Assembly (NCBI RefSeq): GCF_017742835.1
Contig: NZ_CP072392.1
Location: forward strand, 1,968,385-2,032,384
DNA from: Aquabacter sp. L1I39
GTDB taxonomy: Bacteria; Pseudomonadota; Alphaproteobacteria; Rhizobiales; Xanthobacteraceae
Direction of reading: 5' to 3'
Length of the DNA: 64,000 nt
Below, one piece after another: positions 1 through 64,000 of this stretch. The notes under the pieces are model-generated. The model ran no database searches and was not told the DNA's origin. It saw only the letters and a list, made by a program, of their open reading frames with translations. Both the position numbers and the translations under genes were made by a program. Within the stretch, counting starts at the first letter, position 1, and every line of letters starts with the position of its first letter.

Positions 1-831
1 GGGGCCGATCTCCCGCATGTCGGCCATGGTGGTCTCGGTCTCCTCCACGAAGTTGACCTTCATGCGGGAGATGAGCGCCTGACCGAAGGCGTAGATCTGC
101 TCCATGATCCAGGGCATCTGGAGCACGCTGACATATTCATCCTCCGGCCCGCGCGGATCGGCGGCCAGATAGGCCGCGCAATGCTTCAGCAGTGCGCCGG
201 AGGTCAGCATGGCGAGCTTGGGATGGGAGGTGGTGCCCGACGTGGTGCACAGGATGGCCACGTCCGAGCCCTTCCCCTCCCCGACCATGCGGTCATAGAG
301 GCCGGGGTCCGCAGCGGCCCGGGCGGCGCCGGCGGCTTCCACGGCGGACAGCGCGACGAGCCGGGGATCGTCATATTTGCGCAGGCCGCGCGGGTCCGCA
401 TAGACGATGTGCTGGACGGTGGGGATGCGGTCTTCCAGCTGGAGCAGCTTGTCCACTTGCTCCTCATCCTCGGCGAAGATCACCTTCACATCCGCATAGG
501 TGATGAGATAGGCGACTTCTTCGGCGAGCGCGTCGCGATAGATGCCAAGGCTCATGCCGCCCACCGCATGGGCGGCGATCTCGCCCATCAGCCATTCCGG
601 CCGGTTGTCGCCGATGAGGGCGATGACATCGCCCCTCTTGGTGCCGAGGTCGGCGAGGCCGAGCGCCATGTGCTGCACGCGCTCGGACACCTGGCGCCAC
701 GTATAGGCGTTCCAGATGCCGAGATCCTTCTCGCGCAGCCAGATGTCGTTGCCGTGGTTGCGGGCATTCAGCGCCAGCAGCTTGGGAAAGGTGTCGTGGA
801 CGGAAAGGTCCGGGGGCGGAGTCATGCTCAT
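1..831 (-). CDS. AMP-dependent acyl-CoA ligase, long-chain type (3' end outside window)
   Basis: This gene runs off the left edge, so only the first 277 codons are present. It encodes the N-terminal part of an AMP-forming acyl-CoA ligase, which activates a carboxylic acid to its CoA thioester. The adenylate P-loop appears near residues 197-205 as TSGTTSHPK, a variant seen in long-chain-type ligases, and WIMEQIYAFGQ-like sequence follows. The ATG at 831 lies 8 bases after the stop of the upstream ABC ATPase gene, with a GAGAGG ribosome site, so the two genes are one operon. Pairing of such a ligase with a LivG-type ATPase is typical of uptake operons for fatty or aromatic acids in alphaproteobacteria. 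The substrate cannot be deduced. Confidence 0.88.
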   Translation of the reverse strand, partial: MSMTPPPDLSVHDTFPKLLALNARNHGNDIWLREKDLGIWNAYTWRQVSERVQHMALGLADLGTKRGDVIALIGDNRPEWLMGEIAAHAVGGMSLGIYRDALAEEVAYLITYADVKVIFAEDEEQVDKLLQLEDRIPTVQHIVYADPRGLRKYDDPRLVALSAVEAAGAARAAADPGLYDRMVGEGKGSDVAILCTTSGTTSHPKLAMLTSGALLKHCAAYLAADPRGPEDEYVSVLQMPWIMEQIYAFGQALISRMKVNFVEETETTMADMREIGP

Positions 832-839
832 GGCCTCTC

Positions 840-1712
<873 letters not shown>

Positions 1713-1762
1713 ATTTCCCTCCCGAAGCCCGCTCATTTGGCGGGGTGGCTTCTCTGGCCGTG

Positions 1763-1777
1763 TCTCACATTGTGAGA
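1763..1777. promoter_or_regulatory. operator-like palindrome 1 (IclR-fusion regulon, candidate)
   Basis: The sequence is TCTCACATTGTGAGA, seven-base arms around one central base with no mismatch. It lies in the divergent intergenic region, about 50 bp before the ABC ATPase start. An almost identical element is centred 105 bp away, close to ten turns of B-DNA. The regulator assignment rests on position only. Confidence 0.6.
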
Positions 1778-1867
1778 TGATGTTGAGGTGATTATCTAGC
1801 GGGCGTTCGGTTCTTTCAAGGCCGATGCCACCCACCGTGCGGAATTATTGCGAATGGGCCGATTCTG

Positions 1868-1882
1868 TCTCACATTGTAAGA
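1868..1882. promoter_or_regulatory. operator-like palindrome 2, abutting the start of the IclR-fusion gene
   Basis: The sequence is TCTCACATTGTAAGA, differing from palindrome 1 at one base. The flanking TGTCT and AGACA extend its symmetry. It ends one base before the ATG at 1884, so a bound protein would cover the ribosome site and start of the downstream gene. That suggests autoregulation. No clear Shine-Dalgarno is visible, so translation may be leaderless or start at a later codon. Confidence 0.6.
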
Positions 1883-1883
1883 C

Positions 1884-3500
1884 ATGGACGATATTGAACA
1901 TGAAAACGGAGTGCCGAAGGGCGCCCAGAGTCTTGGTCGGGCCATTGCCCTGTTGCGGGTGGTGACCCATGCCGCGCCCCGCGCGGTGCGCCTGGCTGAT
2001 CTGATTCAGGCCACGGGACTGTCCAAAGCCACCGCGCACCGCCTGGCCACGACGCTCGTCCATGAGACGCTGCTGGCCTATGACAGCGAGAGCCGCCTCT
2101 ATCGCCTCGGCTCCTTCTTCGCCGGCTTTGGTCCAGCCGATCCCCGTCACGCGGGGGCAGACGAGACGCAAGTCCCCGCGCCCTCCCGTCCCGGAAAATA
2201 TAGCGGCACCAAGATTCCACTGGCCCATCTCCTGTGCGACCGCCACTTGGCGGTCAAGCGCGCCCTGCCGGCCATGATCCATGAGACCGTCTCGGGTCAG
2301 ACCTCCGAGCTGAGCTTTGGAAAGCTCGCGGAATACTCGTCTCGCTTCGCCCGCGTGCTGGCGAACGCAGGCATACGGAAGGGCGACCGGGTTGCCGTCC
2401 TCTTGCCCAAGGGCGTTGAGCTGGTCATCACCGCGCTCGCCATCTGGCGGATCGGGGCGGTCTATATGCCGCTCTTCTCCACCTATTCCCCCGCCGCCGT
2501 GGAGGCCCGGCTCAAGGCCAGCGGCGTCAAGGCTATTGTCGCCAACCGTTTCCTCGTGGAACGTGCCTCCCGCTACATCACCGGCAAGACCTTCGTGTGC
2601 CTCATCGAGGGCGACCAGATTAATCGCCTGGATGGCAAGGCGACGCAGTTCTGGTCGTCCATCTATGCCTCCGAGCCGCTGGAAACGGTGGAGACCTATG
2701 GCGAGAACGATCCCTTCATCATGACCTATGCTCCGAGTTTCGTCGAAGCAAAGCTCGGTCTGCTCACTCCCGTGCGCGCCCTGGGCAGCATAGAGCAGTA
2801 TATGCGCGTCGCCATCGATGTAAGGGACGACGATGTCTACTGGAACATGGCCGATCAGGGCTGGGAATACGGTATCTATTATGGCCTCATCGGTCCGCTC
2901 CTGATCGGATGTGCAATCCTGTTCTGCGATGGCCCGTATGACGTCTCGCAGGGCTATCGCGTCCTGTCGAAATTCCGGGTCACCAACCTCACGGCGGCCC
3001 CGTCCCAGATCAAGGCGTGGCGGCGGGGTGATCCCAACGATGCCGCCGCGCCCTTCGCCATCCGCCAAGTCACGGTGGGCGGCGAGCCGCTGCCGCTCGA
3101 TGTGGTGTCCTGGGTGACGCAGAAGCTGGAAGTGCCGCTGATCAACCAATATGGCACCCGCGAGACCGGCATGATCGTGGGGATGACCTATGATCCCCGG
3201 GATCCGGCCTTCTCGCAGCGCGCCTCCGTCGGACGCATCATGCCGGGCTTCGCCTTGACCGTTCTGGACAAGAGCGGCGCAACGCTGCCCGCAGGGGTGG
3301 AGGGCCTGCTGGCGGTGGACGTGAAGCGCTCACCGCTGTTCTGGTTCCGCTCCTATTTCAAGGACGAGGCCAACACCAAGATGCGCTTCCAGTTCGGCAG
3401 CGACTTCTATGTTCTTGGGGATACAGGTCTCATCGATGAAGACGGGCTCGTCCACTATAGCGGGCGCGCGTCACACGCCATTTTGATGCAGAAAGACTGA
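1884..3500 (+). CDS. IclR-type HTH fused to a truncated, degenerate acyl-CoA synthetase domain; candidate acyl/acid-sensing regulator
   Basis: This is one continuous 538-residue frame. Residues about 14-77 match the winged-helix DNA-binding domain of IclR regulators (LGRAIALLR, GLSKATAHRLATTL, YRLGS). Instead of the usual IclR effector domain, residues about 112-538 resemble the large domain of AMP-forming acyl-CoA synthetases: RKGDRVAVLLP, WRIGAVYMPLF, NMADQGWEYG, the A5-like YGTRET at 424-429 and the A7-like GDTGLIDEDG at 512-521. The ATP-gripping P-loop, normally TSGTTGxPKG, is replaced by YAPSFVEAKLG around 282-292. The protein ends at the hinge (SGRASHAIL), so the mobile C-terminal domain with the catalytic lysine is missing. 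Acyl-CoA synthesis is therefore unlikely. It is divergent from a transporter/ligase operon. The inferred role is a regulator that uses a retired enzyme fold as its ligand sensor. Confidence 0.82.
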   Translation: MDDIEHENGVPKGAQSLGRAIALLRVVTHAAPRAVRLADLIQATGLSKATAHRLATTLVHETLLAYDSESRLYRLGSFFAGFGPADPRHAGADETQVPAPSRPGKYSGTKIPLAHLLCDRHLAVKRALPAMIHETVSGQTSELSFGKLAEYSSRFARVLANAGIRKGDRVAVLLPKGVELVITALAIWRIGAVYMPLFSTYSPAAVEARLKASGVKAIVANRFLVERASRYITGKTFVCLIEGDQINRLDGKATQFWSSIYASEPLETVETYGENDPFIMTYAPSFVEAKLGLLTPVRALGSIEQYMRVAIDVRDDDVYWNMADQGWEYGIYYGLIGPLLIGCAILFCDGPYDVSQGYRVLSKFRVTNLTAAPSQIKAWRRGDPNDAAAPFAIRQVTVGGEPLPLDVVSWVTQKLEVPLINQYGTRETGMIVGMTYDPRDPAFSQRASVGRIMPGFALTVLDKSGATLPAGVEGLLAVDVKRSPLFWFRSYFKDEANTKMRFQFGSDFYVLGDTGLIDEDGLVHYSGRASHAILMQKD

Positions 3501-3594
3501 AGCCGGATGCTTGGCCTGCTCATGCTTCTCTCCCAAATCGGCGGCGGTGGGAATTGGCGTCACGCCGGGTGCACCGATCTTGTGCCGGTTGCGG

Positions 3595-3610
3595 AAACAA
3601 TCGAACGTTC
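3595..3610. promoter_or_regulatory. TetR operator-like motif upstream of the tetR gene
   Basis: AAACAATCGAACGTTC read on the other strand matches the motif before the carboxylase operon (4446-4461) at 13 of 16 positions. It is followed by an AT-rich run, about 140 bp before the TetR start. Presence of the same motif before both transcription units suggests autoregulation plus control of the downstream operon. It is inferred from the sequence alone. Confidence 0.5.
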
Positions 3611-3751
3611 TTTTTTTATTGCCGTCAAGGCTCTTTTTTGCACGTCTGCGCCTTGCGCGTCCGGTCGCGGGCCATCACTCTGTCGCGTGATCATTCCTTG
3701 GATGGTCTTACCGTCACACCAGCGGGTCTAAGGGGCCTCCGGTCGAGAGAG

Positions 3752-4408
3752 ATGGCGCGCACGGTCGGTTCCAACGGCGCGCGCACCGCCCAGGCCATTC
3801 GCCAGGCGGGCGTGCAGCTCATCTACAAGCACGGCTATGAAGCCATGAGCCTGCGGCAGCTCGCGGCCGAGGTGGGGCTGCAATCGGGCTCGCTCTACAA
3901 ATATTTCGACAACAAGCAGAGCCTGCTGTTTGACATCGTACGCGACCACATGGAGGACCTCATCACGCGGGCGGAGGCCGCTCTTGCGGGTGTGGAAGGG
4001 CCTCTCGACCGGCTCAGGGCCTTCGTGGACTTCCACCTGCGCTACCACATGACGCGCAACGCCCATGTCTTCATCGCCAATATGGAGATCCGCTCACTCG
4101 ATGGAGAGCATCGGGCCGTCGTGGTTGACATGCGCCAGCGCTACGAGGCGGTGCTGGAGGATGCGCTGAAAGCGGGGGCGGCAGCGGGCGTGTTTCGCGT
4201 GCCGGAGCCGCGGGTGGCCACCTATGCCATCATCTCCATGCTTACCGGCATCTGTACCTGGTATCGTGCTGACGGCCGTCTCAGCCAGGACGAACTGGTG
4301 CGCATCTATACCGACCTGGTCGTGGAAGGCGTCGCCCTTCCCGACGCAGCCAAGCGCGCCGCTCCGGCCCCGCTGGCGACGGTGTCCCGCCGAAAGGTGA
4401 AAGCCTGA
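3752..4408 (+). CDS. TetR/AcrR family transcriptional regulator
   Basis: This is a 218-residue one-domain repressor. The N-terminal helix-turn-helix is clear at about residues 10-57 (AIRQAGVQLIYKHGYE, LRQLAAEVGL, GSLYKYFDNKQSLL). The remainder is an all-helical effector-binding domain, as usual for TetR proteins, which release DNA when a small molecule, often an acyl-CoA, is bound. The ATG at 3752 follows GAGAGAG and places the HTH at the normal distance from the N-terminus; upstream in-frame codons encode unrelated sequence. It lies directly before the acyl-CoA carboxylase operon in the same direction. Similar operator-like motifs precede both units, so it probably controls that operon and itself. 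The effector is unknown. Confidence 0.9.
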   Translation: MARTVGSNGARTAQAIRQAGVQLIYKHGYEAMSLRQLAAEVGLQSGSLYKYFDNKQSLLFDIVRDHMEDLITRAEAALAGVEGPLDRLRAFVDFHLRYHMTRNAHVFIANMEIRSLDGEHRAVVVDMRQRYEAVLEDALKAGAAAGVFRVPEPRVATYAIISMLTGICTWYRADGRLSQDELVRIYTDLVVEGVALPDAAKRAAPAPLATVSRRKVKA

Positions 4409-4445
4409 TCCCACGCCTGCGAATTCGCTTGCAGCTTGTTTAAAA

Positions 4446-4461
4446 AAACGTACGATCGTTT
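4446..4461. promoter_or_regulatory. TetR operator-like inverted repeat upstream of the carboxylase operon
   Basis: AAACGTACGATCGTTT is an imperfect palindrome with AAACG/CGTTT arms, located 124 bp before the carboxyltransferase gene. It is a near copy of the element at 3595-3610 in the opposite orientation. Both position and duplication support a binding site for the adjacent TetR protein. Confidence 0.55.
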
Positions 4462-4585
4462 CCAAGCCGACCAGGATCGGCACGGGAGGATCTATAAGCG
4501 CACGCGGCACACGGTCATGCCGTCATGACCCTATGTTAACCGGCGCAGACTTTCCGCTCCCGCAACATGTATGGGTGAGGCGCGC

Positions 4586-6193
4586 ATGGCGATCATCGAG
4601 GACGCGGTCGACCGGCGGTCGGAGGCCTTCCGCCGGAACAGCGAGGCATTGGCCGCGAGCGTCGCGGAGTTGAGGGGCCATGTGGAGCGCATCGCCGAGG
4701 GCGGTGGCGCCGTGGCGCGCGAGCGGCACCTCAAGCGCGGCAAGCTGCTCCCGCGCGACCGCATCCGCACCCTGCTGGATACCGGCTCGCCCTTCCTGGA
4801 ACTCTCGCAGCTTGCCGCCTTCGGCATGTATGGCGACGACGTGCCCGCTGCCGGCATCATCACCGGCATCGGCCGGGTGGCGGGCCGCGAATGCATGATC
4901 GTGGCCAACGACGCCACGGTGAAGGGCGGCACCTACTTCCCCATGACGGTGAAGAAGCACCTGCGGGCCCAGGCCATCGCGAGGGAAAACCATCTGCCGT
5001 GCATTTATCTCGTCGATTCCGGCGGCGCGAACCTGCCCAATCAGGACGAGGTCTTCCCCGACCGCGAGCATTTCGGCCGCATCTTCTTCAATCAGGCCAA
5101 CATGTCGTCGGAGGGCATCGCCCAGATCGCCGTGGTGATGGGCTCGTGCACCGCCGGCGGCGCCTATGTGCCGGCCATGGCCGATCAGTCCATCATGGTG
5201 AAGAATCAGGCCACCATCTTCCTCGCCGGGCCCCCTCTGGTGAAGGCGGCCACCGGCGAGGTGGTCACCGCCGAGGAGTTGGGTGGGGCCGACGTGCACA
5301 CCCGCACCTCCGGCGTTGCCGACCACATGGCCGAGAATGACGCCCACGCCTTGGGCATCGCCCGCACCATCGTGGCCGACCTCAACCGGGTGAAGAACCA
5401 CGCCCTCGACATCCGCCCGCCCAAGGCGCCGCTTTATGATGTCGAGGACATTTACGGCATCGTCTCTGAGGATCCCAAGAAGCCCTTCGATGTGCGCCAG
5501 ATCATCGCTCGCATCGTGGACGGCTCGGAGTTCGACGAGTTCAAGCCGCTCTATGGCACTACGCTGGTGACGGGCTTTGCCCGCATCTTCGGCTATCCGG
5601 TGGGCATCATCGCCAATAACGGCATCCTGTTCTCGGAAAGCGCGCTGAAGGGCGCGCACTTCGTGGAATTGTGCTGCCAGCGCAACATCCCGCTGGTCTT
5701 CCTGCAGAACATCACCGGCTTCATGGTGGGCCGGAAGTATGAATCCGGCGGTATCGCCAAGGATGGCGCCAAGCTGGTCAATGCGGTGTCCTGCGCGTCC
5801 GTGCCGAAGTTCACGGTGGTGATCGGCAATTCCTTCGGCGCCGGCAATTACGGCATGTGCGGCCGCGCCTATGATCCCCGCTTCCTCTGGATGTGGCCCA
5901 ATGCCCGCATCTCGGTGATGGGCGGCGAGCAAGCCGCCAATGTGCTCGCCCAGGTCAAGCGCGACGGGATCGAGGCCAAGGGCGGCAGTTGGCCGGCGGA
6001 GGACGAGGCCGCCTTCAAGGCGCCCATCCAGGCCCAGTATGAGCGCCAGGGCCATCCTTATTATTCCTCTGCCCGCCTGTGGGACGACGGCGTCATCGAT
6101 CCGGCCGACACCCGCATGGTGCTGGCGCTCGCTCTGTCCGCTTCCCTCAACGCCCCTCAGAAGGACACGCGCTTCGGCGTGTTCCGCATGTGA
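4586..6193 (+). CDS. mccB: acyl-CoA carboxylase beta subunit, methylcrotonoyl-CoA carboxylase type
   Basis: This 535-residue protein is the biotin-dependent carboxyltransferase subunit of a methylcrotonoyl-CoA carboxylase-like enzyme. It moves CO2 from carboxybiotin to the acyl-CoA in leucine/isovalerate breakdown. Family hallmarks include [41 protein letters not shown] and [19 protein letters not shown]. The ATG at 4586 has GTGAGG six bases upstream; an ATG five codons earlier has no ribosome site. The stop overlaps the next start (TGATG). The gene order (beta subunit, hydratase, alpha subunit, HMG-CoA lyase) matches the liuBCDE order of Pseudomonas. Geranyl-CoA carboxylase is the main alternative, but the HMG-CoA lyase favours the leucine route. 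Confidence 0.93.
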
Positions 6194-6969
6194 TGAGCCT
6201 TCTCGTTTCCCGAGAGGACGGGGTCGCTGTCCTCACCCTCAACCGCCCCGAAGTCCACAATGCCTTCGACGATGCGCTGATCGCCGCTTTGACCGCCGCC
6301 TATGGCGAGGCCGGGGCCGATCCGGCCGTCAAGGCCATTGTGCTGCGGGCGAACGGTCCCTCCTTCTGCGCCGGGGCCGACCTCAACTGGATGCGCCGCA
6401 TGGCGGCCTATTCCCGAGACGAGAACCTGGCGGATGCCGGTGCGCTGGGTGAGCTCATGCGCACCATCGACACCTGCCCCAAGCCCACTTTGGCGCGGGT
6501 GCACGGCTCCGCCTTTGCCGGCGCCATCGGGCTCATCGCCTGCTCGGACATCGCGGTGGCGGTGCCGGAGGCGCTGTTCGCGGTCACCGAGGTGCGGATC
6601 GGACTCATCCCGGCGGTCATCAGCCCCTATCTTGTGCGCGCCATGGGCGCCCGGCAGGCGCGGCGCTACTTCCTCACCGCCGAGCGCTTCTCGGCGGAGA
6701 CCGCGCTGGCGCTGGGCCTCGTGCATGAGGTGGTGCCCGCCGAGGAATTGGATGGCGCCATCGCCCGCCATCTCAAAGCCCTGTCCGCCGGCAGCCCGGC
6801 GGCGCAGGCGGCCACTAAGGATCTCGTCGCGGCGGTGGATCGCCCGCTTTCCGCCGAGGTCATCGTCGACACCGCCGCCCGCATCGCCGACCAGCGCGCC
6901 AGCGCCGATGGTCGCGAGGGGCTCACCGCCTTCCTGGAAAAGCGCAAACCACAATGGGGGCAGGCATGA
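6193..6969 (+). CDS. enoyl-CoA hydratase, probable methylglutaconyl-CoA hydratase
   Basis: This is a 258-residue crotonase-fold protein. SLLVSREDGVAVLTLNRPEVHNAFDD opens the family pattern in short form, the oxyanion loop FCAGADLNWM lies around residue 60 and GSAFAGAIGLIACSDIAVA follows. In this operon position the expected reaction is hydration of 3-methylglutaconyl-CoA to HMG-CoA, between the carboxylase and the lyase. The ATG shares its A with the stop codon of the carboxyltransferase gene, and the 3' end overlaps the next start (ATGA), so translation is coupled on both sides. Substrate assignment comes from context; the fold assignment is firm. Confidence 0.9.
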   Translation: MSLLVSREDGVAVLTLNRPEVHNAFDDALIAALTAAYGEAGADPAVKAIVLRANGPSFCAGADLNWMRRMAAYSRDENLADAGALGELMRTIDTCPKPTLARVHGSAFAGAIGLIACSDIAVAVPEALFAVTEVRIGLIPAVISPYLVRAMGARQARRYFLTAERFSAETALALGLVHEVVPAEELDGAIARHLKALSAGSPAAQAATKDLVAAVDRPLSAEVIVDTAARIADQRASADGREGLTAFLEKRKPQWGQA

Positions 6970-8984
6970 CCGGAACCCTCCACCCGCGGCCCATCCGCAC
7001 CCTTCTCGTGGCCAATCGCGGCGAGATCGCCGTGCGCGTCATGCGCACCGCCCGCGCCATGGGGCTGAAGACCATCGCCGTCTATTCGGAGGCCGATGCC
7101 CGCGCCCTCCATGTGGCGAGCGCCGACGAGGCCTATCCCATCGGCCCGGCGCCCGCCCGCGAGAGCTATCTGCGCATTGATGCCATACTGGAGGCGGCAA
7201 AGGCTTCGGGCGCGGATGCCATCCATCCCGGCTACGGCTTTCTCTCGGAGAATGCCACCTTCGCCAAGGCTTGCGCCGAGGCCGGCATCGTCTTTGTCGG
7301 CCCGCCGGCGTCCGCCATAGAGGCCATGGGCTCGAAGAGCGCGGCCAAGGCACTGATGGAAAAGGCCGGCGTGCCCCTGGTGCCCGGTTATCATGGCGCG
7401 GACCAGGACCCCGCTTTGCTGGCGCGGGAGGCGGCGCGCATCGGCTATCCCGTGCTCATCAAGGCCTCCGCCGGCGGCGGTGGCAAGGGGATGAAGGTGG
7501 TGCGGTCCGCGGAGGAGTTCGCCGATGCGCTCGCCTCTGCCCAGCGTGAGGCCCGCAACGCCTTTGGCGATGACCGGGTGCTGGTGGAGAAATATCTCAC
7601 CCGCCCGCGCCATATCGAGGTGCAGGTCTTCGCCGATACGCACGGCAACGTGGTCTATCTCCACGAGCGCGACTGCTCCATCCAGCGCCGCCACCAAAAG
7701 GTGGTGGAGGAGGCTCCCGCCCCCGGCATGAGCCCGGAACGGCGCGCTGCCATGGGCCAGGCGGCGGTGGATGCCGCCCGGGCGGTCGGCTATGTGGGCG
7801 CCGGTACGGTGGAGTTCATCGCCGAGGGCGACGACTTCTTCTTCATGGAGATGAACACCCGCCTCCAGGTGGAGCATCCGGTCACCGAGGCCATTACCGG
7901 CCAGGACCTGGTGGAGTGGCAGATCCGCGTCGCCCGTGGAGAGGCGCTGCCGCTGGCCCAGGCGGATATTCCGCTCATGGGCCACGCCATCGAGGTGCGC
8001 CTCTATGCCGAGGATCCGGAGAAGGACTTCCTGCCCCAGGTGGGCCGGCTCGACCATCTGGTCCTGCCGCAGGCCATTCCTGGCGTTCGGGTGGATTCCG
8101 GCGTGCGCGCCGGTGACACGGTCTCCATCCATTACGACCCGATGATCGCCAAGATCATCGCGGAGGGGGCCGACCGGGCGGAGGCGCTGGGCCGGCTGCG
8201 GGCGGCGCTTGCGGCGACGCAGGTGGTGGGGCTGTCCACCAATCGCGCTTTCCTGCAATCCATCCTCGCGGAGCCAGCCTTCGCGGCTGCCGACCTGGAC
8301 ACCGGCTTCATCGAGCGCCACCGCGATACGCTCCTGCCGCCGCCCGCTCCCGTGGACGATCGCTCCCTCGCGCTCGCCGCCCTCTATGTGCTGCTGGACG
8401 AGGCCCGCGCTTCCGCGTCTTCCGCGGACCCGGCCGATCCCTGGTCGCCCTGGGGGCAGGCGCCGGGCTGGCGTCTCAATCGCTCGGCCTTCGTGGACCT
8501 GACTTTCGCCGACCGGGACACCCGCATCGCCGTGCGCGCCCATTATGCGGCGGACGGCTTCCTTCTGGACCTGCCGGGCGGACGCCTCGCCGTGGAGGGC
8601 AAGCTCTCCGAGGACGGCACGCTCATCGCCCGCCTCGCCGGCGTCCGGCTGACCGCCCGCGTGGTGCGCTCCGGCGCTCGGCTCACCGTCTTCGCGGCGG
8701 GCGCCGAGCGCAGCCTCGACCATGTGGATCCGCGCCTCGCCAGCATCGAGGCCACCGGCACCGCCGGCCGCCTGGTGGCGCCCATGCCGGGCACCATCAC
8801 CCGCCTGGCGGTGGCGGTGGGCGATCTGGTGGAGAAGGGCGCCGCCTTGGTGGTGGTGGAAGCCATGAAGATGGAGCATACGGTGGCCGCGCCCCGCGCC
8901 GGGCGCGTCGCGTCCATCCGCTTCGCCGTCGGCGACCTGGTGGATGATGGCACCGAGCTCCTGGTTCTGGAGGATCCGGCATGA
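6966..8984 (+). CDS. mccA: acyl-CoA carboxylase alpha subunit (biotin carboxylase plus biotin carrier)
   Basis: This 672-residue protein is the biotin-carboxylating partner of the beta subunit two genes upstream. The order is a biotin carboxylase N-domain ([19 protein letters not shown]), an ATP-grasp domain with the glycine-rich [12 protein letters not shown] and [17 protein letters not shown], a middle region that docks the beta subunit, and a C-terminal biotinyl domain with the biotin lysine in VEAMKMEH. The length is normal for methylcrotonoyl-CoA carboxylase alpha. The ATG at 6966 overlaps the hydratase stop, and the end overlaps the lyase start. Carboxylation uses ATP and bicarbonate in the cytosol. 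Confidence 0.94.
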
Positions 8985-9889
8985 GCCGTCCCGCTGAAGT
9001 GCGAATCGTCGAGGTTGGCCCGCGCGACGGGCTCCAGAACGAAAAGGGCATCGTGCCGCTGGCCGCCAAGGTGGCGCTGATCGATGCCCTGGCCGAGGCC
9101 GGCCTCACGGTGGTCGAGAGCGGCAGCTTCGTCTCGCCCAAATGGGTGCCGCAAATGGCGGATACCGCCGAGGTGATGGCCGCCATCACGCGCAAGCCGG
9201 GCGTGCGCTATCCCGTCCTGGTGCCCAATATGAAGGGCCTGGAGGCCGCGCTCGCCTGTCAGGTGGACGAGGTGGCCGTTTTCGGCGCCGCGTCGGAGGC
9301 CTTCAGCCAGAAGAACATCAATTGCTCCATCGCCGAGAGCCTGGAGCGCTTCCGCCCCGTGGTGGCGGCGGCGCTGGAGGCCGGCATCCTGGTGCGCGGC
9401 TATGTGAGCTGCGTGCTCGGCTGCCCCTATCAGGGGGAGGTGCCGGTGGCCAAGGTGGTGGAGGTGTCCGAAGCCCTGGCGGCCATGGGCTGCTATGAGA
9501 TTTCGCTGGGCGACACCATCGGCGTCGGCACGCCCGACAAGGCCAAGGTGATGGCCTCGGCGGTGGCCTCCGCCATCGGCGTCGCGCGCACCGCCGTGCA
9601 TTTCCACGACACCTACGGCCAGGCGCTGGGCAATGTGCTCGCGTGCCTGGACGCCGGCATTCATGTGGTGGACAGCTCGGTGGCGGGCCTTGGTGGCTGT
9701 CCCTATGCCAAGGGGGCCTCGGGCAACCTCGCCACCGAGGACTTGGTCTATATGCTGGACGGCCTCGGCGTTTCCACCGGCGTCGACCTGGACAAGCTCG
9801 CGGCCGCCGGCCGCACCATCACCGCCGCGCTCGGCCGCGAACCCACCTCCCGCGTCGCCCAGGCGCTGGCCGCCCGCTGCGCCGCCTGA
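8981..9889 (+). CDS. mvaB: hydroxymethylglutaryl-CoA lyase
   Basis: This is a 302-residue TIM-barrel lyase that splits 3-hydroxy-3-methylglutaryl-CoA into acetoacetate and acetyl-CoA, the last step of leucine catabolism. Near the N-terminus is [12 protein letters not shown], which holds metal and substrate ligands. [13 protein letters not shown] follows, and the catalytic-cysteine loop [16 protein letters not shown] sits near residue 230. The start overlaps the preceding stop (ATGA). This is the last gene of the operon; the following gene is convergent. An isovaleryl-CoA dehydrogenase gene, needed for a complete leucine pathway, is not in the window. Confidence 0.95.
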
Positions 9890-9985
9890 CGGGCCGGCCC
9901 CCGCCCACCGGCGAGGGCCGATCCCCGCTCAGACCGGGATGGGATTGGCCACCAGGGACAGATTGAAGCCGTGGACGAGCGCATG

Positions 9986-10687
9986 CTAGCCGCTGCCGGG
10001 ATTGTCGCGGAGCGCGCGCACCTCTTCCACCACCACTTCCTCCACCTCGGTGGCAAGGCCGGCCATGGTCTTCTCGATGAAGACCGGGAGCGGCATGGCG
10101 CGCGGGTCGCCGCTCTTCTTGATGAGGTCGGTGTCCACCCAGGGTGGGGCGATTTCCTGCACAGTGACCTTCGTGTCCCGCAGCATGAAGCGTTGCGACA
10201 GGGCATAGGAATGGAGCGCCGCCTTGGTGGCGGAATAGACCGCCGTGGTCGCCAGCGGCAGATAGGCCAGGATCGAGGTGTTGTGGATGATGGTCGCCCG
10301 CGGCTGTGCCTTCAGGTGCTTGATCAGCGCCGAGGTCAGCCGGATGGGGCCGAGCAGATTGGTGGCGATGATCGCCTGCGAGACGGCATCGTCGATGGCG
10401 CCGCCCGCATCATCGAAGGGCATGATGCCCGCATTGTTGATGAGCACGTTGAGGGCCGGATAATCCCGCACCAGCTCGCCGGCCACCCGCGCGATGTCCG
10501 CAGGGTCGGTGATATCGAGCACCACGCCTGCCATGCCCGGATTGGCTTGCGTGACCTCCTTGAGCAGCGCTGAGCGCCGCCCGGCAATGATCACCTGGTT
10601 TCCGAGGGCGTGGAACGCCTCCGCAAGGCCGCGCCCGATTCCGGAGGCGCCCCCGGTGATGAAAATGGTGTTGCCGGTCATTTGCAT
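9986..10687 (-). CDS. short-chain dehydrogenase/reductase (SDR), DltE/YdfG-like
   Basis: This 233-residue classical SDR has the NAD(P)-binding TGGASGIGRG near residue 11, NNAG at about 85-88 and the catalytic YSATK near 150, with an upstream serine in HNTSILAYLPL. It should oxidise or reduce a small alcohol or carbonyl compound; the substrate is unknown. It lies 80 bp downstream of a GlxA-type regulator on the same strand. Pairs of a DJ-1/AraC regulator with an SDR are common, so that regulator probably controls it. A second ATG two codons in (10681) is an equally possible start. Confidence 0.85.
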   Translation of the reverse strand: MQMTGNTIFITGGASGIGRGLAEAFHALGNQVIIAGRRSALLKEVTQANPGMAGVVLDITDPADIARVAGELVRDYPALNVLINNAGIMPFDDAGGAIDDAVSQAIIATNLLGPIRLTSALIKHLKAQPRATIIHNTSILAYLPLATTAVYSATKAALHSYALSQRFMLRDTKVTVQEIAPPWVDTDLIKKSGDPRAMPLPVFIEKTMAGLATEVEEVVVEEVRALRDNPGSG

Positions 10688-10767
10688 GGTGCCACCCGCT
10701 GGGTTCGATGTCGTGCGGGGACAATGGCGCAGAGGGCCTATGGCGCAAATGTCATATAAACGGCGAT

Positions 10768-11742
10768 TCAGGACATCAATGCGGAAGCCCTCTCCGGGGA
10801 CATGTTGCCCTCTGAGAGACGCCGCGTGCGCCGCAGGCTTTGCGGTGGGTGCCCGAAGAAACGCAGGAAGGCCCGCCGCATGCGGTCGCGGTCGGCGAAG
10901 CCCGTGTCCCGCGCCACCTCGTCCAGGGAATGGCGCCCCTCCTCCAGCATGAGCTTCGCCGCCTCCAGCCGCAGCCGCTCCACGGCCTTGGCGGGGGATT
11001 GGCCGGTCTCGTCCCGGAACACCCGGCTGAACTGGCGCGGACTGAGGCTGGCGGCGCCCGCCAGATCCTCCACCGAGAGCGCGCTGCGCAGGTTTTCCCT
11101 GGCGTAGATCAGCGCCCGCCGGACCCGGTCCGAGCGCGGCTCCAGTTCCAGCATGGCCGAAAACTGGGACTGGCCACCCGGCCGGCGGTGATACACCACC
11201 AGCCGCTGGGCGACGGTGCGGGCGAGGGCCGCATCATAATCGTCCTCGATCAGGGCAAGGGCCAGGTCGATGGCCGCGCTCATGCCCGCCGAGGTCCACA
11301 CATGGCCGTCCCGGACGAAGATGCGGTCGCTTTCCACCCGCACCGCTGGAAACCGGCTCTGTAGTGCACCGGCATGGGCCCAATGGGTGGTGGCCGTGCG
11401 CCCATCCAGAAGCCCGGCCTCCGCCAGGACGAAGGCGCCGGTGCACACACCCGCCACCCGCCGGGCGCGCGCGCCGGCTTCAGAAATGTAGGCGCGCAAA
11501 ACCGGAGAGACCGGGCGAGGGGTCAGCTCGCCCAGCACCATGAGCGTATCGGGAAACGCGCCCAGCGGTATGGTCTCGATGCGCACGCCCAGCGTGGAGC
11601 GCACCGGCCCGCCGTGAGCCGACATGACGCAAAGGCCATAGGCCTCTTCCCCCAGCGCCATATTGGCGAACTCGAACGCCGACAGGGCGGCGAGGCCCAT
11701 GACCTGGAAGCCATCCTCCATGATGAACCCCACCTGTCGCAT
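10768..11742 (-). CDS. GlxA-family transcriptional regulator (DJ-1/PfpI domain plus AraC HTH)
   Basis: This is a 324-residue two-domain regulator. Residues about 1-170 form a DJ-1/PfpI-like domain with the nucleophile-elbow cysteine in GVCTGAFVLAEAG. Residues about 215-315 carry two AraC helix-turn-helix units (LSVEDLAGAASLSPRQFSRVF and DEVARDTGFADRDRMRRAF). The DJ-1 part probably senses a metabolite, while the AraC part binds DNA. It is upstream of the SDR gene and separated from the next cluster by a perfect 11-bp hairpin at 11775-11805. Family membership is certain; the ligand is not known. Confidence 0.9.
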   Translation of the reverse strand: MRQVGFIMEDGFQVMGLAALSAFEFANMALGEEAYGLCVMSAHGGPVRSTLGVRIETIPLGAFPDTLMVLGELTPRPVSPVLRAYISEAGARARRVAGVCTGAFVLAEAGLLDGRTATTHWAHAGALQSRFPAVRVESDRIFVRDGHVWTSAGMSAAIDLALALIEDDYDAALARTVAQRLVVYHRRPGGQSQFSAMLELEPRSDRVRRALIYARENLRSALSVEDLAGAASLSPRQFSRVFRDETGQSPAKAVERLRLEAAKLMLEEGRHSLDEVARDTGFADRDRMRRAFLRFFGHPPQSLRRTRRLSEGNMSPERASALMS

Positions 11743-11774
11743 GGCGCTTCCTCCGAGGTGCGGCCGACGGCGGG

Positions 11775-11805
11775 CCGCCTGGCGCTCCGAATGGGCGCCA
11801 GGCGG
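11775..11805 (-). terminator. strong hairpin between ABC binding-protein gene and glxA-like gene
   Basis: CCGCCTGGCGC and GCGCCAGGCGG form a perfect 11-bp stem with a nine-base loop. It lies between two genes transcribed in the same direction and probably separates their transcripts. No T-run follows on the minus strand, so intrinsic termination would be weak, and mRNA 3'-end stabilisation is an alternative. Confidence 0.45.
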
Positions 11806-11902
11806 TTAATCCTGCCCGCAGGCTGCCATTTCTAAAGGCGTGCGGGCGGGGATGTCGAATGGGACGGCGCGCGCATCCGGACGCGCGGAGGCGCCGCGCC
11901 CC

Positions 11903-13111
11903 TCACTTCACCAAGGGACAGCCGCTTTCCGCCTCGGGAATGTAGGCCTCCTTGCCGGGGATGGTCTCGACCAGCGTGAGATAGTCCCACGGCCCCTTGG
12001 ACTGGGCCGGCTTCTTCACCTCGAACAGGTACATGTCGCCGAAGACGCGCCCATTCTTCCCGATGCGGGCATTCTTCATCATCATGTCGTTGACGGGCGT
12101 GGCGCGCATCTTTTCCGCAACCTTGTCGGCATCGTCGGTGCCCGTGTCCTTGACCGCCTGCAGGTAATGACGGACAGCCGAATAGACGCCGGCCTGGTTC
12201 ATGGACGGCTTGCGGCCGGTCTTCTCCTCGAACGTCTTCGACCAGGCCCGCGTTCCGTCATTCATGTCCCAGTAGAAGGAATTGGCCATGGTGAGCCCTT
12301 GCGCGACCGGCAGGGTCAAGGCGTGGATGTCGTTGATGTTCAAGAGAAGGCCCGCGAGGGTCTGGCCGCCCTGGGGCAAGCCGAATTCATTGGCCTGCTT
12401 TACGGAGTTGATGGTGTCGCCGCCGGCATTGGCGAGCGCCACCACCTTGGCCCCAGAGCCCTGCGCCTGGACCAGGAAGGAGGAGAAGTCGGAGGTGGCC
12501 AGCGGCACGCGGACCCCGCCCTTCACCGTGCCGCCCAGCGCCTTGACGGTCTTGCTGGCTTCCTCTTCCAGGGAATGGCCGAAGGCATAGTCGGCGGTGA
12601 TGAAAAACCAGGTCTTGTCGCCCTTGGCCACCAGCGCCCGCGCCGTTGCGGCGGAAACCGAATGGGTATCCCAGGTCCAGCTGAAGCCATAGGGGCTGCA
12701 GGCCTTGCCGGTCAGGTCCACCGCGCCGGGGCCGGACATGAGGAAGATGCGCTTACGCTCCTTTGTAATGCCCTGTACCGCCAGGGCGGCGGCGGAGTTG
12801 GGGACGTCGGCGATCACGTCCACCTGCTCGGTGTCCACCCACTTGCGGGCAATGCCGGCGGCGACATCGGCCTTGTTCTGGTGATCCGCCACGACGATCT
12901 CAATGGGAACGCCGTTGATGGCATTGCCGAACTCCTGCGCCGCGAGCCGCGCGGCCAGGGCCGAGCCCTCGCCATTGATGTCGGAATAGACGCCGGTGAG
13001 GTCCGACAGGACACCGATCTTGATCTTGCCGTCGGACATCTGGGCAAGAGCTGGCGCCGCCCATCCACTCAGTGCGGCGCCGAGCGCGACCGCGATCATC
13101 TGACCCTTCAT
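11903..13111 (-). CDS. ABC transporter substrate-binding protein, branched-chain amino acid (Liv) family
   Basis: This 402-residue periplasmic binding protein has a signal peptide, with probable cleavage after the ALA in GWAAPALAQ. The mature part starts KIKIGVLSDLTGVYSDINGEG, the usual opening of type-I periplasmic binding proteins. Family members bind amino acids, amides, aromatic acids or short carboxylates. There are no permease or ATPase genes beside it, so it must work with a transporter encoded elsewhere, or act as an orphan. It lies 45 bp downstream of the 3-hydroxybutyrate-dehydrogenase-like gene, apparently in the same sigma-54-dependent unit, which suggests a ligand related to that substrate. 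Confidence 0.9.
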   Translation of the reverse strand: MKGQMIAVALGAALSGWAAPALAQMSDGKIKIGVLSDLTGVYSDINGEGSALAARLAAQEFGNAINGVPIEIVVADHQNKADVAAGIARKWVDTEQVDVIADVPNSAAALAVQGITKERKRIFLMSGPGAVDLTGKACSPYGFSWTWDTHSVSAATARALVAKGDKTWFFITADYAFGHSLEEEASKTVKALGGTVKGGVRVPLATSDFSSFLVQAQGSGAKVVALANAGGDTINSVKQANEFGLPQGGQTLAGLLLNINDIHALTLPVAQGLTMANSFYWDMNDGTRAWSKTFEEKTGRKPSMNQAGVYSAVRHYLQAVKDTGTDDADKVAEKMRATPVNDMMMKNARIGKNGRVFGDMYLFEVKKPAQSKGPWDYLTLVETIPGKEAYIPEAESGCPLVK

Positions 13112-13156
13112 GTGTTTCTCCCTGCCTTGATTGTTATTGGGAATGTCGCGCGGGCC

Positions 13157-13936
13157 TCACCGCGCGGTGTAGCCTCCGTCCACCGGGAGCACGGCGCCGG
13201 TTACGCCCCCGGCGGCATCCGAGCATAGGAACACAACGGCAGCGGCAATCTCCTGCGCCGTGACGGGGCGCCGGATGGGCTGGTTCTCCAGGAAAACGCC
13301 TTGGATCACGGCTTCCGGATCGAGCCCGGTGACGCGCGCCTGGTCGGCCACCTGCATCTCGATGATGGGCGTCATCACCATGCCCGGGCAGACCACGTTG
13401 CAGGTGATGCCAGTCTGCGCCACCTCCAGCGCGATGGACCGCGTGAGGCCGACCAGGCCGTGCTTGGCCGCCACGTAGGCCGGCTTGTGCGGGGCACCCA
13501 CGAGACCCAAGGCCGAGGCGATGTTGACGATGCGGCCGAAGCCCCGGGTGGACATGGCCGGCACGACGGCCTTGCTGGCATGGAACGCGGCCGACAAATT
13601 GACCGCCAGCACTTGGTCCCACTTTTCTTCAGGAAAGTCGGCCAGCGGGGCCACATGCTGGATGCCGGCATTGTTGACGAGGATGTCCACTGGCCCGAGC
13701 GCGTTCGCCGCCTGTTCCATCAGGCCCCGGACGTCCGAAGGCTGGCTCATGTCCGCCGCGGCATAGGCGATGGTGCGCCCGGATGCCTCGGCCATTTCCC
13801 GGCGCGTCGCCTCGATTGCCGAAGGGTCGCCGAACCCATTGAGCATCACATTGCAGCCGGCCGCGGCAAGCGCGCTGGCGATGGCCTGGCCGATGCCGGA
13901 GGTGGAGCCCGTGACGACGGCGTTGCGACCCTTCAT
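13157..13936 (-). CDS. 3-hydroxybutyrate dehydrogenase-like SDR
   Basis: This is a 259-residue classical SDR with the cofactor site VTGSTSGIGQAIA, NNAGIQHV, a catalytic serine in NIASALG, the YVAAKHGLVGLTR active site and the C-terminal GGVTGAVLPVDGGYTAR. The IQHVAPLADFPEEKWD and PHKPAYVAAKHG patterns are typical of D-3-hydroxybutyrate dehydrogenases, which interconvert 3-hydroxybutyrate and acetoacetate with NAD+. The start at 13936 (MKGRNAVVTG) puts the nucleotide site at the normal position. A sigma-54 promoter about 170 bp upstream and a divergent sigma-54 activator gene indicate activator-dependent expression. A solitary ABC binding protein follows. Confidence 0.88.
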   Translation of the reverse strand: MKGRNAVVTGSTSGIGQAIASALAAAGCNVMLNGFGDPSAIEATRREMAEASGRTIAYAAADMSQPSDVRGLMEQAANALGPVDILVNNAGIQHVAPLADFPEEKWDQVLAVNLSAAFHASKAVVPAMSTRGFGRIVNIASALGLVGAPHKPAYVAAKHGLVGLTRSIALEVAQTGITCNVVCPGMVMTPIIEMQVADQARVTGLDPEAVIQGVFLENQPIRRPVTAQEIAAAVVFLCSDAAGGVTGAVLPVDGGYTAR

Positions 13937-14107
13937 GCGTTTGTCCTTCTTCTGCGGGGGGATTGCGGAACGGGTCCAGGACGCCGGCCGTGCTGGCCCT
14001 GGCCGGTGGCGTTCATTCTCCTGCCGGCGGCTGTGGCGCCGTCCGGACATGTCTTGCTGCGCTTGTTGTTGCTTCGCGGTGGGCGGGCGGCCCTGGAACA
14101 GTTTGTC

Positions 14108-14123
14108 AGCAAGGTGCATGCCA
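14108..14123 (-). promoter_or_regulatory. sigma-54 (-24/-12) promoter for the 3-hydroxybutyrate dehydrogenase unit
   Basis: On the minus strand the sequence is TGGCATGCACCTTGCT, with GG and GC separated by exactly ten bases and the consensus TGGCA and TTGCT elements. It points to the bdh-like gene and is divergent from a gene for a sigma-54 activator. The predicted transcription start near 14097 would leave a leader of about 160 bases. Confidence 0.8.
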
Positions 14124-14199
14124 GTGCGGCACGGGGCGCGAAGATGCAGCAATCCCAAGGACCCGCGGCCGACGCACCCACGGCCGCGCGTACCCTGAT

Positions 14200-14215
14200 G
14201 TCCAATATTCTGGAC
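14200..14215. promoter_or_regulatory. candidate upstream activator site 1
   Basis: GTCCA and TGGAC flank six bases. The element lies about 80 bp upstream of the -24 box, a usual distance for binding of a sigma-54 activator. The half-site TGTCC recurs in the second candidate site at 14279-14315. Confidence 0.45.
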
Positions 14216-14278
14216 CTTGCCGGGGCGTGCGGGCGGCAAGGATGTCTTGAACGGATTGAAGTGCAGTCTCGCCTGGTG

Positions 14279-14315
14279 TGTCCTGAAAGGAAACGAGCGT
14301 CCAGAACTCAGGACA
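14279..14315. promoter_or_regulatory. candidate upstream activator site 2 (long inverted repeat)
   Basis: TGTCCTGA and TCAGGACA form perfect eight-base arms around 21 bases. The element lies just before the activator gene start, so it could serve both as enhancer for the bdh-like unit and for autoregulation. Confidence 0.45.
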
Positions 14316-14332
14316 GGAGGAAGGAAACAGCA

Positions 14333-15766
14333 ATGCCCACCGATGCACAGGCCCGGCTTCTGGCTGCCCGGTCCCTCCTTGAAATGGTCGAGGAAATGAT
14401 CGATGGGGCCACCATCGTCGACGAGCGCGCGCGGGTGGTCTGGTTCAATCCCGGCCAATTGGCCCTGCTTGGTGGCGTGGCGCTGCGTGACGTGGTGGGT
14501 CAGGAGATCGAGCGGGTCATTCCCCACAGCCGCCTGCGTGAGGTGGTGGAGACCGGCCGTCCCCAGCCCCTCGACGTGATCCAATATGGCGACAAGACGC
14601 TCCTGGTCACCCGCCTGCCACTGCGCTCGGAGGCGGGCGAAATCATCGGCGCTTTTGCCTTCGCGCTTAAGAACAGCATTCCCCATCTGCGTCCCATTGC
14701 CGAGCGCGTTCACCACCTCCAAGCGCGGCTCGCGCGCATGGAGCAGGCGCTCTCCACCACCCGCTCCCACCGATACACAAGCGAGCAGATCCTGGGGGCG
14801 AGTCCGGCCATGCGCGAGGTGGGTCGTCTGCTGCGGCGGGCAGGGGAGGTGCGTTCGCCCGTCCTGCTGCTCGGCGAAACCGGAACCGGAAAGGAGATGG
14901 CGGCCCACGCCATCCACGCCGCCTCGGCCCGCGTCAATCGTCCGTTCGTCGCCATCAATGTGGCCGCCGTGCCGGAGAACCTGCTGGAAGCGGAATTCTT
15001 CGGGGTGGCGCCTGGAGCCTTTACCGGCGCCGCCCGCCAGCCGCGACCCGGCAAGTTCCAGATCGCCCATGAGGGGACGCTGTTCCTCGACGAGATCGGC
15101 GACATGCCCCTGACGCTTCAGGCCAAGCTCCTGCGGGCGCTCCAGGAGGGGGAAGTGGAGCCGGTCGGCTCCAACCAGCTTGCCCGCGTGGACGTGCGCA
15201 TCATCGCCGCCACCAGCCGACCCCTGGCAAAGATGGTGGAGGAGGGGCGCTTCCGGCAGGACCTTTATTACCGGCTGAATGTGCTCTCCGTCCGCCTGCC
15301 GCCCCTGCGGGAGCGGGAGGGGGACATCGGCCTCCTGGCATCCAAATTCTCAGAGCGCACTGCCAGGGCGCATGGCGTCGTTCGCCGCCCGATCACGCCG
15401 CAGGCGCAGTCTTTGCTGGAACGTCACTCCTGGCCCGGCAATGTGCGGGAACTGGCCAATGTCATCGAGCAGATCTATGTGCGCGCCGAGGGCGCCTCCA
15501 TCGCGGCGGGCGATGTGGCAGACGCGCTGGGAATCACCGTCGAACCCCCGCGCCACGAGCCCGCCCCGCCGGCAAGCAGATTGGCGGAGGCCTTGGCGGC
15601 GTTGGAGAAATCCATGATCGCCCAGACGCTCGGCCGCTGCGACACACGAGAAAGCGCGGCCCGGAGCCTCGGCCTGTCGCGCAGCAATCTCTACGCCAAG
15701 ATGCAGCGTCACGGGCTCACCGGGACCGGCGGAGGCCAGGGCGGCGCGGATGCGCCTGGGCTGTGA
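14333..15766 (+). CDS. sigma-54-dependent transcriptional activator with PAS-like sensor and Fis-type HTH
   Basis: This is a 477-residue NtrC-class activator. Residues 1-115 resemble a PAS sensor (MIDGATIVDERARVVWFNPGQ). The AAA+ domain has Walker A GETGTGKE at 181-188, GAFTGA at 228-233 (the sigma-54 contact loop) and Walker B LFLDEIGD at about 250-257. A Fis-type helix-turn-helix is at the C-terminus (ESAARSLGLSRSNLYAKMQRHG). There is no receiver domain, so it should respond to a ligand rather than to a kinase. The ATG at 14333 follows GGAGGAAGG. It is divergent from the bdh-like gene, which has a near-consensus -24/-12 promoter. Ligand candidates are hydroxybutyrate-related acids, as inference. 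Confidence 0.93.
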   Translation: MPTDAQARLLAARSLLEMVEEMIDGATIVDERARVVWFNPGQLALLGGVALRDVVGQEIERVIPHSRLREVVETGRPQPLDVIQYGDKTLLVTRLPLRSEAGEIIGAFAFALKNSIPHLRPIAERVHHLQARLARMEQALSTTRSHRYTSEQILGASPAMREVGRLLRRAGEVRSPVLLLGETGTGKEMAAHAIHAASARVNRPFVAINVAAVPENLLEAEFFGVAPGAFTGAARQPRPGKFQIAHEGTLFLDEIGDMPLTLQAKLLRALQEGEVEPVGSNQLARVDVRIIAATSRPLAKMVEEGRFRQDLYYRLNVLSVRLPPLREREGDIGLLASKFSERTARAHGVVRRPITPQAQSLLERHSWPGNVRELANVIEQIYVRAEGASIAAGDVADALGITVEPPRHEPAPPASRLAEALAALEKSMIAQTLGRCDTRESAARSLGLSRSNLYAKMQRHGLTGTGGGQGGADAPGL

Positions 15767-15879
15767 ATGGCTGTGGACATGTGACGCAAAGCCTTTACCG
15801 GCCAAGGTTCTAATCAACGGGGCGACGGCGGGCACAAAGGTGTGAACGTGCGGCCGTCGTGAAAGTTCCAAAAACCGTG

Positions 15880-15908
15880 TTGACACCCTGAAAGTGGGGT
15901 CCTATAAA
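15880..15908 (+). promoter_or_regulatory. very strong rRNA-type sigma-70 promoter without an rRNA gene
   Basis: TTGACA and TATAAA are separated by exactly 17 bases, followed by a GC-rich stretch beginning CCGCCCATCAACGACGGGC. This arrangement resembles Rhizobiales rRNA operon promoters with a stringent-control discriminator. No 16S sequence follows; the next gene is cysD, about 565 bases downstream. It may be a remnant of an rRNA operon, or may drive an unrecognised RNA or the cys operon. Confidence 0.6.
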
Positions 15909-15910
15909 CC

Positions 15911-16473
15911 GCCCATCAACGACGGGCTGCGGCCGCGAGTTCAGCGGCTGGTTCGCTACGACCGATGCGCCCACACCTTCTTCTCCGCCATCTGCATCGC
16001 CGCAACTGTCATCTTCTGGCTCTGATCAATGAGTCCTGAGCCTAGCCGCTGGCCAGTATCGACCGGCGAATCAACAGGAGGCCCGCGACGTCTGAACCGG
16101 CAGTTGCTATGCTGCTCTGGGACGTAGGCCTAAAGACTGGAGAGGCAAGGCGTGGGAGCGACCGACGTATCACAATTCTCCCGCGGAGATCCGAAGCGCG
16201 CTAATATTTAACAATCTTTCTATGTGTATTAAATAAAAATACAATCAGATCTTGCCTATCACGCGGGGCGATGTTACTTTTCTGCGTGGTTGCGCTTCAG
16301 CGGTTGCCTTCAGCGCATGTTTGGTTTTCACCCTTGCCTAACGCTAGGGGAGCTTTGTTCCTGAGAAAGTGAATTGCGACAGAAAGGTCGCCGCTGGCGT
16401 CGCGTCGCTCTGGCGTCAAGAAAAGCCGAGTTGCAGCCACCTCGTTTGACAAACATTTTTTTCTAAGGAGCCC
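15911..16473. other. long leader region before cysD, no gene recognised
   Basis: No convincing open frame or known RNA family is visible here. The stretch at about 16200-16260 is strongly AT-rich compared with its surroundings and could hold the normal cysD promoter. An AAGGAG ribosome site ends the region just before the cysD start. A small RNA starting near 15915 under the rRNA-type promoter is possible but unsupported. Confidence 0.4.
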
Positions 16474-17406
16474 ATGCTGACCTGCTCTCTTCCCCCCGGC
16501 CTGAGCCAACCGGATCTCACCCACCTGCAGCGGCTGGAAGCCGAGAGCATCCACATCATGCGCGAGGTGGTGGCCGAGGCGGAGAAGCCGGTCATGCTCT
16601 ATTCTGTGGGCAAGGACAGCGCGGTGATGCTGCATCTGGCCATGAAGGCCTTCGCCCCCGGCAAGCCGCCCTTCCCGCTCATGCACGTGAACACCACCTG
16701 GAAGTTCCGCGACATGATCACCTTTCGCGACCGGCGGGCGCGGGAGCTGGGTTTCGAGCTGATCGAGTGGATCAATCAGGACGGCCTCGAACGCGGCATC
16801 AATCCGTTCGACCATGGCGGCCTCTATACGGACGTGATGAAGACCGAGGCGCTGAAAGCCGCCCTCGACCATCACGGCTTCGATGTCGCCTTCGGCGGCG
16901 CGCGGCGGGACGAGGAGAAGAGCCGGGCCAAGGAGCGCATCTTCTCCTTCCGCGCCCCCGGCCATCGCTGGGACCCCAAGCAGCAGCGCCCCGAGCTCTG
17001 GCATCTCTACAATGCCCGCAAGAACAAGGGCGAGACCATCCGCGTCTTCCCTTTGTCCAATTGGACCGAGCTGGACATCTGGCAATATATCTACAAGGAA
17101 AACATCCCCATCGTGCCGCTCTATTTCGCGGCCGAGCGGCCGGTGGTGAATTATAACGGGCTCACCATCATGGTGGATGACGAACGCATGCGCATCCCGG
17201 ACGGCCAGCCCCCGCAGATGAAGTCCATCCGCTTCCGCACGCTCGGCTGCTACCCCCTGTCCGGCGCGGTGGAGAGCACGGCCCGCACCTTGCCGGAAGT
17301 CATCCAGGAAATGCTGCTCACCACCACATCCGAACGGCAGGGCCGCGCCATCGACCATGACAGCGCCGCCAGCATGGAGAAGAAGAAGCAGGAAGGGTAT
17401 TTCTGA
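16474..17406 (+). CDS. cysD: sulfate adenylyltransferase subunit 2
   Basis: This 310-residue PP-loop enzyme subunit makes adenosine 5'-phosphosulfate (APS) from ATP and sulfate, together with the GTPase subunit encoded next. The P-loop is [14 protein letters not shown], and the PAPS-reductase-like core continues with [27 protein letters not shown] and [15 protein letters not shown]. The start follows TAAGGAG. Its stop overlaps the cysNC start (TGATG), so the subunits are coupled. It is the first gene of the cysD-cysNC-cysQ operon for sulfate assimilation, and also supplies PAPS for possible sulfation. Confidence 0.96.
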
Positions 17407-19334
17407 TGGCCCCCGTGGTTTACCAGGACCAGCAGGCCGACCTGCTTTCCACCGACATCGAAGCCTATCTGCGCCAGCACGAGCACAAGAGCCTCCTGCG
17501 CTTCATCACCTGCGGCTCGGTGGATGACGGCAAGTCCACGCTCATCGGCCGGCTGCTCTATGACAGCAAGATGATCTTCGAGGACCAGCTTGCGGCGCTG
17601 GAAGCCGATTCCAGGCGCATGGGCACGCAGGGCCAGAATATCGATTTCGCCCTGCTGGTGGATGGGCTGGCCGCCGAGCGCGAGCAGGGCATCACCATCG
17701 ATGTGGCCTATCGGTTCTTTTCCACCGCCCGCCGCAAGTTCATCGTCGCCGACACGCCCGGCCACGAGCAATATACCCGCAACATGGTCACCGGCGCCTC
17801 CACCGCGGACCTTGCGGTCATCCTCATCGATGCGCGGCGGGGCGTGCTGACCCAGACCCGGCGGCACTCCTATCTCGCCTCCCTGGTGGGCATCCGCCAT
17901 GTGGTGCTCGCCATCAACAAGATGGACCTGGTGAATTACAGCCAGGATGTCTTCAACCAGATCCTCGCCGACTACACGGCCTTTGCCGACCGCCTTCCCA
18001 TCGCAGACATCACCGCCATCCCCATCTCGGCGCTGGCGGGAGACAACATCACCGAAAAGAGCACAAACACCCCCTGGTATGAGGGGCCCACCCTCATGGG
18101 CCACCTGGAGAGCGTGGAGACGGTAAGTGACACCCGCTCGGCCTCCTTCCGCATGCCGGTGCAGTGGGTCAACCGGCCGAGCCATGAGTTTCGAGGCTTT
18201 TCCGGCTTCATCGCCACCGGCACCGTGGCGCCGGGGGATGTGGTGCGGGTGATGCCATCGGGCCGCCAGAGCACGGTGACGCGGGTTTATTTGGATGGCG
18301 ACCTGCCGGTGGGCGTCGCCGGCCAGTCGGTGACACTCACCCTCGCAGACGAGATCGATTGCAGCCGGGGCGACGTGATCACCGGCGTGGACGATCCGGC
18401 GGAGGTGTCCGACCAGTTCCAGACCACCATCATCTGGATGAACGAGACGCCCATGCTGCCGGGGCGGTCTTATCTGATGAAGATCGGCGCCAAGACCGTC
18501 ACCGCCTCCATCACCGCGCTCAAGCACAAGGTCAATGTCAACACGCTCGAGCACATGGCCGCCCGCCAGCTGGAGATGAACGAGATCGGCCAGTGCAACA
18601 TCTCGCTCAGCCAGGCCGTGGTGTTCGATGCCTACACGGACAATCGCGACACCGGCGGCTTCATCCTCATCGATCGCTTCACCAACGAAACGGTGGCCGC
18701 TGGCCTCGTCCATTTCGCCCTGCGCCGGGCGCAGAACATCCACTGGCAAGCGGTGGACCTCGACCGCAATACCCGGGCCCACCAGAAGAATCAGAAACCC
18801 TTCGTGCTGTGGTTCACCGGCCTCTCAGGCGCCGGCAAGTCCACCATCGCCAATCTGGTGGAACGGCGCCTGTTCGCCATGGGCAAGCACTCCTACATGC
18901 TGGACGGCGACAATGTGCGCCACGGCCTCAACCGCGACCTCGGCTTCACCGAGAGCGACCGGGTGGAGAATATCCGCCGGGTGGGCGAAGTGGCGCGGCT
19001 GATGGCCGATGCCGGCCTCATCGTGGTGGTGTCGTTCATCTCGCCGTTCCGCTCCGAACGGCAGATGGCCCGCGATCTGATGCCGGACGGCCAGTTCCTG
19101 GAAGTGTTCGTGGACGCCCCGCTGGCGGTGGTGGAGCAGCGCGACCCCAAGGGCCTCTACAAGAAGGCGCGGCGGGGTGAGATTGCCAATTTCACGGGCA
19201 TATCGAGCCCCTATGAGCCGCCGGAGAATCCGGACATTCATATCGAGAGCGCGACCCTTGCGCCGGAGGCCGCGGCGGAGCAGATCATCGCCGTGCTGGA
19301 GGCCCGCGGCCTGCTGCGCAGCGAGGAGATGTGA
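17406..19334 (+). CDS. cysNC: bifunctional sulfate adenylyltransferase GTPase subunit / adenylylsulfate kinase
   Basis: This is a 642-residue fusion. The N-terminal CysN part is an EF-Tu-like GTPase with [26 protein letters not shown] and NKMDLV, followed by beta-barrel domains. From about residue 460 the APS kinase (CysC) domain begins, with its own P-loop [14 protein letters not shown] and [18 protein letters not shown] hydrolysis drives APS formation, and the kinase turns APS into PAPS. The same fusion is called NodQ in rhizobia when linked to Nod-factor sulfation; no nod gene is present here. The stop overlaps the cysQ start. Confidence 0.95.
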
Positions 19335-20113
19335 TGGAACCGGCCAAGCTCAAGGCATTGCTCACGGCGCTGCGGCCGGTAGCGGAAGAGGCCGGCCGGG
19401 CAACACTCGCCTTCTATGGCGCCGCCGAAGCGCGCACCAAGGCCGATGGCAGCCCGGTCACGCAGGCGGACGAGGCGTCCGAAGCGGTGATCCTGCCCCA
19501 TCTGCGGACGCTGACGCCGGACATCCCTGTGATCTCCGAGGAGGAAGCCTCCAAGGGCCTCAGCCCGACCGTGGCAGGCAGCCGCTTCTGGCTGGTGGAT
19601 CCCCTCGACGGCACCAAGGAGTTCCTTTCCGGCAATGGCGAGTTCACGGTCAACATTGCCCTGATCGACCAGGGCGTACCGGTGCTGGGCATCGTGGTGG
19701 CGCCCGCTTTGGGGGAGACCTATTGGGGCGCGGCGGATGCCGCCTTCTACGCCGACAAGGACGGCGCGCGGCCCATCCATGTGCGTCCGGTGCCACCGGA
19801 GGGCCTGGTGGTGGTGGGCTCGCGCTCCCATGGAAATGCGCAGGCCATGGAGGAGTTCCTCGGCGGACGGAAAGTGGCGGAATTCCGCCCCGCCGGCTCC
19901 TCCCTCAAGCTGTGCCTGGTGGCGCGGGGTGTCGCCGACCTCTATCCGCGCTTTGGGCCGACCATGGAGTGGGATATCGCCGCCGGCCATGCGATCCTGC
20001 GGGCGGCGGGCGGCACGGTGCGCACGCTGGAGGGGGCCGAGCTCTGCTATGGCAAACCCGAGTGCCGCAATCCCCATTTCATCGCTGCGGGCCAGGAAGC
20101 GCCCGTGCATTGA
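19334..20113 (+). CDS. cysQ: 3'(2'),5'-bisphosphate nucleotidase
   Basis: This 259-residue member of the inositol monophosphatase superfamily removes the 3'-phosphate from PAP, the by-product of PAPS use, and may also act on PAPS. The metal-site motifs are SEEEAS near residue 66, DPLDGTKEFL near 94 and EWDIAAGHAIL near 212. The ATG at 19334 shares a base with the cysNC stop. It closes the sulfate activation operon; a GC-rich hairpin follows directly after the stop at 20114-20129. A diverged family member occurs at 56974. Confidence 0.94.
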   Translation: MEPAKLKALLTALRPVAEEAGRATLAFYGAAEARTKADGSPVTQADEASEAVILPHLRTLTPDIPVISEEEASKGLSPTVAGSRFWLVDPLDGTKEFLSGNGEFTVNIALIDQGVPVLGIVVAPALGETYWGAADAAFYADKDGARPIHVRPVPPEGLVVVGSRSHGNAQAMEEFLGGRKVAEFRPAGSSLKLCLVARGVADLYPRFGPTMEWDIAAGHAILRAAGGTVRTLEGAELCYGKPECRNPHFIAAGQEAPVH

Positions 20114-20129
20114 ACCGGGCCTCCCCGGT
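20114..20129 (+). terminator. GC-rich hairpin after cysQ
   Basis: ACCGGG and CCCGGT pair around a four-base loop immediately after the cysQ stop. There is no T-run, so it may be a weak or factor-assisted terminator. Confidence 0.35.
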
Positions 20130-20143
20130 CTTGCGGCGCGTCC

Positions 20144-20228
20144 GGGCGAAGCGGGAACCTCTTCGTGTGAAGGAAACGCGCTAAAACCAAGAGATGGAGC
20201 GAAGCGGCGTTCCATGAAACGCTCCAGG
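20144..20228 (+). repeat. intergenic two-hairpin repeat, copy A (diverged)
   Basis: The segment begins GGGCGAAGCGGGAACC and continues GTGAAGGAAACGCG and AAACCAAGAGATGGAG. It aligns, when read on the opposite strand, with the copy at 51137-51246 (GAGCGAAGTGGGATCC, GTGAAGGAAATGCG, AAACCAACGAGTTAGAG). It lies in the 450-base gap between cysQ and the exporter gene, next to copy B. Confidence 0.55.
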
Positions 20229-20314
20229 AGGTGATCGCTGCGCATAGAGCGGGATCCGATCACACGGCATCGGTTCCTCCTCCTCTCGTCAGGGAGACGG
20301 AGGGCGCGTCGGCG

Positions 20315-20433
20315 CTCTGGAGCATGCGCCGATCAGATGGCATCGCCATCTGATCGGATCACGCATTCTCCATCAATGGGTTAGAGGGCGATTCACCCAT
20401 CAGATTGATTCAATCTGATGGGATCGCGCTCTA
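20315..20433 (+). repeat. intergenic two-hairpin repeat, copy B
   Basis: It contains a perfect 10-bp stem (GATCAGATGG / CCATCTGATC, 20331-20355), the linker GTTAGAGGGCGATTC and a perfect 11-bp stem (CCATCAGATTG / CAATCTGATGG, 20397-20421). The copy at 34898-35014 is nearly identical in the conserved parts but has different bases in the first stem that still pair. No protein is encoded. It also occupies most of the gap before the TauE-type gene. Confidence 0.75.
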
Positions 20434-20563
20434 TTATGATGCGAATTGTCAGCCGGCCCGGCACCTGACCGGCCGGGCTGAGGACGCTGAGCCTTGGCGC
20501 CCCTGGTGCGGCAGTCTTGGTGTCCGCCACGCATGTGGCTGCCGCAGCGGGGACGAGCGGGGC

Positions 20564-21337
20564 ATGGCTTTCTATCTTTATTCCCTGTCTGGGCTCGTCG
20601 TCGGCATCCTGGTGGGCCTCACGGGGGTCGGCGGCGGCTCGCTCATGACCCCGCTTCTCATTCTCCTGTTCGGCGTGCATCCGGCCACGGCCGTCGGCAG
20701 TGACCTTCTCTATGCCGCCGCCACAAAGGCGGTGGGCACCGGTGTCCACGGCTTCCGGCAGAGCGTGGATTGGAAGGTGGTGCGCCTGCTGGCCACCGGC
20801 AGCGTGCCCATGACGGCGCTCACCCTCGCCTTCGCCTCCTTGGCTCATCTCAGCCATGATGGCGGCTCCGGCTTCGTCAAGGCGAGCCTGGGCGGAGTGC
20901 TCATCCTCACCTCGCTGGTGGTGATGTTTCGCACCCGTGCGGTGAAGCTGCTGGGCGGGTTTGTGGGAGAGGTCTCCGATCACCGCCGGCACATGCTCAC
21001 CATTGCGGCCGGGGCAACGCTGGGGGTGCTGGTGACGCTGACCTCGGTCGGCGCCGGCGCCATGGGGGTCACCGCACTGATCGTGCTCTACCCGCATCTG
21101 CCCACGTCGCGCCTCGTGGGCTCGGACATCGCCCATGCGGTGCCGCTGGCGCTGCTGGCGGGCATGGGGCACTGGTGGCTTGGGGATGTGAATTTCGCCC
21201 TCGTGGGCGCGCTGCTGCTGGGCTCGGTGCCCGGCGTCATCATTGGCAGCCTCTGGTCGGTCAAGGTGCCCGACCCCTGTCTGCGCGCCGTACTGGCAAC
21301 CGTGCTGCTGATCGTGGGTGTGCGGCTGGTGATGTGA
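20564..21337 (+). CDS. TauE/SafE family sulfite/organosulfonate exporter
   Basis: This is a 257-residue membrane protein with about seven to eight hydrophobic segments arranged in two similar halves. The family pattern VGILVGLTGVGGGSLMTPLLI near the N-terminus (residues 12-33) and VLVTLTSVGAGAMGVTALIVLY in the second half are clear. TauE/SafE proteins are thought to export sulfite or sulfoacetate-type anions. The gene follows the sulfate activation operon, so sulfite export or sulfate handling is plausible. The ATG at 20564 was chosen because the transmembrane part starts directly after it; longer readings add sequence from the repeat-rich gap. Confidence 0.87.
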   Translation: MAFYLYSLSGLVVGILVGLTGVGGGSLMTPLLILLFGVHPATAVGSDLLYAAATKAVGTGVHGFRQSVDWKVVRLLATGSVPMTALTLAFASLAHLSHDGGSGFVKASLGGVLILTSLVVMFRTRAVKLLGGFVGEVSDHRRHMLTIAAGATLGVLVTLTSVGAGAMGVTALIVLYPHLPTSRLVGSDIAHAVPLALLAGMGHWWLGDVNFALVGALLLGSVPGVIIGSLWSVKVPDPCLRAVLATVLLIVGVRLVM

Positions 21338-21362
21338 CCGCAGGCGGGGCCCGCCCCGCCCT

Positions 21363-22040
21363 TCAGACGTCTTCCCCGAACAGCGCCAGTTGCTGCTCGC
21401 GCACCGGCGCGAACGAGGCGCGGTGGTGGCGGCAAGGGCCGTGGGTGCGCAGCGCATCGCCATGGGCGCGGGTGCCATAGCCCATGTGCCGCTCGAAGCC
21501 ATAGGCCGGAAAGGCCGTGCCCACCCCCGCCATCAGCCGGTCACGCGTCACCTTGGCGACGATGGAAGCGGCGGCGATGGAAGCGATGAGGCCGTCGCCT
21601 CCGATCACCATTTCCAGCGCACAGGGGACGGGCGGGGGATCATTGCCGTCCACGAACACGAGCGCCGGTGTGCGCGGCAGGGCGCGCACGGCGCTCGAAA
21701 GCGCCCACAGACACGCCTGGCGGATGTTGTCCCGGTCGATCCGCGCGGGCGGCGCCATGCTCACGGAGACCTCTGCCGTGGCGAGGATTTCGTCGAACAG
21801 GGCTTCGCGCCGCGCCGCCGTGAGCTTCTTGGAATCGTCGAGGCCGCGCGGCACACGCAACGGATCGAGAATGACGGCGGCGGCCACCACCGGCCCGGCC
21901 AGCGGCCCCCGGCCGGCCTCGTCCGCCCCGGCGATGGGCATCAGGCCGCCCGCATAGCGGGCGGTTTCCGCCTCGAAGCCGAGGCCAACGGGTGGCTCCG
22001 CTTTGCGGCGGGAGCCGGCGCCTGCGATGATCGCCCTCAC
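21363..22040 (-). CDS. rnhB: ribonuclease HII
   Basis: This protein cleaves the RNA strand of RNA-DNA hybrids and removes single ribonucleotides from DNA. Catalytic acidic residues lie in [31 protein letters not shown] and [10 protein letters not shown], and [14 protein letters not shown] is a family block. The GTG at 22040 is preferred because GAGG lies five bases before it; this gives 225 residues. A longer GTG start at 22097 has no ribosome site. It is 19-76 bp downstream of the VOC-protein gene, on the same strand. Confidence 0.93.
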
Positions 22041-22115
22041 CTTTGCCTCGTCATCCCGATGCACGGCTTGCGCGCGGGCGACATCGCCCGCGGACACCGC
22101 CGCGCGGTACGTCCG

Positions 22116-22982
22116 CTATTCCAATTCCAGCACGATGGCCGCGCCCATGATGGCGCGGGGCGGGGCCACCACCATGCCCTCCATGGCTTCCTCGATCATC
22201 TTCCGGGCCGCAAGGCCACGCCGCATGCTCGCCGCGCCCGTGGACGTGAAGCGCACGGCCGCGAGTCGCAGGTCCTCTCCCGCCGGCGCCGTGGTGCCAA
22301 AGCGCTCGCCAAAGGTGGCGCGGGTCATGATGTCGATGTCGCCCCGGGGGGTCTGCGCCACATACCAGGCGTCCGTCGCCCGACGCGGGGTCACCCCGCA
22401 GAAGGTGTCGATGAAGCTGATATGATCGATGGGCCGCTCGGCCACCAGCACCACGCCGGCCACTCGGGTGACGCCATTGGTGTGGCGCTGCAATTGCGCA
22501 TTCCAGAAATTTTCCGGCTTGCGCTGGGTGCAGGTGAAGAAGCCCGCATTGGGCGCCGTCTCGTCGCGGGCGAAGGCAAGGGAGAATCCCACTTCCACCT
22601 CGCCGCCATCGGGGCGGCGGGCGAGGCGGGAGAAGTCGAACAGGTCGAAGCCCCCGACACCCGCGGCGTCGAATGCGGCCTTCTCGGCGGCCGGGTCCTT
22701 GCCCTCGGTGACGAGCATGGACAAGCCTTGCCCGTTGCGCTCCAGGAAGTCCCGATTGAAGGCGCCGAAGGAGAAATGGCCGCTATCGCCCTCGGTGATC
22801 TTGTCGGGCTCGGAAATCTCCAGCAGCTCCATGAAGAAGCCGTCAGTCTGGATGATGCGGTTCTGGGTGCCCCAGGGATGGCGGTTGCGCGGGCCGACCG
22901 TGAAGCCGAGCAGGTCATAGACCTCCCCTGCCGCATCGAGATCGCGCACGACGTGAACGACATGGTCGAGGCCACGGGCCAT
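22116..22982 (-). CDS. VOC superfamily (glyoxalase-like domain) protein
   Basis: This is a 288-residue protein beginning LDHVVHVVRDLDAAGEVYDLLGFTVG, the first beta-alpha-beta unit of vicinal-oxygen-chelate folds. A second unit is visible near residues 165-200 (VTRVAGVVLVAERPIDHISFIDTF). It resembles the Glyoxalase_3 (PF13468) type. Metal-dependent isomerase, dioxygenase or resistance functions are all possible; no substrate can be named. The start is preceded by GGGGGG. It probably forms an operon with rnhB. Confidence 0.85.
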   Translation of the reverse strand: MARGLDHVVHVVRDLDAAGEVYDLLGFTVGPRNRHPWGTQNRIIQTDGFFMELLEISEPDKITEGDSGHFSFGAFNRDFLERNGQGLSMLVTEGKDPAAEKAAFDAAGVGGFDLFDFSRLARRPDGGEVEVGFSLAFARDETAPNAGFFTCTQRKPENFWNAQLQRHTNGVTRVAGVVLVAERPIDHISFIDTFCGVTPRRATDAWYVAQTPRGDIDIMTRATFGERFGTTAPAGEDLRLAAVRFTSTGAASMRRGLAARKMIEEAMEGMVVAPPRAIMGAAIVLELE

Positions 22983-23158
22983 GGGGTCCCCCCTGTCTCT
23001 CCGGTTCGACCTTGTGGCACGTCCGGCGACTTAAGGGCAACCGCATGCCAGGGAAGCCAGCACCGCCGCGGTCTCCCGGGGATGCGTGATCTCAGACGAA
23101 GCGGCAGGCCCGCGGCGAATCGAGGAGGCGCCCGCAGGCCTTTTGGAAGTCGGGACCT

Positions 23159-24793
<1,635 letters not shown>

Positions 24794-24914
24794 CTACTCT
24801 ACTCCGCGCAAACGCGATTCGGCGAGGGCGACGGCCTGCACGCCCTCGCCCCGCCTGGGGAAAACGTTACGCCGCAGCGGACCGCGGCGCGCGATTAGCA
24901 AAACGAGAACCTGC

Positions 24915-24942
24915 GGCCTGACCAGGATTGCCTGATCAGGCC
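24915..24942 (-). terminator. hairpin after secG
   Basis: GGCCTGA...CAGG pairs with CCTG...TCAGGCC, a 12-bp stem with one mismatch and a four-base loop, about 20 bases after the secG stop. On the minus strand a short T-containing stretch follows. It probably separates the secG and pyrG transcripts. Confidence 0.5.
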
Positions 24943-24963
24943 GTCTTGATCACGACGAACTGA

Positions 24964-25365
24964 TCACTGCGACTGCGGCACCTGCGGACCCGTGGGCGCC
25001 GGAGCGGCCGGGGCAGGCGCGGCCGGAGCCGTGGAAGCAGGCGCCTGGGGCCGGATCTGGTCGAGAATCGACCCCCCGCTCTGGGGGGCGGATGGGCCGG
25101 TCGGCGCCGTCTGGTTCAGGATGGCGGGCGGCGTGCGGCCCCAGCCGGCCAGGATGGTCAGCGAGATGGAGGTGATGAAGAACAGCGCCGCAAGAATCGC
25201 CGTCGCCCGCGTCAGCACGTTGGCCGTGCCGCGCGCGGTGAAAAAGCCACCGGAGCCGCCGCCGCCGCCGATGCCGAGCCCGCCCCCTTCGGAGCGCTGG
25301 ATCAGCACCACGCCGATCAAAGCGAGGACCACCATAAGGTGGATGACGATCAGGACAGTCTGCAT
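24964..25365 (-). CDS. secG: preprotein translocase subunit SecG
   Basis: This 133-residue membrane protein is the small accessory subunit of the SecYEG channel. Two transmembrane segments are visible (about residues 3-22 and 50-72), separated by the glycine-rich cytoplasmic loop QRSEGGGLGIGGGGGSGGFFTARGT, written here in part. A long proline/alanine-rich tail after residue 85 is usual in Rhizobiales. The ATG at 25365 gives the standard N-terminus (MQTVLIVIH); an upstream ATG adds residues unlike SecG. Confidence 0.93.
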   Translation of the reverse strand: MQTVLIVIHLMVVLALIGVVLIQRSEGGGLGIGGGGGSGGFFTARGTANVLTRATAILAALFFITSISLTILAGWGRTPPAILNQTAPTGPSAPQSGGSILDQIRPQAPASTAPAAPAPAAPAPTGPQVPQSQ

Positions 25366-25514
25366 GGTTCCATCGTCTTCGCCCAAGGGGCGGATCAAGG
25401 CATGAAGTCGGGCGCTCTCCTACACGATCGCGCCACGCAAAGGAAGGGCGGCGACCTGCAAGAGGCGCCGCCCTGACCTGCAAGGGTCCCGCTCTTGCGG
25501 AACCGCCCGCGTCC

Positions 25515-27656
25515 TCAATGGCCCAGCACCGCCAGCAGCAGCAAGGCGACGATGTTGGTGATCTTGATCATGGGATTGACCGCCGGGCCCGCGGTGTCCT
25601 TGTAGGGATCGCCCACGGTGTCGCCGGTGACGGAGGCCTTGTGGGCGTCCGAACCCTTGTAGTGGCGCACCCCGTCCTTATCCACAAAGCCGTCCTCGAA
25701 CGACTTCTTGGCATTGTCCCAGGCGCCGCCGCCCGAGGTCATGGAAATGGCGACGAATAGGCCGGTGACGATGACGCCGAGCAGCATCGCGCCCACCGCC
25801 GAGAAGGCCGCCGACTTGCCGGCCACTCCGCCGCCCGCCACCAGATAAATGACGTAATAGCAGACGATGGGCGAGAGCACCGGCAGCAGGGACGGGATGA
25901 TCATCTCCTTGATGGCCGCCTTGGTGAGCAGGTCCACGGCGCGGGAATAGTCCGGCTTCTCGGTGCCGGCCATGATGCCCGGCTTCTCCCGGAACTGCCG
26001 CCGCACCTCCTCCACGATGGCGCCGGCCGCCCGGCCCACCGCCGTCATGCCCATGGCGGCGAACAGGAAGGGCAAGAGGCCGCCGAACAGCAGGCCGACG
26101 ACCACATAAGGGTTTTCCAGCGAGAAATTGGGGGTGACGCCGGAGAAATAGGTCCCCTGCCCTGCCTGGGCGATGAAGTATTTCAGGTCCTGGTTATAGG
26201 CCGCGAACAGAACCAGCGCGCCGAGGCCCGCCGAGCCGATGGCATAGCCCTTGGTGACCGCCTTGGTGGTGTTGCCCACCGCGTCCAGCGCATCGGTGGA
26301 ATGGCGCACCTCCGCCGGCAGGCCCGCCATCTCGGCGATGCCGCCCGCATTGTCGGTGACCGGGCCGAAGGCATCGAGCGCCACCACCATGCCCGCCAGG
26401 GCCAGCATGGTGGTCGCCGCAATGGCAATGCCGAACAGGCCGGCCAAGCCGTAGGCGGCGAGGATGCCGGCAATAATGACCAAGGTCGGCAAGGCGGTGG
26501 ATTCCAGCGACACCGCCAGACCCTGGATGATGTTGGTGCCGTGCCCGGTCACCGAGGCCTGGGCGATGGAGACCACGGGGCGATAGCCGGTGCCGGTATA
26601 ATATTCGGTTATGACGACGATGGCGCCGGTCACGGCCAGGCCCACCACGCCCGACAAAAAGAGCTGCGTGCCCGTGACGGTGGAGCCCGGCAGAAGCCCG
26701 AAGCCGGGCAGAAGCCAGGTGACGAGGGCCAGAGCGAACACCGAGAGGCCGGCGGAGGCGGCAAAGCCTTTATAGAGCGCCCCCATGATGGAGGAGGTCG
26801 GCCCCAATCGCACGAAGAACGTGCCGGCGATGGAGGTGAGGATGCAGACGCCGCCAATGGCCAGCGGATAGAGCAGCATGGCGTTCAGCGTCGTCGCATT
26901 GCCGGCGAAGAAGATCACCGCCAGCACCATGGTGGCGACGACCGTCACCGCATAGGTCTCAAACAGGTCCGCCGCCATGCCGGCGCAGTCGCCGACATTG
27001 TCGCCCACATTGTCGGCGATGGTGGCGGGGTTGCGCGGGTCATCCTCGGGGATGCCCGCCTCCACCTTGCCCACGAGATCGCCGCCCACGTCCGCGCCCT
27101 TGGTGAAGATGCCGCCGCCAAGACGCGCGAAGATGGAAATGAGGGAGGCGCCGAAGCCGAGGGCGACGAGGGCATCCACCACCGTGCGGCTGCCCGGCGC
27201 AAGGCCGATGCCGTGGGTGAGGATGGCGAAATAGACCGCAACCCCAAGCAGGGCGAGACCGGCCACCAGGAGCCCCGTCACCGCGCCCGCCTTGAAGGCG
27301 ATATCGAGGCCACCCGCCAGGGAGCGCGTCGCCGCCTGGGCGGTGCGCACATTGGCCCGCACCGACACATTCATGCCGATGAAGCCGGCAAGGCCCGAAA
27401 GCACGGCACCCACCGCGAAGCCGATGGCCACCAGCCAGCCGAGGAAAAGTCCGACCGCAATGAAAATGACGAGGCCGACCGCGCCGATGGTCAGGTATTG
27501 CCGCCGCAGATAGGCCTGCGCGCCCTCCGCAATGGCCCCGGCAATCTCCTGCATGCGCGGGGAGCCGGGATCGGCGGCCATGACCTCTCGGCCGGCCCAT
27601 ACACCATAGCCCACGGCGAAGAGGCCGCAGGCGATAATCACCAACAGAGCCAACAT
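25515..27656 (-). CDS. hppA: membrane-bound proton-translocating pyrophosphatase
   Basis: This protein of about 713 residues, with some 16 transmembrane helices, couples PPi hydrolysis to H+ export. Substrate and Mg-binding loops are present: [40 protein letters not shown], and at the C-terminal end [30 protein letters not shown] carries lysine at the position that is alanine in K+-dependent enzymes, so K+ independence is predicted. The ATG at 27656 has GAAGGGG upstream; a GTG three codons earlier overlaps that site. It is divergent from manC. Confidence 0.97.
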
Positions 27657-27846
27657 GTAACCCACCCCTTCGTTTCCAACCCCAGAACCCGATTTTTCAG
27701 GTCCATTTTTTATGCAAGGGGAGTGTGAGCGGTGCTCCGGGCCGGCGCAATCCCTTCTTTTGCAAGCCGCCGCGCGGCGCGATGCGCCTCTGGCCTTCCC
27801 TGGACCGCCGGGGCGAGTTGTGCCACTAGGCCGGAAGGGTTTTCAG

Positions 27847-29286
27847 ATGCGGATGGACGCGACCATGGCTGCCGGACAGAAGATCATCCCGATGGTTCTG
27901 GCCGGTGGTGCCGGCACGCGCCTTTGGCCCCTGTCCCGCAACACCCTGCCCAAGCAGTTCCTGGCGCTCGCCGGCGACCACACCATGTACCAGGACACGC
28001 TGCTGCGCGTGCCGCCGGGCGATCGGTTCGCGCCGCCGGTGGTGATCACAAGCGAGGATTTCCGCTTCTTCGCCCGCCGCCAGGCGAGCGAGATCGGCAT
28101 CGACGCGACCGTGGTGCTGGAGCCCGCGCGCCGCGACAGCGCGCCCGCCCTCATCGCCGCCGCTGCGGTGGTCCGCAAGATGTATGGGCCGGATGCGCTT
28201 ATCCTGGCGCTGGCGGCCGACCATGTGGTGACCAAGCCCGACGCCTTCCGCGCCGCCGTGGACGTGGCCGCGCAGGTGGCAGCGAGCGGACGCATCGTGA
28301 CCTTCGGCATCACCCCCGACAGCCCGCGCACCAGCTATGGCTATATCCGCCCCGGGGCGACCTTGCCGGAGGGTGGGCAGGAGGTGGCCGCGTTTGTGGA
28401 GAAGCCGGACCGCGCCACGGCCGAGCGCTATCTCAAGGACGGCTATCTCTGGAATTCCGGCAACTTCCTTTTCCCCGCCTCGCTGATGATCGCCGAGGCG
28501 GAGACCTTCGAACCGGAACTGACCGCCGGGGCGCTCGCCGCCGCCGAGGGGGCGAAGGACGATCTCGGCTTTGTGCGCCTCGCGCCCGAGGCCTTCATGG
28601 CGGCACCGCCCAAATCCATCGACTTCGCCGTACTGGAGCGCACCCGCCACGCGGCGGTGGTGGCCGGAGAGTTCGGCTGGTCAGACATCGGCTCCTGGGA
28701 CGCGCTGCGCGAGATCGGCGACCAGGACGGCCAGGGCAACGTGACGGTCGGCGCGGTGGAGCTGATCGACAGCCGAAACTCCTATGTGCGCTCGGAAGGC
28801 CCCTTGGTGGCGGGTATCGGCCTCGACCACCTCTCCGTGGTGGCCACCGAGGACGCTGTCCTCATCATGCCGTCCGACCGCAGCCAGGATGTCAAGGCCA
28901 TGGTGGCCACCCTGAAAGCGGCCAAGCATTATGCGGCGGACGAGCACTTGAAGGTCCACCGGCCGTGGGGCACCTACCAGACCATCTGCCGGGGCGATCG
29001 ATTCCACGTAAAGAAAATTGTGGTGGAGCCCGGCGCCAAGCTGTCGCTCCAGAAGCATCACCACCGCTCGGAACATTGGGTCGTGGTGCACGGCACCGCC
29101 GAGGTCACGGTGGACGACAAGGTCTTTGCCGTGCACGAGAACCAGTCCACCTATATTCCGCTGGGCGCCGTCCATCGGCTCGCCAATCCCGGCCGCATCC
29201 CCCTCGAACTCATCGAGGTCCAGACCGGCTCCTATCTGGGCGAGGACGATATCGTGCGCCTGGAGGACATCTACCACCGCGCCTGA
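27847..29286 (+). CDS. manC: mannose-1-phosphate guanylyltransferase / mannose-6-phosphate isomerase
   Basis: This 479-residue bifunctional enzyme of the ManC/CpsB type makes GDP-mannose for polysaccharides. The N-terminal nucleotidyltransferase has VLAGGAGTRLWPLSR near residue 15 and FVEKPD. The C-terminal cupin is the type-II phosphomannose isomerase, with RPWGTYQTI, HHHRSEHWVVVHG and a final metal-site region. The ATG at 27847 follows CGGAAGG. Two ATGs further in (27853, 27865) are possible. It stands apart from the rml genes, with a broken EAL gene between, but belongs to the same nucleotide-sugar region. Confidence 0.95.
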   Translation: MRMDATMAAGQKIIPMVLAGGAGTRLWPLSRNTLPKQFLALAGDHTMYQDTLLRVPPGDRFAPPVVITSEDFRFFARRQASEIGIDATVVLEPARRDSAPALIAAAAVVRKMYGPDALILALAADHVVTKPDAFRAAVDVAAQVAASGRIVTFGITPDSPRTSYGYIRPGATLPEGGQEVAAFVEKPDRATAERYLKDGYLWNSGNFLFPASLMIAEAETFEPELTAGALAAAEGAKDDLGFVRLAPEAFMAAPPKSIDFAVLERTRHAAVVAGEFGWSDIGSWDALREIGDQDGQGNVTVGAVELIDSRNSYVRSEGPLVAGIGLDHLSVVATEDAVLIMPSDRSQDVKAMVATLKAAKHYAADEHLKVHRPWGTYQTICRGDRFHVKKIVVEPGAKLSLQKHHHRSEHWVVVHGTAEVTVDDKVFAVHENQSTYIPLGAVHRLANPGRIPLELIEVQTGSYLGEDDIVRLEDIYHRA

Positions 29287-29289
29287 GAC

Positions 29290-29979
29290 TTACGGGGAAA
29301 CCGGCTCAGGCAATTGCTCGAAGTCGGGGCGCGCGGACAAATAGCCTGCATGCGGGTGATGCCGAGCGCCAGAACCGCGCGCATCTCCCGCTCGGTCTCG
29401 ATCCCCTCCGCCACCGGCGTGATGCCAAGGACCCGCACATATGGACAATGCCCGCCACAATGGCCCGGCGGGTGGCGTCCATGTCGATGCCGCGCGTCAG
29501 GTGCAGGTCCAGCTTGAGGATCTGGGGCTGGAATTCGGTGAGGAGATTAAGACCGGAATAGTCGCCACCGAAATCATCGATGGCGGTGCGCAGGCCGAAC
29601 CGGTGATATTCGGTCATGATGTGGCCGATCCGGCCAATGTCGGTCGCTCTTTTATGCTCGGTCAGCTCGAAGATGATCTGGCCGAGCGGGAGCCCCAGCT
29701 CGCCCGCCGTTTCCAGCGTTACCCGCAGGCAATTGGCGGGCTCGTAGATGGCTTGCGGCAAGAAATTGATGGACACGCCATGCTGGGCCCGTGACGGCAA
29801 GCCCAGATGCACGGGCAATTGCAAGGCCTTCACGCGGCACGCCTGGTCGAAGCTGTAGAGATTGTCCTCGTTCACCTGCGCCAGAATGGTGGATGCCGGC
29901 TCGCCGCCGCCCCCCCACGAGCGCCTCGAACGCAAAAGACACTGCGCTCCTTCACATCGACGATCGGCTCAAACGCCAT
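29290..29979 (-). pseudogene. frameshifted EAL-domain (c-di-GMP phosphodiesterase-like) gene
   Basis: An EAL domain can be followed along the minus strand only by changing frame several times. It opens MAFEPIVDVKERSVF at 29979, then shifts (an extra T near 29933) into AFEALV, and shifts again at a run of G near 29915 into GGEPASTILAQVNEDNLYSFDQA. The middle part reads SINFLPQAIYEPANC, IFELTEHKRATD and RTAIDDFGGDYSGLN. It shifts once more near 29440 into ITPVAEGIETEREMRA and again near 29350 to end ARPDFEQLPEP. Four or more frameshifts make function very unlikely. The neighbouring genes make polysaccharide precursors, a process often controlled by c-di-GMP. Confidence 0.85.
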
Positions 29980-30519
29980 CGAATAAGGAAAAGGAGACTC
30001 ACGCCCCGTTCGGCAACAGGCGCATCCGATTTTTTCTACTTCTCTAGTAATCGAAACCCAATACTCCCCGAGCAGTTATACTTTCGCCCGGCATGACCAT
30101 CGAATCAACATGGGGTTATCGTTTCGTTCAGCAACATCGCAATCGCGCCCGGAACGTCTTCGTTACCCGAGCGGCGCGTATTGAATCGCCCAAGGAAGCA
30201 AAATGACGGCGCAGGGTGGAAGTTCCACCGCATGGCCCATATCCGACACGGCCCAGGGTTTCCGCTGACATGGCGCCCACCGAGCCTGCGCCCCGTTGCC
30301 GCAGTGCGCACGAAAGCGGGGGTTCGATGCCGCGCGCGAGACGCATCTGCGCACTTCCACCCTGCTACCTCCCTCATAATTGTCAAGCCTCCGCTCTGGC
30401 GGCGCTTTGCAATGCAACATAAATCGACCGGATAGGCCATCCCGCAATTGACCTGAATGGCCCCGAGCGCTAACGTCCGCGCGCTTTTTCGAGGTCAGCT
30501 GGGGGCTTTTGCTGCGCAC
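29980..30519. other. 540-base gap before rmlC, no gene recognised
   Basis: Open frames here lack family similarity, codon-position GC bias or ribosome sites, so no gene is called. The rmlC promoter should lie in the right half, where a short AT-richer segment occurs near 30405-30430. No repeat of the two-hairpin family is present. Confidence 0.4.
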
Positions 30520-31077
30520 ATGACGGTATTTACGCGCCTGGACATTCCCGAGGTGATCCTCGTCACGCCGCCCCGGTTCAACGATCCGCGGGGCTATTTC
30601 AGCGAGACCTACGTCAAGGCACGCTACGCCGCCAACGGCATCGACTGCGACTTCATCCAGGACAACGAATCCCTGTCCGAGCCCATCGGCACCATAAGGG
30701 GTCTGCACTTCCAGGTGCCCCCCCACGCCCAGGCCAAGCTCGTGCGCGTGGTGCAGGGCGAAGTGTTCGACGTGGCCGTCGACATCCGCAAGGGCTCGCC
30801 CACCTATGGCCAGTGGGCCGGTGCCAAGCTCACGGCGGAAGGCCGCGAGCAGTTGTTCGTGCCGCGCGGCTTTGCCCATGCCTTCTGCACCTTGGTGCCC
30901 AACACAAAGGTCCTCTACAAGGTGGACGGCTCCTATTCGAAGGAATGCGAAGGCGGCATTGTTTGGGACGACCCCGATCTCGCCATCACCTGGCCGGTGG
31001 CGGAAGCCATCCTGTCCGACAAGGACCGGGTGTTGCCGCGCCTGAAGGATTTCGACAGCCCATTCGTCTATGCGTGA
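30520..31077 (+). CDS. rmlC: dTDP-4-dehydrorhamnose 3,5-epimerase
   Basis: This 185-residue cupin-fold epimerase catalyses step three of dTDP-L-rhamnose synthesis. Hallmarks are [44 protein letters not shown] with the catalytic His, and [10 protein letters not shown], here abbreviated. It is first in the order rmlC-B-D-A. The ATG at 30520 ([10 protein letters not shown]) places the family start correctly; a longer frame adds 21 unrelated residues. Its ribosome site is weak. Confidence 0.95.
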
Positions 31078-31096
31078 CAGGAAAAACGGGGCACAC

Positions 31097-32152
31097 ATGG
31101 CACAACGCATCCTCGTCACCGGCGGCGCGGGCTTCATCGGCTCGGCGGTGGTTCGGCACCTCATCGGCCTTGGCGCACACGTCCTCAACTTCGACAAGCT
31201 GACATATGCGGGGAACCTTGCTTCCCTCGGGCCGGTGCAGGACAATCCCCGCTACAGCTTCGTGCGCGGCGACATCTGCGACGCAGAGGCGGTGCGCGCG
31301 GCCATGGACGGGTTCAAGCCCGACCTGGTGATGCACCTTGCGGCGGAGTCCCACGTGGACCGGTCCATCGACGGCCCGGCAGCCTTCATCGAGACCAATA
31401 TCGTCGGCACCTACACCATGCTCCAGGAAGCCCTGCGCTACTGGCGCGGGTTGACGGGCGCCGCTCAGGAGGCCTTCCGCTTCCACCACATCTCCACCGA
31501 CGAAGTGTTCGGCACCCTGGGCGCCGAGGGCCTGTTCCGCGAGGACACGCCTTATCAGCCCAATTCGCCCTATTCGGCCTCCAAGGCGGGCTCAGATCAT
31601 CTGGTGCGGGCGTGGCACCACACCTATGGCCTACCCACCGTAATGTCGAACTGCTCGAACAATTACGGACCCTACCATTTCCCCGAGAAGCTGATCCCCC
31701 TCGTCATCCTCAACGCGCTGGAAGGCGCGCCCCTGCCCGTCTATGGCACGGGTGAGAATGTGCGCGACTGGCTGTTTGTGGAGGACCACGCGGAAGCGCT
31801 CTATCTCATCGCCACCACGGGGCGGCTGGGCGAGAGCTACAATGTGGGCGGCGCCAGCGAACGGCGGAATATCGATGTGGTGCGCACCATCTGCGCCATC
31901 CTCGACGACATCCGACCCGACGCGAAGATCGGTCCGCGGGAGAACCTCATCCGCTTCGTCACCGACCGGCCGGGCCACGATGCGCGCTACGCCATCGACT
32001 TTACCAAGCTGAACACGGAGCTCGGCTGGAGCCCCCGCGAGACCTTCGAAACCGGCCTGCGCAAGACCATCGAATGGTATCTGGCCAATGAGGCCTGGTG
32101 GGCGCCGCTGCGGTCCAATTATGCCGGCCAGCGCCTGGGGCTTGCCTCCTGA
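31097..32152 (+). CDS. rmlB: dTDP-glucose 4,6-dehydratase
   Basis: This 351-residue extended SDR converts dTDP-glucose to the 4-keto-6-deoxy sugar using tightly bound NAD. The Rossmann motif is [15 protein letters not shown], active-site STDEVFG holds the Thr/Asp/Glu set, and [10 protein letters not shown] has the Tyr/Lys pair. [18 protein letters not shown] is a typical block. The ATG at 31097 has AGGAAAAACGGGG before it; an earlier ATG inside the rmlC end is less likely. The gene ends in a TGATG overlap with rmlD. Confidence 0.96.
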
Positions 32153-33045
32153 TGCGCGTCCTCCTGTTCGGCGCCAACGGCCAGGTGGGCCGGGAAACCC
32201 AAGCCCTTGCCGCCGAGCGCGGCATCGAGCTGACCGCCCTCGACCGGGCGGCGGTGGATATATCCGACCCCGCGGCGGTGGCCCGTGCCCTTGAGGCCAA
32301 CCGACCGGATGTGGTCATCAATGCCGCCGCCTATACCGCGGTGGACAAAGCCGAGAGCGAGCCGGAGCTCGCCACCCGCGCCAATGCCATGGCCCCCGGC
32401 CTGATCGCGGAGCGGTGTGCGCGCTACCGCATCCCGATGCTCCACATCTCCACCGACTATGTGTTCGACGGCACCAAGGACGGCGCCTATGTGGAGAGCG
32501 ATCCCATCAAGCCGCTGGGCGTCTATGGCCGCACCAAGGCGGCGGGCGAAGCGGCGGTTCGCGCCGCCACAGAGCGTCACCTGATCCTGCGCACCTCCTG
32601 GGTCTATGGCGTCTATGGCGCCAACTTCCTGAAGACCATGTTGCGCCTTGCCGGCGACCGTGACCGGCTGACCATCGTGGCCGACCAGAAGGGCTGCCCT
32701 ACCGCCACCCGCGACATTGCCGAGGGCCTGATGGCCGCCGCCGAGGCGGCCGCTGGCGGCACGGCGCGCTGGGGCACCTATAATCTGGCCGGCACTGGCG
32801 CCACCACCTGGCACGGCTTTGCCAGCGAGATCGTGCGCCAGGCGGCCCGCCACACCGGCCGCAACCCGGAAGTGGCCCCCATCACCACCGCCGACTACCC
32901 CACCCCGGCCCAGCGGCCGGCCAATTCCGAACTCGATTCCAGCCTGTTCGAGCGGACCTTCCGCTTCCGCGCAGCCCCGTGGGAAACCCGGGTCGCCGAG
33001 GTCGTCGACCGCCTGCTCGCCCCAGCGCCAACGGAGGCACCGTGA
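32152..33045 (+). CDS. rmlD: dTDP-4-dehydrorhamnose reductase
   Basis: This 297-residue SDR performs the final NADPH-dependent reduction to dTDP-L-rhamnose. The nucleotide site is [12 protein letters not shown] at the N-terminus. [25 protein letters not shown] and YGRTKAAGE (catalytic Tyr and Lys) follow in the expected order. Its start overlaps the rmlB stop and its stop overlaps the rmlA GTG, so translation is coupled through the operon. Confidence 0.95.
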
Positions 33046-33914
33046 AGGGCATTATCCTCGCCGGCGGGTCGGGCACCCGTCTTCATCCCATCACCCTTGT
33101 CGTGTCGAAGCAGCTTCTGCCCGTCTACGACAAGCCGATGATCTATTATCCCCTCGCCACCCTCATGATGGCGGGCATCCGGGATATCCTGATCATCACC
33201 ACCCCCCACGACAATGCCCTGTTCCAGAAGCTGCTGAAGGACGGAAGCCAGTTCGGCATCTCCATCAGCTATGCGGTCCAGGACACGCCGCGCGGCCTGG
33301 CGGATGCCTTCATTGTCGGCCGCGACTTCATCGGCGACGACAAGGTTGCGCTGGTGCTGGGAGACAACCTCTTCTTCGGCCACGGCCTGCCGGAGCTGCT
33401 GGAGGAGGCGGCCAACCGCGAGAGCGGCGCAACGGTGTTTGGATACCCCGTAAACGATCCCGAGCGCTATGGGGTCGCAGAGGTGGATGCCAACGGGAAT
33501 GTCCTCTCGCTGGAAGAGAAGCCCCTCAACCCCAAGTCGAACCTCGCAGTCACAGGGTTGTATTTCTATGACAATCGCGTGGTGGAAATAGCCGCTGATC
33601 TGAAGCCTTCACCCCGCGGAGAGATCGAGATCACCGACGTGAACCAGGCTTATCTGGAGCGCGGCGAGCTCAAGGTGAGCATGATGGGCCGCGGCTTCGC
33701 CTGGCTCGACACCGGCACGCCGGACAGCCTCGTCGAGGCCGGCCAGTTCGTGCAAATCCTTGAAAAGCGGCAGGGTTTGAAGATTTCGGCACCGGAGGAA
33801 ATCGCCTTCCGCTCCGGTTACATCTCGGCCGACCAGCTGCGCGAAATTGCCCGCGCCCAGATCAAGTCCAGCTACGGCAAGTATTTGATGAACTTGGCCG
33901 AAGACGGCCTGTGA
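33042..33914 (+). CDS. rmlA: glucose-1-phosphate thymidylyltransferase
   Basis: This 290-residue enzyme catalyses the first step of the rhamnose pathway, joining dTTP and glucose-1-phosphate. The signature [20 protein letters not shown] opens the protein, with [26 protein letters not shown] and the C-terminal dimer region. The start is GTG at 33042, preceded by ACGGAGG and overlapping the rmlD stop (GTGA). No ATG is available at the right place. It is the last gene of the rml set, though it acts first in the pathway. Confidence 0.95.
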
Positions 33915-34127
33915 TCTGCATCAAGGAATGCGGTGACTGCCTGGCTTAAGCTAAAGATCAGGCGGTCCACCTCATGGTTGTGTGCCTGGGGCTGCGGGAC
34001 GCGAGGGGACGGGAAGGGAGCTTCCCTTCCCTGCGCATCGCATCTAAAGTGGATTGCAGGAAATCACATCCGACGCGCGGGGTATGCAGAGTCTCCGCGC
34101 GCCGTTTGGGCAACGCATCGACAGGCC

Positions 34128-34901
34128 ATGAGCAATCTCAACGAGGAAACCGTCAAGAGCGTCCACCATTGGACGGACCGGCTCTTCAGCTTCACCACCA
34201 CGCGGGATCCCGGCTTCCGCTTCCTCAATGGCCAGTTCGTGATGATCGGCCTGATGGTGGACAACAAGCCCCTCTTGCGCGCCTATTCAATGGCCAGCGC
34301 CAATTATGAAGAAGACCTGAAGTTCTTCTCCATCAAGGTGCAGAATGGGCCTTTGACGTCCCGCCTCCAGCACCTGAAAGTGGGCGACAAGATTCTGGTG
34401 GGTCGCAAGGCGACCGGCACGCTGATTCAGGACAATCTCCTTCCGGGCAAGCGCCTTTATCTGCTTTCCACCGGAACGGGCCTTGCGCCTTTTCTTTCCG
34501 TGGTCAAGGACCCGGACGCTTATGAGCGGTACGAAAAGGTCATTCTGGTGCATGGCACGCGCACCGTGGCTGAGCTCGCCTATGACGATTATCTCACACA
34601 GACCCTCCCGAACGACGAGTATATCGGCGAGGAGGTGAAGGCGAAGTTGAGTTATTATCCCACCGTCACCCGAGAGCCGTTCCGCAATCAGGGCCGGATC
34701 ACGGCCCTCATCAACTCGGGCAAACTGTTCACCGACATCGGCGTACCGGATCTTTCCCCGGAGAATGATCGCCTGATGCTTTGCGGTAGCCCACAAATGT
34801 TGAAGGATATGGTGGAATTGCTTGAGTCCCGCGGGTTCAAGGAGGGGAGCCAATCCGAGCCCGGCCACTATGTCATCGAAAAGGCGTTCGTGGAGCGCTA
34901 G
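34128..34901 (+). CDS. fpr: ferredoxin/flavodoxin-NADP+ reductase
   Basis: This 257-residue FAD protein exchanges electrons between NADP(H) and ferredoxin or flavodoxin. FAD-binding RAYSMASANYEE occupies residues about 51-62, NADP-binding STGTGLAPFLSVVKD follows near 112, and the C-terminus ends EKAFVER, typical of bacterial Fpr proteins of the Azotobacter/Rhodobacter group. The ATG at 34128 is chosen by similarity; about 210 bp separate it from rmlA, so it has its own promoter. A flavodoxin gene at 50278 is a possible partner. The TAG stop lies inside the first bases of an intergenic repeat copy. Confidence 0.93.
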   Translation: MSNLNEETVKSVHHWTDRLFSFTTTRDPGFRFLNGQFVMIGLMVDNKPLLRAYSMASANYEEDLKFFSIKVQNGPLTSRLQHLKVGDKILVGRKATGTLIQDNLLPGKRLYLLSTGTGLAPFLSVVKDPDAYERYEKVILVHGTRTVAELAYDDYLTQTLPNDEYIGEEVKAKLSYYPTVTREPFRNQGRITALINSGKLFTDIGVPDLSPENDRLMLCGSPQMLKDMVELLESRGFKEGSQSEPGHYVIEKAFVER

Positions 34902-35014
34902 AGCATGCGCCGATCGGCCTGCACCGCAGGCTGACCGGATCACGCACTCTATCAACGAGTTAGAGGGCGACGATTCCCCGATCAGATTGATTCAATCTGA
35001 GCGGATCGCGCCCT
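34898..35014 (+). repeat. intergenic two-hairpin repeat, copy C
   Basis: It matches copy B (20315-20433) over AGCATGCGCCGATC, CGGATCACGCA, GTTAGAGGGCGA and ATCAGATTGATTCAATCTGA. The first stem reads GCCTGC/GCAGGC rather than ATGG/CCAT, so paired bases changed together. It begins at the stop codon of fpr. Such elements may act as transcription terminators or mRNA 3' ends, or may be non-autonomous mobile repeats. Confidence 0.75.
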
Positions 35015-35052
35015 AAGGCCCACCTGTCCTCCAGGGCCCCGTTTCAATCCCG

Positions 35053-35075
35053 ACGCCGCCCCGAACGGGCGGCGT
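35053..35075 (+). terminator. hairpin downstream of fpr
   Basis: ACGCCGCCC and GGGCGGCGT pair perfectly around CGAAC, followed by TCCCGTCTC. It is a GC-rich stem with a poor T-tract, located after fpr and the repeat copy and before the next gene. The rest of the 35015-35334 gap contains an AT-rich patch near 35110-35135 that may be the promoter of the following gene. Confidence 0.45.
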
Positions 35076-35334
35076 TCCCGTCTCAGGGGCAAAGACAAGG
35101 GGACGCGGTCTCGAATTGCAATAATTCTATTGAACAAGTGCCCCGTTGCAGTGCCGTACGGGCCTTGATATGGCCGGTTCCTGCTTTTTGTTGGAGCGGG
35201 CTGTCCGCAGCCCGGCATTGCGCCATGCTTCGGTCTGATTTTCTCCTTCGCCTTTACTTGCCGGGTGCCCACTCCCTCTACGTCCGCCTTTCCGTCATTG
35301 CCTCCGCCTCTGCTCGCACTGTCTGGGGGCCGGC

Positions 35335-38016
35335 ATGCTGAAAGCACTCTGGTTCCAGATCCACTGGCTGCTCGGCATCACCGCCGGGATCGTCCTTGCC
35401 GTTGTAGGCGTCACTGGCGGGATGCTGTCGTTCGAGCACGAAATCCTGCGCGCTCTCAATCCCGGCGTCATGACGGTGGAGTCGCGCCCCGGCGGTCCTT
35501 TGCCGCCCGCAGCTCTGCTCGACCGGATCCGCGCGGAAGTGCCCGAGCGCACCGTTACCGCCCTGACTGTCCATGCCGATCCGGAAAGCGCCGCCCGCGT
35601 CACGCTTGCGCCCATTCCCGGCGGATCGGGTGGCCCTCGCGGCGAAACCCGCTATGTGAACCCTTATGACGGCACGCTTCTCGGCCCGGTGAAGGGGCAG
35701 GATTTCTTCCGCTTGACCATGCAGATTCATCGCTGGCTGGCGGCCGGGGATATCGGCAAGCATATCGTGGGGGCATCCACGATCGCGCTCATTGTCCTCA
35801 GCCTTTCCGGCCTCTATCTGCGATGGCCGCGCCGGCCGCTGCAGTGGCGCTCCTGGTTCCACCTCAACCTCAACAGGGGCGGGCGCAATCTCTTGTGGGA
35901 GTTGCACTCGGTCATTGGTACTTGGGTTCTTCCGTTCTACCTCCTGGCTTCGCTAACGGGGCTTTATTGGTCCTACGATTGGTACCGCAACGCGCTGTTC
36001 GACATCACCGGAACACCCAGACCCGCCCAGCAGGGTCCGCGCCCGGCAGCCGCCGCGCCGGGGCAGGCCGCTCCTGCGGCGAGCGGACAGAGACCGGCGG
36101 CTGAAGCCGCGGCGCAGACGAGCAACCCGGATGCCATGCGCCCCGCCGCTCCGCGCGGTCAAGGCGGCCAGGGGACCCAAGGTGGTCAAGCCGCTGCGGG
36201 TGGTGGCCGAAACGCCGGCACCCCGCTGGATATTGTCCGCCTCTGGAGCCTGTTCGAGCACGAAGTCGGCGCCTTTAACACCGCGACGCTGCGCCTGCCC
36301 CAGGGGAATCAGCCCCTCACCATCATCTATCTGCCGCCCAATCCGGCTCATGAGCGCGCCAACAATACGCTCGTGATCGATCCCAGTGGGACGGTGCGGC
36401 AGCATCGGCGCTTCGACGATTTGCCATTGGGCCAGCACCTGATGGGCAGCATCTTCCCACTTCATGCGGGGAGCTATTTCGGCTTGCCGGGCCTCCTCCT
36501 GATGATGATCGCCAGCCTGCTCATGCCGCTCTTCGCGGTCACAGGGTGGATGCTCTATCTCGACCGGCGGAAGAAGAAGGCCCAAGTCCGGCGGGCGGCG
36601 GCGGAAGGCGCCGGTCTTGCCGCGCAGGACGGTGCTCCCATCCTCGTCGCCTTCGCGAGCCAGACAGGGACCGCGGAGCGCCTCGCCTGGACCACGGCGT
36701 CTGCGCTTCAGGCGGCCGGTACGTCCGCCCGCGTAGCGTCCCTGGCCACCCTCACGCCGGAAGCCCTTGCGCGCGAGACGCGCATTTTCTTCATTGTCTC
36801 CACCTTCGGAGAGGGCGAAGCGCCCGATGCGGCGCGGAGCTTTGCGCGGGCCTTTTTTCGAGCGTCGATCCGGCTGGACCACCTGAAATTCGCGCTCCTC
36901 TCGCTCGGCGATCGCACCTACGGCCACTTCTGCGGCTTCGGGCGCGAACTGGATGGAGCTTTGCGACAGAAGGGGGCGCAACCCCTCTTCGAGGCGGTCG
37001 AGATGGACGCAGAGGACGCAGCGGCCCTCACCACCTGGCAAGCGCGGTTGGCACGCATCACAGGGAGAGCGGTTCAGGGCGATTGGACAGGCCCGAGCTT
37101 CGGCGCCTGGAAGCTGGTGGAGCGCCATTGCCTCAATCCTGGAAGCGCGGGCCTGCCCACGTTCCATGTGGTCCTGGAGCCCATGGGCCGTGCGCTTCCT
37201 GGTTGGGAGGCCGGCGACATTGCCCAGATCCGCCCGCGCAACGATCCGGCACGGGTGAGCAACGCGCTCGCCGCGCTATCGCTCGATCCGACGGCCCCCG
37301 TCGCGGCAGGCGGGGAAGCCATGGCCCTGGAGGGCGTGGCGCTGAGGGGAGCCCTGCCCGGCCAGGTACCTGATGGCATCACCGCACAGGGCCTCGCCGA
37401 TCTCATTCGTCCCTTGCCGGAGCGCGACTATTCCATCGCCTCCATTCCGCAGGACGGTCGGCTCGAAATCCTGGTCCGGCAAACCCGGGCGCCGGACGGC
37501 AGCTTCGGCGTCGGATCGGGATGGCTGACCGCCTATGCACCGCTCGGCAGCGAGATCGAACTGCGCATCAAGCCGAACCCGGCATTTCATGCCCCGCCAG
37601 CGGAGAGAGCGCTCCTTCTGATCGGGAACGGCACCGGGCTTGCCGGCTTGCGGGCGCATCTGAAGGCTCGCATCCATGCGGGCAGCGACCGCAATTGGCT
37701 GATCTTTGGCGAGCGCAACCGGGCCCACGATTTCTATTTCGGCGAGGAGCTCTCCGGCTGGGTGGCGTCTGGCGGCATCGCGCGGCTGGATCTTGCCTTC
37801 TCACGCGACCAAGACGAGCGCATCTATGTCCAGCATCGGCTTGCGGCCGCGCGCGACGAGGTGAAGGCCTGGGTCATGGAGGGGGCCTCCATCTTCGTCT
37901 GCGGCAGCATTGCGGGCATGGCCGGCGCGGTCGACGAGACACTGCGCGCCATCCTGGGTGCGGACGAACTGGACCGGCTGGCCGCCGAGGGCCGATATCG
38001 GCGGGATGTGTATTGA
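35335..38016 (+). CDS. PepSY-TM / flavodoxin / FAD-NAD(P) reductase fusion, probable membrane iron or siderophore reductase
   Basis: This is an 893-residue multidomain protein. Residues 1-420 form a PepSY-associated membrane domain with helices at about 10-32, 142-163, 188-212 and 380-410, and conserved histidines near H10, H132, H191 and H377 that may bind heme. A low-complexity Ala/Gln/Gly/Pro linker occupies 227-297. A flavodoxin domain follows (ILVAFASQTGTAERL at 436-450, STFGEGEAPDAARSF). The last part, from about 600, is a sulfite/P450-reductase-like FAD and NADPH domain (LPERDYSIASI, LLIGNGTGLAGLR, FGERNRAHDFYF). Electrons would flow from NADPH through FAD and FMN to the membrane. Ferric-siderophore reduction is the usual proposal for this family, not shown here. 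Confidence 0.85.
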   Translation: MLKALWFQIHWLLGITAGIVLAVVGVTGGMLSFEHEILRALNPGVMTVESRPGGPLPPAALLDRIRAEVPERTVTALTVHADPESAARVTLAPIPGGSGGPRGETRYVNPYDGTLLGPVKGQDFFRLTMQIHRWLAAGDIGKHIVGASTIALIVLSLSGLYLRWPRRPLQWRSWFHLNLNRGGRNLLWELHSVIGTWVLPFYLLASLTGLYWSYDWYRNALFDITGTPRPAQQGPRPAAAAPGQAAPAASGQRPAAEAAAQTSNPDAMRPAAPRGQGGQGTQGGQAAAGGGRNAGTPLDIVRLWSLFEHEVGAFNTATLRLPQGNQPLTIIYLPPNPAHERANNTLVIDPSGTVRQHRRFDDLPLGQHLMGSIFPLHAGSYFGLPGLLLMMIASLLMPLFAVTGWMLYLDRRKKKAQVRRAAAEGAGLAAQDGAPILVAFASQTGTAERLAWTTASALQAAGTSARVASLATLTPEALARETRIFFIVSTFGEGEAPDAARSFARAFFRASIRLDHLKFALLSLGDRTYGHFCGFGRELDGALRQKGAQPLFEAVEMDAEDAAALTTWQARLARITGRAVQGDWTGPSFGAWKLVERHCLNPGSAGLPTFHVVLEPMGRALPGWEAGDIAQIRPRNDPARVSNALAALSLDPTAPVAAGGEAMALEGVALRGALPGQVPDGITAQGLADLIRPLPERDYSIASIPQDGRLEILVRQTRAPDGSFGVGSGWLTAYAPLGSEIELRIKPNPAFHAPPAERALLLIGNGTGLAGLRAHLKARIHAGSDRNWLIFGERNRAHDFYFGEELSGWVASGGIARLDLAFSRDQDERIYVQHRLAAARDEVKAWVMEGASIFVCGSIAGMAGAVDETLRAILGADELDRLAAEGRYRRDVY

Positions 38017-38050
38017 CGGGGAGGCAAGGCACCTCCCCACCGGTACGGTT

Positions 38051-38668
38051 TCAGTCGAGCACAGCCGCCTTCAGCAGGCACACCATGAAGGCATGGGCCG
38101 GCTCCTTGCCCACATTGCGGATGACGTGGCGGCGGTCGCAGCGGTAGCGCAAGGTTTCGCCCGCTTTGGCGATCTCGACGACACCGCCCACTTCCACCTC
38201 AAGGGTGCCGGACACCACGCTCAGGCATTCGATGGACCCGCGCTGGTGCGGATCGGATTCCAGTTCGCCACCAGGCTCGGCCTGGAAGTCGTAATATTGC
38301 AGCCATTCCACTGTCTTGATCCAGCCGATGATGGTCAGCCGGCACCGGCCGTCGTCGGACAGGAGGATGGGGGTATCGGCGCGCGTGAGCTTCTCCACAA
38401 AGGGCGCCTCGTCTGACGAGGCAAGAACGCGTTCCACCGACATGTCCAGGGCCTGAGAGAGGCGCCAGATGGTAGCGAGAGTTGGATTGGTCTCGTTGCG
38501 CTCGATCTGACTGATGATCGACTTGGCAACACCGGACTGCTCGGACAGGTCGGAGAGGGAGAGATTATACGCCTTCCTCAGCCGCTGGATCGTCTTGCCC
38601 AATTGGCCGGTAATGACCTGGGCTCCCGTTTCCAGATTGCGGTCGGCACCCTTCTCGCGTTGCGACAT
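38051..38668 (-). CDS. XRE-family regulator with C-terminal cupin domain
   Basis: This 205-residue regulator has an HTH_3 domain at residues about 24-80 (IQRLRKAYNLSLSDLSEQSGVAKSIISQIERNE in shortened form) and a cupin fold at about 125-200 (GSIECLSVVSGTLEVEVGG, AGETLRYRCDRRHVIRN). Members of this two-domain family control small metabolic genes in response to a ligand bound in the cupin. The gene is convergent with the PepSY fusion gene. Upstream, 26 bases before the start, is a TTCGTA-N6-TACGAA inverted repeat, a likely autoregulatory site. Targets are unknown. Confidence 0.9.
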   Translation of the reverse strand: MSQREKGADRNLETGAQVITGQLGKTIQRLRKAYNLSLSDLSEQSGVAKSIISQIERNETNPTLATIWRLSQALDMSVERVLASSDEAPFVEKLTRADTPILLSDDGRCRLTIIGWIKTVEWLQYYDFQAEPGGELESDPHQRGSIECLSVVSGTLEVEVGGVVEIAKAGETLRYRCDRRHVIRNVGKEPAHAFMVCLLKAAVLD

Positions 38669-38693
38669 GGCGTTCCATCTTTGCGAACCTGTG

Positions 38694-38711
38694 TTCGTAT
38701 TAACGTACGAA
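38694..38711. promoter_or_regulatory. inverted repeat upstream of the XRE-cupin gene
   Basis: TTCGTA and TACGAA flank TTAACG with no mismatch. A further CGAA/TTCG pair overlaps it on the left side. It sits just before the regulator gene and after thiD's 3' end, so autorepression is the simplest role. Confidence 0.5.
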
Positions 38712-38758
38712 ACGGCATTTGCAAGACGAATAGCCGCGGTCCCGTCGGCCGCCGGCCA

Positions 38759-39571
38759 TCAGCGCCAGAGGTCGAAGAAATGATGCACCGGCCCGTGGCC
38801 ATGGCCCACCTGGAGGCTGTCCGCCGCCGCGATTGCGCCGGTGATGTAAGCCTTCGCTGCCTTGACCGCATCCGGCAGGTCGTGGCCTTGCGCCAAGCCT
38901 GCTGCGATGGCTGAGGAGAGCGTACAGCCGGTGCCGTGAGTGTTCCGGCTGGAATGACGCGGCGCCGCAAGGCGGATCGCCCCGGTAGCGTCCACCAGGA
39001 GGTCGACGCTCTCGGGTCCGTTGCCATGCCCGCCCTTCATGAGCACGCACCGAGCCCCGTGGGCCAGGAGTTGCTCCGCCTGCTCCCGCATCTGCACCTC
39101 GGTCTCGGCGATCGGCGCATCGAGGAGAGCGGCGGCCTCGGGGAGGTTTGGGGTCAGAACGTGGGCGCGTGGCAGCAGCGCCGTCTTCAAGGCGGCGATG
39201 GCGCTCGGGTCCAGGAGACGGGCCCCGGAGGCCGCCACCATGACCGGGTCGAGCACGACGGCGCGAGGCGCCCAGCGGTCGAGCCCTGCAGCCACGGCTT
39301 CGATCGCCGCCGGGCGCGACAACATCCCGATCTTCACCGCCTTTACGTCGAGGTCGGAGAAGACCGCGTCGAACTGGGCGGTGATGAAGTCGGGCGGCAC
39401 GTCATGAATGGCGCTCACCCCGGTGGTGTTCTGGGCGGTCAGCGCGGTCAGGATGCTGGCGCCGTAGACCCCCAGAGCCGAGAAGGTCTTCAGATCCGCC
39501 TGGATGCCTGCCCCACCGCCGGAATCCGAGCCGGCCACGGTGACGGCGATCGGGGGAATATTCTCTGCCAT
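38759..39571 (-). CDS. thiD: hydroxymethylpyrimidine/phosphomethylpyrimidine kinase
   Basis: This 270-residue ribokinase-fold enzyme phosphorylates HMP and HMP-P for thiamine synthesis or salvage. [19 protein letters not shown] opens the protein, [13 protein letters not shown] follows, and the anion-hole block [20 protein letters not shown] is near the C-terminus. A TPP riboswitch lies directly upstream on the same strand, so expression should fall when thiamine pyrophosphate is plentiful. No other thiamine gene is in the window. The XRE-cupin gene lies downstream on the same strand. Confidence 0.96.
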
Positions 39572-39633
39572 GGGAGCCTCCCGCGCCGGATAGGGGAAGC
39601 CGCACGCCCGCGCGACGCGCCGGCCCGCTCTCG

Positions 39634-39714
39634 CTTCCCTTCGCCGGCATGATCCGGATCAGGTTCGCGGGTTGGCGCCTGCCTCTCAGCCCCACATCAT
39701 GTGGGACACCCCGA
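39634..39714 (-). ncRNA. TPP riboswitch (THI element) upstream of thiD
   Basis: Read on the minus strand, the segment has GGGGTG, a short variable hairpin (CCCACATGATGTGGG), the conserved GGCTGAGAGG, then ACCCGCGAACCTGATCCGGA and CGGCGAAGGGA. These are the P2/P3 pyrimidine-sensor and P4/P5 pyrophosphate-sensor elements in the right order. It starts about 140 bases upstream of thiD. The thiD start lies about 60 bases after the aptamer, enough room for a start-codon-masking switch. Confidence 0.93.
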
Positions 39715-39827
39715 CGAGATGTCTTTCATGTAGCCAACCCTCCATTCCCCTTCAAGGATTGCGGAGGCACGGGCTTGCAAGAGACCGGCGATTTGTCCAC
39801 CTTGCGGCCCTCTCCTGGAGGTTCGCC

Positions 39828-40064
39828 GTGGTTCCGTTCTTCATGCAGATCAAGTGCCAGCTGGGCCGCTCCTATGAAGTGGCCAATGCATTGGCCGACA
39901 AGGAAATCGCCTCCGAGATCTATTCGACCGCCGGGGATTTCGACCTTCTCGTCAAGTTCTACGTGGCCGACGGCACCGACATCGGGCATTTCGTGAACGA
40001 ACAGGTGCAGGGGCTTCCCGGCATCCAGGACACCCGCACCATCATCACCTTCAAGGCCTTCTGA
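39828..40064 (+). CDS. stand-alone Lrp/AsnC ligand-binding (RAM) domain protein
   Basis: This is a small 78-residue protein made only of the effector-binding domain of Lrp/AsnC regulators: a beta-alpha-beta-beta-alpha-beta pattern (MQIKCQLGRSYEVANALAD, TAGDFDLLVKFYVAD, GIQDTRTIITFKAF). There is no DNA-binding part. Such proteins assemble as dimers or larger rings and may bind amino acids or form mixed complexes with full-length Lrp proteins. The GTG at 39828 has GGAGG seven bases upstream; ATG codons further upstream overlap the thiD riboswitch region. It is divergent from thiD. Confidence 0.87.
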   Translation: MVPFFMQIKCQLGRSYEVANALADKEIASEIYSTAGDFDLLVKFYVADGTDIGHFVNEQVQGLPGIQDTRTIITFKAF

Positions 40065-40135
40065 GCCCCCGTCGTGCCGGAAGACCTGGGCGCGCCCCGT
40101 ATGAGCCGACCTCTCGGGGCGGACCTGACAGGCAC

Positions 40136-42217
40136 ATGAGCGGAGGTTCAGCAGTGGAGAAGGCGGGGGCGGGGGGATCAGATCCGGCAGGTCCGCCGCG
40201 CCTGAGCGTTGGCGACATTGTGGTGCTGGCTGTGCTCGCCTCCGCACGCTTTTATGTGGAGGTGAACAGCCGCCTCCTGCTCATCCCGGCCGCCGGCCAC
40301 GATGACGGCTATTTCATGCGAATGGCGAGCCATATCGCCGCCGGTCAGTGGCTTGGCCCTTATGACCAATACACGCTGATGAAGGGTCCGGGCTATCCGG
40401 TCTTCGTTGCCCTCGCCACGCTGTTTGGCGGTCCCATTTCCATCGGCCACGCCCTCTTTCACCTCCTGGCGATCCTGGTGGGGGCGATCGCGGTGCTTCG
40501 GCTGACGCGGTCCAAGGCCGTCTTTTTCGGCACCTTCCTGCTGCTCCTTCTGATTCCATCCGGCTTCGACACCGGGGTGCACCGGGTGATCCGTGACCAG
40601 ATCTACTGGGGTCAGACCCTCATCATATTCGCCTGCACCGCACTCGTGCTGTTTGCCCCGCCGGACGGCTGGAGCGCGCGGCTCGGCTTGGGCCTTGCGG
40701 GCGGCGCGACGCTCGCATGGGCGCTGGTGACTCGCGAGGAAGGTGTCTGGTTTTTCCCCGGCCTCGCCGCGCTGCTGCTCGCCGGCATCGTCTGGAGCGG
40801 GATCAGCTGGAAGACTGCCCGGCACCTTCTGCCCGGCCTTGCTGGCGCGGCGTGTGGCTTCTCCGCTCTCCTTCTCGCGCTGCTGACCGCCAATTTCGTG
40901 ACCTACGGCGCCTTCGTCACGGTGGATTTCCAGGACCGGGCCTTCAAGGACGTGATCGGTGCCCTCTCCAGCATCGAGGATGGAGGCCCCGTCCGCCAAG
41001 TGCCGGTGACCGTGACGGCCATGGAGAAAGCGGCGGCCGTCAGCCCCGCCCTTGCGCGCCTTGCTGCGGACTTGCAACCCGGTGGGCCGCTTGCAAAATG
41101 GTATGAGGCAAGTTGCACTTCACTGCCCCATACGTGTGGGCAGCTCGCTGGCGGCTGGTTTGTCTGGGCCTTCCGCGACGCCGCGGCCAATGCCGGCGTC
41201 TTTTCCTCACCGCGCGCGGCGCGAGAGACCTTTTCGCGCATGGCCCGCGAGATAAAGGCGGCCTGCGCATCCGGCGCCTTGACCTGCCGCCCGACGCTGA
41301 ACGCGCACATCCCGCACATGTCCCTGGCGCAATGGCTCGATGTGCCCGGTCGCATGCTGCAGGCCCTGACCACCTCGGCCATCGCAACCGGCGACAGCTA
41401 TGAGATGGCGACCACGCGGCCCGAGCCGAACGAAGCGCTGTTCAACCTCTATTGGTCCATCCTGAACTATCCGCGCACCTACGGCCCCGCCAGCGACCGG
41501 CGTGAGACATTGGGCTGGATCCGGCTTCCTGAAGGGGAGGCCTGGCCCTCGCTGACGCTGCGTGACCCGCACGGCGCTTCGATCCGCGCCAGCATCCAGC
41601 GCGTGGCAAGTCCTGACTTGGCGCAGGCAACGGGAGATGAAGGCGCGGCCAACAATCGGTTCCGGGCCGACTATGTGTGCCCGGGCACCTGCACCCTGGA
41701 AGCGACGTTCGCCGATGGCACGCAGCTCTTGCTCCCGCTGGGTCTTGGCGGCGCATTGGAACGGGCAGAGGGCGGCCGCACCCTTCATGTGGACGCAACC
41801 GTCGCCGCATTGCATCCGGCCGGCCTGTGGAACCGCCATGCCAATACGGCCGGCAAGACCATTCAGGCACTCTTCCGGATCATACCCTTCGTCTTCCTGC
41901 CGCTCGTCACACTCGCCGCGCTGGCATTTGTCTGGACGGCGGTGCAGCTCGCACGGGAAAGACGACTGGACCCGGTCTGGCTATGCGCCGGCTCAGCCTG
42001 GGTAATGATCGGCACGCGGCTCGCCATTGTCGCCATCGTGGATGTGAGCTCCTTCCCCGCCATCAACCCGCAATATACCCTGCCTGCCACCTACATGCTC
42101 GGGCTCGCCATCCCCCTGTCGCTGTCCGCGGGGTGGTCATCTTGGAAGCGGTCGTCTTGGAAGCGCAGGAATCAAAGACCTGACGCGCCTAGGATGGAAG
42201 AGGCGCCCAGCGGCTGA
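40136..42217 (+). CDS. polytopic membrane protein, candidate GT-C-type glycosyltransferase
   Basis: This is a 693-residue protein with many hydrophobic segments in residues about 25-265 and again at about 585-675, separated by a soluble domain with several cysteines. The first extracytoplasmic loop contains HDDGYFMRMASH near residues 54-65; acidic pairs at this place are typical of GT-C transferases that use polyprenyl-phosphate sugars. I do not recognise the exact family. The gene faces, convergently, an operon for a polyprenyl-phosphate arabinose donor, which makes a transferase using that donor an attractive hypothesis. Distance from the previous gene suggests its own promoter. Confidence 0.6.
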   Translation: MSGGSAVEKAGAGGSDPAGPPRLSVGDIVVLAVLASARFYVEVNSRLLLIPAAGHDDGYFMRMASHIAAGQWLGPYDQYTLMKGPGYPVFVALATLFGGPISIGHALFHLLAILVGAIAVLRLTRSKAVFFGTFLLLLLIPSGFDTGVHRVIRDQIYWGQTLIIFACTALVLFAPPDGWSARLGLGLAGGATLAWALVTREEGVWFFPGLAALLLAGIVWSGISWKTARHLLPGLAGAACGFSALLLALLTANFVTYGAFVTVDFQDRAFKDVIGALSSIEDGGPVRQVPVTVTAMEKAAAVSPALARLAADLQPGGPLAKWYEASCTSLPHTCGQLAGGWFVWAFRDAAANAGVFSSPRAARETFSRMAREIKAACASGALTCRPTLNAHIPHMSLAQWLDVPGRMLQALTTSAIATGDSYEMATTRPEPNEALFNLYWSILNYPRTYGPASDRRETLGWIRLPEGEAWPSLTLRDPHGASIRASIQRVASPDLAQATGDEGAANNRFRADYVCPGTCTLEATFADGTQLLLPLGLGGALERAEGGRTLHVDATVAALHPAGLWNRHANTAGKTIQALFRIIPFVFLPLVTLAALAFVWTAVQLARERRLDPVWLCAGSAWVMIGTRLAIVAIVDVSSFPAINPQYTLPATYMLGLAIPLSLSAGWSSWKRSSWKRRNQRPDAPRMEEAPSG

Positions 42218-42252
42218 TGCCCGTGCGCCATTGCAGCATGACCCGCATGTGC

Positions 42253-42651
42253 TCAGCCCTTGCCAGCGCGGAAGGAAAAGTGCTTGTGGGCGAAATAACT
42301 GGTCAGCACCGGACTGCCGAGCCCGATGGCGTGGCCGATGGTTTCGGCATGCCAAGTGAAACCAATCCGTGGGAAGGCCCAATCGACGAGCCCGACGCTC
42401 ACCATCCAGATCTGGGCCAAGGACAGCAAATTGACCAGCGCGAAGCGCACGATCTGCCCGACCGCAGGATGCGCGTCCGCCCTGAAAACGAAGTGACGGT
42501 TGAGCAGGAAAGCCACCGCCATGCCGGGGGGATAGGCCAGGATAATGGCCAGCTGATAGTCCACCACCAGGTTGAAGATGATCCGGCCGACGAGATTAAC
42601 CAGCGCCGCCAGTCCCCCGATCAGGAGGAACAGCAGAAAATCGCGGCTCAT
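42253..42651 (-). CDS. GtrA family membrane protein, putative lipid-linked sugar flippase or accessory
   Basis: This 132-residue protein has four transmembrane segments, matching the GtrA family (FLLIGGLAALVNLVGRIIFN, FLLNRHFVFRADAHP, FALVNLLSLAQIWMVSVGLVDW). GtrA-type proteins help translocate polyprenyl-phosphate-linked sugars; in mycobacteria Rv3789 belongs to the decaprenyl-phosphate-arabinose locus. Here it is last in a minus-strand operon after UbiA-HAD, DprE1-like and DprE2-like genes, the same company. A role in presenting the arabinose donor outside the membrane is inferred from that. Confidence 0.86.
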   Translation of the reverse strand: MSRDFLLFLLIGGLAALVNLVGRIIFNLVVDYQLAIILAYPPGMAVAFLLNRHFVFRADAHPAVGQIVRFALVNLLSLAQIWMVSVGLVDWAFPRIGFTWHAETIGHAIGLGSPVLTSYFAHKHFSFRAGKG

Positions 42652-42695
42652 GCCCGATCCTTCCAGGACTTCCGGAGCATCAGGCCATTACCCTC

Positions 42696-43448
42696 TTACA
42701 GCTTGCTGCGATGGAAGAGCGGACGGGGCAAGGCGCGTACGATCAGCAATATGATGCGCCAGAACCAGGGCGTATAGAGCACTGCACTGCCGCGTCGGAT
42801 GGCCTTGTCCATGTCGGCAGCCACACGCTCGGGCGTGGCCCAAAGCGGACCGCCTTGGGGCAGGTGCGCCGTCATGCGGGTGGCGACGAAGCCGGGCCGA
42901 ATGTCGACGACCCGGACGCCCGCCGCCCACAGGCGATGGCGCAGTCCTTCAAGATAAAGCTGCAGGCCACCTTTTGCGGCACCGTACACATAATTGCTCT
43001 GGCGGCCACGGTCACCCGCCACCGAGGTGATGACCGCCAGCGTGCCCGCCTTGGCCGCCTCGAAACGCGCCGCGAGGAGGTCGCACAGCAGAGCGGGGCT
43101 GACAAAGTTGATGTGGAGCGCTGCGGCGGCGACGGCTGGATTGCCGGTGGCCGCCTTCTGGTCCGGCAGGGTCCCGTAGGCGACGAGAGCGAGATCCAGG
43201 CCCGCGAAAGGCGCCCAGCTTTCCTGCGCCATCTCTGACAAGCCGTCGATATGGTTGAAATCTGCTGGCAGGATGGCAACGGCGTCCGCACCCCGCACCT
43301 TGAGATCGGCAGCCAGGCGCTCCAGCGCTTCCGGATCACGCCCCACCAGCACCAGCCGGTCATGAGCTTCCGCGCAGAGGCGCCCGAAGGCCACCGCGAT
43401 CTCGGAGGTCGCCCCGAAAATGGCCACCCGGCGCCCTTGCGTGCTCAT
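42696..43448 (-). CDS. SDR oxidoreductase, DprE2-like (keto-reductase of polyprenyl-phosphoryl arabinose synthesis)
   Basis: This 250-residue SDR has GATSEIAVAFGRLCAE as a variant cofactor site and the YGAAKGGLQLYLEGLRHRL active site. It ends with a hydrophobic tail. In mycobacteria DprE2 reduces the 2-keto intermediate made by DprE1, completing the epimerisation of polyprenyl-phosphoryl ribose to arabinose. The start overlaps the stop of the DprE1-like gene by four bases (ATGA), a strong sign of a working pair. Identification rests on sequence pattern plus gene order. Confidence 0.82.
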   Translation of the reverse strand: MSTQGRRVAIFGATSEIAVAFGRLCAEAHDRLVLVGRDPEALERLAADLKVRGADAVAILPADFNHIDGLSEMAQESWAPFAGLDLALVAYGTLPDQKAATGNPAVAAAALHINFVSPALLCDLLAARFEAAKAGTLAVITSVAGDRGRQSNYVYGAAKGGLQLYLEGLRHRLWAAGVRVVDIRPGFVATRMTAHLPQGGPLWATPERVAADMDKAIRRGSAVLYTPWFWRIILLIVRALPRPLFHRSKL

Positions 43449-44830
43449 CGCCCCTCCCCCGAACCATCCGATGCATCGCTCAGCCCCACGCGGCGGGAGA
43501 ACGCCGAGGAAAGAGCGGGGTCCATATGTCCCCGGAACCTATCCAGCCGGGGATAGCCGCGCGCAAAGCTCTCGGCTGTCATGAGCGCATCCTTGGCCGG
43601 ATAGAGGCGTCCCCCCGCCGCCACGGCGATGGCCTCAAGCCGCGTCATGAGCCTCACGGTATCCGCCCCGGCATTCGGAAAATCCAGCGCCAGCGTGATG
43701 CCGGGCATGGGGAAGGAAAGCAAGCCCGGCGACACCACATGACCAAACCGCTTCAACACCACAAGCATGGAGCCCTGCCCCGCCTCGGCAATGGCAGCCA
43801 GGAGTTCAGCCGTGGCGGCCTCGGCCCCCTCGGGCGGCACGACGCACTGGAACTGAAAGAAGCCCTTGGGTCCATACAGGCGGTTCCAGCCGCCCAAGGC
43901 ATCGAGCGGAAAGAAGGCGCCCTCATACGGCACCACCCGCCTCACGCGCTCCGCCGTGCCGAGTTTGCGCCAATAGGCAGCGTTGAAGGCGCGCACCGAC
44001 AGGCCGTTCACCAGGGACAAAGGCGGCGCAATGGGGACGGAGCGCCGTGGTCCCAACGAAGGCGGTGGCGCGGATACGCCCGGTGCGTGGCGGGCGCGCA
44101 GATAGATGCCGCGTCCCAATTGATTGCCCCGTGCCAGGCAATCGATCCATGCGGCGGTGTATTCCCACCCCACCGCGCTCTCTGCATCCAGGGCAAAGAA
44201 GTCGGCCAGGCGGGCGAAGCGGATCTCCTCGGTTTCGAGGGCCAGCCCCTCAACCCGGCGCAGACGCAAGGTGGCCCGCAGGATGAGGCCGGTCAGGCCC
44301 AGGCCACCAACGGTTGCCGCGAACAATTCCGCGTTGTTCTGGGCCGAACAGGTGAGAATGCGGCCATCGCTGCGGGCGAGGTCGAGAGATTCCACATGGC
44401 AGCCGAAGGAGCCGAACACATGGGCATTCTTGCCGTGCACGTCATTGGCGATGGCCCCGCCTACCGTGACGAAGCGCGTGCCGGGCACCACCGGCAGAAG
44501 CCAACCCGAGCCGTCTTTCGCCGGAACTGAGGTTGCCCGCAGGATTTCCGCCAACGTCACGCCGGATTCGCAGGTGAGGAGGCCTTTCTCCGCGTCGAAC
44601 GAAATGAAGCAATCCAGCCGCCGGGTCTCGATCAGCAGGCCACCGGGATTGAGGGCGACGTCGCCATAGGACCGTCCGCAGCCATAGGCAATGGCCGGTC
44701 TTCCTGCGGGGATCTCGGTCAAAACCCTTGCAGCAGCATAGGGTTGATCGGGTGACACCACCTGGTGCTCAGCCCGGATGACATTGCCCCACGAGGTGTG
44801 CGAGAGGGAGGTGCGGGCGGAATGCGGCAT
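43445..44830 (-). CDS. FAD-linked oxidase, DprE1-like (polyprenyl-phosphoryl ribose 2'-epimerase subunit)
   Basis: This 461-residue FAD oxidoreductase of the vanillyl-alcohol-oxidase fold has the FAD site AYGCGRSYGDVALNPGG, GTRFVTVGGAIANDVHGKN with the conserved histidine at 132, and a C-terminal YPAKD with the lysine at 413. These correspond to the FAD-binding and catalytic residues of mycobacterial DprE1. The position of mycobacterial Cys387, the target of benzothiazinone inhibitors, is alanine here (A381 in SFPMPGITLALDFPN). The enzyme should oxidise the 2-hydroxyl of polyprenyl-phosphoryl ribose before DprE2 reduces it. The start is four bases after the UbiA-HAD stop. Confidence 0.87.
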   Translation of the reverse strand: MPHSARTSLSHTSWGNVIRAEHQVVSPDQPYAAARVLTEIPAGRPAIAYGCGRSYGDVALNPGGLLIETRRLDCFISFDAEKGLLTCESGVTLAEILRATSVPAKDGSGWLLPVVPGTRFVTVGGAIANDVHGKNAHVFGSFGCHVESLDLARSDGRILTCSAQNNAELFAATVGGLGLTGLILRATLRLRRVEGLALETEEIRFARLADFFALDAESAVGWEYTAAWIDCLARGNQLGRGIYLRARHAPGVSAPPPSLGPRRSVPIAPPLSLVNGLSVRAFNAAYWRKLGTAERVRRVVPYEGAFFPLDALGGWNRLYGPKGFFQFQCVVPPEGAEAATAELLAAIAEAGQGSMLVVLKRFGHVVSPGLLSFPMPGITLALDFPNAGADTVRLMTRLEAIAVAAGGRLYPAKDALMTAESFARGYPRLDRFRGHMDPALSSAFSRRVGLSDASDGSGEGR

Positions 44831-44833
44831 GGC

Positions 44834-46294
44834 CTAGAGCGCCAGCACCAGGGCCCCCAGCGCCAGCGCGCCCAGGGCCAGGGATGTCTTGTCCTTCAGG
44901 GCGAACATGACCGGATCTTCGTTCATTCGCCCGTGGATTGTCAGGTGCCAGACGCGCAGAACGAAGATGAGCAGAACTGGCATCATGATCCAGAGAAGTC
45001 CAGGATGACGATACATCCCGTTGGGATATTGTTCGCCGATCAGGTAGATCATGAACATGACTATGGCCGCAAAGCTCGATGCGACTCCCGCGGCAAGCAG
45101 AAGCGGAAGGTCGCGGGCCGTATAGCCTCGGGAAGCCACCCCACTCCCCCCTTCCCGCACCACCCGGTCTAGCTCCGCATGGCGCTTCACCATGGCGAGG
45201 CCCAGGAAAAAGAACATGGAGAAGGTCAAGAGCCAGGGCGAGGGGGCGGCCGGCAGAAGAAGCGCGCCAGCGAGGATACGAAGCGTGAAAAGCCCTGCCA
45301 GAACAAAGACATCGACGATTGCCTGCTGCTTCAGGAAGAAGGAATAGGCGAGCGTCACCGCAGCATAGCCCAGCAGCGCCAGCCGGGCGGACGCCGGAAG
45401 CGCCAAGGCGAGGGAAAAACTCAATAATATCAATGCTCCAGCAGCGACCACACCCTGCCGGGGCGGGATGGCGCCGGAGGCGAAGGGGCGCAGGCGCTTG
45501 CGGGGGTGGCGGCGGTCGGCGGGCAGGTCGAGGAGGTCGTTCACCACATACGTGGCAGAGGCCAGGAAACCCATGGCCAGGAAGAGCAAAAAGGCTTGTG
45601 CCAGAACGCCTTGCGGGGCGTGATGGATGGTCAGGAGGGGGGCGATGAAAACGAGGAGGTTCTTCGACCAGTGGGGCAGCCGGAATGCCCGCATCCAGGT
45701 GAGGAGGCCCGGAACAGGAACGGAAAAGCGGCGAACAACCGGCTTGTCCGGCGGGATCAAGGCTTCGAGCCGCTTCACGTTTCCCACCAGAATGGCCCCC
45801 TCCGCGGCGGCGAAGAGAGGGGCGTCCACCGGCGCGTCGCCAGCATAGAGGAAGCGTTCCCCGATCCGGCTGCGGATGAGCGCCAGCTTTCGCGCCCCCG
45901 ACAGGTTCACCCCCTCCCCCGACCCGAAGGCGCCGTCGAAGAGACCCAGATGGCCGGCGACCGCATCGGCGATGGACTGGTCCGCCGCCGTCACAAGATA
46001 GAGGGGACGTCCGGCGCGGTGCTCCTGCCGTAGCCAGTCCAGGAGGTCGGCATTGAGCGGCAGGCGCTCATGGTCGAGCACCACCGCTTCGGCCACCGCC
46101 CGCTTGAACTGCGCCTTGCCCGCCCGCAAATGCGGCAGGAGGCGCAGGCAGGCGGACAGGCCGGTCTGCGGCACGCTCTTCAGCAAGGCGAGGCAGGATT
46201 CGTGCAGGGTGTCCGAGAGGGTCAGCGTGCCGTCCAGGTCGACAACCAGCGGCAGCAAGGTGGCCTCATTGATGGAAGCTGCGGTCAGGGACAT
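44834..46294 (-). CDS. HAD phosphatase-UbiA prenyltransferase fusion (polyprenyl-phosphate 5-phosphoribosyltransferase type, NoeC-like)
   Basis: This is a 486-residue fusion. Residues 1-190 are an HAD phosphatase with the nucleophile motif DLDGTLT (D19, D21). Residues about 200-486 are a UbiA-type transferase with around nine membrane helices and the Mg-binding NDLLDLPADRRHP at 252-264. The UbiA part should couple phosphoribosyl-PP to polyprenyl phosphate, and the HAD part should remove the 5-phosphate, which in mycobacteria are separate steps. Azorhizobium NoeC, needed for D-arabinosylation of Nod factors, has related activity. It is first in the operon UbiA-HAD, DprE1, DprE2, GtrA. Confidence 0.85.
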   Translation of the reverse strand: MSLTAASINEATLLPLVVDLDGTLTLSDTLHESCLALLKSVPQTGLSACLRLLPHLRAGKAQFKRAVAEAVVLDHERLPLNADLLDWLRQEHRAGRPLYLVTAADQSIADAVAGHLGLFDGAFGSGEGVNLSGARKLALIRSRIGERFLYAGDAPVDAPLFAAAEGAILVGNVKRLEALIPPDKPVVRRFSVPVPGLLTWMRAFRLPHWSKNLLVFIAPLLTIHHAPQGVLAQAFLLFLAMGFLASATYVVNDLLDLPADRRHPRKRLRPFASGAIPPRQGVVAAGALILLSFSLALALPASARLALLGYAAVTLAYSFFLKQQAIVDVFVLAGLFTLRILAGALLLPAAPSPWLLTFSMFFFLGLAMVKRHAELDRVVREGGSGVASRGYTARDLPLLLAAGVASSFAAIVMFMIYLIGEQYPNGMYRHPGLLWIMMPVLLIFVLRVWHLTIHGRMNEDPVMFALKDKTSLALGALALGALVLAL

Positions 46295-46518
46295 GTCAGG
46301 CTCTCACCCGCCAAGGCTCGCCTCCTTCAACGTGCCCCTTGAAGGTGCGGGAGGTTCCGCGCGCCCTACCACCCATGGCTGCGGCGCACGCTCTGGCTTA
46401 TGGCATGGCGCTTCCCATGGCGGCAACCCGGCAAGAGGGCGCACGGGCGGCACTCATGACCCCCGCCGCGCTCGTGCTTTCCCGCAGTTGACGGGCGGGC
46501 GGTGGGTGCGGCATGAAT

Positions 46519-46542
46519 TGCTATATACGATTGGATATAACG
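46519..46542. promoter_or_regulatory. ModE-box-like operator upstream of modA
   Basis: TGCTATATACGATTGGATATAACG has half sites GCTATAT and ATATAACG in inverted order around eight bases, resembling the CGnTATAT-type boxes bound by molybdate-loaded ModE. It lies 15 bases before the modA start. A ModE-like gene at the other end of the mod cluster could supply the repressor. Confidence 0.68.
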
Positions 46543-46556
46543 TTGGGGTTCTCTTC

Positions 46557-47363
46557 ATGTCTCTTTCCATGCCGTTCATCCGCCTTTCCAGGCGCCTCGC
46601 CATTGCTTCCGCCCTTGCTGCCGCCCTTTCTTGCGGGCTGATTTCGGCGCCTTCCGCCGCCCGTGCCGACCAGGTCACGGTGTTCGCCGCTGCCAGCCTG
46701 ACCAACGCCCTCCAGGACATTGCCAAGGCCTACAAGGACAAGTCGCCGGACACGATCCGCTTCTCCTTTGCCGCCTCCTCCGATCTTGCCAAGCAGATGG
46801 AAGCGGGCGCGCCCGCCAACATCTTCGTGTCGGCGGACAATAAGTGGGTGGACTATGCCCAGGCCAAGGACCTCATCCTCCCCGAGAGCCGGACCCCGCT
46901 TCTGAGCAATGCCCTGGTGCTGATCGTGCCCGCCGACAAGGCCCGCACCGTCACCATCGACGACAAGCTGAGCGCCGAGGCGCTGCTGGGGCCGGATGGC
47001 AAGCTCGCCACCGGCATCACGGAGAGCGTGCCCGTGGGCATCTATGCCAAGGCGGCGCTGACCAAGCTCGGCCTGTGGGACCAGTTCCGCCCCCGCATCG
47101 TGGGCGCCGAAAGCGTGCGCGCGGCGCTCGCATTGGTGGAGCGGGGCGAGGCCGCGGCGGGCATCGTCTATGCCACCGACGCTGCCATCGCCAAGAATGT
47201 GAAAGTGGCCGGCACCTTCCCCGCCTCCAGCCACCCGGAGATCGTCTATCCCTTCGCGCTGGTGAAGGGACAGGACACGCCGGCGGCCAAGGCCTTCTTC
47301 GCCTTCCTGAAGGGACCGGAGGCGAAAGCCATCTTCGTGAAATACGGCTTCACGGTGCTCTGA
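46557..47363 (+). CDS. modA: molybdate ABC transporter substrate-binding protein
   Basis: This 268-residue periplasmic protein captures molybdate (and tungstate). A signal peptide covers about residues 1-37, with cleavage near SAARADQ. The mature part has TVFAAASLTNALQDI, SFAASSDLAKQMEAGAPANIFVSAD and ITESVPVGIYAKAAL, which hold the oxyanion-binding residues. The ATG at 46557 was chosen, with a second possible ATG four codons in. A ModE-type box lies just upstream. The transporter membrane and ATPase genes follow after a 246-base gap with a stable hairpin. Confidence 0.95.
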   Translation: MSLSMPFIRLSRRLAIASALAAALSCGLISAPSAARADQVTVFAAASLTNALQDIAKAYKDKSPDTIRFSFAASSDLAKQMEAGAPANIFVSADNKWVDYAQAKDLILPESRTPLLSNALVLIVPADKARTVTIDDKLSAEALLGPDGKLATGITESVPVGIYAKAALTKLGLWDQFRPRIVGAESVRAALALVERGEAAAGIVYATDAAIAKNVKVAGTFPASSHPEIVYPFALVKGQDTPAAKAFFAFLKGPEAKAIFVKYGFTVL

Positions 47364-47390
47364 CCCTTCCCCCGGAGCATCGAAGCGCGG

Positions 47391-47421
47391 CTGCCCCGGC
47401 CTCCCCCAAGGCCGGGCAGCC
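47391..47421 (+). terminator. hairpin in the modA-modB gap
   Basis: GCTGCCCCGGCCT and AGGCCGGGCAGC pair over about 12 bp with one bulged C. It comes 27 bases after modA and has no T-run. It may reduce read-through so that the periplasmic binding protein is made in excess over the membrane parts. Confidence 0.4.
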
Positions 47422-47609
47422 TTGCGCTCTTCCGCGGGTCGAAAGGGCCCTCTCTCCTTGTGGTGACGCATGTCTTCCGCGCGATCGGTTTCCTGCGTCG
47501 CCCGGAAATGCTCAACGTCACAAAAGAGGCCTGACCTGCCGCCCCCGCCCGGTGCAGGATAGCGCCTTACCCGCGTTCGCCGGCTCAGAGCCGATCAAGG
47601 ACTTCCCCC

Positions 47610-48299
47610 ATGCTGACCCCGGATGAATGGACAGCCGTCCATCTCAGCCTTGAGGTGGCCTTCTGGGCCACGGTATGGAGCCTGCCGCCCGCCATCGCCT
47701 TGGCTTGGCTGCTGTCGCGGACACATTTCCCCGGCAAGGGGCTGCTGGACGGCATCATCCACCTGCCGCTGGTGCTCCCCCGCGTGGTGGTGGGCTATCT
47801 GCTGTTGCTCACCCTCGGATCCAAGGGCTTCCTGGGGCAGTATCTTTATGATTGGTTTGGCATCCGCCTCATCTTCTCCACGGCGGGCGCCACCGTGGCG
47901 GCGGCGGTGGTGAGCTTTCCCCTGTCGGTGAACGCCATCCGCCTGTCCCTCGATGCGGTGGACAAGGGGCTGGAGACAGCGGCCCGCACGCTCGGCGCCT
48001 CGCGGGTGGACGTGTTCTTCTCGGTCACCTTGCCCTTGATGGCGCCCGGCATCCTGTCGGGGGCGCTCATCTGCCTCGCCTCGGCGCTGGGCGAGTTCGG
48101 CGCCACCATCACCTTCGTCTCCAACATCGAGGGCCAGACCCGGACCATTCCGCTGGCCATCTACAGCGCCACCCATATGCCGGACGGCGATGCCATCGCG
48201 GCGCGCCTCTCCTTGGTGTCGGTGGTGCTGGCGCTGGGCGCCCTGATGCTGGCGGATTTCGCGGACAAGCAGCTCAAGCGGGCATTGGGGCGGGCATGA
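47610..48299 (+). CDS. modB: molybdate ABC transporter permease
   Basis: This 229-residue inner-membrane protein has five to six transmembrane helices. The ATPase-contact loop is AARTLGASRVDVFFSVTLPLMAPGILSGALI near residues 125-155, an EAA motif variant, abbreviated. GEFGATITFVSN near the C-terminal third is typical of ModB/CysT permeases. Its stop overlaps the modC start (ATGA). Substrate assignment follows the modA and modC neighbours. Confidence 0.95.
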   Translation: MLTPDEWTAVHLSLEVAFWATVWSLPPAIALAWLLSRTHFPGKGLLDGIIHLPLVLPRVVVGYLLLLTLGSKGFLGQYLYDWFGIRLIFSTAGATVAAAVVSFPLSVNAIRLSLDAVDKGLETAARTLGASRVDVFFSVTLPLMAPGILSGALICLASALGEFGATITFVSNIEGQTRTIPLAIYSATHMPDGDAIAARLSLVSVVLALGALMLADFADKQLKRALGRA

Positions 48300-49402
48300 T
48301 TGAGATCGACGTGGCGCTCCAGCGCGCGGCGGACTTCCGCCTTGCTGTCCGCTTCACCGCCCCCGAGCGGGGCGTGACCTCGCTGTTCGGCCGCTCCGGC
48401 TGCGGCAAGACCACCATCATCCAGATGTTCGCCGGCGCCGTGCGGCCCGATAGCGGACGCATCGTGGTGGGCGGGGAGACCTTTTTCGATTCGAAGCGCC
48501 ACATGGACATGCCCATGGAGAAGCGGCGGGTGGGCTATGTCTTCCAGGAGGCCCGCCTCTTCCCGCACATGTCGGTGGACACCAATCTGCGCTATGGCGA
48601 GCGGCGGGCCGGGGGCGAAAGGCGCATCGCCTTTGCCGCCGTGGTGGACATGCTCGGCATTGGCCATCTGCTGAAGCGCCGGCCGCACACCCTTTCGGGC
48701 GGCGAGCGCCAAAGGGTCGCCATCGGCCGGGCGCTCCTCTCCCAGCCGCGTTTGCTGCTCATGGACGAGCCCCTCGCCTCGCTGGACGAGCAGCGCAAGG
48801 CGGAAATCCTGCCCTATCTGGAACGCCTGCGGGACGAGCTGGCCCTCCCCATTCTCTATGTCAGCCATTCCATCGAGGAGGTGCTGCGCCTCTCCGACAC
48901 CGTGGTGGCCATGGCCAGCGGCCAGACGCTCGCCTCCGGCCCGGTGGCGGAGGTGATGTCCCGGCCAGACCTGCTGTCCGTGGTGGGGCGCTTCGACCTG
49001 GGCACCATCCTGGACTGCCAGGTGAAGCGGCACGATCCGCACCTGTTCCTGTCCACCATTGCCTTCGCCGACGGGGAGTTGCGGGTGCCGCTGGTGGACC
49101 GGCCGGTGGGCGGAGCGGTGCGGGCGCGCATCCGCTCGCGCGACGTGGCGCTCTCCTTGTCGCGGCCCATGGACGTGTCCATCACCAACCGCCTGCCCGG
49201 CCGCATCCGCGACATCCGCCGCGAGGAAGGCCCCTATTCGGATATCGGCGTGGAGGTGGGCTCGTCGGTCATCCGTGCCCTCGTGACCACCGAAAGCGCG
49301 GACCGGCTCGCCGTGGAACCGGGCATGCCGGTCTGGATCATGATCAAGGCGGTGGCGGTGGACAGCCGCTCGCCGCGCTTTGCGGCGGACGAAACGGAGT
49401 GA
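48296..49402 (+). CDS. modC: molybdate ABC transporter ATP-binding protein
   Basis: This 368-residue ATPase has Walker A GRSGCGKTTI near residue 32, signature LSGGERQRVAIGRAL and Walker B LLLMDEPLASLD, followed by the switch VSHSIEEVLRL. From about residue 295 there is a TOBE (molybdopterin-binding-like, Mop) domain, which can give molybdate-dependent inhibition. The ATG at 48296 overlaps the modB stop. The next gene, modE, is convergent with a 24-base gap. Confidence 0.95.
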   Translation: MIEIDVALQRAADFRLAVRFTAPERGVTSLFGRSGCGKTTIIQMFAGAVRPDSGRIVVGGETFFDSKRHMDMPMEKRRVGYVFQEARLFPHMSVDTNLRYGERRAGGERRIAFAAVVDMLGIGHLLKRRPHTLSGGERQRVAIGRALLSQPRLLLMDEPLASLDEQRKAEILPYLERLRDELALPILYVSHSIEEVLRLSDTVVAMASGQTLASGPVAEVMSRPDLLSVVGRFDLGTILDCQVKRHDPHLFLSTIAFADGELRVPLVDRPVGGAVRARIRSRDVALSLSRPMDVSITNRLPGRIRDIRREEGPYSDIGVEVGSSVIRALVTTESADRLAVEPGMPVWIMIKAVAVDSRSPRFAADETE

Positions 49403-49426
49403 GCGGCAAGAGGTGAGCGTCCGGCC

Positions 49427-49822
49427 TCAGCCCGCCTCGCTCTCCCGCTCACCCTCCCCCGCCGCCTGGAAGTCGAGGGCGAGCGCGGCGGCCAGTTCTT
49501 GGCCGGCCGCCCGCGTGGCCTTGGCGGCCTGGCGCTCCATGGCCCGGTAGAGGGCGATCAGGCGCTCGCCGAAGGGGGTGAGCTCCGTGCCGCTGCCCCG
49601 TCGGCCGGGATAGGTGACCACCACCTTGTCCTCGAACATGCGGTCCATTTCGTCCATCAGCAGCCAGGCGCGGCGATAGCTCATGCCGATGGCCTTGGAG
49701 CCGGCAAGGATGGAGCCATGCTCCCGCACGGCCTCCAGAAGCGCGATCTTGCCCGGACCAAGGCGGCGGCCATCGGCGAAATCCAGGCGCAGGAACAGAT
49801 GCGGGGCGGTCTTCTGGGGCAC
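49427..49822 (-). CDS. modE: single-domain ModE-like molybdenum regulator
   Basis: This 131-residue protein contains only the N-terminal winged-helix DNA-binding domain of ModE (LDFADGRRLGPGKIALLEAVREHGSILAGSKAIGMSYRRAWLLMDEM in shortened form; the helix-turn-helix is about residues 30-65). The molybdate-binding TOBE domains of the E. coli protein are absent, so metal sensing, if any, must use another protein or site. The GTG at 49822 has GAGGAAG upstream; an ATG 25 codons earlier adds a low-quality extension. It is convergent with modC, and the ModE-like box lies before modA. Confidence 0.85.
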   Translation of the reverse strand: MPQKTAPHLFLRLDFADGRRLGPGKIALLEAVREHGSILAGSKAIGMSYRRAWLLMDEMDRMFEDKVVVTYPGRRGSGTELTPFGERLIALYRAMERQAAKATRAAGQELAAALALDFQAAGEGERESEAG

Positions 49823-49924
49823 GGCGCTTCCTCGTGGCGGGCATTGTCGGCCTGACCTTCCAGGCCCGCCTGCAGAATCCGCGATCTTCAGGAGCAACGA
49901 AGATTGGCAGCCCCACGCGCCACG

Positions 49925-50299
49925 TCAATGGCTCAACACCACCCCCGGTGGACGCAGGACCCGCGAGAGATAGCGCAGGCATTGTTGCTCGCGATCATAG
50001 CCGAGCATGGTGCCGAGCATGAAATCCTCCTCCGGCGAGAGCTGGCACAGCGGCTTGGTGACGATGCTGCGCGTCGTCTCCACAAAGGCCCGGCTTCCGA
50101 AGAACAGGTTCACCTTGGTGGCCGTCACCTGCTGGACGAAATGGTCGATGCCCGTATTGGCGAGGCGGGTGAGAATGGGCGGGAGGTCGCCCTCTCCCAT
50201 GGTCATCAGGAACAGGGCGCGCACGCCCCGTCGATATTCGTAGACATTGTGGTTGAAGATCCGCAGCGCGAGGGGATCTAGAGAATGGTCGCAAGCCAT
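49925..50299 (-). CDS. small conserved protein downstream of flavodoxin (DUF2023-like)
   Basis: This 124-residue soluble protein opens ACDHSLDPLALRIFNHNVYEYRRGVRALFLMTM. It appears to match the DUF2023 family, which is repeatedly found next to flavodoxin genes; I have not aligned it. It overlaps the 3' end of the flavodoxin gene by 22 bases, so the pair is translated together. The predicted fold is alpha/beta with no membrane segment and few cysteines (C3, Cys near 85 and near 107). A role in flavodoxin function or FMN insertion is guilt by association only. Confidence 0.65.
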   Translation of the reverse strand: MACDHSLDPLALRIFNHNVYEYRRGVRALFLMTMGEGDLPPILTRLANTGIDHFVQQVTATKVNLFFGSRAFVETTRSIVTKPLCQLSPEEDFMLGTMLGYDREQQCLRYLSRVLRPPGVVLSH

Positions 50300-50760
50300 G
50301 CCGTGACTCGCTTCTCGGTCAAGGAGGACTGGCCGTCCTGATCGAGGGCGAGGCCCACGAACTGGCCATCCCGCTCCGCAAAGGATCCGGTGAAGTCATA
50401 GCCGGCCGTATCGGTGAAGCCGACCACCTGCGCGCCCTGCTCCACCACGAGGTCATAGAGCACCCCCATGGCGTCGACGAAGGAGTCCGGATAGGTGGCC
50501 TGGTCCCCGGTTCCGAACAGGGCGACCTTCTTGCCGTCCAGATTGGACGATTTGAGCGTATCCACATGGGCTTCCCAATCCATCTGGAGATCGCCCGCGC
50601 CATAGGTGGGCGACCCAAGGATGAGAAGATCGCAGCCTTCGAAATCGGACGCGCTGGCGGCCTTGATGTCCACCACCCGGCCCTTGGTTTTCTTGGATAT
50701 CTTTGAAGCAACACCTTTCGTGGCTCCGCCATCGGAGCCGTAAATAATCGTGACAATCAT
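50278..50760 (-). CDS. flavodoxin
   Basis: This 160-residue FMN electron carrier begins MIVTIIYGSDGGATKGVASKI, the FMN phosphate loop (a variant of TxTGxT). The 50s-loop region is GSPTYGAGDLQMDWEAH and the 90s loop is FGTGDQATYPDSFVDAMG, both flanking the isoalloxazine. Its length and long-chain insertion place it with NifF/FldA proteins. Neighbouring molybdate uptake genes and the DUF2023-like gene suggest a link to nitrogenase or iron limitation, but no nif gene is present here. The start at 50760 is fixed by the conserved N-terminus. Confidence in the flavodoxin call is high, but in a NifF role it is low. Confidence 0.92.
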   Translation of the reverse strand: MIVTIIYGSDGGATKGVASKISKKTKGRVVDIKAASASDFEGCDLLILGSPTYGAGDLQMDWEAHVDTLKSSNLDGKKVALFGTGDQATYPDSFVDAMGVLYDLVVEQGAQVVGFTDTAGYDFTGSFAERDGQFVGLALDQDGQSSLTEKRVTAWLATIL

Positions 50761-51021
50761 GGACCTTCTCTTCTCAATGCCTGCGTCAGCGGAAAAAACC
50801 CTCCGCCGGCGCCACGAAAAACGCATGCCATTCCGGCACGGGCGAGCGCCCGTTTCGCCGCCGAAATCGCGTGAAAACAAGGAATGAGAGCATCTTATGA
50901 GAACGCCCTGCCGGCTCGCTGCGAGGCTGCCGGGTGGGATCGCACTCTGGATGCACGCCGTTCAGGCAGGATCAAATGTGAGGCAGGCAAAGAAACCCCA
51001 CAATATAGGGATTTCACGGAT

Positions 51022-51049
51022 AGAATAGATCAAAATAATAATGATTCAA
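51022..51049 (-). promoter_or_regulatory. candidate AT-rich promoter for the flavodoxin gene
   Basis: On the minus strand TTGAAT and TATTCT are separated by 16 bases rich in A and T (ATTATTATTTTGATC). The AATCATTATTATTTTGAT part could also serve as a Fur-type site. This is the only such AT-rich patch in the 500-base gap upstream of the flavodoxin gene, about 260 bases from its start. Confidence 0.3.
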
Positions 51050-51100
51050 AACTGGGCGATATGCCCATCTTTTTTCGGACCCGCCCGGCCTGACGCGGGC

Positions 51101-51131
51101 AAAAAGAAAGGCGGGCCGGAGCCCGCCTTTC
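51101..51131 (-). terminator. intrinsic terminator downstream of ilvC
   Basis: GAAAGGCGGGC and GCCCGCCTTTC form a perfect 11-bp stem with a four-base loop. On the minus strand it is followed by TTTTTG, so it is a good rho-independent terminator. It comes about 130 bases after the ilvC stop, beyond an intergenic repeat copy. Confidence 0.85.
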
Positions 51132-51136
51132 CAACA

Positions 51137-51246
51137 CTCTAGAGTGCTTCAGAGTTTCATAGAAACGCTGAAGCACTCTAACTCGTTGGTTTGACGCATT
51201 TCCTTCACGCGAACCGGATCCCACTTCGCTCGGAAATGCTCTGAAG
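51137..51246 (-). repeat. intergenic two-hairpin repeat, copy D (diverged)
   Basis: Read on the minus strand it starts AGAGCATTTCCGAGCG, passes through GGATCCGGTTCGCGTG and CAAACCAACGAGTTAGAG, and ends in a long hairpin whose arms are AGTGCTTCAG and CTGAAGCACT with GTTTC/GAAAC. The order of hairpin, GTTAGAG linker and second hairpin equals that of copies B and C, and the sequence matches copy A. It lies directly after ilvC. Confidence 0.7.
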
Positions 51247-51260
51247 CTGAGCCGCGAGGA

Positions 51261-52550
<1,290 letters not shown>

Positions 52551-52590
52551 CTACCGCAGTGCATGGTGCATAGCGGGCGCGCGCCGGACC

Positions 52591-53106
52591 TCACATGGGC
52601 TCGGGACCCCGGGCGATGGCGACCACGCCGGTGCGGGCCACCTCCACGAGGCCGAGGGGCTCCATCAGCCAGGCGAACTGGTCGATCTTGTCGCTCTTGC
52701 CGGTGATCTCGAACACGAAGCTCTCGCGGGTGGCATCGATCACCCGGGCGCGGAACGCCTCCGCCAGCCGGAGCGCCTCGCCGCGCGCCTCGCCGAGGCC
52801 ACGCACCTTCACCATCGCCAGCTCCCGCTCCAGCGACACCGCCTCCTTGGTGAGGTCGCGCACCTTGTGCACGGGCACCAGGCGGTCGAGCTGGTTGCGG
52901 ATCTGCTCGATCACCATGGGGGTGCCGGTGGTGACGATGGTGATGCGCGAGAGATGGGTCTCCTGGCTCACCTCGGACACGGTCAGGCTGTCGATATTGT
53001 AGCCGCGGCCGGAAAACAGCCCGATGACGCGGGCGAGCACGCCGGGCTCGTTGTCCACCAGGACCGAGAGGGTATGGCGCTCGATGGGTTCGGCGGGATG
53101 GGACAT
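52591..53106 (-). CDS. ilvN: acetolactate synthase small (regulatory) subunit
   Basis: This 171-residue ACT-domain protein activates the large subunit and confers valine feedback. HTLSVLVDNEPGVLARVIGLFSGRGYNIDSLTVS is the N-terminal ACT domain (shown in pieces), followed by a C-terminal ACT-like half with AFRARVIDATRESFVFEITG. The ATG at 53106 (MSHPAEPIER) agrees with the family; an ATG upstream adds 15 codons without similarity. It is 130 bases after ilvB on the same strand. Confidence 0.95.
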   Translation of the reverse strand: MSHPAEPIERHTLSVLVDNEPGVLARVIGLFSGRGYNIDSLTVSEVSQETHLSRITIVTTGTPMVIEQIRNQLDRLVPVHKVRDLTKEAVSLERELAMVKVRGLGEARGEALRLAEAFRARVIDATRESFVFEITGKSDKIDQFAWLMEPLGLVEVARTGVVAIARGPEPM

Positions 53107-53238
53107 GGAGGTCTCTTGAGGGTGGGGCGTGCCTCCCGGTCGGGAGGGCACGAGAAAAGGGACGGCGCGTGTTCTTCTCGCGGCGCACCCCGGCCGGCCC
53201 TTGAGGGGCGGCGGCCGGGGCGGGCCGTCAGGCGTCCG

Positions 53239-54999
53239 TCACACCAGCATCTTGCCTTCGTCGGTGATGGCCTCGTCGAGGTCGACAGCCATGTCGCCGA
53301 GAATCATCTCGTTGTGCGCGCGGCCCGACGGGATCATGGGGAAGCAGTTTTCCTGCTGGTCCACGATGCAGTCGAAGATCACCGGGCGCTTGATGGCGAT
53401 CATCTCGGCGATGGCCGCGTCGAGGTCGCCGGGCTTCTCGCAGCGGATGCCGACGCCGCCATAGGCGTCCGCCAGCTTCACGAAGTCGGGCAGCGCCTCC
53501 GAATAGGAGTGGGAGTAGCGCCCGCCATGGAGCAGCTCCTGCCACTGGCGCACCATGCCCATGTAGCGGTTGTTCAGGATGAAGATCTTCACCGGCAGGT
53601 CGAACTGCACGGCCGTCGACATTTCCTGCATGTTCATCAGGATGGAGGCTTCGCCGGCAATGTCGACCACGAGCGCCTCGGGATGGGCGATCTGCGCCCC
53701 GATGGCGGCGGGCAGGCCGTAGCCCATGGTGCCCAGCCCGCCGGAGGTCATCCAGCGATTGGGCTCCTCGAAGCGGAAGAACTGGGCAGCCCACATCTGG
53801 TGCTGGCCCACTTCCGTGGTGATGTAGACGTCCTTGTCCTTGGTGGCCGCATAGAGGCGCTCGATGGCGTATTGCGGCTTGATGATCTCGTCGGACGCCC
53901 GATAGGCGAGGCAGTTGCGGCCGCGCCAGCGGTCGATCTGCCGCCACCAGGTGTCGAGCGCGTCCTTGTCGATGGTCGCGCCCTTGGCCTTCCACACCGA
54001 CACGAGATCCGCCAGCACCCGGCCGCAATCGCCGATGATGGGCAGGTCCACCTTCACGTTCTTGTTGATGGAGGACGGGTCGATATCGATGTGGATCTTC
54101 TTCGATCCCGGCGCGAAGGCGTCCAGGCGGCCGGTGATGCGGTCGTCGAAGCGCGCGCCGATGCACACCATGACGTCGCAGCCATGCATGGCCATGTTGG
54201 CTTCATAGGTGCCGTGCATGCCCAGCATGCCCAGCCACTGATTGCTCGCCGCCGGGAAGGCGCCGAGGCCCATCAGGGTGGAGGTGACTGGAACGTTGGT
54301 GAGCTTGGCCAGCTCGCGCAGCAGGCGGCTCGCCTCCGGCCCGGCATTGATGACGCCGCCGCCCGTATAGAAGATGGGCCGCTTGGCGTGGGCGATCATC
54401 TCCACCGCCGCCGCGATCTTTTCGGCATCGCCGAACAGCTTGGGCTTATAGGTCTTATGCTCGATATTCTCGCGGCCGACATAGGTGCCGGTGGCGAACT
54501 GCACGTCCTTGGGGATGTCGACGACGACCGGACCCGGGCGCCCGTTCTGCGCCACATAGAAGGCCTCGTGCAGGACGCGCGCCAGGTCGTTCACGTCGCG
54601 GACGAGATAATTGTGCTTGGTGCAGGGGCGGGTGATGCCCACCGTGTCGCATTCCTGGAAGGCATCATTGCCGATCAGGTGGGTGGGCACTTGGCCGGTG
54701 ATGCAGACGAGCGGAATGGAATCCATCAGGGCATCGGTCAGCCCGGTGACCGCATTGGTGGCGCCGGGGCCGGAGGTGACGAGCACGACGCCCACCTTGC
54801 CGGACGAGCGGGCATAGCCCTCGGCCGCATGGACGGCGGCCTGCTCGTGGCGCACCAGGATGTGCTGCACCTGGTTCTGGTGGAACATGGCGTCATAGAT
54901 CGGCAGCACGGCGCCGCCCGGATAACCGAACAGATGTTCGACATCCTGGTCGGCGAGCGCCTGCATGACCATTTCGGCGCCGGTCATTTGCTTGTTCAT
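53239..54999 (-). CDS. ilvB: acetolactate synthase large subunit
   Basis: This 586-residue thiamine-diphosphate enzyme condenses pyruvate with pyruvate or 2-ketobutyrate. LFGYPGGAVLPIYDAM with the catalytic-Glu region (RHEQAAVHAAEGYARSSG), GPGATNAVTGLTDAL, and the ThDP/Mg site DIAGEASILMNMQEMSTAV plus NNRYMGMVRQWQEL are all present. The start is preceded by GGGAG. The leader upstream encodes a short Ile/Val/Leu-rich peptide with a terminator hairpin, so transcription attenuation by branched-chain amino acid supply is expected. Confidence 0.96.
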   Translation of the reverse strand: MNKQMTGAEMVMQALADQDVEHLFGYPGGAVLPIYDAMFHQNQVQHILVRHEQAAVHAAEGYARSSGKVGVVLVTSGPGATNAVTGLTDALMDSIPLVCITGQVPTHLIGNDAFQECDTVGITRPCTKHNYLVRDVNDLARVLHEAFYVAQNGRPGPVVVDIPKDVQFATGTYVGRENIEHKTYKPKLFGDAEKIAAAVEMIAHAKRPIFYTGGGVINAGPEASRLLRELAKLTNVPVTSTLMGLGAFPAASNQWLGMLGMHGTYEANMAMHGCDVMVCIGARFDDRITGRLDAFAPGSKKIHIDIDPSSINKNVKVDLPIIGDCGRVLADLVSVWKAKGATIDKDALDTWWRQIDRWRGRNCLAYRASDEIIKPQYAIERLYAATKDKDVYITTEVGQHQMWAAQFFRFEEPNRWMTSGGLGTMGYGLPAAIGAQIAHPEALVVDIAGEASILMNMQEMSTAVQFDLPVKIFILNNRYMGMVRQWQELLHGGRYSHSYSEALPDFVKLADAYGGVGIRCEKPGDLDAAIAEMIAIKRPVIFDCIVDQQENCFPMIPSGRAHNEMILGDMAVDLDEAITDEGKMLV

Positions 55000-55073
55000 C
55001 TCAGTTGCTCCCGGATGCCCGCCTCAGCGCCGCATCCCTTCTCAAGCGTTCCGTTGTTGGATGGTCCAGAAAC

Positions 55074-55100
55074 GACGAAGGGGCCCGAAGGCCCCTCGTC
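55074..55100 (-). terminator. ilvB leader attenuator hairpin
   Basis: GACGAGGGGCC and GGCCCC-TTCGTC pair across a TTCG loop, with one bulged A, followed by GTTTC on the minus strand. It lies between the leader peptide and ilvB. Upstream, GCGCCACCA in the leader coding part can pair with TGGTGGCGC just before this hairpin, giving an alternative structure. Confidence 0.72.
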
Positions 55101-55127
55101 ACGCGCCACCAATCCCCGTTCCGGCAT

Positions 55128-55184
55128 TCAAGCCGGCACGATGGTGGCGCCCCAGGGTACAAGAATGGTAACGATCTTGCGCAT
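55128..55184 (-). CDS. ilv operon leader peptide
   Basis: This 18-codon open frame reads MRKIVTILVPWGATIVPA, eight of whose residues are Ile, Val or Leu. It precedes a terminator hairpin and the ilvB gene. Ribosome stalling at these codons, when branched-chain tRNAs are uncharged, should prevent formation of the terminator. Leader peptides of this kind are known for ilv operons of proteobacteria. It is too short for ordinary gene finders. Confidence 0.8.
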   Translation of the reverse strand: MRKIVTILVPWGATIVPA

Positions 55185-55370
55185 GTGCGCACACACCTTC
55201 TACAAAGTTGCGCGGAACGTACTGTCCGGCGCAATGTCCGTCAAGCACGCCCGTGCGGTTTTTTAGCGCCGGCAAATCCGATAGGCAAAGGGTTCGCCGC
55301 CGCCTCATGAACTAATATTGCCGTCTGCCGCGATATTGCCCAATACGTCGGCTCTTTGTAAGGAAAATGT

Positions 55371-55889
55371 ATGACCTTGTGGGACGCTGCGGAAGGGGAC
55401 CAGTCCGTGCACGCTAACATCCAGCGCCTATCGGCGGCCGCCCTCGCCTTCTTCCTGATGGGCACCGGCGCCGCTCTTGCCGACTGCCAGACCGACTTCA
55501 TGGCCCTGCGCCAGGACATGGAGGAGAAGGGCAAGCTCCTGCAGGCCGCCGGCAAGGCGAAGAAGCCGCCGCAGGAATTGTGCCCGCTCTTCCGCACCTT
55601 TACGGCCGCGGAGGGCAAGGTCGCAAAGTACCTGCAGGATAACAAGGATTGGTGTCAGATCCCGCCGGAGGTTGTGACCTCGGCGATGGCCAACAACAAG
55701 AAAACCGCCGAGCTGCGCGACAAGATCTGCGCCGCCGCGGCCAATGGCGCCGGCGCAGGCGGTCCGGCCAAGCCGCCGCCGCAGGGCTCCATGTCCAGCG
55801 CCCTCGGCGTCACCACGGGTTATTCCGTCGGCTCCAGCTCCTCGGGCGGGGGCGTGTTCGACACCCTGACCGGCAACGCTCTGAAATAG
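55371..55889 (+). CDS. secreted protein of unknown function, cysteine-containing
   Basis: This is a 172-residue protein of no family I recognise. A signal peptide is likely, with the hydrophobic stretch at residues about 19-36 and cleavage near AALADC. The mature part has three further cysteines in addition to the first (around C71, C94 and C119), mostly helical sequence, and a glycine/serine-rich end. Start choice is uncertain: the ATG at 55371 has AGGA upstream, while a GTG at 55407 would give a more usual signal peptide. It is followed closely by ubiA on the same strand. Confidence 0.75.
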   Translation: MTLWDAAEGDQSVHANIQRLSAAALAFFLMGTGAALADCQTDFMALRQDMEEKGKLLQAAGKAKKPPQELCPLFRTFTAAEGKVAKYLQDNKDWCQIPPEVVTSAMANNKKTAELRDKICAAAANGAGAGGPAKPPPQGSMSSALGVTTGYSVGSSSSGGGVFDTLTGNALK

Positions 55890-55903
55890 CCGCGAGGCCC
55901 GCT

Positions 55904-56872
55904 TTGACATCGTGGGGACAGGAGGGCGCGTTCGCGCCCGTTGCCGACGCAGGTGCCGGCAATTGGGTGGATCGCTGGGCCCCGGCGATGCTGCGCCCCT
56001 ATCTGCGCCTCGCGCGGGCAGACCGGCCGATTGGCAGCTGGCTGCTTCTGCTGCCCTGCTGGTGGTCCACGGCGCTCGCCGCCATCGCGGCCCGCCAGCC
56101 CTACCCCGACCCCGTTCTCCTCGGCTTGTTTGCCATTGGGGCCATCGCCATGCGCGGCGCGGGCTGCACCTGGAACGACATTCTCGACCGCGACATCGAC
56201 AAGAAGGTGGCCCGCACCCGCTCCCGCCCCCTGGCCAGCGGGCAAGTGGGGCTGAAGGGTGCCTTCGCCTTTCTCGCGTTCCAGCTCCTGGTGGGGCTGG
56301 CGGTGCTGCTCAGCTTGCCGCGCTTCGCGGTGGTGACGGGCATCGCCTCCATGGGCGTGGTGGCCATCTATCCGCTCATGAAGCGCATCACCTCCGTGCC
56401 GCAACTGGTTCTCGGCATTGCCTTTTCCTGGGGCGCGCTGATGGGGTGGGCGAGCGTGTTCTCCTCCATCGAGGACCCGGCTTTGCTGCTGTTTGCCGGC
56501 TCGGTGTGCTGGGTGTTCGGCTATGACACCATTTATGCCCACCAGGATCGCGAGGATGACGCGGTGGTGGGCGTGCGCTCCACCGCCCTTCTGTTCGGGC
56601 GCCGCACCGGCCTTGCCCTGACCCTGGCCTATGGCGCGACCGTCCTGTTCTTCGCCCTTTCCCTTGTCACGGCGGGCGCGGGCCTCTTCGCCTGGCTCGG
56701 CCTGACGGGCTTCGCCCTGCTGCTGCGGCGGCAGGTGGTGCGGCTCGATATCGACAATCCCGATCTGTGCCTTGCCTTGTTCAAGTCCAATCGCAATGCC
56801 GGCCTCCTCCTGTTCGCGGGCCTCGCCCTTGATGCCGCATTGCAGCATCTGGTGATGACCGGCGTCATCTAG
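55904..56872 (+). CDS. ubiA: 4-hydroxybenzoate polyprenyltransferase
   Basis: This 322-residue membrane enzyme attaches the polyprenyl chain to 4-hydroxybenzoate in ubiquinone synthesis. It has eight to nine transmembrane helices and the two Asp-rich motifs NDILDRDIDKKVARTRSRPLASG (shortened) and YDTIYAHQDREDDA. The start is probably TTG at 55904, preceded by GCGAGG and 14 bases after the previous stop; a GTG or ATG further in is also possible. A second UbiA-type protein, of different role, is encoded at 44834. Confidence 0.92.
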   Translation: MTSWGQEGAFAPVADAGAGNWVDRWAPAMLRPYLRLARADRPIGSWLLLLPCWWSTALAAIAARQPYPDPVLLGLFAIGAIAMRGAGCTWNDILDRDIDKKVARTRSRPLASGQVGLKGAFAFLAFQLLVGLAVLLSLPRFAVVTGIASMGVVAIYPLMKRITSVPQLVLGIAFSWGALMGWASVFSSIEDPALLLFAGSVCWVFGYDTIYAHQDREDDAVVGVRSTALLFGRRTGLALTLAYGATVLFFALSLVTAGAGLFAWLGLTGFALLLRRQVVRLDIDNPDLCLALFKSNRNAGLLLFAGLALDAALQHLVMTGVI

Positions 56873-56973
56873 AGACCGGCGGGGCAGCGCGGGACCACCC
56901 GTCGCGGCAGGCATGGCAGGCCGTCTGCCGGCCCCGCTTGCCTTGGCGCCGCCCCCGGCCTATGTGGCGTGCC

Positions 56974-57807
56974 ATGCTCCCCTCTGATCCCTTTTCCTCC
57001 TCCGGCGCCGCGGATCTGGCACCGGATGCGCCGGCGGCGATGGCGCGCCATCTGGCTGCGGTCACCACTGCAGCGGGCGAAATCGCGCTTTCCATGTTCC
57101 GCGCCGACGTGAAGACCTGGACCAAGTCCAACGATTCCCCCGTGACCGCTGCGGACTTGGCGGTGGACACCTTCCTGCGTGAGCAATTGCAGGCGCTGGC
57201 ACCCGATTATGGCTGGCTGTCCGAGGAAAGCGTGGATTCGCCCGAGCGTCTCTCCCGGCGCCGGGTCTGGGTGGTGGACCCCATCGACGGCACGCGCGGC
57301 TTCATGGCCGGCGGCAGCGACTGGAGCATCTCCGCCGCCTTGGTGGAGGATGGCCGCCCCGTTGCGGGGGCCCTGTTCGCGCCGGTGACGAACGAACTGT
57401 TCCTCGCCAGCCTCGGCGGCGGGGCGACGCGCAACGGCGCGCCGATCCAGGCAGCACAGCGCACCGCCCTTGACGGTGCCACCGTGGCCGGCCCCAATGG
57501 CGCCCTCGACGCCATGGAGCGCCACGCCCGCATCCAGCGCGTGCCCCGCGCCCGCTCGCTGGCGCTGCGCCTGGCGCGGGTCGCCACCGGCGAGTTGGAT
57601 CTCACGCTCGCGGGCGCCGCCGCCAATGACTGGGACATTGCCGCGGCGGACCTGATCGTGCATGAAGCGTGCGGTGCAGTAACGAGCTATGACGGAGCGG
57701 TGCCGAGGTACAACGCGCCCAGTCCCCGTCATCGCGCTCTGGTCTGCGCCGGCCTCACGCTCCACGGCCCGGTGCTCTCCCTCCTGCAGGGCGGGCCGGG
57801 CCTCTGA
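56974..57807 (+). CDS. inositol monophosphatase family protein, CysQ/bisphosphate nucleotidase-like
   Basis: This 277-residue Mg-dependent phosphatase has LSEESVDS, WVVDPIDGTRGFMAGG and ANDWDIAAADLIVHEA, which are the three metal-site motifs of the superfamily. Its substrate may be 3'-phosphoadenosine phosphate or an inositol phosphate; the family pattern alone does not settle it. In Rhizobiales a gene of this type precedes DUF4170 and waaA, so a link with lipopolysaccharide synthesis is possible. A separate CysQ is encoded at 19334. Confidence 0.88.
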   Translation: MLPSDPFSSSGAADLAPDAPAAMARHLAAVTTAAGEIALSMFRADVKTWTKSNDSPVTAADLAVDTFLREQLQALAPDYGWLSEESVDSPERLSRRRVWVVDPIDGTRGFMAGGSDWSISAALVEDGRPVAGALFAPVTNELFLASLGGGATRNGAPIQAAQRTALDGATVAGPNGALDAMERHARIQRVPRARSLALRLARVATGELDLTLAGAAANDWDIAAADLIVHEACGAVTSYDGAVPRYNAPSPRHRALVCAGLTLHGPVLSLLQGGPGL

Positions 57808-57843
57808 TCCTTGTCGTGCTCTAGCTGCGGGAAGTTTCTGAAC

Positions 57844-58095
57844 ATGCCCAAGTCATCCGACCACAAACAGTTGCTGCACCTGGTTTTCGGCGGCGAGCTG
57901 AAGGAGCTGGGGGGCGTCGAGTTCAAGGATCTCAACCAGCTCGACATCGTCGGCATCTATCCCGACTATGCCTCGGCCGCCGCAGCCTGGAAGGCCAAGG
58001 CCCAGCAGACCGTGGACAATGCGCTCATGCGCTATTTCGTCGTCCACATGCATCGCCTGCTCGATCCCGAGACCGACACCACCCACGAAGGCTGA
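57844..58095 (+). CDS. DUF4170 family protein
   Basis: This is an 83-residue acidic soluble protein (LLHLVFGGELKEL, VGIYPDYASAAAAWKAKAQQTVDNA, YFVVHMHRLLDP). DUF4170 proteins are found almost only beside waaA/lpxK in Rhizobiales, but their role is unknown. The ATG at 57844 begins MPKSSDHKQL, as in the family. It is 36 bases after the phosphatase gene and about 156 bases before the acyltransferase gene. Confidence 0.85.
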   Translation: MPKSSDHKQLLHLVFGGELKELGGVEFKDLNQLDIVGIYPDYASAAAAWKAKAQQTVDNALMRYFVVHMHRLLDPETDTTHEG

Positions 58096-58251
58096 CGCTG
58101 CGGGGTCCGCCCGGAGCCCGCCGTCGCCGCAGCGCAACATTTCCTGTTCACGCGGCGAAAGGTGCTGAAACAATCCGATTGCAATGCACCCGGCTCCGTG
58201 GGAGACATCCCGCGGGGCGAGCATATGTGTTGACTGGGACATCATCGAAGC

Positions 58252-58953
58252 ATGTGGCGTCGTCTGCGCACCAACCGGGCCTTTCAGGTGGCCGCCGGAA
58301 CGGCGTTTGCGTCCTATTTCAAGCTGGTCGCCAAGACGTCCCGCTTCATCGTGGAGCCGCCGGACATCTATGAGCGCATGGACGCCCATCTGCCGCTCAT
58401 CATGACCTTCTGGCACGGCCAGCACTTCCTGACCCCCTTCATCATGAAGCCGCACCATAAGGCGAAGGTGCTTATCTCCCGTCACGCGGACGCGGAGATC
58501 AACGCCATCGCCGCCGAGCGGCTGGGGGTCGGCACCATTCGCGGCTCCGGCGCCACCAATCCGGGCGATTTCCATCGCAAGGGCGGCGTCTCCGCCACCT
58601 ATGCCATGATCGAGACGCTGCGGGAGGGTATCAACGTCGCCATGACTGCCGACGTGCCGAAGATTTCCCGCCGCGCCGGCCTTGGCGTGGTGACGATTGC
58701 GCGCCACTCGGGACGGCCTATTCTGCCCATCGCCATGGCCACCAAGAACCGCATCCTGCTCAAGAGCTGGGACCGCGCCAGCCTGCACCTGCCGTTCGGC
58801 CAGGGCGCTGCGGTGGTGGGCGAGCCCATCTTCGTGGCGCGCGATGTGGATGAGGCCGGCCTGGAGGCCGCGCGGGCGCGGGTTCAGGAGCAATTGGAAA
58901 AGGCCACCGCACGGGCGGAAGCCCTGCTCGGCCGCGGAGACGGCGGCAGGTGA
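58252..58953 (+). CDS. lysophospholipid acyltransferase-family protein (DUF374)
   Basis: This 233-residue protein carries the DUF374 pattern with the acyltransferase H-x-D-like region TFWHGQHF and the block ISRHADAEINAIAAERLGVGTIRGSG, followed by MTADVPKISRRAGLGVVTIARHSG. DUF374 proteins are related to LpxL acyltransferases and cluster with waaA; a role in modifying lipid A or a lipid precursor is expected. The frame overlaps the waaA GTG by four bases. The activity is inferred from the family. Confidence 0.88.
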   Translation: MWRRLRTNRAFQVAAGTAFASYFKLVAKTSRFIVEPPDIYERMDAHLPLIMTFWHGQHFLTPFIMKPHHKAKVLISRHADAEINAIAAERLGVGTIRGSGATNPGDFHRKGGVSATYAMIETLREGINVAMTADVPKISRRAGLGVVTIARHSGRPILPIAMATKNRILLKSWDRASLHLPFGQGAAVVGEPIFVARDVDEAGLEAARARVQEQLEKATARAEALLGRGDGGR

Positions 58954-60254
58954 AGGCGGCGACGAAGGGGCAGGCTCTGCCCGTTCCGCTGAAGGCCTAT
59001 CGCGGGCTGACCGCCATGGCGGGCCTTCTGACCCCCGCATGGCTCGGCTACCGGGTCCGCAAGGGCAAGGAAGACCCGTCCCGCCTGTCGGAACGGCGCG
59101 GCTTTGCCAGCGCGGAGCGGCCGCGCGGCACCCTGGTCTGGGTGCATGGGGCGAGCGTCGGCGAGATCATTTCGGTGATGCCGCTGGTGGAGCGGCTGGT
59201 GGAGCGCGGCTTTTCCTGCCTGTTGACCTCCGGCACCCTCACCTCCAGCCGCATCGTGGCCCGCCGCGCGCCGCGCGGGGTGATCCACCAGTTCATTCCC
59301 CTGGACGCCCCCCGCTTCGTCGCCCGCTTCCTGGACCATTGGAAGCCGGACCTCGCGCTGATCGCCGAATCGGAATTATGGCCGAACCTCCTGGCCGAGA
59401 TCGGCCGGCGCGGCACGCCGCTGGTGATGGTGAATGCCCGCCTGTCGCAGCGCTCGGCCCAACGCTGGGGCCGCCTGCCCCGCAGCGCCAGTGCGCTGCT
59501 CGCCCGCGTCGATCTGTGCCTCGCCCAGACCCGCGACGACGCCGTGCGCTTCAAGGGCCTCGGCGCGCCGCGGGTGGAAGTGGCTGGAAATCTGAAGTTC
59601 GACGTGCCGCCCCCGCCCGTGGATCCGGCGGCGCTCGACGCCATGCTCCGGCATCTGCGTGATCGCCCGGTTTTCCTGGCTGCCTCCACCCATCCGGGGG
59701 AGGAGGAAGCCATCGCGCAGGTGCATCTGGCCCTGCGGGAGGAGATTCCCGGACTGCTCACCGTCATCGTTCCCCGCCACCCCGAACGGGGCGAGGCGGT
59801 GCGGGTGATCGCCGAACAGGCGGGCCTGCCGGCCCTGTCCCGCACCAGCGGGCACATGCCGGACGAGGGCATCGAGATCTATGTGGCCGACACCATCGGC
59901 GAGCTTGGCCTGTTCTACCGCCTCGCCCCCGTGGTGTTCGTGGGCGGCTCACTGGCCCGCCATGGCGGGCAGAATCCCATCGAAGCCGCCAAGCTCGGCG
60001 CGGTGGTGCTGCACGGGCCGCATGTGTGGAATTTCGGCCTGGTCTATGACCGCCTGGACGCGGAAGGCGGCGCGGGCCTCGTGAATTCCGCCGACGACAT
60101 CATCGAGAGCGTGCTCTCCCAATATGCCGACCCCACCCTCCATGCCCGCACGGCGGAAGCGGCACGGCGCACCACGGCGGCGCTGAGCGGCGCTCTGGAC
60201 CGCACCTTGTCGGCCATCGAGCCCTATCTCGTCCAATTGCGGCTGGGGCGCTGA
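58950..60254 (+). CDS. waaA: 3-deoxy-D-manno-octulosonic acid (Kdo) transferase
   Basis: This 434-residue GT-B enzyme adds Kdo to lipid IVA. TLVWVHGASVGEIISVMPLVERL opens the substrate-binding part, LIAESELWPNLLAEIGRRG follows in pieces, and VFVGGSLARHGGQNPIEAAKLG near the C-terminal third is the CMP-Kdo site. The start is GTG at 58950, overlapping the previous stop (GTGA). The stop overlaps lpxK. The enzyme is attached to the inner membrane by its N-terminal region. Confidence 0.95.
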   Translation: MKAATKGQALPVPLKAYRGLTAMAGLLTPAWLGYRVRKGKEDPSRLSERRGFASAERPRGTLVWVHGASVGEIISVMPLVERLVERGFSCLLTSGTLTSSRIVARRAPRGVIHQFIPLDAPRFVARFLDHWKPDLALIAESELWPNLLAEIGRRGTPLVMVNARLSQRSAQRWGRLPRSASALLARVDLCLAQTRDDAVRFKGLGAPRVEVAGNLKFDVPPPPVDPAALDAMLRHLRDRPVFLAASTHPGEEEAIAQVHLALREEIPGLLTVIVPRHPERGEAVRVIAEQAGLPALSRTSGHMPDEGIEIYVADTIGELGLFYRLAPVVFVGGSLARHGGQNPIEAAKLGAVVLHGPHVWNFGLVYDRLDAEGGAGLVNSADDIIESVLSQYADPTLHARTAEAARRTTAALSGALDRTLSAIEPYLVQLRLGR

Positions 60255-61270
60255 TGCTCGCCCGGGCGCCCCGGTTCTGGGCCCGGCCGGGAAGCCTTGC
60301 CGGCGCGGTTCTGTCTCCCATCGGCGCCCTTATCGGTGCGGCCACGGTGCGTCGCATGGGCCAGCGGGGGGAATCGGTCGGCCTGCCGGTCATCTGCATC
60401 GGCAACCCCACCGTGGGCGGCACCGGCAAGACCCCCACGGCTATCGCCCTGCTCAACGCGCTGACCGCCCGTGGCGCCCGCCCCTTCGCGCTCCTGCGCG
60501 GCCATGGCGGCCGCGAGCCGGGGCCACTGCGGGTGGACCTCGATCGGCATGGGCCGGCGGATGTGGGCGACGAGGCTCTTCTTCTGGCCCGCCATGCGCC
60601 CACCATCGTCTCGCGCGATCGCCCCAGCGGCGCGCGCCTGGCTCTGGCCGAGGGCGCGACCCATCTGGTGATGGATGACGGCTTTCAGAATCCCTCCCTC
60701 GTGAAGGATGCCAGCCTCCTGCTGGTGGATGCGGCCGCCGGAATCGGCAATGGCCATGTGCTGCCCGCCGGCCCCTTGCGCGCGCCCTTGAGGCCTCAAT
60801 TGGCGCGGGCGGATGCGGTGCTGGTGGTGGGCGAAGGAACGGCCGGGCTGCAGGCGGCGCGCGATGCGGGCGCCCCGACCATCGAGGCCGGCCATCTGGT
60901 GCCGGTGGCGGGGGATGCGCAGGCGCTGAAGGGAAAGCCCGTGCTGGCCTTCGCCGGCATTGGCCGGCCGGAGAAATTCTTCGCGACCCTGGAAGCGGTG
61001 GGTGCGCAAATCGTGGCGCGCCAGGCTTTCCCGGACCATCACCCCTATGGCGCGGACGAGATCACCGCCTTGGTGGTGAAAGCGCGGGCTGCGGGCCTCA
61101 CCCCCGTCACCACCGAAAAGGATGCAGTGCGCCTGTCAGGCCCTGCCTTCGCGCAGGTGCGCCCGGAGATTGCCACCCTCGGTGTCGAGATGGTCCCTGC
61201 GGCCGCCCATCTGTTTGACGATCTCGTCGCGCTGGCCGAAGGCCGCTTCGCCGCCCGCACCAGAGGATAA
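60254..61270 (+). CDS. lpxK: tetraacyldisaccharide 4'-kinase
   Basis: This 338-residue enzyme phosphorylates the lipid A precursor at the 4'-position. Its P-loop is GNPTVGGTGKTPTAIAL near residue 51, with GHGGR, MDDGFQNPSL (with the catalytic Asp) and TTEKDAVRLS further on. The ATG overlaps the waaA stop (TGATG). It is convergent with the DUF2093 gene 21 bases away. The length is normal. Confidence 0.95.
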   Translation: MLARAPRFWARPGSLAGAVLSPIGALIGAATVRRMGQRGESVGLPVICIGNPTVGGTGKTPTAIALLNALTARGARPFALLRGHGGREPGPLRVDLDRHGPADVGDEALLLARHAPTIVSRDRPSGARLALAEGATHLVMDDGFQNPSLVKDASLLLVDAAAGIGNGHVLPAGPLRAPLRPQLARADAVLVVGEGTAGLQAARDAGAPTIEAGHLVPVAGDAQALKGKPVLAFAGIGRPEKFFATLEAVGAQIVARQAFPDHHPYGADEITALVVKARAAGLTPVTTEKDAVRLSGPAFAQVRPEIATLGVEMVPAAAHLFDDLVALAEGRFAARTRG

Positions 61271-61291
61271 GAACCGCCGGCTGCCGGGCCT

Positions 61292-61522
61292 TCAGGAGGC
61301 GGGCTTGGCGTCCTGCTGGCGCACGCGCTGGAGCACCGCCTGCGGGTCCGCATAGGCCTCCTGCAGGTCCACACTCCAATAGCGCAACTCGTCGAGGGGA
61401 ATGGTCTGACCAGTCACGGCGCAGCGCACGAAGCTGCCGGGACGGAGCACGCGGAACTCGCCGTCGAGATACCGAATCTCGGCCTCGCCATTGGGCTCTG
61501 GAAAACGTTCAAATCTGTTCAT
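61292..61522 (-). CDS. DUF2093 domain-containing protein
   Basis: This 76-residue protein begins MNRFERFPEPNGEAEIRYLD and includes RPGSFVRCAVTGQTIPLDELRYWSV, the DUF2093 pattern. The family is limited to alphaproteobacteria and is found next to xseA; no function is known. The ATG at 61522 is chosen by the conserved N-terminus; a longer frame runs into unrelated sequence. It lies 139 bases after xseA on the same strand. Confidence 0.9.
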   Translation of the reverse strand: MNRFERFPEPNGEAEIRYLDGEFRVLRPGSFVRCAVTGQTIPLDELRYWSVDLQEAYADPQAVLQRVRQQDAKPAS

Positions 61523-61661
61523 GACGGCGGGCATCCGCAAAACTGTGTTGCCGCCAACATAAGGTTTTCGGCGCCGAACCGCAAAGGGCCGGCGCCATCG
61601 GGGCCGACCGCAGGCCCCAGCCATGCGCTCCGTTCAGAACGGCACGCGCAGGGATTCCCGT

Positions 61662-63287
61662 TCAGCCGCCAAAGAGCGAGCCTTGGCCTTTCTCTGTCCC
61701 CGGCACAGGCCCCTTGGTGGAGGGCTTGGACGGACGGCGCGCCGCGCCCCCCTCCCCGGGCCCCGGCCCCGGCCCCGCGCCATGGGCAGTGACGGCCACT
61801 CGGCCATCGGCAAATTCCAGTTCCAGCCCCGCGCCCGGCCGCACCTGCCCGGCCGTGCGCACCGCCTGCCCGGAGGCATCGCGCACCAGGGCGAAGCCAC
61901 GGGCGAGGACACCGTGATAGGAAAGTGCCTCCAGCATGGAAGAGGCGCCCGTCACTTGCCGGCGCTGGTCCCGCAACAGGGCCCTCACCGCGCGCCCGAG
62001 GCGGGCATGCAGGCTCGCCAGCCCCTCCCGTCGGCGGGCAATGTGGAGGGCCTGGGTGCGCAGATAGCCGGCCCGCGCGGCTTCCATGCGCGAGGACAGG
62101 GTGGCGAGCCGATCCGCCCGCCGGCCCGCCAATGCCTGCGCGGCGCGCTCCAGCCGGGCGCAGAGCACCTGCGTGCGCTCGCCGTACCGGTCCAGGCGCC
62201 CCCGCAGCACATGGGGCGAAAGTCGCCCATGGGCAGCCTGGAAGCGCAGCCGGTGGGCGCTGGCATTGGCCGACAAGCCGCGCGGCAGGCGGGCACCGGC
62301 GAGGTCCAGCCGCTGCCGGCGATCGGCCAGCAGGGTTTCCGCCGTGGGCAGCAGGCGCGAGAGCGCCCGAAACTCTGCCCGCGCCCGCTCCAACTGGCGG
62401 CGGGGCGCAGCGCGCAGGCGCGTGGCGAGGCGGTCCAGCCCGTTCAGCAGCTCGGCGCGCACCGGCACCGCCATTTCGGCAGCGGCGGTGGGGGTGGGCG
62501 CGCGCACATCGGCGGCGAAATCGATGAGGGTGACGTCGGTCTCGTGCCCCACGGCGGAGATGAGCGGGATCTGGCTCTCCGCCGCCGCCCGCACCACCAT
62601 TTCTTCCGAGAAGCCCAAGAGGTCTTCCAGCGAGCCGCCGCCCCGCGCCACGATGAGCACGTCGGGACGGGGCACCGGGCCGTCGGGGGACAGCGCATTG
62701 AAGCCACGAATGGCGGCGCTCACCTCGGCGGCGCAGGTGTCCCCCTGCACCCGCACGGGCCAGACGATGACGCGGCGGGGGAAGCGATCCCCGAGCCGAT
62801 GAAGAATATCGCGGATGACCGCGCCCGTGGGCGAGGTGACGATGCCGATCACCCGCGGCAGATAGGGCAGCGGCACCTTGCGGCCGACATCGAACAGGCC
62901 TTCCAGCGCGAGGCGCGTCTTGCGCTCCTCCAGCATGGCCATGATGGCGCCGGCACCGGCAAATTCCAGCGCCTCGATGACGATCTGGTAGCCGGACTTG
63001 CCGGGATAGGTGGTGAGCCGGCCGATGGCCACCACTTCCAGCCCCTCCTCCGGGCGCACCTTCAGGCGGCCGAACGTGCCCTTCCAGACCACCGCATCGA
63101 GGCGCGCGCCCGCGTCCTTCAGGGAGAAATAGGCGTGGCCGGAGGAATGGGGACCGCGATAGCCGGAAATCTCGCCCCGCACCCGCACATGGCCATAGGC
63201 GTCCTCCACCGTGCGCCGGAGCGCCATGGACAGTTCGGTGACGCTCCATTCGGGCGCGTTGGCGGTAGGCGGGGAGAGGGCAACCAT
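61662..63287 (-). CDS. xseA: exodeoxyribonuclease VII large subunit
   Basis: This 541-residue nuclease subunit degrades single-stranded DNA from both ends, together with XseB. An OB-fold lies at the N-terminus ([21 protein letters not shown]), the catalytic domain holds [31 protein letters not shown] and [17 protein letters not shown], and a long coiled-coil covers about 290-440. A proline/glycine-rich tail is at the C-terminus. The ATG at 63287 starts [16 protein letters not shown]. It is divergent from purD. Confidence 0.95.
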
Positions 63288-63418
63288 GGAATCACGGAAC
63301 GGTGGACAACGATGACAAGAGCATAACGCTTTCACCTCTCATGCGGAGAGCGCATTGCCTTTTCTCTTGTTTGCCGGGCCTCAAGCCGATAGCGAAACTG
63401 AAACGGGAGAGATGCCTG

Positions 63419-64000
63419 ATGAATGTTCTGCTCCTCGGCTCCGGTGGCCGCGAACATGCTCTTGCTTGGAAGCTGGCCCAGAGTCCGAACATGGGGCAGT
63501 TCTACGCCCTCCCCGGAAATCCCGGCATTGCCGATTATGCCGAGGTGGTGGAAGGCATTCCCCTCTCCGCCCACGACACCCTGGTGAAGTGGTGCCGCGA
63601 CCATGCCATCGCATTCGTGGTGGTCGGCCCGGAAGCGCCGCTGGTGGCGGGCCTCGTGGACCGGCTGAACGAAGCCGGCATCCTCGCCTTCGGCCCCACG
63701 GCGGCCGCCGCGCGCCTGGAGGGCTCCAAACTATTCACCAAGGAATTGTGCCGGGCTTATGGCATCCCCACCGCCGGCTTTGCCCGCTTCACCTCCCCCG
63801 AGGCGGCCTCCGCCTATGTGAAGGGGGAGCGTCTGCCCATTGTGGTCAAAGCCGACGGCCTGATGGCCGGCAAGGGCGTGGTGGTGGCGCTCAATCTGGA
63901 AGAGGCGGTCTCCGCCATCGAGCAGGTGTTCGCCGCCGGCGGCCAGGAAGTGCTGATCGAGGAATTCATGGAAGGCGAGGAGGCCAGCCTCTTCTGCCTC
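63419..64000 (+). CDS. purD: phosphoribosylamine-glycine ligase (3' end outside window)
   Basis: Only the first 194 codons are inside the window. The N-terminal domain has the family start [19 protein letters not shown] and [14 protein letters not shown], then the ATP-grasp part begins with [18 protein letters not shown] and [16 protein letters not shown], followed by [14 protein letters not shown]. The enzyme joins glycine to phosphoribosylamine in purine synthesis. A GGGAGAG ribosome site precedes the ATG. The short gap to xseA holds both promoters. Confidence 0.96.

Follow-up and report, generated by a model that had tools for sequence, protein, structure and literature searches.

Regulators whose sensor domain derives from an enzyme are already known. 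BzdR of Azoarcus, according to the accessible part of its description, joins an HTH-XRE domain to a shikimate-kinase-like domain and senses benzoyl-CoA, and in built chimeras its response was improved by the loss of enzyme activity (PMC3602430). The MocR/GabR proteins, in the accessible accounts, consist of a GntR winged helix followed by an aminotransferase fold, bind PLP in the case of MocR, and lie divergent to or beside their target genes. The biotin ligase/repressor BirA combines a winged helix with an adenylate-forming fold and controls its own pathway via an acyl-adenylate. Canonical IclR regulators, members of a group that may activate or repress, carry the HTH_IclR DNA-binding domain and the effector domain PF01614.

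Here we analyze a window of 64,000 nucleotides from Aquabacter sp. L1I39 (contig NZ_CP072392.1, positions 1,968,385 to 2,032,384), in which an HTH_IclR domain is fused to the large domain of an acyl-CoA synthetase (ACS). The fusion resembles BzdR as an HTH joined to an enzyme fold without catalysis, that of BzdR sensing a pathway compound (PMC3602430, accessible part), but has another DNA-binding domain and another enzyme fold (HTH_IclR and AMP-binding in Pfam). With MocR/GabR, as far as the accessible accounts go, it shares a large enzyme-derived effector behind a winged helix and a divergent or neighboring position of the target genes, while both the winged-helix family and the enzyme fold differ, and it has lost its catalytic motifs where MocR binds PLP. 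BirA, unlike the fusion, is still an active enzyme and belongs to another fold family. The HTH_IclR domain is common to the fusion and the canonical IclR regulators, but PF01614 was not found and an ACS fold stands in its place, so that the protein is not a full member of the IclR family. It appears to work like BzdR and MocR and is a member of neither. No earlier description of an IclR-ACS or ACS-fold regulator was found in the accessible portion of the open literature; within that portion, an enzyme-derived sensor behind an HTH is already known from BzdR and MocR, and the novelty would lie in the ACS fold of the sensor.

An IclR winged helix fused to a truncated acyl-CoA synthetase

The features of the locus are collected in Table 1. 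An earlier note, made from the letters of this DNA, had proposed a single uninterrupted frame in which an IclR winged helix precedes an ACS-like domain with a destroyed P-loop, no C-terminal lysine domain, and a preserved fold, giving an effector different from that of standard IclR proteins, and on all these points it proved correct. The frame is open, and the same protein is coded, with no internal stop, in three relatives at 91, 87, and 82% identity. Pfam matches HTH_IclR at residues 16 to 67 (40.7 bits; cutoff, 22) and AMP-binding at residues 128 to 478 (172.2 bits; cutoff, 29.9); AMP-binding_C is not listed for the protein, nor is PF01614 at E values up to 1. The C terminus coincides with the A8 hinge (GRASHAILMQKD), a clean loss of the C-domain. 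In the predicted structure, the winged helix has a pLDDT above 90 over most of its length, linker residues 86 to 99 fall below 50, and the ANL large-domain fold is kept, in line with the AMP-binding match.

Table 1. Features of the locus (positions in the window)
Feature	Position	Strand	Basis or remark
FadD-like acyl-CoA ligase gene, 5' part	about 1..813	-	rest outside the window
livG, ABC transporter ATPase, first operon gene	840..1712	-	Pfam; start from sequence
Operator 1 (predicted), GTCTCACATTGTGAGAT	1762..1778		just past predicted livG start site
Promoter-like site for livG: TTGAAA, 17 nt, GATAAT	1791..1819	-	between both operators
Operator 2 (predicted), GTCTCACATTGTAAGAC	1867..1883		abuts regulator ATG
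IclR-ACS fusion gene (putative regulator)	1884..3500	+	open frame, 538 aa plus stop
IclR winged-helix DNA-binding domain, residues 16-67	1929..2084	+	Pfam HTH_IclR
Variable linker, residues 79-112	2118..2219	+	omega 0.23-0.93
ACS large domain, predicted catalytically dead, residues 113-538, without C-terminal lysine domain	2220..3497	+
Destroyed P-loop, residues 282-292 (YAPSFVEAKLG)	2727..2759	+	alignment with relatives
Arg426, replacing Thr of the YGxTE motif	3159..3161	+	Arg in 49/52 truncated proteins listed
TetR-family regulator, just downstream of fusion	3755-4408		TetR_N and TetR_C_24 (Pfam)

The top NCBIfam match of the sensor domain is PRK04319 acetate--CoA ligase (209 bits; cutoff, 729), with MbcS further down the list (135 bits; cutoff, 850), and its nearest working relatives, judged by these matches, are acetate/MbcS-like synthetases. 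The nearest solved structure, 5u2a from Brucella canis, belongs to a synthetase of 564 residues, the alignment of which shows no IclR part, whereas the window protein lacks the P-loop and the C-domain.

In a protein search, IclR and AMP-binding parts without a C-domain were found in at least 51 other proteins (P0002 to P0052), and at least 31 full-length fusions retain the C-domain (P0055 to P0068 and P0122 to P0138). The totals of 52 truncated and 31 full-length fusions are lower bounds because they were taken from the best 120 of 177 and the best 120 of 1313 matches. Among the matches listed, identity to the window protein was 83 to 93% in the nearest five relatives, 67 to 69% in P0007 to P0017 (Xanthobacter included), and 47 to 52% in P0018 to P0052 (Azospirillum included); P0053 and P0054 are partial and without the IclR part.

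Catalytic motifs are lost and pocket residues are kept

The P-loop TSGTTGxPKG was intact in all 19 ordinary relatives compared, which were hand-chosen from the search matches, and in none of the 31 full-length or 52 truncated fusions among the matches listed. The SGKxxR lysine motif gave the same counts (19/19, 0/31, and 0/52, respectively). Near-miss P-loops occur among the full-length fusions (YTSGRPGAPKG in P0067 and YTSSIIGRPKG in P0061), some of which also have a lysine in RTPKGKVHR. On the evidence of these motifs, the ACS domain of the fusion is judged to be catalytically dead.

Trp327, Tyr329, Gly400, Glu401, and Gly424 are invariant across the 52 truncated proteins listed, and Pro402 and Asp513 are each retained in 51, so that the Gly-Glu-Pro adenine loop and the ribose Asp persist in 51 or 52 of 52. 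The hinge Asp is replaced by Ser in 51/52. These residues, placed by motif and not by coordinates, we take to be equivalent in position and role to those of Acs. Arg528, part of the former ATP site, persists in 8 of 17 Xanthobacteraceae-type and 32 of 35 Azospirillum-type proteins listed. The earlier note had named GWEYG within the substrate-side motifs that remain; this motif is not simply ancestral, since Glu328 is special to the Xanthobacteraceae clade (17/17 listed, with Ala in 35/35 Azospirillum-type proteins) and ordinary enzymes have Ala in 17 of 19. Position 399 is Gly in 14/17 Xanthobacteraceae-type and Val in 35/35 Azospirillum-type proteins listed. The new Arg426 may bind the carboxylate or phosphate that the lysine and P-loop, now lost, used to hold.

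In 11 hand-chosen pairs, the Nei-Gojobori omega of the ACS domain was 0.039 to 0.159 throughout, within the range of the operon ligase (0.023 to 0.237) and lower than that of the IclR domain in 10 pairs, the exception being L049-L125 (0.066 versus 0.050). The dead domain is thus under purifying selection and has a maintained function.

What this function is can be read in two ways. The domain could sense a small ligand, or it could be a dimerization or loop-forming scaffold or a protein-docking site that binds none. The loss of the P-loop and C-domain, and the difference of positions 328 and 399 between the two clades, would suit a scaffold; purifying selection by itself is no proof of ligand binding, and the conserved ligand-site residues could alternatively serve folding. 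A scaffold would scarcely need a near-invariant adenine loop, ribose Asp, and Trp/Tyr/Gly pocket in the 52 truncated proteins listed, nor a Thr-to-Arg exchange at the old phosphate site common to 49 of them, and we regard a role without ligand as rather unlikely.

The fusion gene is divergent to a liv/ligase operon

In all 30 loci examined, from two families, the fusion gene is divergent to livG, a FadD-like ligase gene follows livG, and the order onward is livH, livM, SBP, livF, and PaaK-like ligase as far as the stretches reach (those of L125 and L137 end early). The homologues of like domain order beside liv/ligase operons that the earlier note had called for thus exist. In the window, livG starts with the ATG at 1712, preceded by GGGAGGGAAAT. 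The note's claim of a divergent operon encoding a true ligase and an ABC ATPase is borne out by livG and the FadD-like ligase, with the reservation that the ligase lies only partly in the window: its full match spans 1967317 to 1969197 of the genome, and the rest of it, together with livH, livM, SBP, livF, and the PaaK-like ligase, is outside. The suggestion that a retired domain rules the operon of its own working relative did not survive, as the ligases of the operon fall outside the group of the sensor domain. The FadD-like ligase ends in AMP-binding_C_3, and its top NCBIfam matches are FadD-like; it was ruled out as the parent enzyme by its different ligase group and C-domain family.

The operon ligase (E up to 1e-190) is present in every fusion-bearing genome (14/14 Xanthobacteraceae and 40/40 Azospirillaceae). 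Control by the fusion protein is evidently dispensable, since 91 of 105 ligase-bearing Xanthobacteraceae genomes and 10 of 50 in Azospirillaceae have the operon without the regulator. On a ligase tree of 50 rows, the presence of the fusion changes 8 times, at least 5 of which are forced by well-supported branches. Of 8 loci on the Xanthobacter side that lack the gene, 7 (L139, L140, and L142 to L146, not L141; matched by eye at the first residues) have a carboxyltransferase frame, the counterpart of the window frame beginning at 4571, that starts 1.0 to 1.4 kb past livG. By this arrangement, these loci would represent a natural empty site.

Paired palindromes flank the predicted livG promoter

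Two palindromes, the predicted operators, lie in the intergenic region. A pair was scored when both sites together had at most 7 mismatches to the consensus. With the Xanthobacteraceae consensus GTCTCAYATTRTGAGAC, the pair was found 104 to 106 bp apart in 13/13 loci; with that of Azospirillaceae, GGTCCATAWTRTGGACC, it was found 116 to 118 bp apart in 16/17. In total, 29 of the 30 loci have a pair at the fixed spacing of their family; the miss is L130, in which the first site is weak and the second position is taken by a perfect palindrome, GTTCCAAAATATGGAAC. The half-sites differ between the families, and the Azospirillaceae spacing is one helical turn longer: at 10.5 bp per turn, 105 and 116 bp make 10.0 and 11.05 turns. 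A genome with a full-length fusion, G337, has an Azospirillum-type pair 138 bp apart (13.1 turns), equalled by none of 2000 shuffles. The helical-phase argument thus comprises three spacings (105, 116, and 138), the last of which misses a whole number of turns by 1.5 bp.

The window pair was equalled by 0 of 5000 shuffles, and at up to 1 mismatch, the pattern occurs in the whole 5.39-Mb genome only at the two window sites; the reversed pattern, as a genome-wide control, gave no site at this threshold. No site under 5 mismatches of 17 was found in any of 20 operon loci without the regulator, scanned from 60 bp inside livG to 400 bp before it, although this absence is partly circular because the consensus was built from loci with the gene, and the 20 loci were hand-chosen, the DNA before livG being unrelated in some.

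All 30 loci have a promoter-like site for livG, with 9 or 10 of 12 matches, in the interval separating the operators. Operator 1 starts past the -10 element by 11 to 13 nt in Xanthobacteraceae and by 20 to 24 nt in Azospirillaceae, and 45 to 50 nt separate the end of operator 2 from the -35 element (distances for L130 are taken from its weak site). In all 13 Xanthobacteraceae loci, operator 2 extends right up to the regulator's start codon and leaves no room for an ordinary ribosome-binding site, for which reason the regulator mRNA may be leaderless.

Repression is suggested by the position of operator 1 beyond the predicted livG start site, and autorepression by that of operator 2 at the start codon of the regulator; the phased spacing speaks for a loop that contains the promoter. 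The protein could instead be an activator of the operon or act in both senses, and operator 2, lying upstream of the livG promoter at 45 to 50 nt before the -35, occupies a position from which activation is feasible. We consider this unlikely, because in 30/30 loci operator 1 is downstream of the predicted start site (the site of L130 being weak), as fits repression, and because the operon is retained in genomes without the regulator.

Proposed mechanism

In our judgment, the fusion protein is probably a repressor, likely a DNA-looping one, whose ACS-derived effector domain senses an acid or acyl derivative. DNA binding, repression, looping, the ligand, and its class are all inferred. The protein would be a one-component transcriptional regulator with a retired acyl-CoA synthetase of the ANL superfamily as effector domain. 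Its dimers would occupy the two palindromes (1762-1778 and 1867-1883) and probably make contact across a ten-turn DNA loop enclosing the livG promoter, and the bound state would repress the regulator gene as well as the operon, which encodes an ABC uptake system and two ligases. A pathway carboxylic acid, its adenylate, or its CoA thioester would enter the old acyl/adenylate pocket and release the repression. Fold and operon together suggest as ligand an acid that the operon products take up and activate, or the activated form of that acid.

The retained Gly-Glu-Pro adenine loop and ribose Asp (51 or 52 of 52 listed) would also suit an adenine nucleotide, AMP or ATP, as an energy signal in place of a pathway acid. 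Such a signal is in our view very unlikely, given that the triphosphate-holding P-loop has been destroyed and that the tie to one acid-uptake/ligase operon suggests a pathway signal. An acid-sensing repressor would be the regulator of the liv/ligase operon of Azospirillum and Xanthobacter relatives, and the large ANL ligase superfamily would be a source of acid-sensing regulator domains.

Distribution and proposed order of events

Whole-genome searches found the fusion gene in 14 of 248 Xanthobacteraceae genomes (4/47 genera) and 40 of 79 Azospirillaceae genomes (2/13 genera), and not in one genome only, as set beforehand for the case of deletion debris. In Azospirillum brasilense Sp7, the gene is D9621_RS28610. 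Among 385 genomes of the class, 12 gave a match; the IclR part is covered in 3 of them (the window's own, G111, and G337), and in the remaining 9 the match starts at query residue 121 or later; among 398 genomes of the phylum there were 9, namely the window's own and 8 without the IclR part that start at residue 115 or later. A full-length fusion occurs in 1 of 39 genomes of G337's family.

Deletion debris, a decaying pseudogene, can be rejected: the cut falls at a domain edge and the occurrence is patchy (8 changes on the ligase tree), but the protein is conserved across two families with no internal stop, an omega of 0.039 to 0.159, and matching operators. Conservation beside the operon, purifying selection, and the joint absence of operators and gene point to a regulator and not to debris, and the fusion protein is very probably a working one.

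In a large-domain tree of 112 rows, a quick tree with several open forks, the ordinary enzymes fall on one side of a branch with an SH-aLRT of 99, the truncated fusions form one clade (support, 100), and the full-length fusions lie in between, with the fused P0056 beside the ordinary side (support, 82). The ordinary row closest to the fusions is P0140, an intact synthetase without the IclR part. An order of one fusion, P-loop decay, and then C-domain loss would fit this tree. Residues 1 to 110 of P0061, searched against long proteins for other IclR-synthetase fusions, gave 29 matches, 27 from the same family and 2 IclR regulators with PF01614 plus another domain; the reach of this search is short, as it recovered 0 of the 52 truncated proteins, and a second, independent origin is possible.

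We lean, with some reserve, towards reading these proteins as a new one-component regulator family built on an ANL sensor fold. In it the stages of origin would be preserved (the intact sister P0140, at least 31 fusions with a decayed P-loop and a C-domain, and at least 52 truncated ones with a new Arg), the truncated form would control a liv/ligase operon by loops between phased operators, and the half-sites would have changed between the two bacterial families with the helical phase retained. BzdR, in the accessible part of its description, was explained with synthetic chimeras, whereas the IclR-ACS proteins include natural full-length, truncated, and unfused sister forms. The step from enzyme to regulator argued there from built chimeras (PMC3602430) could here be followed in natural stages side by side, which bear on whether the earliest fusion still ligated and when ligand-controlled DNA binding set in. 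They also raise the question of whether the new Arg substitutes for the lost lysine and P-loop.

Neighboring genes and clues to the ligand

Genes for mmsB and an isobutyryl-CoA dehydrogenase accompany the locus in 8 of 17 Azospirillaceae loci, and together with the leucine-degradation-like genes of the window they hint at a branched-chain acid as ligand. In two Azospirillum loci without the fusion (L147 and L148), livG directly follows the mmsB and isobutyryl-CoA dehydrogenase genes co-directionally, as though two operons had become one when the regulator was lost, an arrangement that again hints at branched-chain acyl metabolism. The PaaK-like ligase and the tannase/feruloyl esterase of G337 hint at an aromatic acid. 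The operon's binding protein gave no clue to the ligand, its solved relatives being distant and their names giving none.

In G337, the gene divergent to the full-length fusion is that for the tannase/feruloyl esterase, and the operator pair lies before it. The fusion there (L051, 9221-17327) stands between the esterase gene and an NMT1-type ABC transporter accompanied by an amidase gene, another operon for a related regulator.

In the window, the TetR-family gene lies ahead of the carboxyltransferase gene, which it may regulate. The carboxyltransferase (Pfam) opens a run at 4571-9889 that reads like leucine/isovalerate degradation; the later genes of the run, as judged by eye, are those of an enoyl-CoA hydratase, a biotin carboxylase, and an HMG-CoA-lyase-like protein. 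A minus-strand frame at 11903-13111, some 8 kb away from the fusion, reads like a branched-chain-type substrate-binding protein.
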